From contig CAIIXF020000003.1 in assembly GCA_903813345.2 (NCBI GenBank), positions 4,244,109-4,308,108 of the forward strand: a DNA stretch of 64,000 nt. Direction: 5' to 3'. Shown piece after piece: positions 1-64,000 of the stretch. The stretch comes from Owenia fusiformis (Eukaryota > Annelida > Polychaeta > Sabellida > Oweniidae). A model generated the notes under the pieces. The model was given only the letters and a program-made list of their open reading frames with translations, did not search any database and was not told the DNA's origin. The first letter of the stretch is position 1. Every line of letters begins with the position of its first letter. The translations under genes and the position numbers were made by a program.

Positions 1-482
1 TCTATTGACTATCTTTGTATATTTATATGGTGTCTCGTAAGCCGATGTCGGCTGTTGGGTTTTTTAACACATGTATTTTACTTGTAATATTTTAGTAAAC
101 CTGTGACACAGAAATAAACTATTATTAAACTAATTAAACCGTGTGTTGAGCCAACATTGTTGTGTAAGATTCAAGATTTTATTGTGTTTCAAACCAAACA
201 CTTGGTTTCCTCACAAAATCAATTACAAGACATTTACATATAATTATACAGTTAAAAAAACAACATGCATTGTTTCACAAATACTATCATACAATCTAAT
301 TTTTTCCTTTTTCAAATAGCTCCCGACGCTGATTAAAAGGTTTATTTATAAAATGTATCAATTCGTTAACAATTTCAAAATCATCAGAAGTCATTAAAAA
401 GTTATATTTTTCTTCATCCGACATATTATCAAATGTGTCAATAAAACTTAGTTTATTAAGAATTCAAATCTACATTTTTTAT
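1..482. other. AT-rich non-coding stretch
   Basis: I see no gene here. Around 139-180 there is a diverged partial match to the 135-bp repeat that follows (the words gtgtgtt, ccaacattg and tgtgt in the same order), so the tandem family probably once reached further left. Confidence 0.5.
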
Positions 483-880
483 AGTTTCAATGGTTGAAAA
501 TCAATGGTTGAGTAAATCAAGGTTGAATAATTGTTGACTGTGTGTTAAACCAACATTGCTGTGTATGTATGCGTTTAAATCTTAGTTTCGTTCTTTCATC
601 ACAACAATAGCTCTCTGAGTTTCAATGGTTGAAAATCAATGGTTGAGAAAATCAAGGTTGAATAAATGTTGACTGTGTGTTAAACCAACATTGCTGTGTA
701 TGTATGCGTTTAAATCTTAGTTTCGTTCTTTCATCACAACAATAGCTCTCTGAGTTTCAATGGTTGAAAATCAATGGTTGAGAAAATCAAGGTTGAATAA
801 ATGTTGACTGTGTGTTAAACCAACATTGCTGTGTATGTATACGTTTAAATCTTAGTTTTGGTTTTTCATCACAGCAATTG
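483..880. repeat. 135-bp tandem repeat, three copies
   Basis: The word agtttcaatggttgaaaatc recurs at 483, 618 and 753, giving an exact 135-bp period. The first two copies are nearly identical and the third decays after about 840. The period is a multiple of three, but the reading frames contain stops and no protein is suggested. An open frame of about 110 codons on the minus strand (787-1119) overlaps the last copy and looks like chance. Confidence 0.9.
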
Positions 881-1305
881 TTTGAGAATCTCTTACTTTG
901 AGATGAAGGATAAAAAGGTTTTGATAAGTGAAAAGGGGGAACTTGAGATTGCCATACGTGTATAGTATATTTTATCACATTGCTTACATTTGTGTAGTGC
1001 CCCGTTGATGCCCACTGCCCGTCGACTGCCTGCGCAATGTACCAGTTATACCCAGGGTTATTTATCTCATTCCACCAGCCATTCACCCTATACCTATGAC
1101 GTAACAATCGTATATACATATGTATTACATACCTAGCGAAGCATTTGTATGGAAGTCAATGGGAAAGTTAGCGAGCTATATCCACCGATATTGCCCGATT
1201 ACCCCGATATAGCCCGCTTACCTCGTTTTGATATTAGATTTCTTTAATAACCATGATAATATCATGACGTCACGTCATTGATACAAAGTAACCATGGGAA
1301 CATCA

Positions 1306-1417
1306 GTTATGTCACTATGACGTGAAATATGCCTTCGTTCTTGCCCAAATATAGAGCCTCCCAAGGTCGGCCTATATTGGGAGAACTCAGGCATATTTCA
1401 CGTCATAGTGACATAAC
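1306..1417. repeat. Foldback hairpin with 29-bp perfect arms
   Basis: Positions 1306-1334 and 1389-1417 are perfect reverse complements of 29 bases. The 54-base loop holds a second, imperfect stem (cccaaatata against tatattggg). Such compact palindromes are typical of MITE or foldback elements. No clear target duplication flanks it. Confidence 0.85.
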
Positions 1418-1694
1418 CTCTAAATACAAAATATTATTGATTTATTGACCCTTAACTTAAAGCAAAAATATTTACTATAAATGTGTTTATACCACTTTGT
1501 TAGCCAGCATTTCACATATTTTTCACAACAGTTTGGCGTTTATAGTATCATCACCATATGCAGACTTCGCTAATGAAAGTGAATCGATATGGACGCAAAA
1601 GCTGGACCGGCACGGAATAACGGTTATATATTTGAATTTAAAACAGCCATGTGTCAAATTTGAAATCTATGATGCCCCCGAATAATTTAGAGTA

Positions 1695-2425
1695 TCACAA
1701 ATTCATCGTGTACACATAGGCACTGGGGTGATATTGATCTGACATCATGATGCAGAGAAATCGTAATTTTACTGAGAGGCTATACAAAAATAGAATCATT
1801 ATAAGCCACCTTAAAGTACTTACTCTAACTTTTCTTTTGTTATAGGCCAGTTGATCCCAAACATGTTTTCAGAAGCCATCACGCACTCAAAACCATCATG
1901 TGCATTCGGGCATGTCACAGCGTGCTTCATTGAACATACTTCTAAAGTATCACTCCATTTCTATAACATGACTCAAATAAGTTAAACATTGAATTCACCA
2001 CGCCCTCAAAACCATCATGTGCATTTGGGCAAGTCACAGCGTGCTTCATTGAACATACTTCTAATGTATCACTCCATTTCTATAACAAAATTGGAATTAG
2101 TTGAAAATAAAATTTTATGTTATAGATGAAATTCAAATTAGATAATAATGAATGTATTTACATAATGAAACAAGAGTAGTAGATTTGATATTAATATGTG
2201 TGTATTTAATAGCAATGATTACAAAAATCATTAAGATAATCTTAATAAATTACCAATAAGTTCATATTCGATGGCGGTCCAGGTTCAACAAGCGTACGCA
2301 GTCTGTTCATTTCATCCAAGATAACGTCTCTGATGTCTTGTGCGCTCAAATCTCCAGCATCCTGGATGCGGTCTTGTCCCTTCACACTAGTAAACGTCAA
2401 AAGTACAAATACTCCCACAATTGCG
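1695..2425 (-). CDS. Putative small secreted cysteine-containing peptide, multi-exon
   Basis: Three minus-strand exons join with matching phases: 2425-2254, 1960-1824 and 1779-1695 (stop TGA at 1697-1695). The first follows an acceptor ending tttaag. It encodes a hydrophobic stretch (AIVGVFVLLTFTSVKG) resembling a signal-peptide core and cleavage region, then an acidic, helical-looking segment rich in D, E and R; its donor is ttg|gtaatt. The second follows gttatag and carries three Cys (motifs EVCSMKHAVTCPNAHDGFEC); its donor is gttaga|gtaagt. The third follows ttttgtatag and adds one Cys. No initiator Met lies in the first exon, so a start exon must lie upstream. Secretion is inferred from the hydrophobic core; the family is not recognised and no function is proposed. 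Annotated as a partial gene model with an unknown 5' end. Confidence 0.5.
1988..2079 (-). pseudogene. Duplicated copy of the cysteine exon
   Basis: This repeats the exon at 1960-1824, including the acceptor (ttatag before 2079). In the shared part the two copies differ at three bases, all third-codon positions and all synonymous in the minus-strand frame. After HDGFE the sequence diverges: the next Cys is Gly and no donor site is visible. It is probably a dead or unused duplicate, although an alternative exon cannot be excluded. Confidence 0.45.
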
Positions 2426-3975
2426 CTTAAATAAAGAATGTTGAGTTATTGATATGACATATGATGTCTCTAATGTCTTGTGCGCTCAAATCTCCAGCAT
2501 CCTGGATGCGGTCTTGTCCCTTCACACTAGTAAACGTCAAAAGTACAAATACTCCCACAATTGCGCTTAAATAAAGAATGTTGAGTTATTGATATGAAAT
2601 TTGATGTCTCTAATGTCTTGTGCGCTCAAATCTGCAGCATCCTGGATGCGGTCTTGTCCCTTCACACTAGTAAACGTCAAAAGTACAAATACTCCCACAA
2701 TTGAGCTTAAATAAAGAATGTTGAGTTATTGATATGAAATATGATGTCTCTAATGTCTTGTGCGCTCAAATCTCCAACATCCTGGATGTGGTCTTGTCCA
2801 TTACACTTGTCAACATCAAAAGTACAAATACTCCCACAATTGAGCTTAAATAAAGAATGTTGAGTTATTGATATGAAATATGATGTCTCTGATGTCTTGT
2901 GCGCTCAAATCTCCAGCATCCTGGATGCGGTCTTGTCCCTTCACACTAGTAAACGTCAAAAGTACAAATACTCCCACAATTGCGCTTAAATAAAGAATGT
3001 TGAGTTATTGATATGAAATATGATGTCTCTAATGTCTTGTGCGCTCAAATCTCCAGCATCCTGGATGTGGTCTTGTCCATTACACTTGTCAACATCAAAA
3101 GTACAAATACTCCCACAATTGCGCTTAAATAAAGAATGTTGAGTTATTGATATGAAATATGATGTCTCTAATGTCTTGTGCGCTCAAATCTCCAGCATCC
3201 TGGATGCGGTCTTGTCCCTTCACACTAGTAAACGTCAAAAGTACAAATACTCCCACAATTGAGCTTAAATAAAGAATGTTGAGTTATTGATATGAAATAT
3301 GATGTCTCTAATGTCTTGTGCGCTCAAATCTCCAGCATCCTGGATGCGGTCTTGTCCCTTCACACTAGTAAACGTCAAAAGTACAAATACTCCCACAATT
3401 GCGCTTAAATAAAGAATGTTGAGTTATTGATATGAAATATGATGTCTCTAATGTCTTGTGCGCTCAAATCTCCAGCATCCTGGATGCGGTCTTGTCCCTT
3501 CACACTAGTAAACGTCAAAAGTACAAATACTCCCACAATTGCGCTTAAATAAAGAATGTTGAGTTATTGATATGAAATATATGTCTCTAATGTCTTGTGC
3601 GCTCAAATCTCCAGCATCCTGGATGCGGTCTTGTCCCTTCACACTAGTAAACGTCAAAAGTACAAATACTCCCACAATTGCGCTTAAATAAAGAATGTTG
3701 AGTTATTGATATGAAATATATGTCTCTAATGTCTTGTGCGCTCAAATCTCCAGCATCCTGGATGCGGTCTTGTCCCTTCACACTAGTAAACGTCAAAAGT
3801 ACAAATACTCCAACAATTGAGCTTAAATAAAGAATGTTGAGTTATTGATATGAAATATGATGTCTCTAATGTCTTATGCGCTCAAATCCCCAGCATCCTG
3901 AATGTGATTTTATGTCAACATCAAAAGTACGAAGACCTCCAAAATTGTACTCCAAAACCAAGAATGTAGAAATTA
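2325..3975. repeat. ~140-bp tandem array of 12 units built from the signal-peptide exon
   Basis: The word atgtctct recurs at 2464, 2604, 2744, 2883, 3023, 3162, 3302, 3442, 3581, 3720 and 3860, after a first unit at about 2325. The period is 139-140 bp. On the minus strand each unit holds the pyrimidine-rich acceptor (ttctttatttaag) and the first part of the exon at 2425-2254 up to AQDIRD. Only the lowest-coordinate unit continues to the end of the exon and its donor. Two variant types exist (cccttcacactagtaaacg and ccattacacttgtcaacat), and the last unit is decayed. The second variant has a 1-base shift, so most units are not constrained as coding sequence. Confidence 0.92.
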
Positions 3976-4199
3976 AAGGCAGTGATTCCTTACCATATAT
4001 GGTAAATTAAACTACAACCACATTTGGATGCGGCCAATTATCTGCTGCAAAAGTTCCATATATTAATTTACTTTTTCAAGCAAGGTGGAATCAACATTTT
4101 AAATTTAAAACTGCAATAAGATTCAGATTAATAAATAACTGTGACAAAGGTTAGCAAATTTAATACATGAATTCAAGAGATATCGGAAAACTAGGTCTA

Positions 4200-4692
4200 A
4201 CACCCCAGTCACATTTGTCGCACGGCGGCCGCAAGTCGACCGCAGAACAATTAAATCGGTGAATTTCTGCGGCGATCGTAGAAAAACTACGCTCGCCTTG
4301 CGGCCTCCGTACGGCGTATACAGATTTTTACAGGCCGCAGGGAAGGCGTAGAAATTATAACTCGGAGTTATAATATTTGTTCATTTCTGAGGTCCCCGTA
4401 GAAATCAACTGGCTCAACAAGATTGAATCATTATTTGTCAATGTTTCACGATCACTTTTCATTTGATATTACATCCTAGCACTTTGAATAACATTTATAA
4501 ATTGTCCTGATGTAAATAAAATGAAAAAAACTATTATTTATCAATAGAAATTTAAAATTCACCGTGCGGCTGCCGTGGGAAATGTGACTGCAAAAGTATG
4601 AGAGCGCAGAAATTCTGCGGCGAGCGTAGAAAAGCTACTGGCCGCAGAAATGATAGACCGCAAGGTCGCCGTAGGAAATGTGACTGGGGTGT
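4200..4692. mobile_element. 493-bp MITE with TA target duplication
   Basis: The termini are inverted: acaccccagtcacattt at the left and its reverse complement ending at 4692, each flanked by TA (4198-4199, 4693-4694). Just inside both ends lie GC-rich words (tgcggcg, cgtagaaa) repeated in both orientations, in contrast to the AT-rich core. TA duplication suggests mobilisation by a Tc1/mariner-type transposase; there is no internal coding sequence. Confidence 0.8.
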
Positions 4693-6852
4693 TAGATGTC
4701 AGATTCTGTGGACATTTAAACTTTCAAACATCCTATTACACTATTTGCTAACTGATTTTTTATTTTATATTAGATATTGAAGCCCTGCCTATAAGAAGAT
4801 ATAACAGTATTGATCTACAATAAATGCGTCTTTGCACTTTTTTAATGAAATGTTGTATAATCTAAAGGACCGCGAGTTGTTGAGTTTTTTCATGCATTTC
4901 GCTTGTGTTTTTCACCTAAAAAACATTGACAAACTTTTAAACGTTTTATTGACTATAATATTGCACTATATAACCCAGAAACTATTTCTCATTTTTAAGG
5001 ATTATCTATTGATTAACACACATGTATTTTCATTTTTCAAACTTCAGAGAGCTGGGAATCATTGATTGCGAATGCTTTTGAATAATATAAATGCATGTAT
5101 CATGTATGCCAATAATTTCTCAAACTGTGTAAATGGTACCCATTCCTTAATCCCCATTCCTTAATCTCCAGAATCTTCCCTTTGGGGAATTTCCCATAGT
5201 AATTCAATGGTATAGTTCCAAGCAGATTTTGAGATAACCGGAAAGTTAATCATCTTTAATACACACCTTATTGGGATGTGATATAAACCAAAATAACCCA
5301 AAAAGTGTGTATTAATGATTAACTTTTCCTTAAAATTATGTTATAGCCACTCACCTCTTCATGTTGCTTTGTCCAGTCTAAAACACGAAACAATATTTTG
5401 AAACAACCCTGCCATTTATAAACCAGAAAGCACAATTGGTATTCGCATGAATCATACAAAAAAAAATCCGTTTTTCATTTTTTTCATGCGAACCCGTGAC
5501 GCCAGATAAGGCGCTTGCGTTTTTGCTCACTTTTGATATATGAAATATCTATTTAACACCAGCATTTTAACAAATCGTGCATTCAATGATAATACGCAAT
5601 ATTACAGAAATTGCTACTGTCGATTTTACAAAGTAAATCGAACATTAAAGGTTACTTCACGACTATAATATTTCCCGAGGCAGGGCTGACGGACAAACGT
5701 TTGTCAAATCAGTGTTTTTCAGCGTTGTAAACGAATTCTAAACACAAATAACAATGTCTTTACCCAAATGAGTGATTTTGATGTGATTAGTTGTTCTAGA
5801 AAAATGTATAGGTTGCACACTCTCATTCATTAGTTTTGAGTTTTTTCTTATCGGAAGAACGTTGCTGACAAAAGTGTTTGCGATGTACAATAATATACAT
5901 GTACATCGCGGTTAGGCTTGCGTATGGCTGTTATGTGTGCTTTTAGTTGATCCTTTTGTCTATTCGGTTCTAGTCCTGTAGTCACGTTTCGTTTCAAACA
6001 TGCATCTACATGTGTATGTATGCATGATTACCAATCGGAAATAAAATGGGGTGTTCGAGTGTAAACATCCGTCACCTCTAATCAGATCGACTAACAAAAC
6101 ACCCTTGTTGCTTTTATCGAGTTTGCCGAGAGCTTGAACGTCAGCACGTTCAAATCAGGTAAATGAGTGCCGTAATCCCTAGGTTGGAGTTGAGACGCGT
6201 GTACATAGATAACAAATTAATAAAATGAAAGTGCACCCCGTCATATGGGAAACAAACCCCACTATCACAAACGTGAAATGAAACAATGTCTTATACCCCT
6301 CCCTCACTACCAAAGAAGCCAATGTTGTTTGGATCTCAACCCTATGGAAACAATTATTTTAAAATGTTTGTGAAATTACATCCCTTAATTTTTTCTCTGT
6401 AGAAGTCTAGCTTGTTCGAGATAATTTGCAATTAGTAAGATATAAAAGATTTATCGAGAATGAAGTTTTTTAATGATTATGTGCACGAATTTGCATTTTA
6501 GAAAAACAGCCCTCTCCTTTCGTCGAATAAAATTAACGATAATATAAAAACTGACTGCGATAAGAATGGGTTTGATACTTCATGCAAATATTATTCAAAA
6601 CGTAGAATGCATCACAAGAAGATGTATTATTACCACCTTGCCGGGCCAGTTCTAGGGGTTTTAGTGCTAGTTTAGAAGGCGTTCATTTTACTATATCGAC
6701 CTGAGAAATGTGTGACGTCATAGTGGTGGTCTATATGGACCGGTCTAGAATATATTCTGGACCGGCAATTTTCCCCGGGAAATTAGATATCGTTCAATGC
6801 GTAAGATTTTCTTGCTGTTTCAGTCCTGGTCGTTAACGGTGGTAATAATACT
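4693..6852. other. AT-rich intergenic stretch with small palindromes
   Basis: No gene supported. It holds a hairpin with ~24-bp arms at 5241-5266 and 5304-5327 (aagttaatcat...taatacacac) and a short palindrome near 5881-5908 (cgatgtac...gtacatcg). The open frames here are short, low-complexity and without splice support. Confidence 0.5.
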
Positions 6853-6952
6853 AATAACGTCATCTCTGCGAGCAATATAGTGAAATATTGGACCTTGGGC
6901 CTTCGGCCCTTGGTCCAATATTTCACTATATTGCCCTTAGAAATGACGTTAT
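6853..6952. repeat. Foldback with near-perfect 30-bp arms and a 3-base loop
   Basis: Positions 6872-6901 and 6905-6934 pair along 30 bases with only two mismatched positions, closing on a ttc loop. An outer stem (aataacgtcat at 6853 against atgacgttatt ending at 6952) adds 11 pairs after an unpaired step. The tip ggccttcggcc makes a very stable hairpin. MITE-like; it encodes nothing. Confidence 0.85.
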
Positions 6953-7189
6953 TGTACTATTACCTTTTTACCTGAACTGTTTTTTCTCGATGTTCTGGAC
7001 ACTTCATTTGCCTCACTTTGCATTTTGTTAATTTTAACTAAGTTTGAATGATTTGACTATACACAGCTGGAAATGCACATTTAAGGTGCATATTACGAAT
7101 ATGATAATATACAATCGAAATATACACGGGAATTTTACGATATTTGTTATACCGAAACTGAAATGCATTAATTTGTTTTTGAATTGTAG

Positions 7190-7239
7190 AAGAGTGACAT
7201 AGTATGTACAAGAGTGACATAGTATGTTACAAGATATGC
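7190..7239. repeat. Left remnant of the ~32-bp minisatellite
   Basis: The words gagtgacatagtatg and tatgttacaagatatgc match the array that resumes at 9647. The two parts were one array before the LINE relic between them was inserted. Confidence 0.75.
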
Positions 7240-7254
7240 ATCAGTTAGAATTAA

Positions 7255-8538
7255 CAGTAACGGTGACCATACTGATATCTTTAAATGTGAGAGGGGGGTT
7301 AAATAGGGGGACCCCCTTAGTCCATTAATGTTTAATATTTATGTCAATGATGTTGTTGAAGAATTAACACTCGAATCAGACTTAAAATTACAAAAACATA
7401 AAATAAGTTGCCTGCTATTTGCAGATGATTTAGCCATAATTACAAATGAAACTGATATGGAGATAAAATTGAAAGAATTAATATAAACAATTATTGTAAA
7501 CAATGGAACTTAGATATCAATACTGATAAAACTAAAATTGTAATGTTAATGAAAGTGGTAAACAATGTAATGATATATTCTACATGGGGGACCAGGTAAT
7601 TGAAAACGCATCAAAGTATACTTACTTGGGTATGGAATTCCATGCCAGCGGATCGATGAAACAAGCTGCAATTTTTATCAAATAAAAGGCAGAAAAGGCG
7701 AAATTCAAATTGATAATTAGTATGCTTACACATGGTGATATAAACCTAACCTTGTGCCTGAAATTATTTGATATATAAATAAAACCAATTTTATTATATG
7801 AATGCGAAATCTGGAGTGCTGGTCTAATAACTAATAAAGATCTTCTGAAAAATAAAGAATTTGGCCTTGAAATGAAATATGACAAGTCACTTCCACCGGA
7901 ATTACTACATCTATCTTTTTTGAAGTTTTTATTAGGGGTTCATAGAAAAACGAGTAATTTAGCTACGATGGGTGAATTAGGTAGATTCCCTTTGTTTATC
8001 AATATATTTTACCAACAAGTTAAATACTTGGATCATATAGAAAATGAAGGAACGAGTTCGTTATTAATTAATGCATATGCAGATAGTATTGAACTATCAA
8101 AAGTTCATAATCAACCATCATGGTACAATGACATTGATAGAATAATGGCATATGTTCAACCACAAGATACAAATTACATTAATAGCAAACCGCTTGATAT
8201 AAGAAAATCCTTGAAAAGAGATATATAAAATATTGGGAGAAAACTGTCAATGACATGACAATTTATAAAGACCAATAATTCCGAGAGATCAAAGAAAATG
8301 CAAATTATGTAAAATCAACACTGATACGGAAACTAATTTTATTTTTGAATGCCAAAAATTGGAAAAAATGAGATATGAATACTTTGGTACGTTTAACTCA
8401 ATTTGCCCAAATCTAACTGTATTGACTTCCGAAGAAAAGGCTTATTATATGTTTAATGCCGAGGGTAACATGTGTATTACCTTTTCAAAATACCTTTATG
8501 AAATAATTGAAAAGAGATCAACTATATTAACAACATAA
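7255..8538 (+). pseudogene. Reverse transcriptase C-terminal half, degenerate
   Basis: Visible in order: the RT B-motif block (GDPLSPLMFNIYVNDV, with a TAG where the family normally has Gln just before it); the catalytic C box CLLFADDLAIIT near 7410-7445; the thumb-like TYLGMEFHASGS; a conserved HLSFLKFLLGVHRKTSNLA and GELGRFPL block in the one long intact frame (7872-8228); and a C-terminal C-x2-C zinc-type motif (RCKLCKINTD...FIFECQK) ending at a TAA near 8538. Several frameshifts and stops make it non-functional. An RNA-dependent DNA polymerase of the jockey/CR1/L2-like assemblage is likely. Confidence 0.8.
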
Positions 8539-8559
8539 ACATATACATATAGGCTAATA

Positions 8560-9485
8560 GAAGTGGTTCGTACAAAAAAAACGCAACCCAAAGAAATCGC
8601 GATATCTTAGAAAATACTGTTCTAATTATGTTCATATTTTCAGGAAAGAAAGAAGAGACTGTGTATGTATAGCCCCTGTTGTTAGTTAGTAGTAAAAAAT
8701 GATGTCTTGGACACCTGCTCAAAAGACAGTTGTACTAGCAAAATACGAAAAACGTGAATGGAAAATAACTATATCTTGGAAAATATTAATTCAATTATGT
8801 TTATTTTTTCAGGAAAAGAAAGAAGAGACTGTGTATGTATAGCTCCTGTTGTCAGGAAGTTATGAAACATGATGCCTTGGACACCTGCTCAAATGACTGT
8901 TGTACTAGGAAAATCTGAAAACGCAGTCAGAGGTGACTACCACAGCAATAAAACCTAATAACTTTCTAACTATGGTGTTTTGGCACTTCAGATTTAGCAC
9001 AAATTATCGTTATTATATGTGTGGTGAATTTGTGAAGTTTCATCAAAATCACTCCAGGGACTTTATAGTCATGGTCAAAATGCCTTCTTAAGTCTCCCTG
9101 AACCAGGGCGTTTGACTGCGATTTCAAATCATTTCAGCCATGACAGTGAAGTCCCTGAAGTGATTTTGATTTCACTCTACAGATTTATCATACAGTGAAT
9201 GAAGATTGTTCGTGCCAAATTTGAAGAGCCAAAACACTATGGTTAGGAAGTTATTTTATTTTTTTGCGGTTGCAGTCACCCCTGACTGCGTTTTTCGCAT
9301 TTTGCTAGTACAACTGTTTTTTGAGCAGGTGTCCAAGGCATCATGTTTTACAACTATTCATTGACAGGAGCTATACACACACAGTCTCTTCTTTATTTCC
9401 TGAAAATATGAACATAATTGAACCAGTGTTTTTCAAGATATAGCAATTTCTTTGGGTTGCGTTTCTTTTGAACACCCTGTATATA
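8560..9485. mobile_element. Long foldback element with ~300-bp inverted arms
   Basis: The right arm read in reverse (from acagggtgttcaaaagaaac near 9485) matches the left arm from about 8572 onwards: acgcaacccaaagaaat, the agagactgtgt...tatag block and gacacctgctcaaa occur in both. The left arm contains an internal tandem duplication of about 190 bp (8585-8770 and 8770-8925). The arms meet near 9085-9120. It is inserted in the 3' region of the LINE relic, so it is younger than that insertion. Confidence 0.8.
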
Positions 9486-9646
9486 TCTAATGATCAGTCA
9501 ATCGCATGATATTGTCATTATATGCCATGTAAAATTTGCATTGTATGTTATTGTAGTTATATGTATAGTTTTAGTTTTATTTTATCATGTTTGTTTGCTG
9601 TACACTTACTCGAAAGGGATTTTTAGTACAATAAAGCATTGAATAT

Positions 9647-10810
9647 ATATGCCAGTGAATGAAACGAGTGTATGTTAAAAAATATAACATTGGGTGACAT
9701 GGTATGTTACAAGATATGCCAGTGAATGGCATGGTATGTTACAAGATATGCAAGAACAATTGGTTTTCAAATATAACGATTTTAACATTTGGCTTGTACC
9801 TTATATCCTTCCGACACATATCGAATGACTAGAATTATGGTAGGGGTTAAGAATACTTTATCTGTCAAAGGTTTTAACGTCTAAGATAAGATGTGTGTGG
9901 ACGAGTCTTGTAATTGATTAATGTTGGTTTTAAAACCCATGTAACAGAGGGTGGGCCGTTTTGCCCCACCCATGGGCCGTTTTGCCCCAGTCTCGACAAT
10001 ATTTTTGACCATTGAAAAATCACAGAAGAATAGTCCTCTGAATAGTCCTAGGAAAGTATAAAACTCTCGAAAAATGTAAACCACAAACCATTAATAAAGT
10101 GGAACATCAAAGTGCGCGATGATTGACAGATAAGAAAATACCCCGTACAGAACAACTTAAAATTAATTTTTAGGGCCGTTTTGCCCCATGTTCCCTTAGT
10201 GAGTGACATGGTACATGCCCTACGTTACAAGATATGACAGTGGGTGCCATGGTATACTACATAATATGATAGCGAGTGACATGGTACAAGATATGATATA
10301 CAAGGTACAATAAACAACAGTGGGTGACATAATAAGGTACAAGAAATGACAGTGAGTGACATGGTATGTTACACGATTTGACAATGAGTGACATGGTATG
10401 TTACAAGATATGACATGACAGTGTATACCATAATATGTTACAAGATATGACAGTGAGCGACATGGTATGTAAATTGATATGACAGAGACTGAGTGACGGT
10501 ATGTTACATGGTACGATTTGACAGTGAGTGGCATGGCATGTTATACGATATGGCATTGAGTCACATGATATGTTACACGATATGACAGTGAGTGACATGG
10601 TATGTAAATTGATATGACAGAGTTTGACATGGCATGTTAATGGCATGGTTTGTAACAAGATATGACAGTGGGTGACATGGTATGTTACAATATATGACAG
10701 TGAGTAACTTGGTATGTTACAAGATATGACATTGACGGACATGGTATGTTACAAGGTATGACATTGACGGATATGGTATGCTACAAGATATGACAATGAC
10801 TAAGAGACTC
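9647..10810. repeat. Degenerate ~32-bp minisatellite
   Basis: Variants of gacatggtatgttacaagatatgacagtgagt repeat across 9660-9750 and 10200-10810. The interruption at about 9755-10195 is unique sequence holding three copies of gggccgttttgcccc (two near 9953-9990, one near 10173). The open minus-strand frames of ~100 codons in the array consist of repeating VTYHVTHCH-type words and are repeat artefacts. Confidence 0.85.
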
Positions 10811-10865
10811 AAGTAATATGAGAGTGTGTAACATTTGGCCAGGACTACAGTCTTGGCACGGGATA

Positions 10866-11053
10866 AGGTCTTGCCCGTAGCCAACTTTTACCAGAAGGGG
10901 GAGATTTTTTCCAGGTTTTTCACAATTTTGGCTAAAAATCATGCGAAAAATTCCCAGAATGATGAAAACGGCATGATTTTGAAAGAATTTCTGGCCAGGG
11001 AGAGGGGGGGAGCTTCCGTTCCACCAGCTCCCCCTCTGGCTACGGGCCTGCCA
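10866..11053. repeat. Short foldback with terminal cccgtagcca
   Basis: tgcccgtagcca near 10872 is inverted as tggctacgggc at about 11038-11048, enclosing a G-rich and C-rich interior with no credible gene. The purine-run plus ctggctacgggcc motif recurs in degenerate form near 39000 (gctggcaacgagcctg) and 45572 (ctagctatgggcctg), so this looks like a dispersed MITE family. Confidence 0.6.
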
Positions 11054-11744
11054 TGTTAATGTAACATGCTATGTTACCAATTAGGCTATGACTGCGCATG
11101 GTATTTCTTGTTACAAGATATGACAGTTTGTGACATCAATATGGTATCTATTCTATGTAACAAGCTATAGACAGTGGTACGTTTAAAGATACGGTAGTGA
11201 GACTGACATGGTTTGTTTATACAAGATAGGAAATGATTTTCGACGATTCGAAAAAGACCGCCAAGAAAAGATTTCCGAATTGTCCCGAGCTTTCCCGAAC
11301 TTTTTAACCAATCAAATTCGATCCGTGACGCACTCGCGCAGTAGTTTTGAAAGCGTGAACTTCGTCTGACTTTTTCGTCACATTTGCACCATTTTACAGT
11401 TGAGAAGACGTGAGCTCACTATATGCAATCGATGAACAGTAAGTTTGTTTTTTTATCCAGATATGGGAAATCAATTATTGAATTTAGAGCTGTTTTTATT
11501 GTAGGAAAAAGGATATTATTGAATGACCTAATTTTATCATGGCGGGCTTTCCAAGAAAACCCGTGATTTTATTTGATGTTACTCTACCGAGCTTACAGAA
11601 GTCATCTCTAAGCTTACGAACGTCAAATTGTAATTTCTAAATAGGAAAAAATCACCCGTTGTTCAAAGTTTGTCTGATCAGCTGCCTATCAGTCTGTTAA
11701 ATCTATATCATAGTCACCATTTGAACCTTAAAAAATAATAAATC
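11054..11744. other. Non-coding stretch
   Basis: Scattered minisatellite-like words persist to about 11230 (acaagatatgacag). The rest has no repeats or coding segments I can support. Confidence 0.5.
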
Positions 11745-11746
11745 TA

Positions 11747-12014
11747 GGGCGAAGGGGTGTAACGTCGACACCGTTTTGGGGTTACTTCGACATGTGGGGT
11801 AACTTCGACACCTTGTTGTTTATTTGCTCTAATTTCCGATCTAGAGGAAGCCATGTTTTTTTTCTCGCATGGATCGAGATCTCGCGAGATTTAAATTTTT
11901 CCAGAAATCAAACATGGCGGAAAACGGAAATTGTACTTCTAATACTAAGTGTCGATGTTACCCCGTCTATTATGTCGACATTACCCCACACGTCGACATT
12001 ACACCCCTTCGCCC
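11747..12014. mobile_element. 268-bp MITE, TA target duplication
   Basis: The termini gggcgaaggggtgtaacgtc and the inverted copy ending at 12014 (gacattacaccccttcgccc) are flanked by TA at 11745-11746 and 12015-12016. The inner part repeats the word gta/cttcgaca on both strands. TA duplication suggests the Tc1/mariner class. No transposase is encoded. Confidence 0.88.
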
Positions 12015-12323
12015 TAAAGACCACCATTGACTTACTACAGTCAAAACATACTACTTTTTTCAAGGCCTGTGATTTCAATCAGTTGATCAAATTTTCGGAC
12101 TCTGACCTCAAATTCAAATATTAATATTTATTAAAAAAATACTGACTCCTTATTATATTTTTAAAAGTCTTTCAAATAAACTGAAATGAAGCCAAAATCA
12201 GCTAAAATTATGCAATATCGTAAAATGGCGTGACTGGAATATGATGCAATCACCCGTGGCGTCAGACACGTATTGCCACATCAACAACTAAACAAATAAT
12301 TAATATAGTAACCATGTAATCTA

Positions 12324-12972
12324 CTTACCAGTATGTTCCATGTTATCCATCCGACTATGTGAATTGTGGAACTCAGCCAAACACGACAATGAAGGCAACA
12401 ACATATCGATATTGATCTTAGCCGAAATCTTTGAAATTTAGATCATCCATTTTGCCAGTCACATGTCTGATCACGTGTCTGGTTACTATTACTAGTTGAT
12501 ATCCCATGACTTGTGACGTGTCACTCAACCATGTCTTCAAAGAAAGATATAAATTTATAAGAAAATGATTTTTGGACATCTGCTGCTGAATATAAAAGAA
12601 ATTATTCCAAGATAGCGATGTCAAATATTGTAGGAAGGGCCCCTGAAGCTAATGACTATTTATAATCAACTTTATTCAAGATGTTACACAGAAAACTTAT
12701 TAATTTTGTGAATCATAAAGAACTGAAATGATGCATTGAAATAAGTAAATTGAAACGCAACACATAAAGTGGTGAAAAACAACGAACTTAAGTTGAAAGA
12801 TCGCAACGTTTGCTACTTTGTTCAATTCCAGAAATCTTAATGGGGCTGCAAATGGGAAATTATTTAGATTTAGATTTTATACCTCAGAATACTGCCTTCA
12901 GTGTCGTGTTTGGCTGAGTTCCACAATGTAACCTAGTCCGATGGATGACATAGAACAAACTGGTAAGTAGAC
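12324..12972. repeat. Inverted duplication of a ~75-bp exon-like segment
   Basis: 12324-12400 and 12899-12972 are reverse complements with several mismatches. On the minus strand the left copy reads as a possible first exon: ATG near 12406, motif SLSCLAEFHNSHSRMDNMEH, then a donor (ctg|gtaag) near 12330. The right copy keeps the same donor on the plus strand but has lost the frame. The ~500-bp spacer holds nothing else recognisable. Confidence 0.55.
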
Positions 12973-14696
12973 CAGCGGTGGCGGTAGGCATATATTTTTG
13001 TGAGTCATCATGACTCAGGTAGTTTCAAAAAAGTGAGTCACAAGAAAAAAACTTGAGTCAAAGCTATAAAAGTGTTTTTCTTGAGTAAAAATGCATACAA
13101 AATGTAGAAACCACATACAAAATCTATTTTTTGATTTTGTGCATACCTTTTATTGTACTCTTTTAGCACATAACAACTAACAATTAATTAATTAGGCAAT
13201 TGCAAGAAAAATGTCACTATTAATCATCTGATTATCTGGTCCAGCGAGTCATGGGTGTGAATGGAGTGGGAGAGGAGTTTCTCCCTGTGTGGAGTTACAC
13301 AAATTGGGGTCAAAGCGTTTCATGTTGAAATTCAACATTTTTGCAATCATTCCAAAGTCTAAAACGGCAATATAAGACCGACCACAATACTGGGCATCAT
13401 TTAAATTGAATACGGTAGAATCTTGTAATTATAGCTGATCAAATGAAACCGAAAGTAGATTTGTTCTCATACCTAATTTATCATCATTATTACCCCCCTT
13501 AATGTGCGATCGACTGGATTTTCATGTGCCCATATAGACCTATCTTCATAGGATCAGCTTCAGATCTAGTGAATCGAAGATCTTAACTTGAGGGAGTTAA
13601 TTGAAAATACTTGGTGAAAACTTACGATAGATCGGTCACTGTGAGCACCATTGATAAACCTACTGCGCATTACATCTGCGCATGCTGATGAAGGGGACGG
13701 CTCAAGGAAACTTGCTAACTTAACGAAGGAATTTTGCGAACTTGCGAAGGAAACTAAAGGTTCGTAAATCTAGTGTGTGAACATTCAAGGGAAGATTTTA
13801 TACGGTAATTTAGATAAATATACGATCACTAAAATCCTTAGAGGGGAGTATGAAATTAATAAATTATTGTTCAATGTTATGTTCGTTTTATTGCATTTTT
13901 GATACGCCCCCTAGCAACGTGCTTCACGAGAAAGAGGAGGGAAAGCCCCAGAGTTTCAAGATGACAGACATAATTACCTCTCTTGCTTACCACCTTCGTT
14001 CGTTCGAATTTTCATCGGCTAGTTATCAAATACTACACTTCGATGGGATGTTATAATTGATATAGGCATATATTCCGTACACCTTTCTTTATCTTGATGT
14101 GAAATGAGAAGCTATGAAATTGGTTAACACGCAAGAAATGAACATAATATTCTTCGAAGCGTATTTCGAAAATTTTGAAACCGCCATTGATGACGTCATT
14201 TGTTTGTCGACTTTTGACCAATCAGCGACCGTGTCATCTCAATACAGATTTACATTATAAGCGTATGTCATCTTTGAACCCTGGTGTTTCTCCCCCTCTG
14301 TTCACGAGATAAACAAATCGAGGGATCGATCAATGTTTTCAAGTTTATCATTGAATCTGAACACAGGGCTTTAAAAATTATATGAAATACCGAAATGAGA
14401 AAATGATCGGTAGGAAGGAGGCTCGATTGCGCTGAACGAAATGTTAGATTTCCGGAATTAGCAAAATTAAAAATTTGATCAATCACGTATTTTCACGTAT
14501 AGGGATCAATTTAACCAAGTACCAAGCGGGGATTTTGCATGTGAAACAAACGTGCGTCAGAAAGACTTGGTAGACCATGAATATTTGCGTCAGAGTTGCA
14601 AAAATGTGAGTAAAAAACGTAAAAAATTGCGTTAACGCCACCTCTGTAGACACATGGTTACATCACATCAGTTCATTATTTTAACCATATGAACTG
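12973..14696. other. Non-coding stretch
   Basis: No gene or repeat family supported. Short open frames at 13850-14056 and 14268-14486 lack recognisable motifs and splice support. Confidence 0.45.
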
Positions 14697-15060
14697 GTTC
14701 CCAGAATAAGCAATTTGAGTATACTTTGAATTAAAAAATAAGCAATCAAAGGACCACATTGAAGCAGTATATGTAAAAATAGAAACATTTATACATGCCC
14801 TAACTTTTGTATATTTTAGTTTGTTTTGTAGTTTAGCTATCATATCTTATATTTTAATGCTTCTCTGCCATGTTATTTTCGGAAAAAAATTAACATGGCT
14901 GAAACTCCCTAAATTCCAAAAGGCCACAGCTTTACTGCACATTATACATAACTATCTGAAATATACAAAAGTTAGGACATGTGTTTCTATTTTTTTATAT
15001 ACTGTTGCAATATAGTCATTTGATTGCTTTTTTTTAAAATTCAAAGTAGTTCCTAACATT
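14697..15060. mobile_element. Foldback element with ~110-bp inverted arms
   Basis: The left arm (about 14697-14818) and right arm (about 14955-15060) are inverted copies; shared words include aagcaatcaa, cagtatat, aatagaaac and ctaacttttgtatatt. Divergence is moderate with small indels. The spacer of about 135 bp holds only chance open frames. Confidence 0.75.
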
Positions 15061-15277
15061 TAAAATTTTACTGTATTTTAGATTGATGGCTATGGAAAAC
15101 TTGATATTATTACCAGTCCTTTATAAAGGTCTTTTATAAAAATCTAAGAAATCTCGGAAACACACTGCTTCAATCGATGCATAACATTCTAAAGTATCGT
15201 TTTTCTAACCATATCGGGCTATCCGGAGTGGAAGAGGAAAAATGTTGAAGAGTTGATCATATTCAAGATGGCTTTTC

Positions 15278-15360
15278 AGGAAGTTGGGTAATGCGCATGC
15301 ACCTCCATGCCATGAGATTTCCACTTCCGGTTACACGCATGCGCATTGGCAACACTTCCT
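15278..15360. repeat. Imperfect hairpin centred on atgcgcatgc
   Basis: caggaagttgggtaatgcgc (15278) pairs with the inverted copy ending at 15360 over about 24 bases with few mismatches. The loop is about 34 bases. It lies at the start of an open plus-strand frame (15291-15479) which has no recognisable domain. Confidence 0.6.
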
Positions 15361-16035
15361 GGTTAGACGACATGGAAAATAACAAGTTCCAATCATATAT
15401 TGGAGGTAGTTACCAGTTTCCCCACCAGGTGGCTGATTGGGGGGAAATAACATGGCAGGGTATTACAAAATTCTCTTAAGGTTCAGCTGTAGAGTAACTT
15501 TCTATTTTTCCAAATTTTCTTTCAAAGTTTCCAGACAACACAGGAGCTACCATTGACCTGTTTCCAGGTTTACTAAAAGTAGACAATGTAATTATACTTT
15601 CCTGAAAAAAGCAAGGAAATTAACACATGCCTTCATACTAAATTTTGTACAAGAAAATAACATGTGCTGAGGTATAGCAATTTTTTACCAAAATGTTATT
15701 TTCAAGCTGTACTTTAAACTTGAATATTCATCAGTTTTACTGGTTCATTTTTCATATATCCTTATGTCTAGTAAAAGAAAATATTATCTGCCAAACTCAA
15801 GAAAAGATATTTCCATTTTTGTGATTTACAACATGGGGTCACATTTTCAAAGAAAATTAAAAGTTTCAAAGTTGATGAACTCTTTTCAAAACCACATTTC
15901 TAGATGTAATTTTACATGTAGATTCCAGATAGGACATCAGTTTGACTGGATTTTAATGACATAATCAAGATTATTTCTACTCACATCTAGGATATTTGAT
16001 GTCTATCAGCCATGTTAATTTTTCATAATTTTTTC

Positions 16036-16139
16036 AGAATTAAGGTGCCATGGTACTTAACAGGAAATGACAAAATAGAAAGTGATAAAACTGTGCTGGA
16101 TTTTGAACAAGATTACAGAGTTCCCGGACGCCCAAGCGT
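16036..16139 (+). CDS. Candidate exon, function unknown
   Basis: After a good acceptor (aattttttcag) an open frame reads KVPWYLTGNDK and later EQDYRVPGRP, until the element inserted at 16140. If that element and one copy of its duplication are ignored, the frame stays open past the insertion point. No family is recognised and no donor is seen, so it could be spurious. Confidence 0.25.
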
Positions 16140-16622
16140 CAGGCCTGTCAACTTGGGAACACCTAACATGAGTGACTTGGAAATGTTGAACACCTCCCCT
16201 CAAAATGTGGACACCTTGATCCAAATTTTGAACACCTTGGTTTAAATTTTATTACATCTTGCCAAATTTTGAACACCTCAAATTTTTCGCGCTCGCTACG
16301 CTCGCGTTTCAAACATCCATCAACGGGGGGGGGGGGGGGGGGAGGTAGGTACGAAAAATTTCGAACGGAATGCGTGACATATCCGTAATTCGCGTGAAAA
16401 GTCCGAACGAAATGCATACGTTTTTTTCCCGTCGTTCGTATTTTTGCTGTGTAGACGATCTTTTTTAGAAAATTTTCTCCAGAAATATTTTTGCTTGACA
16501 ATTACCAGGTCAAATGCGTATTTGCGTGACATTTTCTGTCACGCAAAAATAACTGGCGTGACTTCAAATTCTTCAGCAAATGCGTGACAAATACGCAAAT
16601 TGCGGGACAGTTGACAGGCCTG
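16140..16622. mobile_element. 483-bp element with 6-bp target duplication
   Basis: Inverted termini caggcctgtcaact (from 16140) and agttgacaggcctg (ending 16622) are flanked by aagcgt at 16134-16139 and 16623-16628. The inside holds repeats of ttgaacacct near the left end, an 18-G run at about 16325-16342, and words such as gcgtgaca in both orientations. It has no coding capacity. The 6-bp duplication leaves the superfamily open. Confidence 0.82.
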
Positions 16623-16649
16623 AAGCGTGTCAGGAACACATAGATACTT

Positions 16650-16716
16650 GAATGATCTTAGATTCGGAATCAGGTTGCAGAGAAATTGTAATTTTACTGA
16701 GTGGCTTCATGAAAAA
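16650..16716 (-). pseudogene. Second copy of the last exon of the secreted-peptide gene
   Basis: About 33 of 35 bases match 1748-1782 (tgcagagaaat, gtaattttactgag), and both copies follow a pyrimidine-rich acceptor on the minus strand. The reading SVKLQFLCNLIPNLRS parallels SVKLRFLCIMMSDQYH in the 1.7-kb gene. Other exons of that gene were not found nearby, so this is a paralogue fragment or a shared mobile segment. Confidence 0.4.
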
Positions 16717-16759
16717 ATAAAAAGGCTATACGCCTCATTAACAGAACCTTCTTTTTTTC

Positions 16760-17916
16760 AGGAGCTTTGGACCCCAGTACCAGCAATAGAAATAAGTTTG
16801 AATGTCATTTGGATATGGATGGGAACAACTATCGCAGCCAATTCACTATTAGAACATAGTGGTGAACGAGTGACACTTCCAAGCAATTTAGTTTTAAAGA
16901 CATTCTACATGTAGGCAACCAGTCAAGACAAAAGATATTTGATTTGGTAAGTTGAGATTTTGTCTCCCTAACAAAACCATGATTATTCACTATTTGTAAT
17001 ATCGCCTGACATGTATGTATCATAGACCTACATGTAAATAGTTTGAGGCCTCTGGTTATTTATATTTCAATCAAATAAGGTAAGTGATGAAGTTTATATT
17101 CATACAAACATGGATTGCATGAATGGGCAATTGTGGTGTTAAAGATTTTTGAGGGAAGTGTGTCATTACCAGTTTGCTCTCTTCTGCCACGTGTCTTTCA
17201 TCGCCTCTCTTCCACTGGCTGAAAAAAAAATATTCGCATTCATTCCCAATGTCTAAACAATTGCCAAATATGCCAAATATAACAATAAATTATGTCAAGG
17301 AGCATTGCAATTTTTTGCACATTCTTCAAATCACACAAAGTAATGCTGTACTTTTTTAACATTAAGCATTATGCATAGGTAACATTTGCCCAGATTCATC
17401 AGTAAGCGGCCGGCCGATTGCGGTATTTTGCTCAAAACTGATTTCAAATTGACCAAATCTTTTTAAAATTATGTACAAGTTCTCAGGAGCCTGCACTCCA
17501 GTTTTGTAGATATTGTTAACTCCTCTTGTAGGCCAAAGTGAAATTCTGTAACGGGGCAGTGCAGCTCTTCAAGTTTTCAAGTTCTAGATTGTCATGGTAG
17601 TCACAACGATCTGTGCTTCTGATGAAGAGCTACACTGTTCTTGTGTTTTTTTTTATCATTAGCCTCCTGAACTTTAGGCTCATTGGTAATTTTTATTGCA
17701 GGGCTACTGTCCCTGCTCAAATCCCCCCAGACAGGTGAGACTTCTGCTGTTCAGGAAAGTCTCTATGAGGCAAGGGAATGTTCAACCTCTCTGGCTCTTT
17801 CAGTACAACATTGGAATCTGAACACTCCAAATCCTCCCTCAAAGTTGTATAATAAATTGACATATACTCAACTAAATCCTATTTTTGTTATTAAAACATC
17901 ATTCCTGGTTTGAAAC
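16760..17916 (+). other. Possible exons without a coherent gene model
   Basis: An acceptor (cttctttttttcag) at 16761 precedes an open frame with FECHLDMDGNNYRSQF. At 17702-17735 a short segment between ttttattgcag and ag|gtgaga reads GYCPCSNPPRQ. The phases were not shown to agree, so I do not call a gene. 17930-18110 holds two direct copies of a ~110-bp segment (ctgattcttag...tccatgatgcc). Confidence 0.25.
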
Positions 17917-18108
17917 AGATTTCTCTCTGATTCTTAGTACACAACAGCTTTGTTCTTTGGTTTTTGGTCAAACGTCCATGATGCCATATAATAATAAAAA
18001 ATCCCATAGTAACCAGTATCCAGGAAATGTATCTCTCTCTTATTCTTAGGACACAACAACTTGGAACTACAATTCTCTGGTTTTTCGCCAAATGTCCATG
18101 ATACCATA

Positions 18109-18857
18109 TCATGAAAAGCCTGCAGGCAGCATGCCTACGGCTTTTGTTGATATCCATTTGGGTTGTTGCAACTCAAACACATCCCCTATAGAGAAAACAA
18201 AAATAGTCCCTGATACTGTATGACTTGTTTTTTAATTAATAACATTTACCATCAATCTCAATTAATTGAGATTGTTCCTTCATAATTTTTAGAAAATCAC
18301 TTAGAAGCATAACTTGCAATACTTTTTAGGCTACTAATTTACTATTTCACTTTATGAAAGTGTATATTATATATAATAGTCTCTAAGGACTTGCAGAAAA
18401 AGCCTTTGGGATTAAATACCAGAATTGAAAACAAATTTTACATACAGTCACCTACAGTCCTTACGTATTATAGCCTACCTTCTGTGGGTGCTGTGGCTGC
18501 TTCTGTTGTCTGAAATAATATTGGAAAAAATATTTAAAATCAAATAATATGTGCTTTGCGAATACCTTGTTGATATGTTGATTGGTATATAATGTTCATG
18601 AAGATATGAAATATTGAGGTAGATTAAAGTGCATATATACCATTCCTGAATCTATTGCTCCTACTATGCCACCCATTCCTGAATCTATTGCTCCTAGTAT
18701 GCCACCAAGTTTGATGGCAGTTTGAAGGGACAACACCTGTCTTTGAAGGGGTGTTAGCGCCACAGGCCTCCCCTTTCCTGCCTCTGTTGCATGAAACTCA
18801 CGCTTTTCCCTGACTGCCTCTGCCCTTGTTCCCGACCACCAGTCAGTCCACTTTTTT
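18109..18857 (-). CDS. Myb/SANT-like DNA-binding protein, 3' exons
   Basis: Three minus-strand exons have GT/AG sites and matching phases: 18857-18641 (acceptor ttttttcag, donor atg|gtatat), 18509-18479 (ttatttcag; gaag|gtaggc) and 18185-18109 (tctctatag; TGA). The first reads KKWTDWWSGTRAEAVREKR and then VALTPLQRQVLSL, the C-terminal half of the Myb/SANT-like domain found in NAIF1-type and Harbinger-derived DNA-binding proteins, where W, the basic helix and a LTPLE/Q block are typical. A 33-bp in-frame tandem duplication (GGILGAIDSGM, GGIVGAIDSGM) ends that exon. The second exon is Thr/Ala-rich. The N-terminal exon should lie above 18860 and was not found. A nuclear DNA-binding role is inferred from the family only. 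Confidence 0.6.
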
Positions 18858-19471
18858 CTGAAAAAATTAGCCTTAGATTGAAATAAATAACAACAACATG
18901 AATTTCACTGATCGGCATTTTAAAGCCTTGCGATTGGGAATGTTAACATGCAAACCGAAATGTTACTTTACACATTCTTCAGAAGCAAGCAAGCATATTC
19001 CGAAACGATGCCAATATGTGACTCCAGCTAACGGTGGAATTCAAAATCATTTTCTGTATTGTTAACATATTTAGTATATTCTTAATTGAAATTGTTGAAC
19101 ATCGGGATCTAAACACATTACAACATGAATATAAAACCACAATTATCTTGCAATTACTCAAAGAATCAGTTTTATTTGTGTAATTATTTCGCTCATATCA
19201 GTGCTTATTATTGGAGTTGAAATGTGTTGTACAAATACATATATTACATATAATTCAAATATATACATATAAGATGTTTTCAATCAATATAATGCTACAT
19301 TGCATGTTTGATTTTGGTAAATTAAAACGTATTTAAGCTGAATAACTTGTGAATGAATTTGATATCCATTTAGTATCGAAGTAGAAGAGTAATGGTTATA
19401 TCAAGTGGTTCCGTAGAACGACCATCTTCTTATACCTTACGTTTCATATAGAGATAGCTAAATCCTCTCCT

Positions 19472-19780
19472 TCATATTGTACATGAAAACAGAGTTGTTT
19501 CGTACTCGAAATCCACGGTTAACTGAAGGTTCGTTGATTTGGTTTTCAGAGCAGTGTGAAAGCTTTGAAGTGGGTTAACAAGTGAATGTTTATTTAGACC
19601 TTTTGTTGATACTTTATCCGGTATATTCGTTGATTCAAAATCAGTCACAATGTACGTTTTTGAACATTGGCAAATCACAGATGTGCCCTCTTTCTTGATC
19701 TTCATAAGGCTGCTAGATCTTTGATCAAACATTTTGTGTTTTTGCAACAGATTCATGGAAACCATTTGGGTTTCTGTCAT
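19472..19780 (-). CDS. Hypothetical open frame, possibly spurious
   Basis: A 102-codon frame starts MTETQMVSMNLLQ and contains a Cys pair in VICQCSKTYIV. No domain was recognised and no flanking splice or promoter signal is convincing. It is listed because its composition is less biased than that of neighbouring chance frames. Confidence 0.15.
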   Translation of the reverse strand: MTETQMVSMNLLQKHKMFDQRSSSLMKIKKEGTSVICQCSKTYIVTDFESTNIPDKVSTKGLNKHSLVNPLQSFHTALKTKSTNLQLTVDFEYETTLFSCTI

Positions 19781-19864
19781 CTGAACATTGGTTATTAAAC
19801 ATATCTAAATACCGCTGTTTATGAGAAGGTTTTATCACTTCACTCAATGTGCGCTCTGATATTG

Positions 19865-20000
19865 AACAAATATTTCACTCTATTGAGGTGAATACCTGTA
19901 CATCTTTCACAAGTGATATTCCATGAAGCCCGAAGGGCAAGTGGAATATCACTTGTGAAAGATGTACAGGTATTCACCTCAATAGAGTGAAATATTTGTT
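19865..20000. repeat. Foldback with perfect 59-bp arms
   Basis: 19865-19923 and 19942-20000 are exact reverse complements over 59 bases. The 18-base loop contains its own gccc-gaa-gggc hairpin. It abuts the MITE at 20004. Zero mismatches imply a recent origin or continual correction between arms. Confidence 0.93.
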
Positions 20001-20003
20001 TTA

Positions 20004-20287
20004 TTATATCACTGTCTAGCTAAACATCCCTAATATTATTAAGTCATTAAGTCTTCAGATATTTTTACGAATATACTCGGTTCGTCTGCCATTTTGACTA
20101 ACACTAACTAAATTATTTACACTGAACGAAAACAAATTCTTTGAAAATTCCCGGGAGCGTGGGATATCGCTAGATATCTCACGGTTGTCTTATCTGATTA
20201 GCATTGCCATTGAATATCGCCAGATATCCCACGACATGTGACCCGGTTTTGACCAATCATACTGTCGCTAGCTAGATAGTGATATAA
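20004..20287. mobile_element. 284-bp MITE, TA target duplication
   Basis: The termini ttatatcactgtctagcta and its inverted copy (one mismatch) are flanked by TA at 20002-20003 and 20288-20289. The interior carries two further short palindromes around gatatc (20162-20190, 20215-20233). The Tc1/mariner class is inferred from the TA duplication and termini. No coding sequence. Confidence 0.88.
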
Positions 20288-20699
20288 TAATGCTAAATAT
20301 TGAGAGTCTGTGTCCATTTCCATTAAATGATATTTGTCATTCGATTTTGCTCATTGCAATTTCCACTTCAAACATGGGGTCTTCATTGAGATGAAACCTG
20401 TCTTCTGTAGTTGTTAGGTTTCTGAAAGTTGAAAGGTGAATTGTCTTGTTTGCTTTTACTGAAAAAAATTGTCTCTAAATTTCTCTTGACACGTGAGGAG
20501 GCTACCATAAGCACTATTTCCGATGAATTTTGCAATCTGACTTGATAATTCAAAGTCAGGATTAGAATCCCCTTACCTCTGCATATCAAAAACGTATTTA
20601 ACAAAATCCGCAAAACAAGTCATCCTGTCAATTTCGATGACCTGATGTATTTTATCAGTTTGGATACCATGTTCTATATACTAGCGATATAGACTGGTT

Positions 20700-23600
20700 G
20701 TGATAAGGAGGTTTTTGGCTGACATTGGGCCCACCAACATTGTCATTGGTTTATATCCTATAAAAAATTGATGAAAGCTCTTTAAAGTATTCCCAAGGAG
20801 TGATATCTCTCCCAAACTTTTTAGTAGTTATTGGGCCAGCTATCCAGTACTTTGATATCAACTTCCACAATTCCAAAAGGAGTGTCATCTAAAACAGCAT
20901 CTGTGATCTTTTGAGGATCATTATTAATTTGTCTCCGATAGCCTTTGTGAAAAGGTAAACATTTTGACTTTTAATTTCTGTTAAAGTTTTATTTTGACCA
21001 GAAAGAAGTGATCTGGTAATTTGCATTTTTAAAACTAAAACCGCTAAATTTGCATTCATGTTTTATTCAGTATTTTGTTTTCTCAGTTTAAATTGGTTTT
21101 TTTTTCGACTCACCAGTAGACTGGGCATTTTTCGTCCAAAAGGGTTTTAGTGTCCCTCGAAAAACCATCAACTGGATAATTTCCTTTTTTTCTCCATTCA
21201 ACGGAGGTAATGGTTCCATTGTAAAAGGTTTTCCCATTCGAGATATGTGTTCATCTGTTGACGGGTAGTTCATGCCCTAGGCAGTGTAAATATAAAGCAT
21301 TGGCATCTAAACCAACTATGCGTTCACAAGGAAAGTCTGGGTCGTTTCTTATAAAGGTCTTCCCCTTTGTGTGTTCCCTGTTAAAAATTATGCTGGGTCC
21401 CCCAATAACGTTGTTTTTGATGGTTTTATATGATTCTGAAAATTTTGAAGGGAATAGCAGGAAATGCGTATGCGCTTGTTCACTATATCTAAACAGTATC
21501 CATTTTGCAATGCCTGGAAGAGATATAACATCTCGCAACATGTCAAATGTTTTGCGCACGATACATTTCTACCATTTTAGTAACAGCACTGCAAAACGGA
21601 CTAGATTGTTATACCATTCGAATAAAGTTCTAATAGAGCTTTCCTATACCCCTAGCATATAGCTACAATTCTCATCTAAAGTGAGGGGTTCAGGGCCTAA
21701 ACAACCATTATTTTCCCATCGTAAATGATCCTCTTCTAAAACATTGCATTGTTTCAGAGAGGAAAAGAAATGTTCCTTTTGTGGCATTGTTTTGATAGAA
21801 AGTTGATCTGGAGATTTGAACCATTCATACATCCAAAACCCTTTATTGACCGGGATTTTAAAGGTTTTTAGAAATTGTTTGTAAGAAGTGGCGGGTGGAA
21901 GAAAATGACTGATGTCTAGAAATTTGAAGCCATTTCTGGTTGTGATACATTGATATGAGTTGTTTTTTTACTAAGAATAGAGAGATTTCGCACATAAGTG
22001 AAAGTACAACGTATACGTATAGTTTAAGGGGTCATGTCGAACTATTATATTTACTAAAATCAATTTTAAATTGTACTTAATGGAACATAACTATTACCGT
22101 TATAGAAAAGCTCCAACAACTAGAGACTGTGAATGCACTGTCATCTGCACGTGTTGATTATGCACATTATGATTAAATGCTTGCTTCCGTATCCTTGTAG
22201 TTGTAGTGTATTATAAACACGATCCTTTAAAGTGAGTCATGATTTTTTAAAGTGAGTCATTACATAAACAAGTTGATTATTTCAATGTTTTCATGATCAG
22301 TATAAGTTCAATGAACTTACAAAACGGTATATTTACGTAGATGATAACGTATACAGTTGGATACAGTATAAAGATTTGCCTACACGTGTGCGGAACAATT
22401 GACCGCAAGCATTTTTTGAAATTAATTGGCTGAGTGGGAACAGTATCCAATCAAATACTTTAACCATCAATTTGAAACACCAATCAAACCAGTAGGTTCT
22501 AGCAATTCCTGGAAACAGTAAATTCAGTAGCTCAACATATGACATACAGGGTGTTTCATAACGAGCATCTCCAAAAAGTCAATTTGAGAAGAGATGGGTC
22601 TATAACATATGTACTACATATGAGCCTATTTTATTCCAGACTAAGACATTTGGATCAACTAAACATGCTACAATTCAAGAGAGTACTAATGGCATCCCTC
22701 TGACCTGTATTTATTACAGTCCGAGAAGATCTTTCCTGACGAAAAGCCCACATTATGAAACACCTTGTACGTTTACCTATAAGTATAAGTATAAGTTATA
22801 AGTTGTACTTTCACTAGGTGCGAAATCTCTCTAGTATTAGATTTTGTTCTAGATATATAGCTTTTGGGAGGTATTGTTTCAATAGAGGGAGGTTGTATCG
22901 ACTTGAGTTAAATCCTATTATGACTAGCTGTTTGAGGTAATCATGAAATTGTGTTCTTATGTACTTTAGTTTTAGACTTATTTGTTTACGACATACATCT
23001 GAAAACTGTCACATGTACATTTTGAAGCTGGTTACGTGATGTATATGTATTATGTTTGTCAGATGACTGTCCTGATTCGTTCTCCGAAATTGATTGATCA
23101 GAAAAGGACAAGTCAGAATCAATGGGAGTATTAAAGTTTTTACGCAAACCTTTCTAAAAAAGGTACCATCTTTTAGATTGTTTCAATTTATCTTGGAATT
23201 CTTTTGTGCCGTATGGATCACTGAGATTATCATGTTGATTTGTGTCAAACCGTCACAGGATTCTAAATAAGCTGAGTACCTGTCAATCAATGATTCAAGG
23301 TGAATCTGATAAACTGTACTTTGAATATTAGATAAACTATCATTGATTTGACGGCAAACGTATCATTACCGTTAACAATACATGGAGCATCTGCATGTTC
23401 GGGGACATTTGAGCAGAGACTCACGGAAACAGGAATATGCTCATGAGTAAAAATCCGTTGATCTTAATTCAGATGACGTAATATTCTGGAAGAATATAGA
23501 GGATAGAGGTTTCAAATAACTCTCAAAATCAAAGCACGTAAAATATTCAGAGAACCTTTCATTTTGGGATATGTGTATACCGATATCATCTAAAGTTTTG

Positions 23601-24420
23601 AAAATTGATTTATTGAGACTCCAGTACCCCCTGGATAATTATAACTTGTTTGATTTTTACATTTGACTTGATGATTTTGCGTGCGTCCAAACATTTAAAT
23701 AAACAACACGTTCCACATTGGTATTTTTTAGCGTATGAGCTAATATCGCGAATATAACTCAAGTGATCTTCGAATAAATTGCAATTGTGGGAAAATCATC
23801 AACGCTATGATACAAGCTATTGGGTGTATAGTCAGATTGGAGTTCATTTATGAAGACAGATGTTTCAAAACATTCCTAGAACAATGGATTGTCTGTTAGT
23901 TTGAAACAAGCATACATGAAATGATTTTCTGGTACCTTATTTGTCCTCAATATTCTTTATCTATTACATATCTTCTCCATTAATGGTAATGATTTAAAAC
24001 ATGTCCCTCGAAGTGTTTTGTGGGGAGTAGTAGAGTGCCTTTTGAGAGAGCTAGTGCTCTGAATACACATAAACTATCTGAATAATTTATATTTGTGTTT
24101 GGTTTTACAGTCAATTTGATGATGGACTTTGATTTTTTAATATGTTTTGGGTAACTCAACCATACTATTCAAAATTACACAATCTGTTTGATAGACTATA
24201 AAATGAATGTTTGTGACCAATGCAGTTTTCCACTTTGTATTCTCGCGCAGGGGAAGAGTAAAATTTTCAAGTGTGAGGTTTTTAATTATATCTTTAGCTG
24301 CTTCTAACTCATGCGTATTTGATACAAGTAATGGGGATTCATATTGAAAATTATTTGGACCTGCTGAGAAACGTCAATAGCATTTTGTTTCAATGTTTTG
24401 AAGGATCATTGAAACTGACA
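20700..24420 (-). pseudogene. Family-B DNA polymerase relic of a virus-like mobile element
   Basis: Reading the minus strand, scattered frames give conserved blocks in the correct order: an exonuclease I block (CFDFESYLKPL, near 23525-23550), HIPVSVSLCSNVPEHA (~23420), an exonuclease II-like block (GFNSSRYNLPLL, ~22885-22915), FLDISHFLPPATSYKQF (~21905), a spacer region (~21650-21830), GGPSIIFNREHTKGK (~21390), the polymerase A-type motif GLDANALYLHCLG (~21280), and FGIVEVDIKV (~20870). This order is typical of the protein-primed family-B polymerases of Polinton/Maverick-like and related virus-like elements. Many frameshifts and stops are present, so it is dead. An 852-bp MITE interrupts it at 21980-22831. 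Neighbouring integrase, ATPase or capsid genes were not identified, so the parent element is not named. Confidence 0.75.
21980..22831. mobile_element. 852-bp MITE, copy 1, TA target duplication
   Basis: Termini gagagatttcgcacataagt and an inverted copy ending gtgcgaaatctctc are flanked by TA at 21978-21979 and 22832-22833. It sits in the polymerase pseudogene, whose conserved blocks continue colinearly on either side. An internal segment (about 22548-22768) has its own inverted ends (cagggtgtttcataa / ttatgaaacaccttg). The copy at 45963-46824 shares the whole structure. No transposase is encoded. Confidence 0.92.
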
Positions 24421-26030
24421 TGTTGACTTTGAATGCAGATTTTTGTTGGGGTCTAGTTTTAAAATTTCATTGCAATGATGTTTTGCTGCTACTGCTTTTG
24501 GCTTCTTTTTTTGAAGGGTTGCTGGTGTTCATATAGTTCTTCATCTTATTCCAACATCTATAATAAAATATAACTGGAATGACACATTTTCAATTATCAT
24601 TCATAAATTAATTGGTGGTTTGGTGGTAGTGGTTTGTTCAGCTTAATCATACACTTGGGCATTCATGTTTGTTGGGAATGGATATACCTTGGGTCCAGTG
24701 ACTATTGGCTAGTTTACTTAATAGTGTAACTTTATAAAAATGAAATGGGTGTTCTGTAGTTAAGGAAAGAGGATTCTGGCTTTTGACACTAAAGGACCCC
24801 TTCACAGAATTGATGTTCTTTGTCAGCTTTGCGCCGTCTGTTCCAAATATAAACTCTACTTTATTGTCCTGAATTCAGGGGCTTCTTGACAATCTTACAG
24901 AATTGATGTTTTTTTGTAAGCTTTTTACCATCTGTTCCGAATATAAGCTCTACTTTACTGTCTTGAATTACTTCAGAGTTTATATCTAGAGTCAGGGATT
25001 TCTTGGCAATTCGTTTTCGGTCCTGCCAAGCACTATCTTGACGTGAACTCTAGAAAAAAATTAATTCTCAACTATCTTGAATTGATGTAAAACTAGATCA
25101 GCAACTCTATGGAGTAGCAAATCACAGCAAACAAAATATTCATGAATCTGTATATTATAATGTTATATTAATCATCTTATCATGATTTGCAGATAATAAA
25201 GACATACATTGTAGACATTAAGAAGTTTCAGTCAAAAATCATAAGGACAACAATACAACATTTGACATTTGATGTGCTATAGTATAATGAAATCATTTAG
25301 TATTTTCCAAGGCACAATTCGAAATATTGTTATATACTAAAATGTCTTCAATTTTAGTATGTTATAACCCTATATTACTTACTTGGGGCAATATATATGT
25401 TGGAATTGGGGTATTTTGTTCCTTTCTCTCAACTTTGATCTTGGAAATCGAAGAAAGTTCTGGTATGGAGAATGTTCAGTTCATGAAAAGCTTGATCAGA
25501 AATCATGAATTCGTCCTTGATATGAAGACATCTCTTAGAAGCATCAACGTCTTCATCTCATCCTATATCCTATTCTGAGTCAAATTCCATTTAACTCGGA
25601 GGAGGGTGTGGCTTCAATTTTGTCTTTAAATTTCCCATTGATCTTTCTTGATAATCAGAAAATAATGGATGGTCCTCTATGTCAGCATAAATTTTCAGAG
25701 GTTTCACCAAAAATGCTGAAAACGATATATTCTCAATTAATAAGATTAGATATGAATTAAGAATGTCATTATAATTATTTAAATAATTTATATGTTAAAA
25801 CTGTATAAAGCAACATCTCACCTTTTCTTATTCTTCATTAACCTGAGCAGATCCTTCTGAAACGCATTCTTTGCCAGCTTTCTTCTTTCTGTATTTAGAT
25901 CTATATATGATATCAATCATCTTGACTGCTTGAAGGTTATTACAAGATGTATTTTTTTGAGTATCAAACCATATTTCATATATTCTTGAAGGTTTCGCAA
26001 CATATTTTTCTTGGTTATTTATTTATTTAA
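24421..26030. other. Stretch without a supported gene
   Basis: Two direct ~95-bp copies (acagaattgatgtt...ttactgtc) lie at about 24796-24872 and 24898-24962. Short coding-like words appear on the minus strand near 25640-25720 (KIYADIEDHPLFSDYQE), which may be a remnant of another mobile-element gene. Nothing else recognised. Confidence 0.4.
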
Positions 26031-26034
26031 ATTT

Positions 26035-26680
26035 GGAATCAACTTCTTCCAAATCCACTTCAAGGAAGTATCTATTCTCTGCATCCTCTGTTGTTTATCT
26101 ATAGGGCATCAATCTCATCTTCATCTAATTCCATGGTAGCTCATAGCCCAGCCATAGAGGTTGTGTGGATCTACATATGATATATACGATTTTGGCCCAT
26201 CCATAGAAAAGTCAGGCATATATGGATTGTTAGCTTTAGCATAATGATGGGAAATTATGGCTATTTCTCGAAATCCAGCTTTGAGAAACAGATGCATACC
26301 TGGATCAATGAAGAATTCTATCCTCACCCCTGTGTACTTTAAAGCGGCTTTCCATGCTAAGTCAGGAGAGGTAAAGAAATGAGCTGGATCGAGGTCATAA
26401 AGATCTATTGAAAGAGTCTTTTAAGTTTTCAAAGACATTAGCCATTTGCAGAACTTCTGTCTTCAGATACAGATTTTAATTTTCTTCAAATGTTTTGATG
26501 TTAAAATGTTGCCAAACATTCTGCACATGTTGGTAGTCAGCCTCACTTAACATTTCATTTGTTAAATCATTGAAGAATTCATGTTTGTGGTGGGAGTCCA
26601 TGATACACAAATTTCTCTGACCTATCAATCCATGATTATGGAAAAACTCCCTTGTGCAATAGAAGATCAATGTCTTCTAG
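26035..26680 (-). pseudogene. Second family-B DNA polymerase fragment, different subfamily
   Basis: Minus-strand frames show, in order, FFNDLTNEMLSEADYQHVQN (~26560-26500), DPAHFFTSPDLAWKAA (~26400-26350), YAKANNPYMPDF (~26240-26205), the A-type catalytic motif block YVDPHNLYGWAMS (~26175-26135), and RYFLEVDLEEV (~26065). These blocks are characteristic of the NLYGWAM subfamily of viral/Polinton-type polymerases and differ from the DANALYL type at 20.7-24.4 kb, so the two relics come from different parent elements. Frames are broken between blocks. Confidence 0.75.
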
Positions 26681-27560
26681 GGAGCATTTGCTAGATAAAT
26701 GTTGAAACTTTTCAGATCCTTTCTGTACCAAGAAATTGATATGAATCAATAAAAATATATTAAAACCAGTTGATCTCTAAATGTTTCGGTAGGTTCTCCG
26801 TAATTTTACAAAATTATGAAACAGAAATTAGCAGTATTATTAGCTCATTTTATAAATGGCATAAATGTATGAGCCATCAGAGTTTTCCGTGTTATAAAAA
26901 TATTGGAAGAGACAGTTCTTAATGGCCCCTGCCTCTTCCATTACCAGCTGCCCCAACCGTTACAATATGCTCTCCTATCAGTATTTGGTCCAATACCAGC
27001 GAATCCATTTCCTGTAAAAAAGAACAGAAAGGGAAACTTGATTCAGATCTTAAAATTGTTTGATACCATATTCATGTTAAAGAACTATAGATTTATTTAT
27101 AACTTATCCAGTTATCTGAAAACTTTTCCATAAATAAGTTCCAAGTTGAATCGAATCTCTTTACAAAATACTGATTGACACATGAAATGGACATATGAAT
27201 TATTCACAAATATGCTTCTTAAAGTCCGTTTTCATTCGGAAGAAAGCCCATATATCTGCCATTGGCTGCTGGGAAGTGTTCTCATATTCTTAGTACTACA
27301 CATGAAGGGATCACCTTTCTCTCTCCTCTGGTGAGGTGTCCATGTCCACAAAGTTTTTGGCTATTTTTCTGAAATACTCAAAAATTCTGTATTTAGTTTG
27401 TCACAATAGTTTTTATAGCCCCTTAAGCAACAGACTCTATAAAGGAGAGATTTGAGTTTTTTAAATGGAGAAACTACCAACATTTTCAGAATTCAAAGGC
27501 AAAGTTTTGAACTAGCTTAACTAATAGTTTAACTCCTTGATATCTTCCTTAGCTGCATTT
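26681..27560. other. AT-rich stretch without a supported gene
   Basis: Only chance open frames (for example 26903-27133 plus). I could not extend either neighbouring relic into this region. Confidence 0.4.
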
Positions 27561-27639
27561 TGTTAACACCATGGTTGGACTGCCACGATGCTTGTCAGTT
27601 TTTCCTGCGAATCTTCCAAAGCATATAGCTCTGTGGGCA

Positions 27640-28220
27640 TGTCACTTACGTAGCCGTACTCTCGACAACATGTACATATATTGTTCGTATTCGTCCCAGA
27701 ACCCCTTGTGATAATGGAGGGAAATTCTGGGGGATTGTACCCTGGCAATTTCCCCCATGAGGTGCCAGTTTGTGGCCATGATAGCTGAATTAAACTCAAT
27801 GGCCAAGCTTTCATCATATAAAACCTGGTGGCTGGGCGCCCATGACCTGGGAAAGAGGGCACCAATGACAACGGTCTCCACTGCGGGGTTGAAGGCCATG
27901 ATATCCGCAGATAGGGTAATAATCTCTGCAGCAAGAGTTCTGGGGAGGGATAAGGGAGTGGAAGATTTGGGGGTGGGGTGTGGTATATCATTCTCCCCGG
28001 CCTGCACGATGACCAGGGGTGACCCAATCTTCAGGCCACCACAAATTTTTGCCGTTAGACTACTTACGGTAGCCCCGGGCCAACCGAGCAGATCGAAAAT
28101 GAAACTGGGCAGGACGGGAGGAGATGATTGAAGCCTCCGTTCAGGAAGGAATGGCCTAAAACTGTGACCCTCGTGGCGTCAAACAAGGAAGGGGACACAG
28201 GGCTGGTAGTGACCTTGCTT
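27640..28220 (-). pseudogene. SGNH/GDSL-hydrolase-like domain, one frameshift
   Basis: The minus strand reads VTVLGHSFLNG (the block I Ser region, ~28165-28135), then, after one frame change near 28100, DLLGWPGATVSSLT and VIVQAGENDIP (the G-x-N-D block III, ~28005-27985), and downstream ETVVIGALFPR and EIARVQSP. The order and spacing fit an SGNH-type esterase/lipase fold. The region is GC-richer than its surroundings. SGNH domains of this type occur in several invertebrate mobile elements, so a host enzyme is less likely. A Lys-rich stretch (28220-28430) and a zinc-finger-like remnant (28450-28520) lie just upstream in the same orientation and may have belonged to the same protein. Confidence 0.6.
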
Positions 28221-28428
28221 TGTCTGCTATAATAGTCCTTTTCTGTTTGACCTTTTCTGCAGTTTTTCTCATTTTTTCTGTGAAAGTTTCTGTTGAAGTG
28301 TTTGAAGGTGTTTTTACTGAAGATTTTCTCTTTTTAGTGACTTTAGTATCACTGGTTTCAGTTTTCTTTTTCTTGATTTTTTACCTTTCGATTTAGTTGA
28401 CTTTGTTTTTTGCTTTTGCTGGCAGTTT

Positions 28429-28647
28429 CTATTTTAGTTTTATAGTTAACCCTCCATGTACTGTTCTTATATGGATGTTGAGGTTAGCTTTGTTTTGAAA
28501 CCTCATTTTACATTTGTAAAAAGATGGGTTGTCTCTCAGGTCTGCCGACACTTGCATGGGAACTTGTTTTGTTGTCATCATGACATGCTCTATGGTGTGC
28601 CACATAAATTTCCAATGAGGTGCAACTCCTCCCATATTGTTTGCCAT
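28429..28647 (-). pseudogene. C2H2 zinc-finger-like remnant and basic tail
   Basis: An open frame contains MRFQNKANLNIHIRTVHGG, the second half of a classical C2H2 finger (helix and His pair), after a lone Cys in FYKCK. It runs into a Lys-rich segment. It lies directly upstream of the SGNH-like domain on the same strand. Confidence 0.35.
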
Positions 28648-28918
28648 CTACAAGGGCTCTACAGACATGCTCTCCCTGGAAAAACAAAGTTTATGTTTCG
28701 AAATCCTTATAATCACAAAATAAGTCTTGCTAAGTGGCTCAAATTCTGCCACAATTTCACCAGCAGTTACATTCTCAACTTCAACATTTTGTTTTGATGA
28801 ATGGTCAATCCAATCAGGAATTTTGCAAGAACAGATTTTATTTCAAAAAGAGATTTGTCCACTGCTTTCCTAGCTCTTGGAGCTGCAAATGTTGGAGATT
28901 CTTGAAGAATGTTCTCCT

Positions 28919-29410
28919 TCACTTTATCAATGATTTGTAAGGTCTTGACAGATGTTCAATAGTCAGGTTTGACACCATTGCCTGGCACTGTTTCTTTAAA
29001 TTTCCAACTTGTAATTCCATCACATTATCATGTGGAATACTTGTGTCGACTCGACCTTGTAGGCTGGCAGTACATTTCCATTTGTTCTTGAAAGCTGCTT
29101 TTGGGCTTATCAGATCTTTCTCATAGGCCTTCATGCAGAATAACCACTTCTTGTCATGGGCTCTTCTATTTGGCAAGCTTATTGGCAGCATATAAAAATT
29201 CAAATTTGGCATTCCTGAAAATCCTTTTGCCATCACCATGCTTGTACACATCCCACATCTCCCTATTAGCTAGGGCTTGCTTTAAAATATTGCGTTAAAA
29301 TTTCATTCAATTGGAATTGAATTTGAAGTGCATGGAGACCTTCTGTGGCAAGATTATACCTGTGTTTAATATTTTCATCAACATTTAGCAAGTCCAATAA
29401 AGTAGTCACA
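28919..29410 (-). pseudogene. Unrecognised mobile-element-like protein fragment
   Basis: Two adjoining minus-strand frames look protein-coding: NVTTLLDLLNVDENIKHRYN with LHALQIQFQLNEIL (~29400-29295), and KWLFCMKAYEKDLISPKAAF with GRVDTSIPHDNVMELQVGNL (within 29251-28919). They are separated by one frame change near 29290. The style (short helical blocks, N/D-x-SIP-x-D motif) recalls large uncharacterised proteins repeated in invertebrate genomes. I do not assign a function. Confidence 0.35.
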
Positions 29411-29417
29411 TTAAAGG

Positions 29418-29970
29418 GTGACGCATATCGTTTAGCAAATCGAACGCTCGTTTCTGGTGTTGCTCACCGTTTAGTATAAAAGGCACGATCCCGGAATAAT
29501 ACTCAAGGGTTCACAGGCTCGAGGTCATTGTGTCAACACCTCTAACTGTTATATAGCATAAGTATATTATAGATCGTCACATATTTATAAAACGGTGATT
29601 TTTATTTTGACAAATCAATTCCACATTTATGGGTGAAGTTTCAGGATCTTCTATTTGTGTATAATAAGGAAAAATTGACATCTAAACCCCATAACGTAAT
29701 AGCACACAGCTTGGTATATGAAATATCCTACAAATGAAACAAAGCAGTTCTAGTACAAGGATTTATATTGGCTGTTGTACATATTCTTTGAACGCAATCA
29801 CTCTATGGATAATGTTTTCAAAATCATTATGAACGGATTACTTTATCTCAAAGACAATTTCAATAAACTGGATTTTACAGAACTCCCCTTATTTCTTTAA
29901 AAATGGACTGATCCAGTCGATTCGCCTGGAGCCGCCATATTGTTTTTATACGGGATGCTTATCGGAACCC
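29418..29970. mobile_element. Possible TTAA-flanked element
   Basis: The sequence following ttaa at about 29414 (agggtgacgc) and that preceding ttaa at about 29974 (ggaaccct) are roughly inverted, with poor matching beyond the first five to eight bases. A TTAA flank would suggest a piggyBac- or Kolobok-type insertion in the coding relic to its left, but the evidence is weak. Confidence 0.3.
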
Positions 29971-30343
29971 TTTAAGGTAAAGGTTTAATGATATAATATA
30001 TTTGTAATCAATATAAATATGGCATATAAATGATCATTGTCTTGGCAGTTCCAATGTTCAAGGGTCTCTACTCAAGGTTTATTCTTTAATTGTTCACTAT
30101 TACACTCATCATTACTCTAGGTTGATTACGAATTTTGGCTGCATGTACATGCAAGAGTCCCACAATTATGCTCATTATGTTGAAATATTATCTAAACTGC
30201 CAATATCCTTTAGCAAGTTGTCTACTGTTCTCTGTATGACTTCTTGTCATCTCTTTCTGTTTCAGAAGGAGGGTTCAGAAGGAGGCTTCACATGGACCTT
30301 GAGGAAAGTTTTATAGCAGTCAAATATTAGGTCTTAAACATCA

Positions 30344-30720
30344 TCATAGGTCTGCATCGTCATCAATGAACAATGGAGCTATTTCAATGTCTGACTGGAT
30401 TATTTGAGTGATGTTGTCAATTAAGTCTGCCTGAAACTGTTTAAAATTTTGAATGTTTAAAAGGGTTGTAATCATTTGATTCACTATGAGAAAAAATCCA
30501 TAACAGGCATCTGTCACATGCATGAGTCCCCTAGTTGTGAATTGTTTTGATTCTGTATCAGAGAGGGTTTTTTAATATTTTGAATCAAATTTTTTTACCA
30601 CTTCCTCGTTGCCCTCCTTGTAAATATTATGTTCTAAAATGTTCTTAGCCTTTGCTTTTTCTTTGGCTAATACCATTCCGGCTATGTATCTCACACGCCC
30701 ATCAGCTTCAGAAGTGAGAT
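30344..30720 (-). pseudogene. Coding relic with one in-frame stop
   Basis: About 124 minus-strand codons are open apart from one TAA: NLTSEADGRVRYIAGMVLAK, then KNILEHNIYKEGNEEVVKKF, stop, then RGLMHVTDACYGFFLIVNQM, ending DDDADL and TGA. Composition and helical pattern look protein-coding. The RYIAGMVLAKEKAK block recalls C-terminal regions of transposon-derived proteins, but I cannot name the family. Confidence 0.45.
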
Positions 30721-31039
30721 TTACTGGAATATTTCTCTGAGTTTAGCTGATGTTGAGGCTTCCTGAAAGAATAGTAAAGAAGAATTGTTTACACAATATT
30801 GATAATATGACTAAACAATATCCTCAACTAAAATTGAAAATTAATCCCCGATGGTTTAAGAAACAAGTGGCCTGGAAACACTTAAACAGTAAAGAAAACA
30901 AGCATTCATTAAAAGTCAACTTAATAATTTTGAAATGGATTATAAAACTGCAACTCTGCTGAGTAGCAAATCCAAATGAACAAAAATTACTAGTATTTCT
31001 AAATCTGGATTATTTAATGAATCTGAAATATCCCTTCTA

Positions 31040-31561
31040 TTACCAATTACAAATGAATTTTAATGAACATCCACCCACACCCATTGCAGTTGTTGATGGC
31101 TTTCCATTCTTTACAGAAGGACTCTGCGCTTACCATTTGATACACTTGGCTATGTACTCCCTTCCAATCATTCCATGACTTCTTTTTGTTTTCTGCAATT
31201 GGTTGAACATTTTTCAAAATATGCCTCCCATAATCCATGGTATATTAGCATTAGCCAGATTGCTTTAGCAATAAATAATGTATCTAATTGCATGTTCCCT
31301 GGATGCAATTTGGCAAATCTTGTTATAATATCCTCAATGTTATGTTTTAAAGCCATAATGAATATGGAGAAGAGCCAGAGATGACAGTCTCTCAATTCCC
31401 ATTGTAGCTCTTGTGTAGTGATGTAGCCTTCTAAGGACACTTGCAGAATGCATTAACAGCTTGTTACATTCACTGTACAGTGTCAATAGCACAAAAATAT
31501 TTGGAAACCTCATGTGATCGCAAACTTTTGATGGCGACAGCTGGAGAGTCTGGAACTTCAT
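31040..31561 (-). pseudogene. hAT-type transposase C-terminal region
   Basis: The frame at 31561-31340 reads FPNIFVLLTLYSE followed by SVLRRLHHYTRATMGIERLS and LALLHIHYG. This is the hAT dimerisation segment found in TTF/ZMYM-type transposase-derived proteins, where S-x-LRR-x-K and ERLSGLALLHIH are typical. After one frameshift the next frame continues with NIEDIITRFAKLHPGNMQ, the usual tail. The element is dead. Confidence 0.75.
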
Positions 31562-31614
31562 GAACGTCTACATCCCTTGATTCCTCCTTTCACCTCTCAA
31601 TAACCTCATTGATC

Positions 31615-31860
31615 AAGGCTGGTCTGATAAATAATGTATCTAATTGCATGTTCCCTGGATGCAATTTGGCAAATCTTGTAAGAATACCCTCAATGTTATG
31701 TTTTAAAGTCATTATGAATATGGAGAAGAGCCAGAGATGACAGTCTCTCAATTCACCTCATGTGATCCCAAACTTTGATGGCTTCAGCTGGAGAGTCTGG
31801 GACTTCATGAAAGTCTACACCCCTAAATTCCTCAGTTTACCTCTCAATTCCCTTATTGAC
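31615..31860 (-). pseudogene. Second partial copy of the hAT tail
   Basis: 31628-31755 repeats 31265-31397 (taatgtatctaattgcatgt... onward) and 31756-31830 repeats 31507-31575, with a central deletion that removes the SVLRRL block. It is an unequal tandem duplication of the neighbouring relic. Confidence 0.7.
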
Positions 31861-32512
31861 CAAGGCTGGTCTGATTCATAATATGTGATAACCTCCTCAC
31901 AGCTGACCTCTCTCTGCCTTAGCGCGGATAGCCCCAAACCTAAAAGCTTGCTGGCTGTCTTGGACAATCCTGAAAAAGCTAATCACATTTAACTTTTACC
32001 AAAAATATAATAATAGCATCCTCCTTAGTTCTGGGTTTGGAATTTTTTGTTTTTCAAGTAAGGAATAGATTGTAACAGTGTTGTCTTGCTGTCTTTCTAT
32101 AAAATACTTGCAGTGATAAGACTTTTAAGGGTACATTATTTTATACCCAAGGTAATACAACACGCGAGATCATCACCTGTATAGTATGTTGTATGTATTG
32201 TGCCTATTCATTAAAATATCTCCAGGCACATTCATTTAACCAATTTGTATAATGAAGGCATTAAAAAGTAGGCAACATTCCCAACTCTGATTTTTTCTTC
32301 ACAGCTCATCAACCTTTTTTTGAATAAATTAAACTCTTTGAAAATATCTTCCTCGATGAGAAAGAAGTCCATGAAGGAGTGGTCAAAGCTGTCTGTGATC
32401 CACTTGTTTATAATTCACCCACCCAGACTTTAGAGGGTACACTATTTTATACCCAACGTAATACAACACACGAGATCATCACCTGTATAGTATATTGTTG
32501 TATGTATTGTGC

Positions 32513-32810
32513 CTATTCATTTAAATCTCTCCAGGCACATTCATTCAACCAATTTGTATATGCAGTACTTTCCACTTCTGAGAGAAATATAATCCTATCC
32601 AATTCCCTATCCTGAATATTGATGTTTCTTCTTTGCAAAAATGTGTATAATGAAGGCATTAAAAAGTAGGCAACATGCCCAACTCTGATTTTTCTTCGCA
32701 GCTCATCAACCTTTTTTTCAATAAACCAAACTCTTTGAAAATATCTTCCTCGATGAGAAAGAAGACCATGAAGGAATGGTCGACGCAGTCTGTGATCCAC
32801 TTGATATACA
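32513..32810 (-). pseudogene. Unrecognised reading frame, with a partial duplicate at 32130-32400
   Basis: A 95-codon frame includes GLLSHRGRYFQRVWFIEKKV and DRELDRIIFLSEVESTAYTN. Segments of it recur at 32130-32400 with frameshifts, so the region was duplicated with an offset of roughly 300-400 bp. The orientation is the same as the hAT relics. No family assigned. Confidence 0.35.
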
Positions 32811-32814
32811 TGTA

Positions 32815-33500
32815 AAAGACAACCCTTTTTGACCTGAAAAGGGGTTGAAATTTTGTATTTTAGACTCTAGCCTGTAGAGCCTGTAAATATAGTGATGAAT
32901 TGGTTAATTAATTTAAATGCTCATGGGTAAGTGAATACATTTTATTGTATCGCATTAACCGCCTAAATGGTTGGTTATGTTATACATCATTATTATTCAC
33001 AAATCGTGATACATTTTTTAATTAAAAAGTAGAGATTTTGGCAAAGCGTTAATTTTAACATGCTATAAAATTTAAAATACATTCTCCTAGGGATGATAGA
33101 GAGTGACAATTTTCATTTAAATTCCACTTCATAATAACCCATAAAAGTTTATATCAATTTAAGATCAACTAAAACTAATTATTGTCAAAGCACAAGTGGA
33201 TAGGTCCAAAAATATGTTGTTCCAATTGGTTATGCCTACCTGCTTGACTTAAGGGTTGCTCAGCATATCTACATCATCTACATCTTCATACAGTGGGTAA
33301 GTTCAAGAAACCTCTTGACTAAAGCTGGATGAACAAGTAGTAACCTTTCACTAGGACAACCATGGGATAATATCCAGGCTTATTGACTTTGGCTTTCGAC
33401 ATCTGTTAAAAGACAAAGAAGTAATATTTATTTTTCATCTATGTAGTATGACATCTTTAGTATAATTATACTCTCAGGCCAATTATATATATAAACTAGA
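32815..33500. other. AT-rich stretch without a supported gene
   Basis: No repeats or coding blocks recognised. Confidence 0.45.
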
Positions 33501-33529
33501 GGTTTAAGATTGCAAGCAATCTTAAGGAG

Positions 33530-34800
33530 GCCCTGTAGGCGTTTTTGGCAATTTCAAGGTCAGCCAAAGGTCAAATCTCAAATCTAGTGTCATATATTAA
33601 CACCAGGCAACTTGTAGATGATTTAAAAAAAAAAGTTTGGTCAATTTGAAGCAAGTTGAAATTTAGTCTTGAAAAGTTTGGAAATTTGACTTTTTTTCAG
33701 TTTTTGAGTCCTAATATCTCAAAACTGGTACACAATTTTAATAAATAGTCAATTGCTAATATGTGTAGAACCTATAGAGGAATATATATCCTGACTTTCA
33801 TGAACAAATATTGATTTGTAGTCACCAAAACTTATAAACTTCGAAAACACAGTTGGTGATTTAATTTGAAGACTTTGACCTTTGATCTTGCAAATTTTAC
33901 TTTAATTGACCTCAGTTGGTCTTTTGTGATCAAATATACCTAAATTTGAATCAAGAAAATCGATTTAAAAAATCAACTTTTTTTACCTTCCGAAGGTCAC
34001 TGAAGGTCAACCAAAGGTCAAAGGTCAAAAGTAAGGTCAGATTTGGATTCCTGAGATCTTGTAGATGCTTTTTAAAAAAAAGTTTGGTCAATTTAGAGCA
34101 AGTTGAAATTTAGTCTTGCAAAGTTTCGAAATTTGACCTTTTTTCAGTTTTTGAGTTCTAATATCTCAAAACTGGTACACAATTTTAATAAATAGTCAAT
34201 TGCTAATATGTGTAGAACCTATAGAGGAATATACATCCTGACTTTCATGAAAAAATCTTGATTTGTAGTCACCAATTTTGAGAAACTTGGAAAACACAGT
34301 TTGTGATTTAGTTTGATGACCTTGACCTTTGACCTTGCAAATTTTACTTTTTTAGACCTCAGTGGGTCCTTTGGGATCAAATATACCTAAATTTGAATCC
34401 AGAAAATCAATTTGAAAAATCAACTTTTTTTACCTTTCGAAGGTCACCAAAGGTCAACCAAAGGTCAGAGGTCAAAATTTAGGACATATTTGAGTTCCTG
34501 AGATCTTGTAGATGATTTTTAAAAAAAAATCTGGTTCATTTGAAGCAAGTTGAAAAATGACCGATTTTTGCCGTTTTTTTGACGTCAAATATCTCAAAAA
34601 CGGTAAAAAATTAACGCGTACATATTGTGAGCAATTTGTAGAGAATGCTTATATCTAGTTACATTTTAATTCATCGCAAGAAATAATGAAGTATGAGGAC
34701 GAAATCTGAGAAACTTAAAAAAAACTTTGATTTGACCTAGATTTTGACCTTTGACCTTGACCTAGATAAAAAGTTCTTTCCCCCCAAGTTCAGCCAAGGT
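33530..34800. repeat. ~447-bp tandem repeat rich in AGGTCA words
   Basis: agtttggtcaatt recurs at 33634 and 34081, with a weaker third copy at about 34529, giving a 447-448 bp period. Long blocks between the copies (tctcaaaactggtacacaat, agaacctatagaggaatata) are nearly identical. Each unit carries several aggtca / tgacct hexamers, including aggtcaaaggtca (a DR1 arrangement) near 34014-34026. A decayed relative lies at 50980-51190. The unit does not keep an open frame. Confidence 0.9.
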
Positions 34801-35431
34801 CCCTGAAAGGTGCATGTAGGAGATGGTTGAAAGGTAGTTGGAAGTAGGAGAAAAGGGTTTAGGAAGAATAAAGAATAATAATGCAGGGGCCTCCTAATAA
34901 TATAGTTATTGTAACCATGTGAAACTCAATAAATATTTGACAAAAGGGATGCTTCAACCTCTCCCCCTGCTTACGTGCATGAGCTTAATATATTTTGTAT
35001 TTTATCAAAATTATATCTATGTTTTAATGATCCATCTACGTACTCATAACGCTGGAATGAACCATTCCAGGCACAAAGCTTGTATTTCTTTATTGGAAAA
35101 TAATGAATTAGCAAGTATCAAATGTGGTTCGCTTTATCAGATTCTTTTGTAATTATTTCCATGAATTTGGTTACTATATTTGGGTGAGCTCCATTTACAA
35201 AACAGAATGCACTAAGATGAATGGTCCTTTGGCTTACTGTGGGAACTTGTTTAAATCATTGAGAACTTGTTGATAGTACTTGTTTCCTTCAAACAACCAG
35301 AGCATTTTTTAATTGGAATAAATTTTCCCAATTAAGCTTTGAAAACGAATTTCGCTGAATTGTCAATTGTCAATGAAATTGACTGACCTGCTCCTGTTCC
35401 TGGATCAGCTCAACTTGAGTCTTGAGATCAT

Positions 35432-36150
35432 TGCAGTAATGGTAGTGCAGGTCTCCTCAGACAACAACCAGACAGCAGCTACTTGGCTATCTTCATTGCA
35501 GTGATGGTAGTGGAGGTCTTCTCAGACAACAACCAGACAGCAGCTACTTGGCTATCTCCATTGCATTCATGGTAGTGGAGGTCTCCTCAGACAAGAACCA
35601 GACAGCAGCTACTTGGCTATCTTCATTGCAGTGATGGTAGTGGAGGTCTTCTCAGACAACAACCAGACAGCAGCTACTTGGCTATCTCCATTGCAGTCAT
35701 GGTAGTGGAGGTCTCCTCAGACAAGAACCAGACAGCAGCTACTTGGCCATCTCCATTGCAGTGATGGTAGTGGAGGTCTCCTCAGACAACAACCAGACAG
35801 CAGCTACTTGGCTATCTCCATTGCAGTGATGGTAGTGGAGGTCTCCTCAGACAACAACCAGACAGCAGCTACTTGGCCATCTCCATTGCAGTGATGGTAG
35901 TGGAGGTCTCCTCAGACAACAACCAGACAGCAGCTACTTGGCCATCTCCATTGCAGTGATGGTAGTGGAGGTCTCCTCAGACAACAACCAGACAGCAGCT
36001 ACTTGGCTATCTCCATTGCAGTGATGGTAGTGGAGGTCTCCTCAGACAACAACCAGACAGCAGCTACTTTGGTATCTCCATTGCAGTGATGGTAGTGGAG
36101 GTCTCTTCAGACAAGAACCAGACAGCGGCTACTTGAGTGTCTCCATTCCC
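35432..36150. repeat. 65-bp minisatellite, 11 copies
   Basis: aca(a/g)aaccagacagc(a/g)gc recurs at 35461, 35526, 35591, 35656, 35721, 35786, 35851, 35916, 35981, 36046 and 36111: an exact 65-base period with no indels. Substitutions are few (acaagaacca against acaacaacca; ggccat against ggctat). Since 65 is not a multiple of three the array cannot be a simple protein repeat. Confidence 0.95.
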
Positions 36151-36159
36151 GTCTTCAAC

Positions 36160-37065
36160 CATGCATATGAAGAGGGGTATCCTTAGCTCCACTAGCTTGT
36201 ATGTTGCATCCAAAAATATTAGTTCACCATATCGTTTATATTTCTAGATCATATATCTATCTTGATAGAATATTCCCTTCAGTTTGTCTCTATTGCTTAT
36301 GAGGATTTTCACTACAGATCCTGCAATCATAAGATTTTGATTTGTAGCTAATGTCAAGAAGTCTTCAAGATTCTTTATTCAAGTTCATAAGCTTACAAAA
36401 TCACCTACATATTGCTACTGCACACTCTACATACACTGCCTTACATCTCATACTTAGTTTACACTTATTCATACCTTTGACTTTGCTAATTATTATTAAC
36501 TAGTACAGTATGCCAAAATTGAAGTACAGAATAAATACCTAATAAGTAATAAATAAAACTCAAGAATATGTTATAATTAGCATAATAGAATACATATTTA
36601 TAAAACATGTTTATAAAACGACCTGTTTGATTTGCATACATGACACAATAAACACATACAAATATTATCACTATATTTAGGTTTCCTTTCACGCATGAGA
36701 GGTTTGCTCTGGTAGATTAGCAGCTGTAGCATCTGCCAGGGTAGGTGTGTCTTGTCTTGGGTATTCTTATTTTGAAAAATAAAAAAGTGGATAAAATTGG
36801 TCATTATTCTTTGAATTTTTTCTTTAAATGCTTCAACTGTTTTTGAGAGATTTTGTTATATTACCACTCCGTTGAAACCATGAGCTATCATTTTTGTTGT
36901 TGTTTCACATTCAAAGTACATTAGTTCTAATTTATAATCCAAATAATAAAACCGAATTAAATAAATAAAATAAAAATAAACTGATGATGATATAAGCCAC
37001 TCCATCAGCCTATTTTCTTAGACATTTTGGTTGCGGATTCGACCTTTGCTTTGTTGAGGTTCATG
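36160..37065. other. AT-rich stretch without a supported gene
   Basis: Nothing recognisable apart from short AT-rich open frames on the minus strand. Confidence 0.45.
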
Positions 37066-37240
37066 CTGATGTTAAGTCAGAGCTCTCTGTTAAGTGCTAA
37101 GATGAGGGTCACACAGAGGTTGAGTAAGAGTGCTCTGTTGAGTGCTTAATTGAGGGTCACACAGAGGTTGAGTAAGAGTGCTCTGTTGAGTGCTTTATTG
37201 ATGGTCACACAGAGGTTGAGTAAGAGTGCTCTGTTGAGTG
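37066..37240. repeat. 48-bp minisatellite, left part
   Basis: ggtcacacagaggttgagta recurs at 37107, 37155 and 37203 (48-base period). The array is cut after gttgagtg at 37240 and resumes in phase at 42473 (gtgcttcattaagggtcaca), showing that the intervening 5.2 kb is an insertion. Confidence 0.92.
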
Positions 37241-40200
37241 CACTGTATAAAATAGAGAATATTGCTTGGTTATAAGAAGTGTCTATTTGTAAGAATCTCT
37301 TGTAATCAGCAGTAATCAGCAAAAATATTCAGCACATGTAAACAGAGACATTACAGAGACAATACTCGCTGCATATATGGAACACTCTGTATATTCAGGT
37401 ATTGCTCCTCTTTATTTGTAGAACAGCACAAATAAGCACTGATTATATGTGAAGTTAAGAATACTCAAATATATGCAAACGCAATACTTTGTAAGTGTGC
37501 AATATAGTCACACATTATAATTGCATCTTTCTGACTATATTAAGCTATTTCTAAATTACACTGCTCATTTTATAACTGAGCATACAAATAAAAAAACAGA
37601 CTATTTGTGCGTATTTTTCTTTTAAGCATGATAAAACAATACAACAAAAGAATGTAAGTACCGTCCGTAGTTCTTAATGAATATGACTTTACCTGTGTAT
37701 AATAAGCAACTAGATGGATTTTGAAATGATCTATTTTTACTATAATTATGCTTTTGGACACCTTTACAGTCGCGTTAGAAAAGAGAGATCTTCCTTGTAG
37801 TTATCAAAAGTTGCAAATAAAAATAGCTTGTGCAAACACGTGTTTTGTATGGATATCGCCCCCCCCCCCCCCCCCCGACGGAAAGCTGGCTACACCGCTG
37901 AACTTGTTATCTCTACTTTCAGAGTCAATACAATCTAATTCTTCCTGAGAAGGTATTATTATTTAACATTGACAACCTGTTAACACCGTTTGTATTAAAT
38001 CTTGGATTATGCATGGGAATTCAATTTTTTACTTTTTCAAATCGCCGCTTTGATTGTTTCCAATTCCTCATGATCAAAGCAAATGGAAGTCTAAACTCTT
38101 TTGGTCATGTTTTCGAGTTCAATTATAATCCACACATCAATTCAGAATCATAAAATATAAATCACTGGAGAAACGTCCAACAGCTTTTAATCCGCTTAAT
38201 AAGTTATCAAAACACATTCTTGCCTTTGCATTAAAGCCCATGTTAAATTCCTCCCGGTAAAGTCGGTATTTAAAAAAATTATAACAGGTAATGGAATCGA
38301 AAGAAGATTTCATAGTGTTTATGTTTCAATTAGTGTTGATTTCATTGTCTTATATAACTCATTTACATGAGTTTTCTATTCCCGATGCTTGGCCATACTT
38401 TGCCCGGATAGTTTGTTTAAAGTAAATTGATTTAAGTTTAAATAGAAAATAAAGATAGTATTCTTATTTGAATTTTACAAACTGGGTATCAAAAAGCCGG
38501 CTTTTTAACTTCAGTTAAGGAAGGAAGAGACAAAACCCGGGAATCAACAGTTATACAGGCTACATTCCGTCTCATTATCTATGTCATGATCATTGTAACA
38601 TAATTCCCATACCTGTTTACGGCTGGGTGTAGGTTCGCATGGACGTAGCCAAGGCGGGGGGTGACATGTGCGCTTGCCTTCCCCACCCTCTCAAAAAGAA
38701 AAAGCAATTTTGCAATATGAAAAAAACATTGACATCCAGAAATTCCGGGGGTAAACGCCATTCCGGGCCTCGCTTCGTTCGCATTGATGCAAACCCAAGA
38801 AATATCACCTCATGAACAATTGCTGACTCTGCCCCCGGTTCAAATAGTGATTATAAGGTTAGCCATTTTGTAAAATCAAATGAGATAACCTTGACACTAA
38901 AATCTATATTCTACATGATCTTTGCATGAAATATCAATTGCGTTTAATATGAACTTTTTTGAAAGTACGTGAGCCCCCCCCCCCCTCTCCCCAGGCGAAA
39001 GCTGGCAACGAGCCTGTAATATGATGAATTGCCCCAGTCTCTTCTCAATCGTGTAATAAGATATTAGGGGACACACATTATTCAGGTGACTTTACTGAGT
39101 TAAACTTGCAAACAATACATGTTTTCTGTTATGCATTTTATCAGAGATAGCCTTGTTTCTATTTCGAATTGGGTCTTGCTTTGTTTCTCATTTCCAAATA
39201 TATTCACGAAATTTGAAAGATTCGGTATGCTCAGTTGATAATTTGATAATAAAGATAAAGAAACGGGCACATTTATTGCAACTGTTTCATTTGGCAGATC
39301 AATTAATAAGTTTTGTGCATGGTAGAGCAAACTTACAAAAATACCTTTTGACATGCCAGCAGGAGCAATATACAAAACTTTAATCCCTTATTATTTAATT
39401 CTTGCAAATGAGTTAAGTTATTATATGGATTATTTTCTACAGCCGGTGGTTCTAATTTCCATATAAAATTATTTTGCAAGGTAAGTTTACATGTATGTAA
39501 TGATTGTATAGTCCCCGTGCTACATTGTATAATTAAATTTCTGTTAAATTCAGAAATTAACCGATTATCTCTGAAGGAATACAAAAGGTAGTTCAACATC
39601 TTTAAGAATATAACAAGGCAGGCATGGATACCACGGGGGGGGGGGGGGGGGGCTTAGCTAGATTATTATCAGATGTTTGTATTGTTCACTTCTAAGGATG
39701 TTATTTTAGCAAGTAATGCAATCAGACGGCTTGTGTTCAATGGTGTTACTTAATTATAATTAGTGCTGGGGTGATTTTTAAATCCATGGGAAAGTAGTAC
39801 CTGAGATCAAGGCATTTGTTGAAATAAAATATTGAGATTTACCAATAACCCTTTCAATATTATAATTACATCTAGCTTATTTGATGTGAGTTTTTTCTAC
39901 TGCTTCTTCTAGCATCTGGGTTCCTAGTAAATTATGATATAAAGTAAAAAAGGGTTTTGACCTGCAATACGTAATATACGTGTACTTATTCAAAATCTTT
40001 ATCCCCGATTAAAGCTTTAATGATCGCAAAATAATAAACAAATGTATCAAAATATTGAAAACTCAATATTACATGTCAAATGACAGCTATTATTATGTGA
40101 AAATGTGAGTAAGATACAATCACTACATCTGCAAATACATGTATGCAATATATGCGAGATCGCATTTAAACTTATTTGATTTAAATTGATTGAATGTCTG

Positions 40201-42472
40201 AAAAAGAGCTTTAATGATGTTTAGTTTAAAACATGGTAAATGGCTTTCGAAACATTTGATTGCAACACATATTTCAGTTTGGAACAAAATACTCAACCGG
40301 GCCGATGAATCGCAGCAAATGTGACCTAGGCATTAGCGAGGGAAATACATTTGACCCAATAATCCCTTGCTGAATCCCTAAATAGATAAGATATATATAT
40401 CAAGGCCTACACACTTATTAAATAAGGGTTCCAACAAACACTTTATCAGTAATCTTAACAACTAAATAAGCCATTTATCTGATTAAATTATGTATATCAA
40501 TTTCTTGATTGCAGATTATTAAAGAGATATTATCGGGAGGGGGTCCAAGATTAATACAATTCTTAAATCACCAGAATGTCATTCAGATTTAATCCTATGA
40601 ATAAGCTTATTATTTGAAATTAAAACTGAATACAAAAAAAAGTGAATTATTAGTTTGTATTTAAATGCCAAGAATGAAAAGGTAATTCTATACAAATCAC
40701 GAATGCTTCTCCAAACATCCGGCCACAATTGTGCAATTGTGTCAGGTAATTAGCACTGTTTATGTTTAGATTACTTATTAGAGATGTCAAATCATGGGTT
40801 CATCAATACAGTATTATGTTTGTTCAATATAGCAGCAACATGTTGCAGAATTTAGTCTTTCATGTTTTAACAATATCTATTGTTATTGAATAACTGAAGA
40901 AGGAAGGGTGGATATTGAGCAAGCTGCATGTCTCCGAGTTATGATGCACAAGTAATGATCGTACGTGACACGCAATTTAGCCAGACAGTCGTTTGCTCCA
41001 CGCCAGACCCAGGAACACGACGAAGCCTCTCGTAAGTGAAAGTTTAGCTTGCTTTTTATTTCTCTTTTTATTTCTCTTAATGGATAGATGATTGAGTTTT
41101 GATATAAGTAGGTTCGATGAATAAAAAACACAATAAAGACAGTTGGCAAATTGTTGTAAATATAAGACTTATATAAGGCATTGATATAAGGCATTGATCT
41201 TGATAATTTAATTAATTGATTATCTTGGAAGGTCCATTATACTGTATGGCTGAACAGTATGCTATAAACTGGTGTCTTTGTATCATTGATAAAAATACAC
41301 AGTAGTGTCTATGTATTTTCAGAGCAGTGTATTTGTGTGCAGTGACAGATTTCTCACAAAATAGAAATCATGTGATAGCTGATTTACATAGATATTGAGA
41401 AACTTGTAGAAGAAAGGAGCTTGAATGGGGAAAGCAGAATTCGGTATCGTTCGAGAATTTTCTACTGGAAGACAGGCCATATCTAACTACAAGAACAGTT
41501 TTCAAGATCGAGCAATATGCATACATTGATTTGTAGCATGTTCGCACCATTTTAAAGATAGAAAAATATAATGTTACATCATGTACAATGCAATGTAAAT
41601 ATATTTGTTTAGCAGTATACAGGTTTGGCCAAAACATAATAATCCTATTTATATCAATCAAAATGTTTCATCATATTTTTTTAGTATTGAACCGTTTCCC
41701 GATGTATATAATTTAGTTTATCTATTTGAAGTTATTACTTATAGAGGTCGTTTCATTGGTACATACACATCTAAAGAAATTTAAAATAAATTATAAAAAA
41801 CGTAAAAGCTGTTTGTGTGCAATTTTTTTCAAACTTATGTTAACATGTATATTCAGTTTTAACTCCCGTTTATGCCTGGGTCGATGCCCAATTCACAAAA
41901 CAGCGTCTACCAGTCCTCCTAAATAAGCAAAAATATGCATATCTTGTGCTGCATATGATCATAAAGGAATGTCAAATCTACCGATCTTGACTCCATATAT
42001 GCTAATGTAGTTAGTTTATATTCTAGTGCATGTCTCAATATAATCACATGCTGCATATCACTTATCTCAAAATATGCAGGAATACTCATGAAAAATGGCA
42101 TATATGCAGATCATATGCAAATATAACCAGTGTCAATTTGAATATATCTAGTATACTCAACTGCTTATATTTGTCTATCCCAAATAAGCGCAGGTATATG
42201 CAGTTTCTGCGCTGCATATAATCACAAGTAAACAGCAAATATGCAAAGTATGTCTGAATATAAGCAAATATACTCAGTGACAGTACCCGTATATTCAGTC
42301 AGTATTCTCTGTGGATGTTTGTTATATGCAGCTGCATATATTTGTGTTCCATATATGCAGTTATTGTCTGCGTTCTGTCAGTGGTGATTACTGTTTATAA
42401 CATGCAATTCGAAGCAAATAAACACCAGAATTGCTCGTTATTTGCAAGCAATATTCGTTTTTTTATACAGTG
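37241..42472. mobile_element. 5.2-kb CACTA (EnSpm-type) element, probably non-autonomous
   Basis: The left end cactgtataaaa...aatattgcttg (37241-37267) is inverted at the right end (42446-42472). A 3-bp duplication gtg (37238-37240, 42473-42475) flanks it. Subterminal regions (to about 37560 and from about 41930) are full of short inverted words such as tatgcag, gcatata and aatcagca; agacaata...gctgcatatatggaacac is found in both arms. CACTG termini, a 3-bp duplication and subterminal repeats are diagnostic for the CACTA class. No transposase-length frame is present. The interior has poly-C/G runs (37859-37876, 38973-38985, 39637-39652) that may mark nested elements. Confidence 0.85.
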
Positions 42473-42503
42473 GTGCTTCATTAAGGGTCACACAGAGGTT
42501 GAC
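42473..42503. repeat. 48-bp minisatellite, right remnant
   Basis: A partial unit gtgcttcattaagggtcaca continues to agaggttg, after which the array ends. It starts with the gtg duplicated by the CACTA insertion. Confidence 0.85.
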
Positions 42504-43029
42504 CTAGATTCTAATGAACTAATGATATGGTTTACTTGCAGTGCAATGTAATGACTAGTCAGATAAATATGAACAAAGTATCTTTCTCAGATCTCAATCA
42601 AAATATCTAGTGATCTGAGGTTGAAAAAATTATGAAAAAATTTTATAAATTAAATCATAGAACAACTTGTTGTTTAGTATGACTAGTTCAATAGACTAAT
42701 GATAAATAGGGCTTACATGCACAGAATAAATTATTTCACTACATGAAAATAAATGTAATGTGGAAAAATAAATTGCTCTATTATTTTTCCACTTTCTCAA
42801 CGCATTTTAAAAAATAAATGCTACTTTTTGACTATGATTTTTAAATATAATATAATAACTAGTAGTAGACTAGACTAGTAGTGTATAACATACACTTAAA
42901 CTATATACATACTAAGTACTCATGAGACATCATGTTTTCTAACTGGAATACAAATATAAAAAAAATATATGTACAGCAGATCTATTTCTAAGATTATTAT
43001 GTTGCTCTAGCACTTTCTTGCATATTCTC

Positions 43030-43170
43030 TTAGTTAAATAAAAGGTTAACTTTCCTCATTTTTTCACCATGGTATTTGGCAAACAGTTCAACAGCAACAT
43101 TAAGGTCAATGGGCTTTGAATAATGGATGTGCATAAGAGCTAGCCCAGATATTCTTTTTTTATATATAAG
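43030..43170 (-). pseudogene. hAT-type transposase tail, second locus
   Basis: The minus strand reads KKRISGLALMHIHYSKPIDL and AVELFAKYHGEKM before a stop, again the C-terminal tail of hAT-derived proteins (R-x-SGLALMHIH, then FA-x-x-H). It is diverged from the relic at 31 kb, so it is a separate insertion. An overlapping frame further upstream (43519-43160) is acidic and unrecognised. Confidence 0.6.
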
Positions 43171-43615
43171 TTGATAATAACTGTACAAAGGTATGTTTTC
43201 CAATTTTCCAAAAACTTTTAATTTCGGAATTGCCTGTGTTCTGAAGTTCAGAAAGGTTTGATTTGAGGTCAACAATATCAGTTTGAGCGGCGTCGAGGTT
43301 TGATTTTTTTAAAGCATCGATCTCTTCGGTGCCCATCTGAGACTGATCTTCATGCACTAATGTATCTATAGTGGGAAGAAGAAGCGGTGAGAAAACCATT
43401 GTAAATTCAAGATCACTGTTTAATCTAGGTTCAGCAATTTTACTGTCATCTGATTCTGGAGATATGAGAGATATTTGGAATAAACAAAAATGAAACATTC
43501 TGTGTCTTTTCAAACTCATAAAATATTTACAGATGATAATTTATACAAAAGCATACTGTATCATACATAGATCAAAGGATTGTTTACAAATAAGTTTATG
43601 TGTGCAGATTTTAGT

Positions 43616-43816
43616 CTAAAAGTCACTCTTATTAGCTAATTTTTTATGTCCAAATTTCTGCGGTGAGTTGAAAAGAGGTGCCATCAATTTTATAGCTGCA
43701 TTTCTTAGGTCCCAATTCCACTGATGAATTGCCAGATACATATTTATATTTGCCATCACATCTTCTTTAAGGAATTTGTTCCACATTGGAAACGTAATAT
43801 TCAAAGGCATACCTAA
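43616..43816 (-). pseudogene. Unrecognised coding relic
   Basis: A 64-codon frame reads INMYLAIHQWNWDLRNAAIK and LMAPLFNSPQKF. The W-x-LR-x-AAIK-x-MAPLF pattern recurs in large uncharacterised, probably transposon-linked, invertebrate proteins. No function assigned. Confidence 0.35.
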
Positions 43817-44292
43817 ACCTAAGTCATTTTCAGCAAACTTTATTTTGAAACAAATGATTCTTCAAAATGTTAGTTCTTGGTTGCAAAGTCCTGTAATATA
43901 CTTGCAACACTTCCTTCAAGGCTGGCACTAGATCTTAGTGTGTCTCGAGCCTATATGTTGCTTGAATGACTTCAGTTGTTCAGTGTATGTTTCTTCCCAT
44001 GGGGAATAAAATAGTGAGTTCTCTTAAATACTGTTCAAGTACTGTACAAGAGGGAAGTCATGGAAATTGAATAAAAGCGACATAATGCAACTATATCCCA
44101 TTTTTGTTATTGAACATTGTTCCTGGTTTGAAACCTGTGTACTGTCCAGTAGGTGAAATGTACCTGTCTCTTTTTTGCGATTTAAGATATTAAAAAATTA
44201 TAGATTCCTTGAAATTTCAAAAATTTTTAAGCAATCGTTTAATATACATGTATAATGTGTCCATCTTGGATTTTCCTGAACAAGGCATATCC

Positions 44293-44598
44293 TACTTGAT
44301 TAATGACTCCGGTCTTGTTCATAATGGTACAAACTAACTTTTTTTGCCAAATATCATGCTTCTATCACAAAGTGCATAAACATGGCTATTTTAGTCAACA
44401 TTTACTCTGGCTATTTTCAAAAAATGTCTAAAAATACCAAAATACTACTTGATTAATGACTCCGGTCTTGTTCATAATGGTAAAAACTAACTTTTTTTGC
44501 CAAATATCATGCTTCTATCACAAAGTGCATAAACATGGCTATTTTAGTCAACATTTACTCTGGCTATTTTCAAAAAATGTCTAAAAATGCCAAAATAT
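44293..44598. repeat. 153-bp tandem duplication
   Basis: tacttgattaatgactccgg begins at 44293 and again at 44446, and the two copies are almost identical. A 20-bp triplet (gttactcatttacttaaaat) follows at about 44605-44660. Confidence 0.9.
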
Positions 44599-45058
44599 TG
44601 TTATTTTACTCATTTACTTAAAATGTTACTCATTTACTTAAAATGTTACTCATTTAATGATTAACCAAGTCGAAAAAGTTTGATGAATAGCCATTTGCAA
44701 TACAATAAATCAAATGCCTGAATATTGTCCAGGAAAACAGCAACAACTGGAGATTTTCTCTCTAGAGTATTTTCAATGACTTAATTTAATAGAAAGGCAG
44801 CAACTTGACTTCCCCCTCCATTACCTCCTGCAAATTGCAAGTTGTGTGCATGTTTGTGCATGTTTGTGTTTCTATGGATTTCAACCATTTTTTCTTCATG
44901 TTCCAGACAGATGAAGAACTCATGGACAGGCCCCACTTTGCTATGTGAGAGTATATGTGTGAGTGATGGAAGGAATATAATATCGGAATGGATGAAATAG
45001 ACTTGTGTCTATAAGGCACTTTACCTGCACAATTAAATCCACATCACAGTTCTTCTGA

Positions 45059-45352
45059 TCATGTTTTAGCACACTCTACATATTCATAAAGGCCATATTC
45101 AGGATCTGGTCTGTATGCCTTTGGGTTGAGGAGTTGGTTGAGTGCTTTATGGAAAAGGTATATGAAATTTAACACAATAAACTGGGAACTTCCACGTAGC
45201 TTCTCTTTAACAAGTATGGATGTAGATTTTATAAGTGGCACGAAGAAATTAGACTGAAATGGCACTCCTCTTCTATTGTCCAATGACCCATCTCTAGTGA
45301 ACATAATGGCAGTTTTTTCCAAACCATTTGTTAAATAAATCAACATTTCCAA
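45059..45352 (-). CDS. Hypothetical protein fragment
   Basis: A 97-codon frame reads GLEKTAIMFTRDGSLDNRRG, SNFFVPLIKSTSILVKEKLR and later NPKAYRPDPEYGLYEYVECA. Codon pattern and composition look protein-like. I see no clear splice pair or domain. It may be an exon or a further mobile-element remnant. Confidence 0.3.
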   Translation of the reverse strand: MEMLIYLTNGLEKTAIMFTRDGSLDNRRGVPFQSNFFVPLIKSTSILVKEKLRGSSQFIVLNFIYLFHKALNQLLNPKAYRPDPEYGLYEYVECAKT

Positions 45353-45962
45353 ACCATGGTGGTTTTAAAGCGCATAGATTCCGCATAGATTAAGTGTTTT
45401 TAAGTTTCGCAAGAGTCTTGTCATGACCGTGGTAGTGAAAGTGAAAGCCTGGTATAACCATGACAATGCTATATTTTATTACAAGGCCTGTCACGACCGT
45501 GGCAATGTTAAAGCCTCATATGACCAAATGTTGGGGGGGAAGGGGGAGCTGAGGGTGCAGCTGCTCTCCCCTAGCTATGGGCCTGAATACCGTATTTGCT
45601 AATCCATTTGTTAAATAAAAGCAAAAATGTTTTAAATATGGTGTTAAGTTGTCATTACTTACTTGATTTGGCCATCCATTAAGTGTATACGCATAGGCTC
45701 TGGACAAACATCCTGTTTGAATAAGGAGGTAATTAGATTTCAAGATTTTTTTAAGATGGGAGTCAATGGAAGGAAAAATGGGACAGGAACGGTTTTTGGA
45801 TTGTAAGCTGTTTGGTGTACAGGTTTCACTGAATTTTTATGACAAAAGGTTATTTTAAGAATGTTTGGTTGAATGAATGGTTGGTTTAAGAATTTTATGA
45901 ATGTTTTAAGAATTCGGTAGTTCATGATTTTCAATGTGCTAGGTAACTTGAGAAAGTTAATA

Positions 45963-46824
45963 GAGAGATTTCGCACATAAGTGAAAGAACAACTTATACG
46001 TATACGTATAGTTTAAAGGGTCATGTCGAACTATTATATTTACTAAAATCAATTTTAAATTGTACTTAATGGAACATAACTATTCACGATACACAAAAGC
46101 TCCATCAATCAGAGACTGTGAATGCACTGTCATCTGCACGTGTAGATTATGCACATTATAGTTAAATGCTTGCTTCCGTGTCCTAGTAGTTGTAGTGTAT
46201 TCTAAACATGATCCTTTAAAGTGAGTCATGATCCTTTCAAGTGAGTCATTACATAAACAAGTTGATTATTTCAAAGTTTTCATGATCAGTATAAGTTCAA
46301 TGAACTTACAAAATTGTATATACACGTAGATGATAAACGTATACAGTTGGATCTACATATAAAGCTTTACCTACATGTGTGTGGAACAATTGACCGCAAG
46401 CATTTTCTAAATTAATCGGCTGAGTAGGAACAGTATCCAATCAAATACTTTAACCCTCACTTTGAAACACCAATCAAACCAGAAGGTTCTAGCAATTCCT
46501 GGAAACGACTCATTCAGTAGCTCAACAAATGACATACAGGGTGTTTCATAACGAGCGATCTCCAAAAAGTCAATTTGAGAAGAGATGGGTCTATATGTAT
46601 GTACTATATATGAACCTATTTTATTATTCTAGACAAACACATTTGGATCAACTAAACATACTACAATTCAAGAAAGTACAAAAGGCATCCCTTTGACCTT
46701 TATTTATTACAGTCCGAGAAGATATTTCCTGACGAAATACCCACATTATGAAACACCTTTTACGTCTTCTTATAAGTATAAGTATACGTTATAAGTTGTA
46801 TTTTACGTATGTGCCAAATCTCTC
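45963..46824. mobile_element. 862-bp MITE, copy 2, TA target duplication
   Basis: Full-length relative of 21980-22831 in the same orientation, with termini gagagatttcgcac / gtgccaaatctctc and TA at 45961-45962 and 46825-46826. It shares the internal cagggtgtttcataa segment and differs by scattered substitutions and short indels (for example an extra tatacg near the left end). Confidence 0.92.
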
Positions 46825-47291
46825 TAATATCCTGTATCCTGATACTTAAAAATTTGACAAGAATGAATTACATAGTGAGTCATTCTTTTTAGAAAATAAA
46901 TTGATGTAAATGACCCAAATATTTTCTTTTGCCAACTTACCTGGATTAACTCTCAAATTTTTGCTGTTTTTTTTCCACACCAACTCGCCAGACTGGAACT
47001 TAATTCAAATCAATGTAGTTCAGTGGTCAAGAGTGAGTACTTGGCTCACATAGTGTTGATCAAAAAAGAATGACGGCTAAAAGGGCAGAAAATAAAAAAC
47101 AGATAAACAGACATTAAGTAATTTATGGACACACCCTGGTAGATAATGTCAGATTTTCTTTCTTTGGATAGCTCTTTTCTCTTGCCCATCTCTTAGTAAA
47201 CTGAAATAAGTAGAAGTAAACTAATATCGGGGATTTCAGCAGGGCTTTCCCTGATTTATTGCAACAAATTCTTTATTTCTATAAGACTTAC

Positions 47292-47463
47292 CACTTCCCC
47301 TGAAGTTATCTATGAACTGCACAATAGTCTTGCAGATTTCTTGTCCCAGATCCACATCTGTCTTCATCTGAAATCTCATGATACCTGATGGTACCACCTC
47401 TTCAGTAAACTGTTGCCATATATCTTCAAATGGTACAGGTATTTGCAAGTACTTATCAATTGC
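47292..47463 (-). CDS. Candidate exon, intact copy of a duplicated pair
   Basis: Between an acceptor (ttcattgtag) and a donor (aagtg|gtaagt) the minus strand is open: YLQIPVPFEDIWQQFTEEVV, then MRFQMKTDVDLGQEICKTIV and QFIDNFRGS. No domain recognised. The enclosing segment (from 47121) is repeated at 47676-48031 with an offset near 555 bp. Confidence 0.45.
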
Positions 47464-47837
47464 CTACAATGAATTAGAATACTAATAATCATCATAATCA
47501 AACAAGGTATTATGATCTCTGAAACTAAGTGAGTCCAACTTTTACTTCAGGGTACAATGTTTTGAACAGAACAACTTCATTGTCATCTTTCTGAACATTG
47601 TAATCTTTCTGAACACTTATCTACCATTACCCATGTTTATGGTTCTTGGAACAGTTGTTTCATCATCAACAAAGAATTTATGGACAAACCATGGTAGATA
47701 ATGTCAAATTTTCTTTTGTTGGATAGCTCCTTCTCTTGCCCATTTCTTAATAAACTGAAATAAGTAAAAGTAAACTAATAACAGGGGTTTCAGCAGGGCT
47801 TTCCCTGATTGATTGCATCAAATTCTATTAGACTTAC

Positions 47838-48011
47838 CACTTCCCCTGAACAGTTATCTATGAACTGCACAAGAGTCTTGCAGATTTTAATTCACAGATC
47901 CACATCTGTCTTCATTTGAAATCTCATGATTCCTGATGGTACCACCTCTTCAGTAAACTGTTGCCATATATCTTCAAATGGTACAGGTATTTGCAAGTTC
48001 TTATCAATTGC
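47838..48011 (-). pseudogene. Decayed duplicate of the 47.3-kb exon
   Basis: Same acceptor and donor, but a TGA replaces a codon in the DVDL region and a 2-base insertion shifts the frame near the donor end. The contrast with the intact copy suggests selection on only one of them. Confidence 0.55.
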
Positions 48012-48061
48012 CTACAATGAAATAGAATATGTAAGTATTCAATTTTTGTAGAATTGTTTTA

Positions 48062-48600
48062 GCTGCATCAGAATAATTATTTCCTTCTAGTAGCCAAAGT
48101 AGTTTTCTTTTTTCAACCCCAATACTAATTGATCCCTGATGGTATCTTCCATTATTCTATGATCCGTGTATTGAGAGTACTTACAGTCTTTTGCCTTAAT
48201 TCTCAAATTTCCTAAGTAATCCAGTACAGTTTCATCTGGTTGTTGGTGACACTTGTGAAAGTTATATCTTGCGATTATCTCATTAGGTTCAGGATCTAAA
48301 TGTTCTTTTACTTTTTTTCACGAGGTCCCCATAGTCTTTTGTTTCAGGCTTTTCTGGTGCTAATGTATTCCTAAGTAATCGATACACCTCTTCACCACAC
48401 ACATTCAGCAATATAGCACGCTTTTTTGTACCATTTTCAACGTCATTGGCTATAAAATATTGTTCCAATTGATCCACGTAATTTTCCCAACTATTGCCTG
48501 ATTTTATATCAAACTTGTACACCTTACCGTACTTTGCCATTATCAAAATTTGGTTTATTATCGAGATAATATATTGTTCTTTCTCCTCGTCGCCAATTTG
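48062..48600 (-). pseudogene. Ty3/gypsy-type gag fragment with leader
   Basis: A Met at 48540 starts a frame with SGNSWENYVDQLEQYF and KKRAILLNVCGEEVYRLLRN, typical of Ty3/gypsy gag (W-x2-Y-x2-RLEQYF; KKRA-x-LLS-x-CG). After a frameshift near 48300 it continues with ARYNFHKCHQQPDETVLDYL and CKYSQYTDHRIMEDTIRDQL. About 45 bases upstream of the ATG, ttggcgacgagga resembles the primer-binding/leader region of such elements. No nucleocapsid, protease, RT or paired LTR was found, so this is a 5' remnant. Confidence 0.7.
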
Positions 48601-50700
48601 TAGTATTTTTAATCTTACATCTTGATTCTATTATACGGACTGAATAATATACATGAATAATACATGTGGTGTGTCATGGCATGAAGTAGCAAAAAACATT
48701 TAATACCAGAGCACAATCAAACACAACACAATAACACAATGTGTCAACTACCTTCATTTTAAAGTTAATTACCTGCCAAGGAATAATATGAAAAGCGCTT
48801 GTTTTGTGCTCTCAATTGAACCCTTCTCTTTGTATGGCATTTAGCTCTCTGGGAGTTTATTGTCTGGTAGATTTACTAGTTTCTTCTTCCCATTTCCGAG
48901 ACAGGTGATCTATCGTGGAGTCCGTTCACCAGTTTCTTCTTCCCATCTCTGAGACAGATGTCCAATTCATCGTTTGACAGGTAGTCACTCTAAATACTCT
49001 GAAGCTCGGCCCTCATCTGTGCACGACTAAAATCCATGACCAGATCGACCTTTTTTTTACACTGCCCAATGTTGGATGTTCTTAAATTAAAGCCAACTAA
49101 AGTATGAAGGACACTAGAGACAAATAGCTAACAAATCTTTATTATGGCACAATGTTAATTTCATGTATCAAACAACTGATGAAGTTGTGTGCTAGAGAAT
49201 GGCAAAAAATCAAATGTCTAGATTTGTACATATTAAATATTATACATGTTAAATAAGGTAATGAGAAAATTTAATCAGATATGTGTTATGTGATGGACAG
49301 CAATTACCTTTGAAGTAGTGATCTACTCAATATTGTTAAATGTGTTAAATCCTTCAAACTAGACATGCTTTTTCTTTGGAGGATTTTGTTCCAGTGAACG
49401 ATCTATTCTCATCCAAGTATTAGGCTAGACAATTTTTTTTGTTAGTTATATTCGGAAAAAAATGTTGAGGAAGACTAAGTTTATTTTCTGTGGCAAGTTG
49501 AGAATTATGAAAAGCTTCTAAAAGAGTTTCTGCTCCCATTCAACTTTGGGGGTCAATTTTTCATTATTTTTATGTTGAAACAATCCATAGTTGTGAAGTA
49601 TTTCAATAAGAATTATGTCAATACAAATATTTAAAGATGCATCAAATAAGTACTAAACAATACATTGCCTGTTTAAATGCTGTATAACATAAATCTTAAC
49701 AACTATAGATTATAAACATATTAAAAACATTCCCTTAATATTTGATTTGGATAATTTCATTTGTTTCAAACATTTAGTTTATCTCTTAATTTTAAGTAGG
49801 CGTGTTCAAAAATCCTTGGAATAAGTATTGCTATGGATGTTCTTTGATCAATTTCTTGAATGTAGACTTTGTGCTTTATCTCCATGATTGGCACTATGCT
49901 ACCCTTCCAGTTTTGGTTCTGGAAGAACAGCTGGGCAAATATTAATTTCAAATTCTTGCCCCCCTAGTAAATATGATTTGAGTTTTTTTGGATCTATATC
50001 ATCTTAACTTGGAGGTCCACCCTTTCCTATGTGTCCTGCTGGGGTTTTCTTTTTCTACGAGTCTTGTTATGTTCACTTGGAAAATAGAAATGTATTTTCT
50101 TAACCATAAAATGTTATACATCATATATGAAATGACACTTTTGCCTTATCAAGCTCCAAAAAGCCAAATCAAACTAATATACCACATCCTGACATATGTC
50201 ATGTCTAGCCCAGTTGAATGACTATATCACATTTGACTCCATCCTATATTGTGACTAAATTGGTACAGAGGGGGTGATTATGCAATTGTAATAGCGATTA
50301 CATTTTTTGGTCTATATTGAAATTTACAGGTACATACCCCAATATAGACCAATAAATCAATTGTTCTCGTTATTGTGACATTACATATCATGTTAGAATG
50401 ACTGTTCATGTACTCAGTCGTGTAAACAATGGTTGTGTCATTCCCTGAACAAATCCGAATAGTTGTGTATTGGTGACCATGGATGAAGTGGTAAAAATCA
50501 TATGATATATATTTACTGTTAAATGTATGAACTGATTTTTGTTACAATCTTCCAAAAAAGGTACTCTGAACTTAGCTTTCAGAATTCAGCATATTTAACA
50601 AGCCTGACAAATTCGATTGTTGTTCTTCATTCATGTTAATGGATATAAAAGCTTGATTTGGAGGGAACCATCTTTCAGGATTATATGTGTTGGGGATGTG
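48601..50700. other. Stretch without a supported gene
   Basis: Two ~35-bp copies of tttcttcttcccat...gagacag lie near 48879 and 48932. A small hairpin (ttggtctatattg against caatatagaccaa) occurs at 50309-50351. Other open frames are short and unremarkable. Confidence 0.45.
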
Positions 50701-50708
50701 TATGACCT

Positions 50709-50906
50709 TTAATATTTGATATTTAATTTGGGTTTTGGTGTTTGTTTGTCTTCATCTAATTCTTCTGGGTGATCTTTTCTCTTTATGCCTGCTCCCATGG
50801 CACAGACTGGTTCAACGCTGGCTCGTGTGCCCTCCATTTGATCAATAATATCAAAATAAAATGTTTTCTTTTTTTGACCCTGCCCCTGACTTCCTTTGAT
50901 CATCTT
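50709..50906 (-). CDS. Myb/SANT-like protein C-terminal fragment
   Basis: The minus strand reads KKKTFYFDIIDQMEGTRASV and AGIKRKDHPEELDEDKQTPK to a TAA. The F-x-FDIID-x-MEGTRA pattern resembles the segment after the Myb/SANT-like domain in transposon-related DNA-binding proteins (FYDE-x-D-x-ILGTRP). The DNA-binding exon itself was not found. It is not a continuation of the gene at 18 kb. Confidence 0.4.
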   Translation of the reverse strand, partial: KMIKGSQGQGQKKKTFYFDIIDQMEGTRASVEPVCAMGAGIKRKDHPEELDEDKQTPKPKLNIKY

Positions 50907-50979
50907 TGAATGATTTATGTGTTTGAAAAAGAGAATTGTATTTTTTCCTTACTTCTTGATGAGTCTTGTTCTCATTTGT

Positions 50980-51190
50980 AATAAGGTCATTGAAAGTCAA
51001 ATCTCAATTCTAAAGTTGTTGAGTTGAACTTTTGAAAATGTGTAGACTGGTAGATGATTTTGAAAAATGATCAATTTGAAGCAAGTTAGAAAGACTTTTG
51101 ACCTTGAGAAGATCAAATCTCAAGTCTAAATTCAAATTTGAACGTCTGAGAACTTTTAGGTGATTTTGAAAAAAATTTAAGTCAGTCTAA
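50980..51190. repeat. Decayed relative of the 33.5-kb repeat
   Basis: tcaatttgaagcaagtt, gacttttgaccttgag and gtagatgattttgaaaaa occur in the same order as in the 447-bp unit, but the copy is single and diverged. Confidence 0.65.
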
Positions 51191-51783
51191 ACAATTCGTT
51201 AAGTTATTTGAATTCCTGAGAAAATACATAAAACTGCAGATAAAAACAAGGAATATGAGGTCAGGAAGCTTTTAGAAATGTATATTGTGATTAAAATAGG
51301 AAGATTATCCATTAGTATAGTACTTTCAAAAGGATACTGATAGGGTATCTCTGATCACACAAGGGGGAGGAGTAGTAGTCCCGACATGATACCACAAAAA
51401 ATCCAGTCTTAAAATTTCCTGGTGAGAACCCCAAGTATTGACACTGAAAGAACTCTACTATGCGGTTATCAATACAAATCCACCTCGGTTTGTGGGCTAG
51501 TTTCAAAAGTACATGTACTTGTTATATTCGTATAATCTTACATTTACAGCTACCGGTATGTCATTTCCATCACCTGCAGCATAAAACATATCATCTTGAG
51601 AATCCTCACAAACACAAGTCTCGTCTACTGTACATATATTTACAAACATCTAGTGCTACTGTACATATATTTACACACATGTATTGATACCATGTATAGA
51701 AAAGAGCAATATATTTTACATACTACAGCTATGCACTATGTTACCGCAGATATATACATATTATGCCTTTGATAAACAGTTAG

Positions 51784-52222
51784 CCCTTAGGAAAAATGTT
51801 ACGGGTATCACCCAAGGTGTTATCCATAATAATGGTAATTCATTAGGTCATTTATGGTTAATATGAACATAACCCATAGTGTTACCCATAACCAATAGTT
51901 ATGTTATAACAATGATACACTCATAATTGCCATTATGTATTGGCAATGTGCAAGTCACTTGGAGTTTATTGGCAAATTATGTGTCCCCATAACATACACA
52001 TAAATTCCAAATAACCTACACATAACTTCCACATTACCAATACATAATGGTATAATGTAAAACCATTATTTACCCATTATTACCCATTATAAGTCATTAC
52101 CAAAAAACTTAGGTTGGATATGGCATCAATTACACTTACGTTATGGGTAATTTGGGGCTATGGGTAACAATATGGGTAGTTATGTGAAACCTATGGGTTA
52201 CCCATAACATTTTTCCTAAGGG
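51784..52222. mobile_element. 439-bp foldback element with cccttagg termini
   Basis: gcccttaggaaaaatgttac (from 51783) is inverted at the right end (gtaacccataacatttttcctaaggg region, ending 52222) with one or two mismatches. The interior is rich in acccataa / ttatgggt words in both orientations. No convincing target duplication is seen (only ag). Confidence 0.82.
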
Positions 52223-52578
52223 AGAGATCTAGTATTATTTACAGTCTTGTGCAAGAAACAATTTTGTATATTATGCATTTGAAAATATGCCCAACTTAAC
52301 AGGCACTTTATGTCCATAACTGATATAATATTGTACTGTTTATAGTTGGGTATCTTCTATAAATATGGGCTCTGTTTCTCCCCCTTCAGCTCCTAGTACG
52401 TGGTTTAGCTCTCCCCCTTCAGCTCCTGTAATTATGTCATACAATACAAAAGTATGCAGAATAAATGTCATTAATGTCAACGTTATCCAATATATTTTTA
52501 AGTTGATTGAATATGAGTGGCATCCATTTTCGAATAAAAATATTCTCAAAGCAGTAATTCTAAAAGTACAATGATTAC

Positions 52579-52686
52579 CTTGTAGAAAAGTCTTGCTTCT
52601 AGTTCTCTCAGCTGCAGGTGTGTCATCTAATGAAGCAGAGTTGGCTACAGATGCATTGTCTAAAGAAGTAGAGCTGGCATTCGAGC
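52579..52686 (-). CDS. Candidate Ser/Ala-rich exon
   Basis: Between atattaacag and caag|gtaatc the minus strand is open for 35 codons: NASSTSLDNASVANSASLDD, then TPAAERTRSKTFLQ. The approximate internal repeat (SxSLDxASVANSASLDD) suggests a disordered linker. Its phase does not join directly to the exon at 53286-53225. Confidence 0.35.
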
Positions 52687-52815
52687 TGTTAATATAATGC
52701 TGGTGATACTATGCGAAGAATACAGCCGTTCTCTTTTTACATTTGCAAAAGCATTTTTTCCAAATCCCTATCACTAATCCTGAAATTACAAGATTAACCC
52801 GGATAATTAATTTAA

Positions 52816-53046
52816 ATCAAGTGCAATACGACACAAAAAACAACCAGTTTCATTAAAGCAAGACGCTTTAATAAACAATTACAAAGCAAAAGGTCTGGCC
52901 CAAATGGTAAATTAACAAGTGCTGTAGCTATGGACGGTAAAGTACTGCCTGGAAAGCGGAAAACAATAGGAAAGAAGAGAAAACAAAATACAACTTCAAC
53001 CATCAGCCATGGCTTGTGCAGATTAGCTGGATGTGTTGAATTTTAG
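52816..53046 (+). CDS. Basic C-terminal coding fragment, plus strand
   Basis: An open frame ends at TAG (53044-53046) and reads FNKQLQSKRSGPNGKLTSAV, then VLPGKRKTIGKKRKQ, a strongly basic nuclear-localisation-like stretch, and HGLCRLAGC near the end. It has no good start (the first Met is internal), so it would be an exon or processed fragment. It is opposite in strand to the neighbouring exons. Confidence 0.3.
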   Translation: MKCNTTQKTTSFIKARRFNKQLQSKRSGPNGKLTSAVAMDGKVLPGKRKTIGKKRKQNTTSTISHGLCRLAGCVEF

Positions 53047-53224
53047 GCATCTGAAAAAATAATATTAACCATAAAAAGCTTGATTGCTTTTATGGAAATT
53101 GACATATGTTGGGCTATGCATGATAGAAAAAATAAGATAAGATACAATAATGGTCTATAAAAGAAGAGTGTGTTAGAAAAATATTGACAAAGAAGATAAT
53201 AAACAAAATTAAATAACATTTTAC

Positions 53225-53286
53225 CTTGTTACACGTCAAGCACTTCAAGGGTCTTGCAAGCTGCATTGGATTCACCCCAAGGTCAG
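53225..53286 (-). CDS. Short exon, copy A
   Basis: Bounded by gtttttctag and aacaag|gtaaaa, it reads DLGVNPMQLARPLKCLTCNK. Its phase (two bases before the first full codon) fits the exon at 54240-54163. The C-x2-C pair may be structural. Copy B is at 54712-54651. Confidence 0.45.
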
Positions 53287-54162
53287 CTAGAAAAACCAAA
53301 AAAACTCCCGAACGTCATGCTGTTGATTTTACATGAACAGATCTTTGTACAGCTTTTTCAAATGAATGAATAATAAATCATTTCAATATCTTTTTCAACT
53401 AGCTACCATACATATCACTACACAATATAGTCATTTGACATCCAGTATACAATATGACAATCTGTAAAGTGTATGCGGTATTACATTGTCCTCTTCTTAA
53501 TTGGTGTAAATTCGTCCTGATTGCCAATTTATAATTAAACAATTTAAAAAGTACATGTACACTAATAATTGAAAGGTTGCATTTATTTATTTGTTAAGGT
53601 CCATTATATACATACAAACATACACTACATGTTTATATAGCACTATATACTTGTTGCTGATCATACAGGCAGGGGCTACTTCAGTGTATTGGCTATATAA
53701 AAACACTCCTTAACACAACATTTGATTGGTCTATGGCCTTCCTGGATAGGTTATCCAAGTTGCATTGATTTTTCCTGTTCATATCTGCCAAAACAAAATC
53801 CATGATCTTCCTTCCTCTTCTATTGGGTTCTATGTGAACTGTGAAATAAACATCTTTAATCATTTACATTCACGGTTATACACCCAATGTACAATCATTT
53901 TTCTTGTGAGAATTAATTTGAAAGCAATCCACATAAAGTGTGGGATTTTTGAAATTGAAATATTTTTCAAAGCTAGAACTCAAGGAAAGATATTGGTGTG
54001 AATATCGTAAATATCAGGTTATGGCCTAAAAGGTCTTTAAATGATAATTGAATTTAAATAATTTAAAATATAAATAATGTGATCTAATGTTGATTAAGAG
54101 GTAAACTGAAAAACAATATAATACTGTTGTATTGTTTAAAATTTTATAATTCAGAACTCTTA

Positions 54163-54240
54163 CCTGGGAAATGTTTCAAAACTTGTTTTGTGCTATTAAA
54201 CCAGCAAAGGTTATTTCCTCTAGGATTAAGCAATCCATTG
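54163..54240 (-). CDS. Exon with a USP-like cysteine box, copy A
   Basis: Acceptor actgatag, donor cccag|gtaaga. The encoded NGLLNPRGNNLCWFNSTKQV resembles the Cys box of ubiquitin-specific proteases (GL-x-N-x-GNTCY-x-NS-x-LQ), with Trp after Cys and Lys in place of Leu. It ends LKHFP, in the phase required by the following exon. If real it would carry the catalytic Cys; a His box was not found. A TGA lies just upstream in the same frame, before the proposed acceptor. Confidence 0.35.
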
Positions 54241-54409
54241 TCTATCAGTCATTTGCAGATAGGTTCATTCAATCCTCTTGTAATAACCCAAAATTTTATA
54301 CTTCTATGGTAGAAGTGTTCAGCAACCCATCTTTCTGGAGTTCATTTGATTCTGCTCCCGTGAAGGTATGGTGCAAGTCTTTTGACTGGGAATCAGAAAA
54401 TGCTGATTC

Positions 54410-54645
54410 GTTTAACATTTCCATTTTTTATTTTGGATGAAGTTGATCGACTTTACTCCTCTTGGAACAACTGTATAAGCATATATGGATTTATCAACAT
54501 CATTGCCTTCTTCTTTAATGATCATCCCTTCAATTATTGCAGCTGAAATGTTTGTTGATAACAGAATGATGTCATTGGTTACAGGAGAATCAACCAATAT
54601 ACCAAAATATTGACAAAGAAGATAATAAACAAAATTAAATAACAT
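54410..54645 (-). pseudogene. Third exon-like segment, copy A (truncated)
   Basis: The frame reads PVTNDIILLSTNISAAIIEG and DKSIYAYTVVPRGVKSINFI, then shifts by one base at an A-rich run and continues as a second frame (AFSDSQSKDLHHTFTGAE). The duplication breakpoint cuts its 5' side. The copy B counterpart extends further (see 56160-56505). Confidence 0.4.
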
Positions 54646-54650
54646 TTTAC

Positions 54651-54712
54651 CTTGTTACACGTCAAGCACTTCAAGGGTCTTGCAAGCTGCATTGGATTCA
54701 CCCCAAGGTCAG
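54651..54712 (-). CDS. Short exon, copy B
   Basis: Same acceptor, donor and encoded DLGVNPMQLARPLKCLTCNK as 53286-53225. It lies downstream (minus strand) of the copy B USP-like exon at 56099-56022, with matching phase. Confidence 0.45.
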
Positions 54713-55423
54713 CTAGAAAAACCAAAAAAACTCCCGAACGTCATGATGTTGATTTTACATGAACAGATCTTTGTACAGCTTTTTCAAATGAATGAATAAT
54801 AAATCATTTCAATATCTTTTTCAACTAGCTACCATACATATCACTACACAATATAGTCATTTGACATCCAGTATACAATATGACAATCTGTAAAGTGTAT
54901 GAGGTATTACATTGTCCTCTTCTTAATTGGTGTAAATTCGTCCTGATTGCCAATTTATAATTAAACAATTTAAAAAGTACATGTACACTAATAATTGAAA
55001 GGTTGCATTTATTTATTTGTTAAGGTCCATTATATACATACATACATACACTACATGTTTATATAGCACTATATACTTGTTGCTGATCATACAGGCAGGG
55101 GCTACTTCAGTGTATTGGCTATATAAAAACACTCCTTAACACAACATTTGATTGGTCTATGGCCTTCCTGGATAGGTTATCCAAGTTGCATTGATTTTTC
55201 CTGTTCATATCTGCCAAAACAAAATCCATGATCTTCCTTCCTCTTCTATTGGGTTCTATGTGAACTGTGAAATAAACATCTTTAATCATTTACATTCACG
55301 GTTATACACCCAATGTACAATCATTTTTCTTGTGAGAATTAATTTGAAAGCAATCCACATAAAGTGTGGGATTTTTGAAATTGAAATATTTTTCAAAGCT
55401 AGAACTCAAGGAAAGATATTGGT

Positions 55424-55847
55424 CGAACTCCTATGCAGTGTCTCGGTATAGACACTGCGGCGGGCAGATTATGGAATCCCCAGAATTTGGGGAAGATAGT
55501 CCCCCTTTTTGTCACAGATGTACTTGTTTTTCACACAACTTATAAAATATATGTTCTTTTATGTTCACCAATAATTATTTTGTCAAAATATTCCAAAATC
55601 AATGAAATATAAGAGCAAATCCCCGCGGAAGGAATTCTGAGTAAAAGTTGTGTTGATAAAAGTTTACCGCACGTGTTGTTTATTAGTTAATACGCGCATT
55701 TCAACCAATGAAATTGTCTAAATTTTACAATCACGCGACCTGAGCATGGGACTAGAACCAATCACGTCAGTTGTTTATTACGATGTTACCATGCTTACGG
55801 TGAGACACCTGCCCGCCGCAGTGATATTATCACTGCACGGGAGTTCG
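55424..55847. mobile_element. 424-bp element with 9-bp target duplications (Mutator-like)
   Basis: gatattggt is present at 55415-55423 and 55848-55856 but only once at the matching site in copy A (about 53989-53997), which is therefore the empty site. Ends are cgaactcc / ggagttcg. Just inside, each end has its own hairpin (gcagtgtc...gacactgc at the left, gcagtgatattatcactgc at the right), and cggcgggcag pairs with ctgcccgcc across the element. A 9-bp duplication fits Mutator-like elements; Merlin (8-9 bp) is the alternative. No coding sequence. Confidence 0.93.
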
Positions 55848-56021
55848 GATATTGGTGTGAATATCGTAAATATCAGGTTATGGCCTAAAAGGTCTTTAAA
55901 TGATAATTGAATTAAATAATTTAAAATATAAATAATGTGATCTAATGTTGATTAAGAGGTAAACTGAAAAACAATATAATACTGTTGTATTGTTTAAAAT
56001 TTTATAATTCAGAACTCTTAC

Positions 56022-56099
56022 CTGGGAAATGTTTCAAAACTTGTTTTGTGCTATTAAACCAGCAAAGGTTATTTCCTCTAGGATTAAGCAATCCATTGT
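56022..56099 (-). CDS. Exon with a USP-like cysteine box, copy B
   Basis: Same sequence and splice sites as 54240-54163 (NGLLNPRGNNLCWFNS). The intron to the next exon would span the 424-bp element. Confidence 0.35.
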
Positions 56100-56159
56100 C
56101 TATCAGTCATTTGCAGATAGGTTCATTCAATCCTCTTGTAATAACCTAAAATTTTATAC

Positions 56160-56505
56160 TTCTATGGTAGAAGTGTTCAGCAACCCATCTTTCTGGAATT
56201 CATTTGCTTCTGCTCCCGTGAAGGTATGGTGCAAGTCTTTTGACTGGGAATCAGAAAATGCTGATTCGTTTAACATTTCCATTTTTTATTTTGGATGAAG
56301 TTGATCGACTTTACTCCTCTTGGAACAACTGTATAAGCATATATGGATTTATCAACATCATTGTCTTCTTCTATAATGATCATCCCTTCAATTATTGCAG
56401 CTGAAATGTTTGTTGATATCAGAATGATGTCATTGGTTACAGGAGAATCAACATTGTTGTATCTCCTAGTGAAATTCCCAACTGTTGTGCTTTTATTGCC
56501 TTTGT
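56160..56505 (-). pseudogene. Third exon-like segment, copy B
   Basis: After a possible acceptor (tttttaag near 56506) the frame reads RLPYKGNKSTTVGNFTRRYN, TNDIILISTNISAAIIEG and YTVVPRGVKSINF, then a one-base shift in an A-rich run leads into AFSDSQSKDLHHTFTGAEAN and a stop at about 56158. The shift is present in both copies, so it predates the duplication, or marks an undetected short intron. Confidence 0.4.
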
Positions 56506-56514
56506 AAGGTAGCC

Positions 56515-57051
56515 TTAAAAATGTCCATATCCATTCTTCTTCCCTCTTTCTCCTGTCCTCTTCTTTCTCTCCTCCACTTTCTTTGCTCTCCTGTCTTCTT
56601 CTTCACCTCTCCTTTCTTCCTCTTCCTTCTTCTTTTCTTTCTTCTTCTCAACTTTCTTCGCTCTCCTCCTGTCTTCTTCCCCTTTCCTCCTTTCTTCCTC
56701 TTCCTTTTTCTTTTCTTTCTTCTTCCCAACTTTTCCACACACTTTTTCACGTAACTTCAGATCTTCTTCACTGTTTAGAGTCACAATTTTTATTATCTTT
56801 TTCGTAGTAATGCCAGGATGTGCCCTTGGCATGTGGTCTTTGATAAGATCATAGCACCGACTGAAGCCTCTATTGCATATAGTACAATAAAATCTCTTTT
56901 TTTCATGTACTTTGGACTTATGAGTATTCAAATCCTTTGAGCTGTCAAAGATCTCTCCACATTCATCAACGTGGCAAACATGCAGTGCACCCATTCCAGC
57001 CATCTTCCACCACAGCAATAATCTACAAACCAAACAACAGGTTTGTATCAA
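56515..57051 (-). CDS. C2H2 zinc-finger exon with a long K/E-rich tail
   Basis: Two classical fingers are visible: C-x4-C-x12-H-x4-H in HVCHVDECGEIFDSS...H, and C-x2-C-x13-H-x4-H in RFYCTICNRGF...H. They are followed by NSEEDLKLREKVCGKV and then about 75 residues of nearly pure Lys/Glu/Arg, encoded by a ctt/ctc-rich tract that also contains direct repeats. A good acceptor (gtttggtttgtag) lies near 57022, so the listed Met may not be the true start. A nucleic-acid-binding role is inferred from the fingers. It may belong to the same minus-strand gene as the duplicated exons; phases were not proven. Confidence 0.55.
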   Translation of the reverse strand: MIQTCCLVCRLLLWWKMAGMGALHVCHVDECGEIFDSSKDLNTHKSKVHEKKRFYCTICNRGFSRCYDLIKDHMPRAHPGITTKKIIKIVTLNSEEDLKLREKVCGKVGKKKEKKKEEEERRKGEEDRRRAKKVEKKKEKKKEEEERRGEEEDRRAKKVEERKKRTGERGKKNGYGHF

Positions 57052-57179
57052 CTATGTATCCATACAATTTAAATGTACATGTATATTAATATTTTGTCAT
57101 TGAATTAAGCTAATTCATAATATTATTACAGAAATCAGCCTACCAATGAATAACAGCAACAGATGTCAGCAAACTTTCT

Positions 57180-57440
57180 TCAGTGCTTTGGTTTGAGTTT
57201 GTCATATTCTGTTCTGCCTGATAAACCCAAGCGGATAAGAGGATTGAGATGTCCTTTGTTAATTTTATTTAAAGTTCGAACTCCAGTGAACCTCTTTGCT
57301 GGTTCATGCAAACCAGATATTCCAAGTGGCCTGCCAGAAAGCACACAAATGACAGGCCATCTTTGAGGTTTAGAAATCATCTGTATGTGGACTCCTTCAC
57401 ATACACACCTTTGCCTTCTTTTAACTCAACAAACTGAAAA
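57180..57440 (-). other. Possible upstream exon, broken or alternative frames
   Basis: After a strong acceptor (tttttttttcag, ~57435) the minus strand reads FVELKEGKGVYVKESTYR before TGA. The following 66-codon frame is offset. The first block recalls the start of BEN-type domains, but this is a weak impression. Confidence 0.2.
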
Positions 57441-57666
57441 AAAAAACAATTTCAACATTTATAATACTGGACCTCTAAGAAAGTGTAAATAAGAATGAAT
57501 TCGTGAAAAGATATTTTAAATCACTTTTTTATTCTTCATTTGTTTGATTCATGTACTGGTAGATGTTCTATCTTACATCCATTCTACTCAGTACCATGAA
57601 TACTGGACCCGTATGAAGTCATTTGAACAATTAAAGTGGCAGCCATTATAAATTGATAAATAGCTA

Positions 57667-57679
57667 CAAACCAGATGAT
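57667..57679. repeat. Target-site duplication, 3' side of the retrotransposon
   Basis: caaaccagatgat, identical to 63681-63693; abuts the poly(A) tail. Confidence 0.93.
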
Positions 57680-57882
57680 TTTTTTTTTTTTTTTAACATA
57701 TTATTTATTTCATTCATAAACAAAAAATACACAAAATATCTACTACCAATCGCCATAGGCATTCTAGGTAGTTTAAATTACAATAGAGGATTAATTACAG
57801 TAATCATAGATGGTTTATTGGTAATGTGAGAGGTTGGGAGGGGGGGGGGGGGGGTTGTCACAAGATACAAATGAGAAAAACA

Positions 57883-60325
57883 TTAATTTGATGGAAACTT
57901 ATAACAGGCCTGTACAAATTGCATCACTATATCTATCAGGATTTTCTGAGAATCAATAGTGAGTTCATTTTCATAAATTAAGTATTTGACCTGTTCTGTC
58001 TTACTAGAAATAAGTTGAGTATCAAACAATAAATTTTGTTCACGAAGTGCAGTCATCATTTTATTACGTTCATGGGTATGGCGAGGGCAGGTTAGAATGA
58101 AATGCTTTGTGTCTTCAGTAGAGCCACAGAGGCATTTGTTGTCAATTATTCCAGTAAAATTATGAGTAAAGAAATGGTCTTTAAGGGCAAAATCAACTCG
58201 AAGCCTATTTAGCAGTTTTTCGTTGGTTCTACTTAAATTTAGTTTTGTAGTTGGTATGAAGTTTGAAATAGGGATAAATATCTGTTTAATAGAGCTTTTG
58301 AATCTAGAAATGGTTTGAATTTCACGAAAAGTCTGGCTTAGTTGGTTCCAATCATTTATAAGTTTTAAAACTGGTGCTTTGGAGAGTCTCATTGAAATAT
58401 TTCTTGGGCAGGAAAAGGGTAAAGAGTGTCTTAAAATTCTAGTTGCTTGGTTGCGATGTTGGTCAAAAAGACTATGGACATAATAAGGCACTTCCTTTCT
58501 TACAATTTTGAACATCAGTCTTAGATTTTTTTCGTGTCTTTTGTCAGTAAGCGATTTCCACTGTAAACATTTTAAAGTTTTTGAGGTGTTAGAGCCATGC
58601 AGTACCCCAGCACATATAACAGCAGCTTGGTAGTGGATTTTATCAAGCTTTGACAAGGCCGCCAAGGATGACGATCCGTAAATGGAGCTACAATAGTCAA
58701 AATGAGACGCCAAATATGAATTATACATTATTTCAAGATGGTGCGATTGTATTTTGTTTGATATGAGCTTCAAAGGATTTAACAGTTTTTGAACTTTATT
58801 AGACAGATAGTTTATATGGTCATTAAAAGTCAAATTCTCATCTAAGATGAAACCCAGGTGCTTGTGTGATTGCTTTTGGGGGATCATTTCACCATCAAAG
58901 TAAAGCGGAGACATTTGAATATTTTTTAGTCGGGTTGAGCGAAAAACTAAATGAGCACTTTTAGAAGCTTTAAATTTCAATTGCCAGGTTCTAGACCATG
59001 CACTTAAAAGATTTAGGTCATTTTGGAGTTGGCCAGTTTGATTACCAGAAGGGTGAAAGAAAGAGTATAAGGAGGTATCATCTGCATAGATAAAAGTTTT
59101 CGAGGTCAGAGTGTCAGGGAGGTCATTTATGTATATCAGAAACATCAGGGGTCCGATTATGGAGCCCTGAGGCACACCGGAGTTTATGAAGTGGTCAGGA
59201 GAGAAGTTTGATGTGTGATCATCTACAGTGACACAGACTTTTCGATTTTCTAAGTAAGAAGAGCAGAGGTCGGCTAATTTACCTTGAATTCCATATGATT
59301 TCATCTTGTGAATGAGTAAGTTATGCGGTACAGTATCAAAAGCAGACGCCACGTCTAAATAAACAGAATTAACACAGTTACCTTTTTCCATTTCGTTAAA
59401 GATATAATCAGTTATTGCTAAAAGTTGTAGCTCAGTGTTGTGTCCTGGAAGAAATCCAGATTGAAATTGATAAAGAAGGTTATTTTCAAGTAGATGCGTT
59501 AAAATGCGATTATGCACAACTTTTTCAAAAATTTTGGAAAAAGTGCTTAGCAAAGTAATCGGTCTATAATTCTCAACTTGAGATCTATCAGACTTCTTAT
59601 AAATTGGAGAAATGTTTCCAAGTTTCCAGCAACTAGGAAATTGGCCACATGCAAAAATCATGTTAAACAATTTTGATAACTGGAAGGATAATGCTTCCTG
59701 GGCTATTTTTGTCATTCTGTTATTAATTTTGTCAAGACCACAGGCTTTATCGCGATCAAAGGACTGGATTATTTGAAGAATTTCATCTGGATTGGTAGAT
59801 AAATGGTCAATTGATATTCCAGATCTATTTGGAAAATGTGGAAGTGCATCGTTATCCACTTGGTTTAAATTATGATATTTTGAAGAAAAAAAGTTAAGGA
59901 AACACTCAGCTTTTTCACCCTCAGTTGTAGCTATGTGATCTGAAAAATTGCACTTCAAACTAGGGAGTAAAGCATGAAAGGTTCTGGATAGAAAAGAATT
60001 AACTATGTTCCAGTATTGTTTTCCTTTACAGGTTGATTCATTAATCTGTTTTACAATATTTTCCTGGTAATTTAATTTTGCCTCTTTTATTAAGGATTTG
60101 ACCTTTTCAGCTTGAGCAGTGTAGTTGTCAAAAATAGTTGTGTCATTTTTTGATTTGGTTTTCCGATAAAGTCGTTCTTTCTTATTGATTTCGCGTTTAA
60201 TTTTTGAGTTCATCCAAGGTTGATCATTTGCATTTAAAATTGTTGTTTTTTGAGGAATGTATTTTGAAAATATGTCAAAAATATGACAAGAAAAGCTTCC
60301 AGTTGTAACATTAATGATTATATAG
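57883..60325 (-). pseudogene. Retrotransposon ORF2, reverse-transcriptase part
   Basis: An uninterrupted 776-codon frame (Met at 60213; the frame is open upstream to about 60325). RT blocks in order: NYRPITLLSTFSKIFEKVVH, QSGFLPGHNTELQLL, VYLDVASAFDTVPH (motif A Asp), NSGVPQGSIIGPLMFLIYIN (motif B), FIYADDTSLY (catalytic C, 59077-59090) and HLGFILDENLTFNDHI (thumb). Near the C-terminus, KCLCGSTEDTKHFILTCPRH is the Cys/His motif common to this group. All catalytic residues are present; only the upstream frameshifts separate it from the endonuclease. Confidence 0.92.
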
Positions 60326-60826
60326 TTCAGTCAGGTCAAAATTACGAATGTTGGAATTTATACCCTCAATATCAGCCTGGTCATATTTCCAAATGGTTTT
60401 CTTTAATTTGTGTCTCTTACTGAGTTTTAACGGAAGAGTGGTCAAAATAGTAGAGTGGTCGGTATTACCAATAGGGTCAGAAACAACCAATTCCCTTACG
60501 AGAAAAGGCTTGTTAGAAAGGTCAATGCAGGTTCTTGAGTTTCTTGTTATTCTGGTAGGCTCTTTTACTAACTGGATAAGATTTAAGTTTGATAAAATAG
60601 AGTCAAGTTTATTGCCTCTCGAGTCAGTAGTACCTTCAGGCCACCATTTTTGATGTTTGGAATTGAAATCACCATTTATAATTAGGTGGTCACATTTTAT
60701 CTTGGATGCTTTGGAGAGATTTTCCCTTAGATGGTCAAAATAAGCATTTTCCTCATTTACATTCATACTAGGAGAGCGATAGTGTACACCAAATAGTATT
60801 GAAGTATTTCTAATTTTGATATTAAC
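60311..60826 (-). pseudogene. Retrotransposon ORF2, C-terminal half of the endonuclease
   Basis: The middle frame carries HLIINGDFNSKHQKW (the GDFN catalytic block) and GNTDHSTILTTL (the DHS block) of APE-type endonucleases. It joins the upstream frame at about 60826, where a tg dinucleotide seems to be missing, and the RT frame at about 60311-60325. Confidence 0.88.
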
Positions 60827-61574
60827 CCAAAGACTGGTTATCAGTATTCAAATCCGGCATGGGAATGTAGGTAAGGTCAGATTTAATGTATATCATGAGC
60901 CCTCTACCCCCTTGATGATAAAGGGGAGAGTGAAAGTCAGGAAGTAAGTAGTTTTCAGAAATAATCTTGTCATTCAAATTGCCTACTTCACAGAGTCCAG
61001 CTACCGATACCCCATGTTTTCTTAATCTATGTTTAAAACTTTCAAACCTGATACCTTCCCCACTGCTTATGCTGTTAATGTTTGAGAAAAGAAACTTGAG
61101 ATCATGCTGCATGGTACATGTAGAGTGAGGACCAGGATGAGTTTCAATGTCGCCGGCCTGCAAGATTAAATCACTTTGGTCAAAAATGTAGACTGAAGTT
61201 TGAAAAATCAAAACAGTGAGTGTGAAATTGTCAAAAATATTTGCATATTTTACATTGCCTATAAGCTTCATAAGCATTTGCATTGACATAAATAATGTAA
61301 CAAACATGACTGTTAACAAGTAGATTATGACCACAATAGCCATGAGCCTAGTAAATTCATTAAAAAGTTTATTGTAATTATTTGTCAAATCAATGCAGGA
61401 AATTATATCTAAGGTGAGTAGAATAAGGTATATAAGCATTAAGACTGTTACAAAACTTGGACTTGACATTTGCCTCTTAGTACCATTGTTTTTGATTTTC
61501 AAACCTGGTATTTTGATTCTCGAGTTAAAAATTCCAATTCTGCTTCGCCACGACTGAATGTCGACTGCACCCAT
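60822..61574 (-). pseudogene. Retrotransposon ORF2 start: membrane segments, 2A-like motif, endonuclease N-terminal half
   Basis: From Met 61574: a basic start, then about three hydrophobic segments (for example VTVLMLIYLILLTLDIISC, IVVIIYLLTVMFVTLFM and NFTLTVLIFQTSVYIF). Next comes LILQAGDIETHPGP, a 2A-like sequence, and then the endonuclease blocks FLFSNINSIS and VSVAGLCEVG (the catalytic Glu). In related elements a functional 2A separates an N-terminal peptide from the enzyme, and the hydrophobic leader can act as a signal or anchor. Here the Asn of the usual NPGP is His. The frame stops at 60822 because of a frameshift. Confidence 0.85.
61128..61154 (-). promoter_or_regulatory. 2A-like translational recoding motif (GDIETHPGP)
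   Basis: Matches the D-(V/I)-E-x-N-P-G-P consensus except His for Asn. The upstream residues QA-G and the Leu-rich context also match the class. Activity with His is doubtful, because this Asn is nearly invariant in active 2As. Confidence 0.7.
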
Positions 61575-62559
61575 TAACCTATGCCTGACTTGACTGCACT
61601 GTTGGTTAACTGAAAGGTATATATGCTAGTAACAAATGGTAAAAAGCTAAGTAAGCAGTATTTAGAAATGTAAAAGTAATCCCCATCCCCAACCCAACCT
61701 CTATGATTGATAATTTCCAAAAGTATGCACACATGTAGTGTGTGCATGACAATAAGGAATATGGTTACATTACACATGGTGTTATGCAACAAAGGTTTTT
61801 TGATGCAAAGATATAGGAAGTACAGCTCAGTTATGGAATCATAATTTCAGTAGCAAAGTACCAATTTCAGGATAAAAAGTAGCCTGGTAGCCAGCAAAAT
61901 GGACTACATGACACATGAAATACAGTGGGCAGCAATATTAAAACAAAAACAAAAACAGTAATACATGGGAACAATACAAAACTTGCTTGTGATTCATCAT
62001 AATCATAGTGTATGCTTGCAAGCTACTGTAACATTTATACATTACAGTATATAGACTCTAATAGAGTAATACATACTGGAGAAAAATAAATCATAAATAG
62101 TAAAATGTTAGTCAGGCTTGTATATAAAATTCGAAAAACGAACTTCTCCAGTAGTTCTATTTACAAAGGTGTTCGTTGAGAACAGCATTATATACAGAAG
62201 GAAAAAGAACTCACCGTGTTTTTAGATTCAAAAGACAAAAAACGTGAAATATAAATTTGATAAAAGCACACTTCCGGTTTCTGGAAGGTCAAATAGTCAC
62301 GTGACAGAGAGATGTAAACAAAACAACTGGAGAAAATCGTCAAGTTTAGCACGAGCAGCAGCTCATTAAGACGTTCATTTGTCAGTGAGAAAAGTTATGT
62401 TCGGTTATTTTAGGAAACTATATTGATAGTTTATACATTGATGTTACTTTCTGCATGGTGACCAGCGTTTTCTATAACTTAAATCAACAAGGGTAACAGT
62501 GGTGAGTGAGGGAATGTTCACGAGAAAGTTATGGCAATCGTCCAAGCACACCAAGGTAA
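61575..62559 (-). other. ORF1-ORF2 spacer with a 72-codon frame ending in TAATG
   Basis: The spacer is 985 bp, long for this kind of element. A small frame (61792-61574) ends with a TAA that shares its last A with the ATG of ORF2 (taatg), an arrangement used for termination-reinitiation in some non-LTR elements. The 72-codon peptide has a hydrophobic start but no known domain. No promoter or nested element was recognised. Confidence 0.5.
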
Positions 62560-63525
62560 TTAAGACCTGGCAATGACAGAGTCAATGTTATCGTTGATTG
62601 AGAATACTTTGATTGTACCAGATTTGAGTTTACCATACACTTTCATGTTATTGTACCATGCTTGATCAATATCGTTGTGCTGCTTGACTTCTTTCAGTAG
62701 TACTCTGTTTCTCGGACTGAGATCATGGTAGATTCTCACATTGGTGCCTTTTAGGTGGCGCTTGTTTGACATTACTTTGTCCTTAACAAGTCGGTCAAAG
62801 AATTTGGCTATGATTTGTCGTGGCTTCCCATCTCTTCCAGGCAAACGGTGGGCAATTTCAATGTGGTCAGGTTCAATCATAGCTCCTGCTGGCAGGTGAT
62901 CATTTAGGGTTTTACAGAGAGTGTCAATACACTTTTCAACAGACTCATTTTTGTCATCAGCGATCCCAACGGCACGTAATGTGGATTTCCTGCTGTATTG
63001 AGCATTATGATTTACCTCAAGGGCTAGCTGATCTTGCTTAACAGTCATATCAGTATGGGATTTCTCCAATATCATGATTCTGGACTTCAGAGTGTCATTT
63101 TCTTCACGAAGTTGTTTTAGATCAGTAGATAGCTTTATCGTGGATTTTTCAATTTCATGCTTCACCATATCACGCATTTGAGACATTATCTGGGTGTTAT
63201 TTTCATTAAGTAATGTTCTCATAACGGTAGTAAGAGAGAGGATAGTTACCGGTTGCTCAGAATCCATATCATGTGGATCGTCTGTGGTGCATGTACCTGA
63301 GGATGCTTCATCAAGAGCTTTCTCAAAAACGTCATTGTACGGTACTGGCGAAGTTTCACTGTCCTTACTTGGGAACCCCGCTTCTCGTCTATTTCGCTTC
63401 ACGGGTATAGTTATCGAGGATGGCTTATCAAAGTCCTGTGCAAGTTGTCCACCATCTTGGTTTTTATCAGCACGAATTTTGACGAAGTCGGTAATCGCCG
63501 GTTGGTTGTCCTGTAGTTTGGACAT
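62560..63525 (-). CDS. Retrotransposon ORF1 protein (coiled coil plus L1-ORF1-like C-terminal region)
   Basis: 321 intact codons. Residues ~1-90 are polar and probably disordered. About 95-175 form a heptad-rich coiled coil (LREENDTLKSRIMILEKSHT). Then HNAQYSRKSTLRAVGI and DHIEIAHRLPGRDGKPRQII with VKDKVMSNKRHLKGTNVRIY match the RRM-like/C-terminal region of L1-type ORF1 (Transposase_22-like) proteins, whose role is trimerisation and RNA chaperoning. It differs from the esterase-type ORF1 of many CR1 elements. Start chosen at the first Met, 155 bp from the element's 5' end. Confidence 0.85.
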   Translation of the reverse strand: MSKLQDNQPAITDFVKIRADKNQDGGQLAQDFDKPSSITIPVKRNRREAGFPSKDSETSPVPYNDVFEKALDEASSGTCTTDDPHDMDSEQPVTILSLTTVMRTLLNENNTQIMSQMRDMVKHEIEKSTIKLSTDLKQLREENDTLKSRIMILEKSHTDMTVKQDQLALEVNHNAQYSRKSTLRAVGIADDKNESVEKCIDTLCKTLNDHLPAGAMIEPDHIEIAHRLPGRDGKPRQIIAKFFDRLVKDKVMSNKRHLKGTNVRIYHDLSPRNRVLLKEVKQHNDIDQAWYNNMKVYGKLKSGTIKVFSINDNIDSVIARS

Positions 63526-63680
63526 GGTCTCAACTAATCCGCTGTATATCGTCTATAGATATTTATAAATGTTTTAGATTACGATAAATCGGCACAAATG
63601 TAGATATTATCATGTAAACTGAGTAATTACTCCTAGTCTTTTACAACGTGTTATTTGTTCTTGGCGCCATCTATTCGAAT

Positions 63681-63693
63681 CAAACCAGATGAT
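63681..63693. repeat. Target-site duplication, 5' side of the retrotransposon
   Basis: caaaccagatgat, identical to 57667-57679. Confidence 0.93.
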
Positions 63694-63819
63694 GATCTGG
63701 CATGATTTAAACATTCTACTTTTTGCAACCTTTCACACCAATTTGGGCCGTATTTGAGCAAAGTTGCTTCAAGTTGGGTGTATTTAACTAGTTATTATTA
63801 TTATATGTAGGAATCCAAA

Positions 63820-63985
63820 TCTTTTCCATAATAATTTATTATCCACTAGGAAGAGTTGTACTATATAACTAGTAATTTAAATAGCTATTTAACTAGCTAT
63901 TTAACTAATTATATATACAAACCATTTCTATGATCATTAATTATTCACTAGGAAGAAGTGTACTGTATAACTAGTTAAATAGTGC
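63820..63985. repeat. Two copies of a ~110-bp AT-rich repeat
   Basis: attatccactaggaagagttgtactatataactagt (about 63838) is echoed by attattcactaggaagaagtgtactgtataactagt (about 63949). Further copies may lie beyond the window edge. Confidence 0.7.
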
Positions 63986-64000
63986 CCCTCCTCCATAAAT

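What the first reader, a model, noticed from the sequence alone, without database searches (positions are those of the whole stretch)
1695..3975. Signal-peptide exon of a secreted-peptide gene amplified into a 12-unit tandem array
Each 140-bp unit carries the splice acceptor and the 5' part of an exon encoding a signal-peptide-like core. Only the 3'-most unit keeps the complete exon and donor, and downstream cysteine exons join it in phase. Either an exon is turning into a satellite, or the many acceptors are used alternatively (tandem acceptors feeding one donor by readthrough). I know of no standard description of a satellite seeded by a secretory exon at its own locus.
Basis: partly seen in the sequence, partly recalled or inferred. 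Interest (0 to 1): 0.72.

Follow-up and report, generated by a model that had tools for sequence, protein, structure and literature searches.

The report
Exon-boundary minisatellite in a secreted-protein gene
In an animal gene for a secreted CAP-family protein, the start of one exon and the end of the intron before it have been copied about a dozen times in a row; this is a known kind of repeat, called a mirage in amphioxus, and it most likely does not change the protein.

Summary
On the minus strand a 140-bp unit (40 nt of intron end plus the first 100 nt of a 172-nt exon) stands in 11 near-identical copies plus one degenerate outer copy. Only the 3'-most copy continues to a donor. The gene is a CAP-family (PF00188) gene: a start-codon exon (ATG at 5362), exon 2 (2254-2425), exon 3 (1824-1960) and exon 4 (988-1093) join in phase, and the Pfam score rises when they are joined. 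The repeated part encodes signal peptide and linker and ends just before the CAP match.

Readthrough from upstream acceptors is not supported: 10 of 10 meet a stop within 28-61 codons. Exon 3 has one upstream partial copy of the same design.

Such arrays are described as 'mirage' minisatellites in amphioxus genes, for example 150-160 bp units of intron 3' end plus exon 5' part in globin BflGb6. I rate this a new member of a known kind. It would extend the kind beyond amphioxus if the host is another animal, which I could not determine. No RNA or population data were available.

The parts
5355..5362 (-). Coding part of exon 1: ATG AAG AG, followed by donor GTGAGT; joins exon 2 in phase (AG+C = Ser)
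   Evidence: Sequence; donor score 12.1; the only match to ATG + 0-6 codons + 2 nt + GTRAG between 3976 and 12000 on this strand; 5 matches in the whole 64-kb minus strand under a somewhat different pattern. No transcript evidence.
2466..3861 (-). Ten tandem partial copies (139-140 bp): 40 nt of intron 3' end with acceptor plus about the first 100 nt of exon 2, no exon-2 donor
3862..3970 (-). Outermost degenerate copy (71% identity), carries a deletion; has the B state of units 4 and 6 at the three sites that can be compared
2254..2425 (-). Exon 2, the only complete one: signal peptide, linker and start of the CAP domain; its first 100 nt (2326-2425), with intron 2426-2465, form unit 1 of the array
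1969..2087 (-). Partial upstream copy of exon 3 with acceptor (exon-like start at 2079); second boundary duplication in this gene, spacing 119 bp
   Evidence: 94.6% identity over 92 nt; the intron pieces further upstream match at 72% over 29 nt (a 25-nt 100% row there is the same DNA present in both inputs and is disregarded). Reads to a stop when joined to exon 2
1824..1960 (-). Exon 3, complete, with donor AGA|GTAAGT; CAP core
988..1093 (-).

Best explanation
This is a mirage-type minisatellite inside a CAP-superfamily secreted-protein gene. A segment spanning the 3' end of intron 1 and the first 100 nt of exon 2 was duplicated in tandem, and unequal exchange and conversion then expanded and partly homogenised it to about a dozen units. 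The copies form part of intron 1. Because they lack a good donor, the spliceosome most likely passes over them by exon definition and joins exon 1 to the one complete exon 2, so the protein is unchanged. The repeated part encodes only the signal peptide and linker, and ends just before the CAP match begins. Shown here: the sequence anatomy, the open phases, the CAP match, the stops after every upstream acceptor and the mosaic variants. Inferred: the splicing behaviour, the exchange mechanism and neutrality.
For: Array and unit anatomy. The spliced 141-aa product matches PF00188 at 37.9 bits, cut-off 21.1; exons 3+4 alone score 24.6 and exons 1+2 alone have no hit, so exon 2 adds about 13 bits and the exons belong together. 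The match begins at residue 39; the repeated part ends at residue 36. 10 of 10 upstream acceptors read into a stop after 28, 48 or 61 codons; only the last is open. Best donor-like score in 2426-3975 is 2.7, against 4.0, 6.4, 7.0 and 12.1 for the four gene donors. Mosaic variants: exon position 94 C is shared only by the true exon and unit 5; position 2 T by units 3, 4, 7 and 11; the B tract by units 4 and 6 and, at the three comparable sites, the outer copy. [quoted passage not shown]
Against: No RNA evidence. The donor scores come from an approximate matrix written from memory that discriminates poorly: exon 2's true donor scores only 4.0, while GT sites inside exons 3a, 3 and 4 score up to 5.9, 5.2 and 6.4, so the 2.7 of the array is a modest contrast. 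Acceptors were not scored. The 3' end of the gene was not found: nothing CAP-like was seen by eye in the three minus-strand translations of 1-990, so a broken gene is not excluded. A product using exon 3a also matches CAP, at 26.6 bits, up to its stop. phmmer found no solved structure below E = 0.001; the best weak hit was Ancylostoma secreted protein 1, 3nt8, E = 0.026. The same amphioxus paper says cryptic sites in the repeats could be used, and that the draft assembly appears to have one such repeat wrong; copy numbers differed between two lancelet sequence versions for PGBD5, so the copy number here may not be exact.
Confidence: 0.82

Rival explanations
1. The decoy acceptors have an effect: pre-mRNA sometimes splices to an upstream unit, giving truncated secreted peptides of about 28-61 aa or transcripts for nonsense decay, so copy number tunes the output of the CAP gene.
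For: The acceptor core is kept in 10 of 10 full partial units, each in frame with the exon-1 ATG and encoding the same or a nearly identical signal core. The true exon-2 donor is weak. An intronic VNTR in human ABCA7 is reported to affect splicing (PMC5954066, title and start of abstract only).
Against: Near-identity of recent copies keeps acceptors without selection. The tails after the repeated part are junction sequence and read to stops. B-type units carry a 1-nt deletion that shifts the frame. Amphioxus mirages are said not to interfere with regular splicing (passages).
Confidence: 0.1
2. Nursery for a new exon or intron: a copy will be, or is being, recruited as a separate exon, as proposed for amphioxus globin mirages.
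For: The model is published for mirages (PMC3087553, passages). In exon 3a the sequence near the duplication junction gives a donor-like GTG|GTGAAT after 1999 (score 5.9 against 6.4 for the true exon-3 donor) that would leave an 81-nt in-phase exon.
Against: That exon-3a intron would be only 38 nt. No donor-like site in 2426-3975 scores above 2.7.
Confidence: 0.05
3. The array is a dispersed satellite that landed here, or an assembly artefact.
For: Only the 64-kb window could be searched for copies; no whole genome is held. A draft amphioxus assembly is reported to appear wrong at one such repeat.
Against: The unit is continuous with this gene's own exon 2, and no other copy exists in the window. 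Unit-specific variants argue against a simple assembly copy error, though not against a wrong copy number.
Confidence: 0.03

Closest known systems
Amphioxus 'mirage' minisatellites: globin BflGb6 and BflGb9, Adh3; also PGBD5 (PMC3087553 and PMC3902484, passages seen)
   Same: Tandem duplication of an intron-exon boundary inside a gene. [quoted passage not shown] Boundary units escape homogenisation.
   Different: Here a CAP gene, 140-bp units, 11 copies plus one degenerate (BflGb6: 6 and 3 repeat units in two haplotypes), and two boundaries in one gene affected (PGBD5 in lancelet also has repeats at two exons). Species unknown. Copy-number polymorphism and splicing not tested.
Human CBS 31-bp VNTR at an exon-intron boundary (recalled, nothing seen; the search found 0 papers)
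   Same: Tandem repeat across a splice boundary inside a gene
   Different: Much shorter unit; from memory only
CAP superfamily (Pfam PF00188)
   Same: The spliced product matches profile positions 1-89 of 117
   Different: The C-terminal part was not found in the window; cysteine pattern and function untested

Membership tests
Mirage minisatellite | Tandem repeat units span an intron-exon boundary inside a gene | tested here: met
   unit = 40 nt intron with acceptor + 100 nt exon. The boundary rests on phase and protein similarity, not on RNA
Mirage minisatellite | One genuine boundary remains intact in an otherwise open gene | tested here: met
   only the 2425 copy is open to a donor and joins CAP exons in phase. 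Tested for four exons; the gene's 3' end was not seen
Mirage minisatellite | Concerted evolution inside the array, edge unit excluded | tested here: met
   over the exon part, inner units (true exon included) differ from each other by 0-11 columns and from the outer unit by 24-31; shared variants are mosaic. Greater age of the outer unit alone would also make it differ
Mirage minisatellite | Regular mRNA splicing undisturbed | not testable with these tools
   No RNA data
Mirage minisatellite | Length instability between haplotypes or in soma | not testable with these tools
   One sequence only; no genome held
Mirage minisatellite | Cephalochordate host (the published cases whose passages I saw) | tested here: inconclusive
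   Window GC is 34.7%. The amphioxus value of about 41% is recalled; the passage seen in the paper consulted gave no number
CAP superfamily PF00188 | Profile match above the curated cut-off | tested here: met
   37.9 bits against 21.1
CAP superfamily PF00188 | Complete domain with C-terminal strands | tested here: inconclusive
   Positions 1-89 of 117; the rest was not seen in 1-990 and may lie beyond the window

The most novel reading that the evidence does not exclude
The functional signal-peptide exon is itself a member of a concertedly evolving minisatellite outside cephalochordates, so array turnover can rewrite the gene's secretion signal (including transfer of the frameshifted B variant), and the bank of decoy acceptors sets expression by copy number.
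Probability: 0.1. Interest if true: 0.6.

Novelty: new member of a known kind. Interest (0 to 1): 0.33.

Why it matters
If the host is not a cephalochordate, mirage minisatellites are not an amphioxus peculiarity, and this gene, with two affected boundaries and up to a dozen competing acceptors, is a natural test of how splicing ignores donorless copies and of intron gain by tandem duplication. Otherwise it is one more example of a described phenomenon, and a warning for gene prediction in such loci.

Tried and rejected
Satellite elsewhere: no second array in the window; no exact hit of a 27-nt unit piece in viral contigs (an unlikely place to find it). Host identification: no genome held; for the LINE reverse transcriptase in genome contigs, 8 stretches matched a peptide pattern and 0 of 8 were confirmed as relatives; Rfam at gathering thresholds and ARAGORN gave 0 matches in the window. 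Productive readthrough from upstream acceptors: rejected because of stops. Four other repeat arrays (33.6 kb, 35.4 kb, 37.1 kb, 44.3 kb) were translated and showed no evident exon structure by eye, while the 8.6-kb pair did; apart from the 483-878 array, which lies in the stretch translated, the remaining arrays were not examined. A placement simulation gave a 6-8% chance that a random 119- or 140-bp unit in 988-5362 spans one of the three acceptors. It was done after the fact with an arbitrary 15-nt margin, and I give it no weight. One row (25 nt, 100% identity between the two exon-3 inputs) is an overlap of the two inputs, the same DNA; it was dropped.

Papers: passages were seen of PMC3087553, PMC3902484 and PMC11907188. 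All other papers were seen only as search listings or are recalled; one search listed none. The original Canestro et al. 2002 paper is not held and is known here only as cited.

Full report
Observation. The array is real. TRF finds period 140, 11.3 copies, 96% matches, score 2962 at 2326-3904. On the minus strand each unit is 40 nt of intron 3' end ending in an AG acceptor (CTTTATTTAAG) followed by about the first 100 nt of an exon. Eleven exact acceptor cores exist. Ten belong to partial copies and the last (exon start 2425) to a complete exon, 2254-2425, with a donor. A twelfth, outer copy at 3863-3970 is 71% identical and degenerate, without the exact core. No further copy is in the window (best other match E = 0.08).

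What the gene is. An ATG AAG AG|GTGAGT exon ends at 5355; its donor is the strongest of the gene model (12.1 with an approximate recalled matrix). It was the only such candidate found between 3976 and 12000. Splicing it to 2425-2254, 1960-1824 and 1093-988 gives 141 codons without a stop, and every junction is in phase. The product starts with a signal-peptide-like stretch (judged by eye; no predictor was run) and matches Pfam CAP, PF00188, at 37.9 bits over profile positions 1-89 of 117. Exons 1+2 alone give no hit, exons 3+4 give 24.6 bits, and all together 37.9. A product that uses exon 3a instead of exon 3 scores 26.6 bits up to its stop. The match starts at residue 39, and the repeated part of exon 2 ends at residue 36, so the array copies signal peptide and linker only. 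The rest of the domain was not seen by eye in translations of 1-990 and may lie past the window's edge. NCBIfam, a bacterial and archaeal library, gave no hit. phmmer against solved structures gave none at 0.001 and, at a cut-off of 10, a weak match to a hookworm CAP protein (E = 0.026) and one to neuropilin (E = 1.4).

Could the upstream acceptors be used? Exon 1 joined to each of the 10 upstream acceptors and read on toward the donor meets its first stop after 28 (2 of 10), 48 (6 of 10) or 61 codons (2 of 10); only the eleventh, true acceptor is open. The best donor-like site in 2426-3975 scores 2.7 against 4.0 for exon 2's own donor. The margin is small, and the matrix is crude: sites inside exons 3a, 3 and 4 score up to 5.9, 5.2 and 6.4. 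With no good downstream donor, exon definition should favour the last copy. This is inference; transcripts could not be examined, and acceptor strengths were not scored.

How the array evolves. Over the exon part, the inner units (true exon included) differ among themselves by 0-11 columns and from the outer copy by 24-31. The true exon differs by 2-6 from the eight A-type units and by 9-11 from the two B-type units (4 and 6). Two of these columns are an artefact of the alignment at the unit's end. B units share a tract of six differences including a 1-nt deletion, and the outer copy has the B state at the three sites that can be compared. The variant at exon position 94 is shared only by the true exon and unit 5. 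These mosaics fit unequal exchange and conversion, in which the functional exon's 5' part takes part. The breakpoint mechanism itself is not shown.

A second boundary. Exon 3 has an upstream partial copy, again acceptor plus 5' exon part (94.6% over 92 nt, with more diverged intron pieces at 72% over 29 nt; spacing 119 bp). Read from exon 2, it meets a stop. It holds a donor-like site after 1999 (5.9), which would leave a 38-nt intron, probably too short. A third acceptor-plus-exon-like duplication lies at 8602-8921 on the plus strand.

Comparison. The structure has a name. [quoted passage not shown] Adh3 and other loci are cited there, possible use of cryptic sites is mentioned, and a model of intron gain is drawn (PMC3087553, passages). 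PGBD5 in lancelet has imperfect repeats over splice sites at two exons, with different copy numbers in two sequence versions (PMC3902484, passages). Of the mirage features that I could test, three are met and host identity is inconclusive. The window's GC of 34.7% is lower than what I recall for amphioxus (about 41%), so the host is probably another invertebrate, but I could not establish this. My literature searches (one search showed 15 of 22 papers) listed no paper that I recognised as reporting mirages outside amphioxus. They cover only an open-access library and were judged mostly from titles and abstract starts.

Verdict. Confirmed observation, better gene identity, ordinary mechanism, known kind. 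What remains of interest is the number of units, two affected boundaries in one gene, and a possible non-cephalochordate host.

Noticed in passing
8602-8921, + strand: Two ~160-bp tandem copies, each with a pyrimidine-rich acceptor-like site (TTTTCAG or TTTTTTCAG) and a short cysteine-rich reading after a basic run; the upstream copy has an early stop, the downstream one is open to TGA. No Pfam hit up to E = 1.
   Followed up: partly
57883-63552, - strand: Non-LTR retrotransposon: reverse transcriptase (RVT_1, 1.7e-31), an upstream ORF at 62560-63552 without a Pfam hit, and a 2A-like DIETHPGP motif in the ORF at 60822-61625 (2A consensus recalled).
   Followed up: partly
4197-4695: Roughly 500-bp element in intron 1 with 20-nt terminal inverted repeats (CTAACACCCCAGTCACATTT and its complement), looks like a MITE (read by eye).
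   Followed up: no
1306-1417: Palindromic arms (GTTATGTCACTATGACGTGAAATATGCC and its complement) between exons 3 and 4 (read by eye).
   Followed up: no
483-878: 135-bp tandem repeat, 2.9 copies, 97% matches, 3' of exon 4 of the same gene; no exon recognised in it.
   Followed up: no
35429-36147: 65-bp tandem repeat, 11 copies, 95% matches; no frame reads open through it.
   Followed up: no
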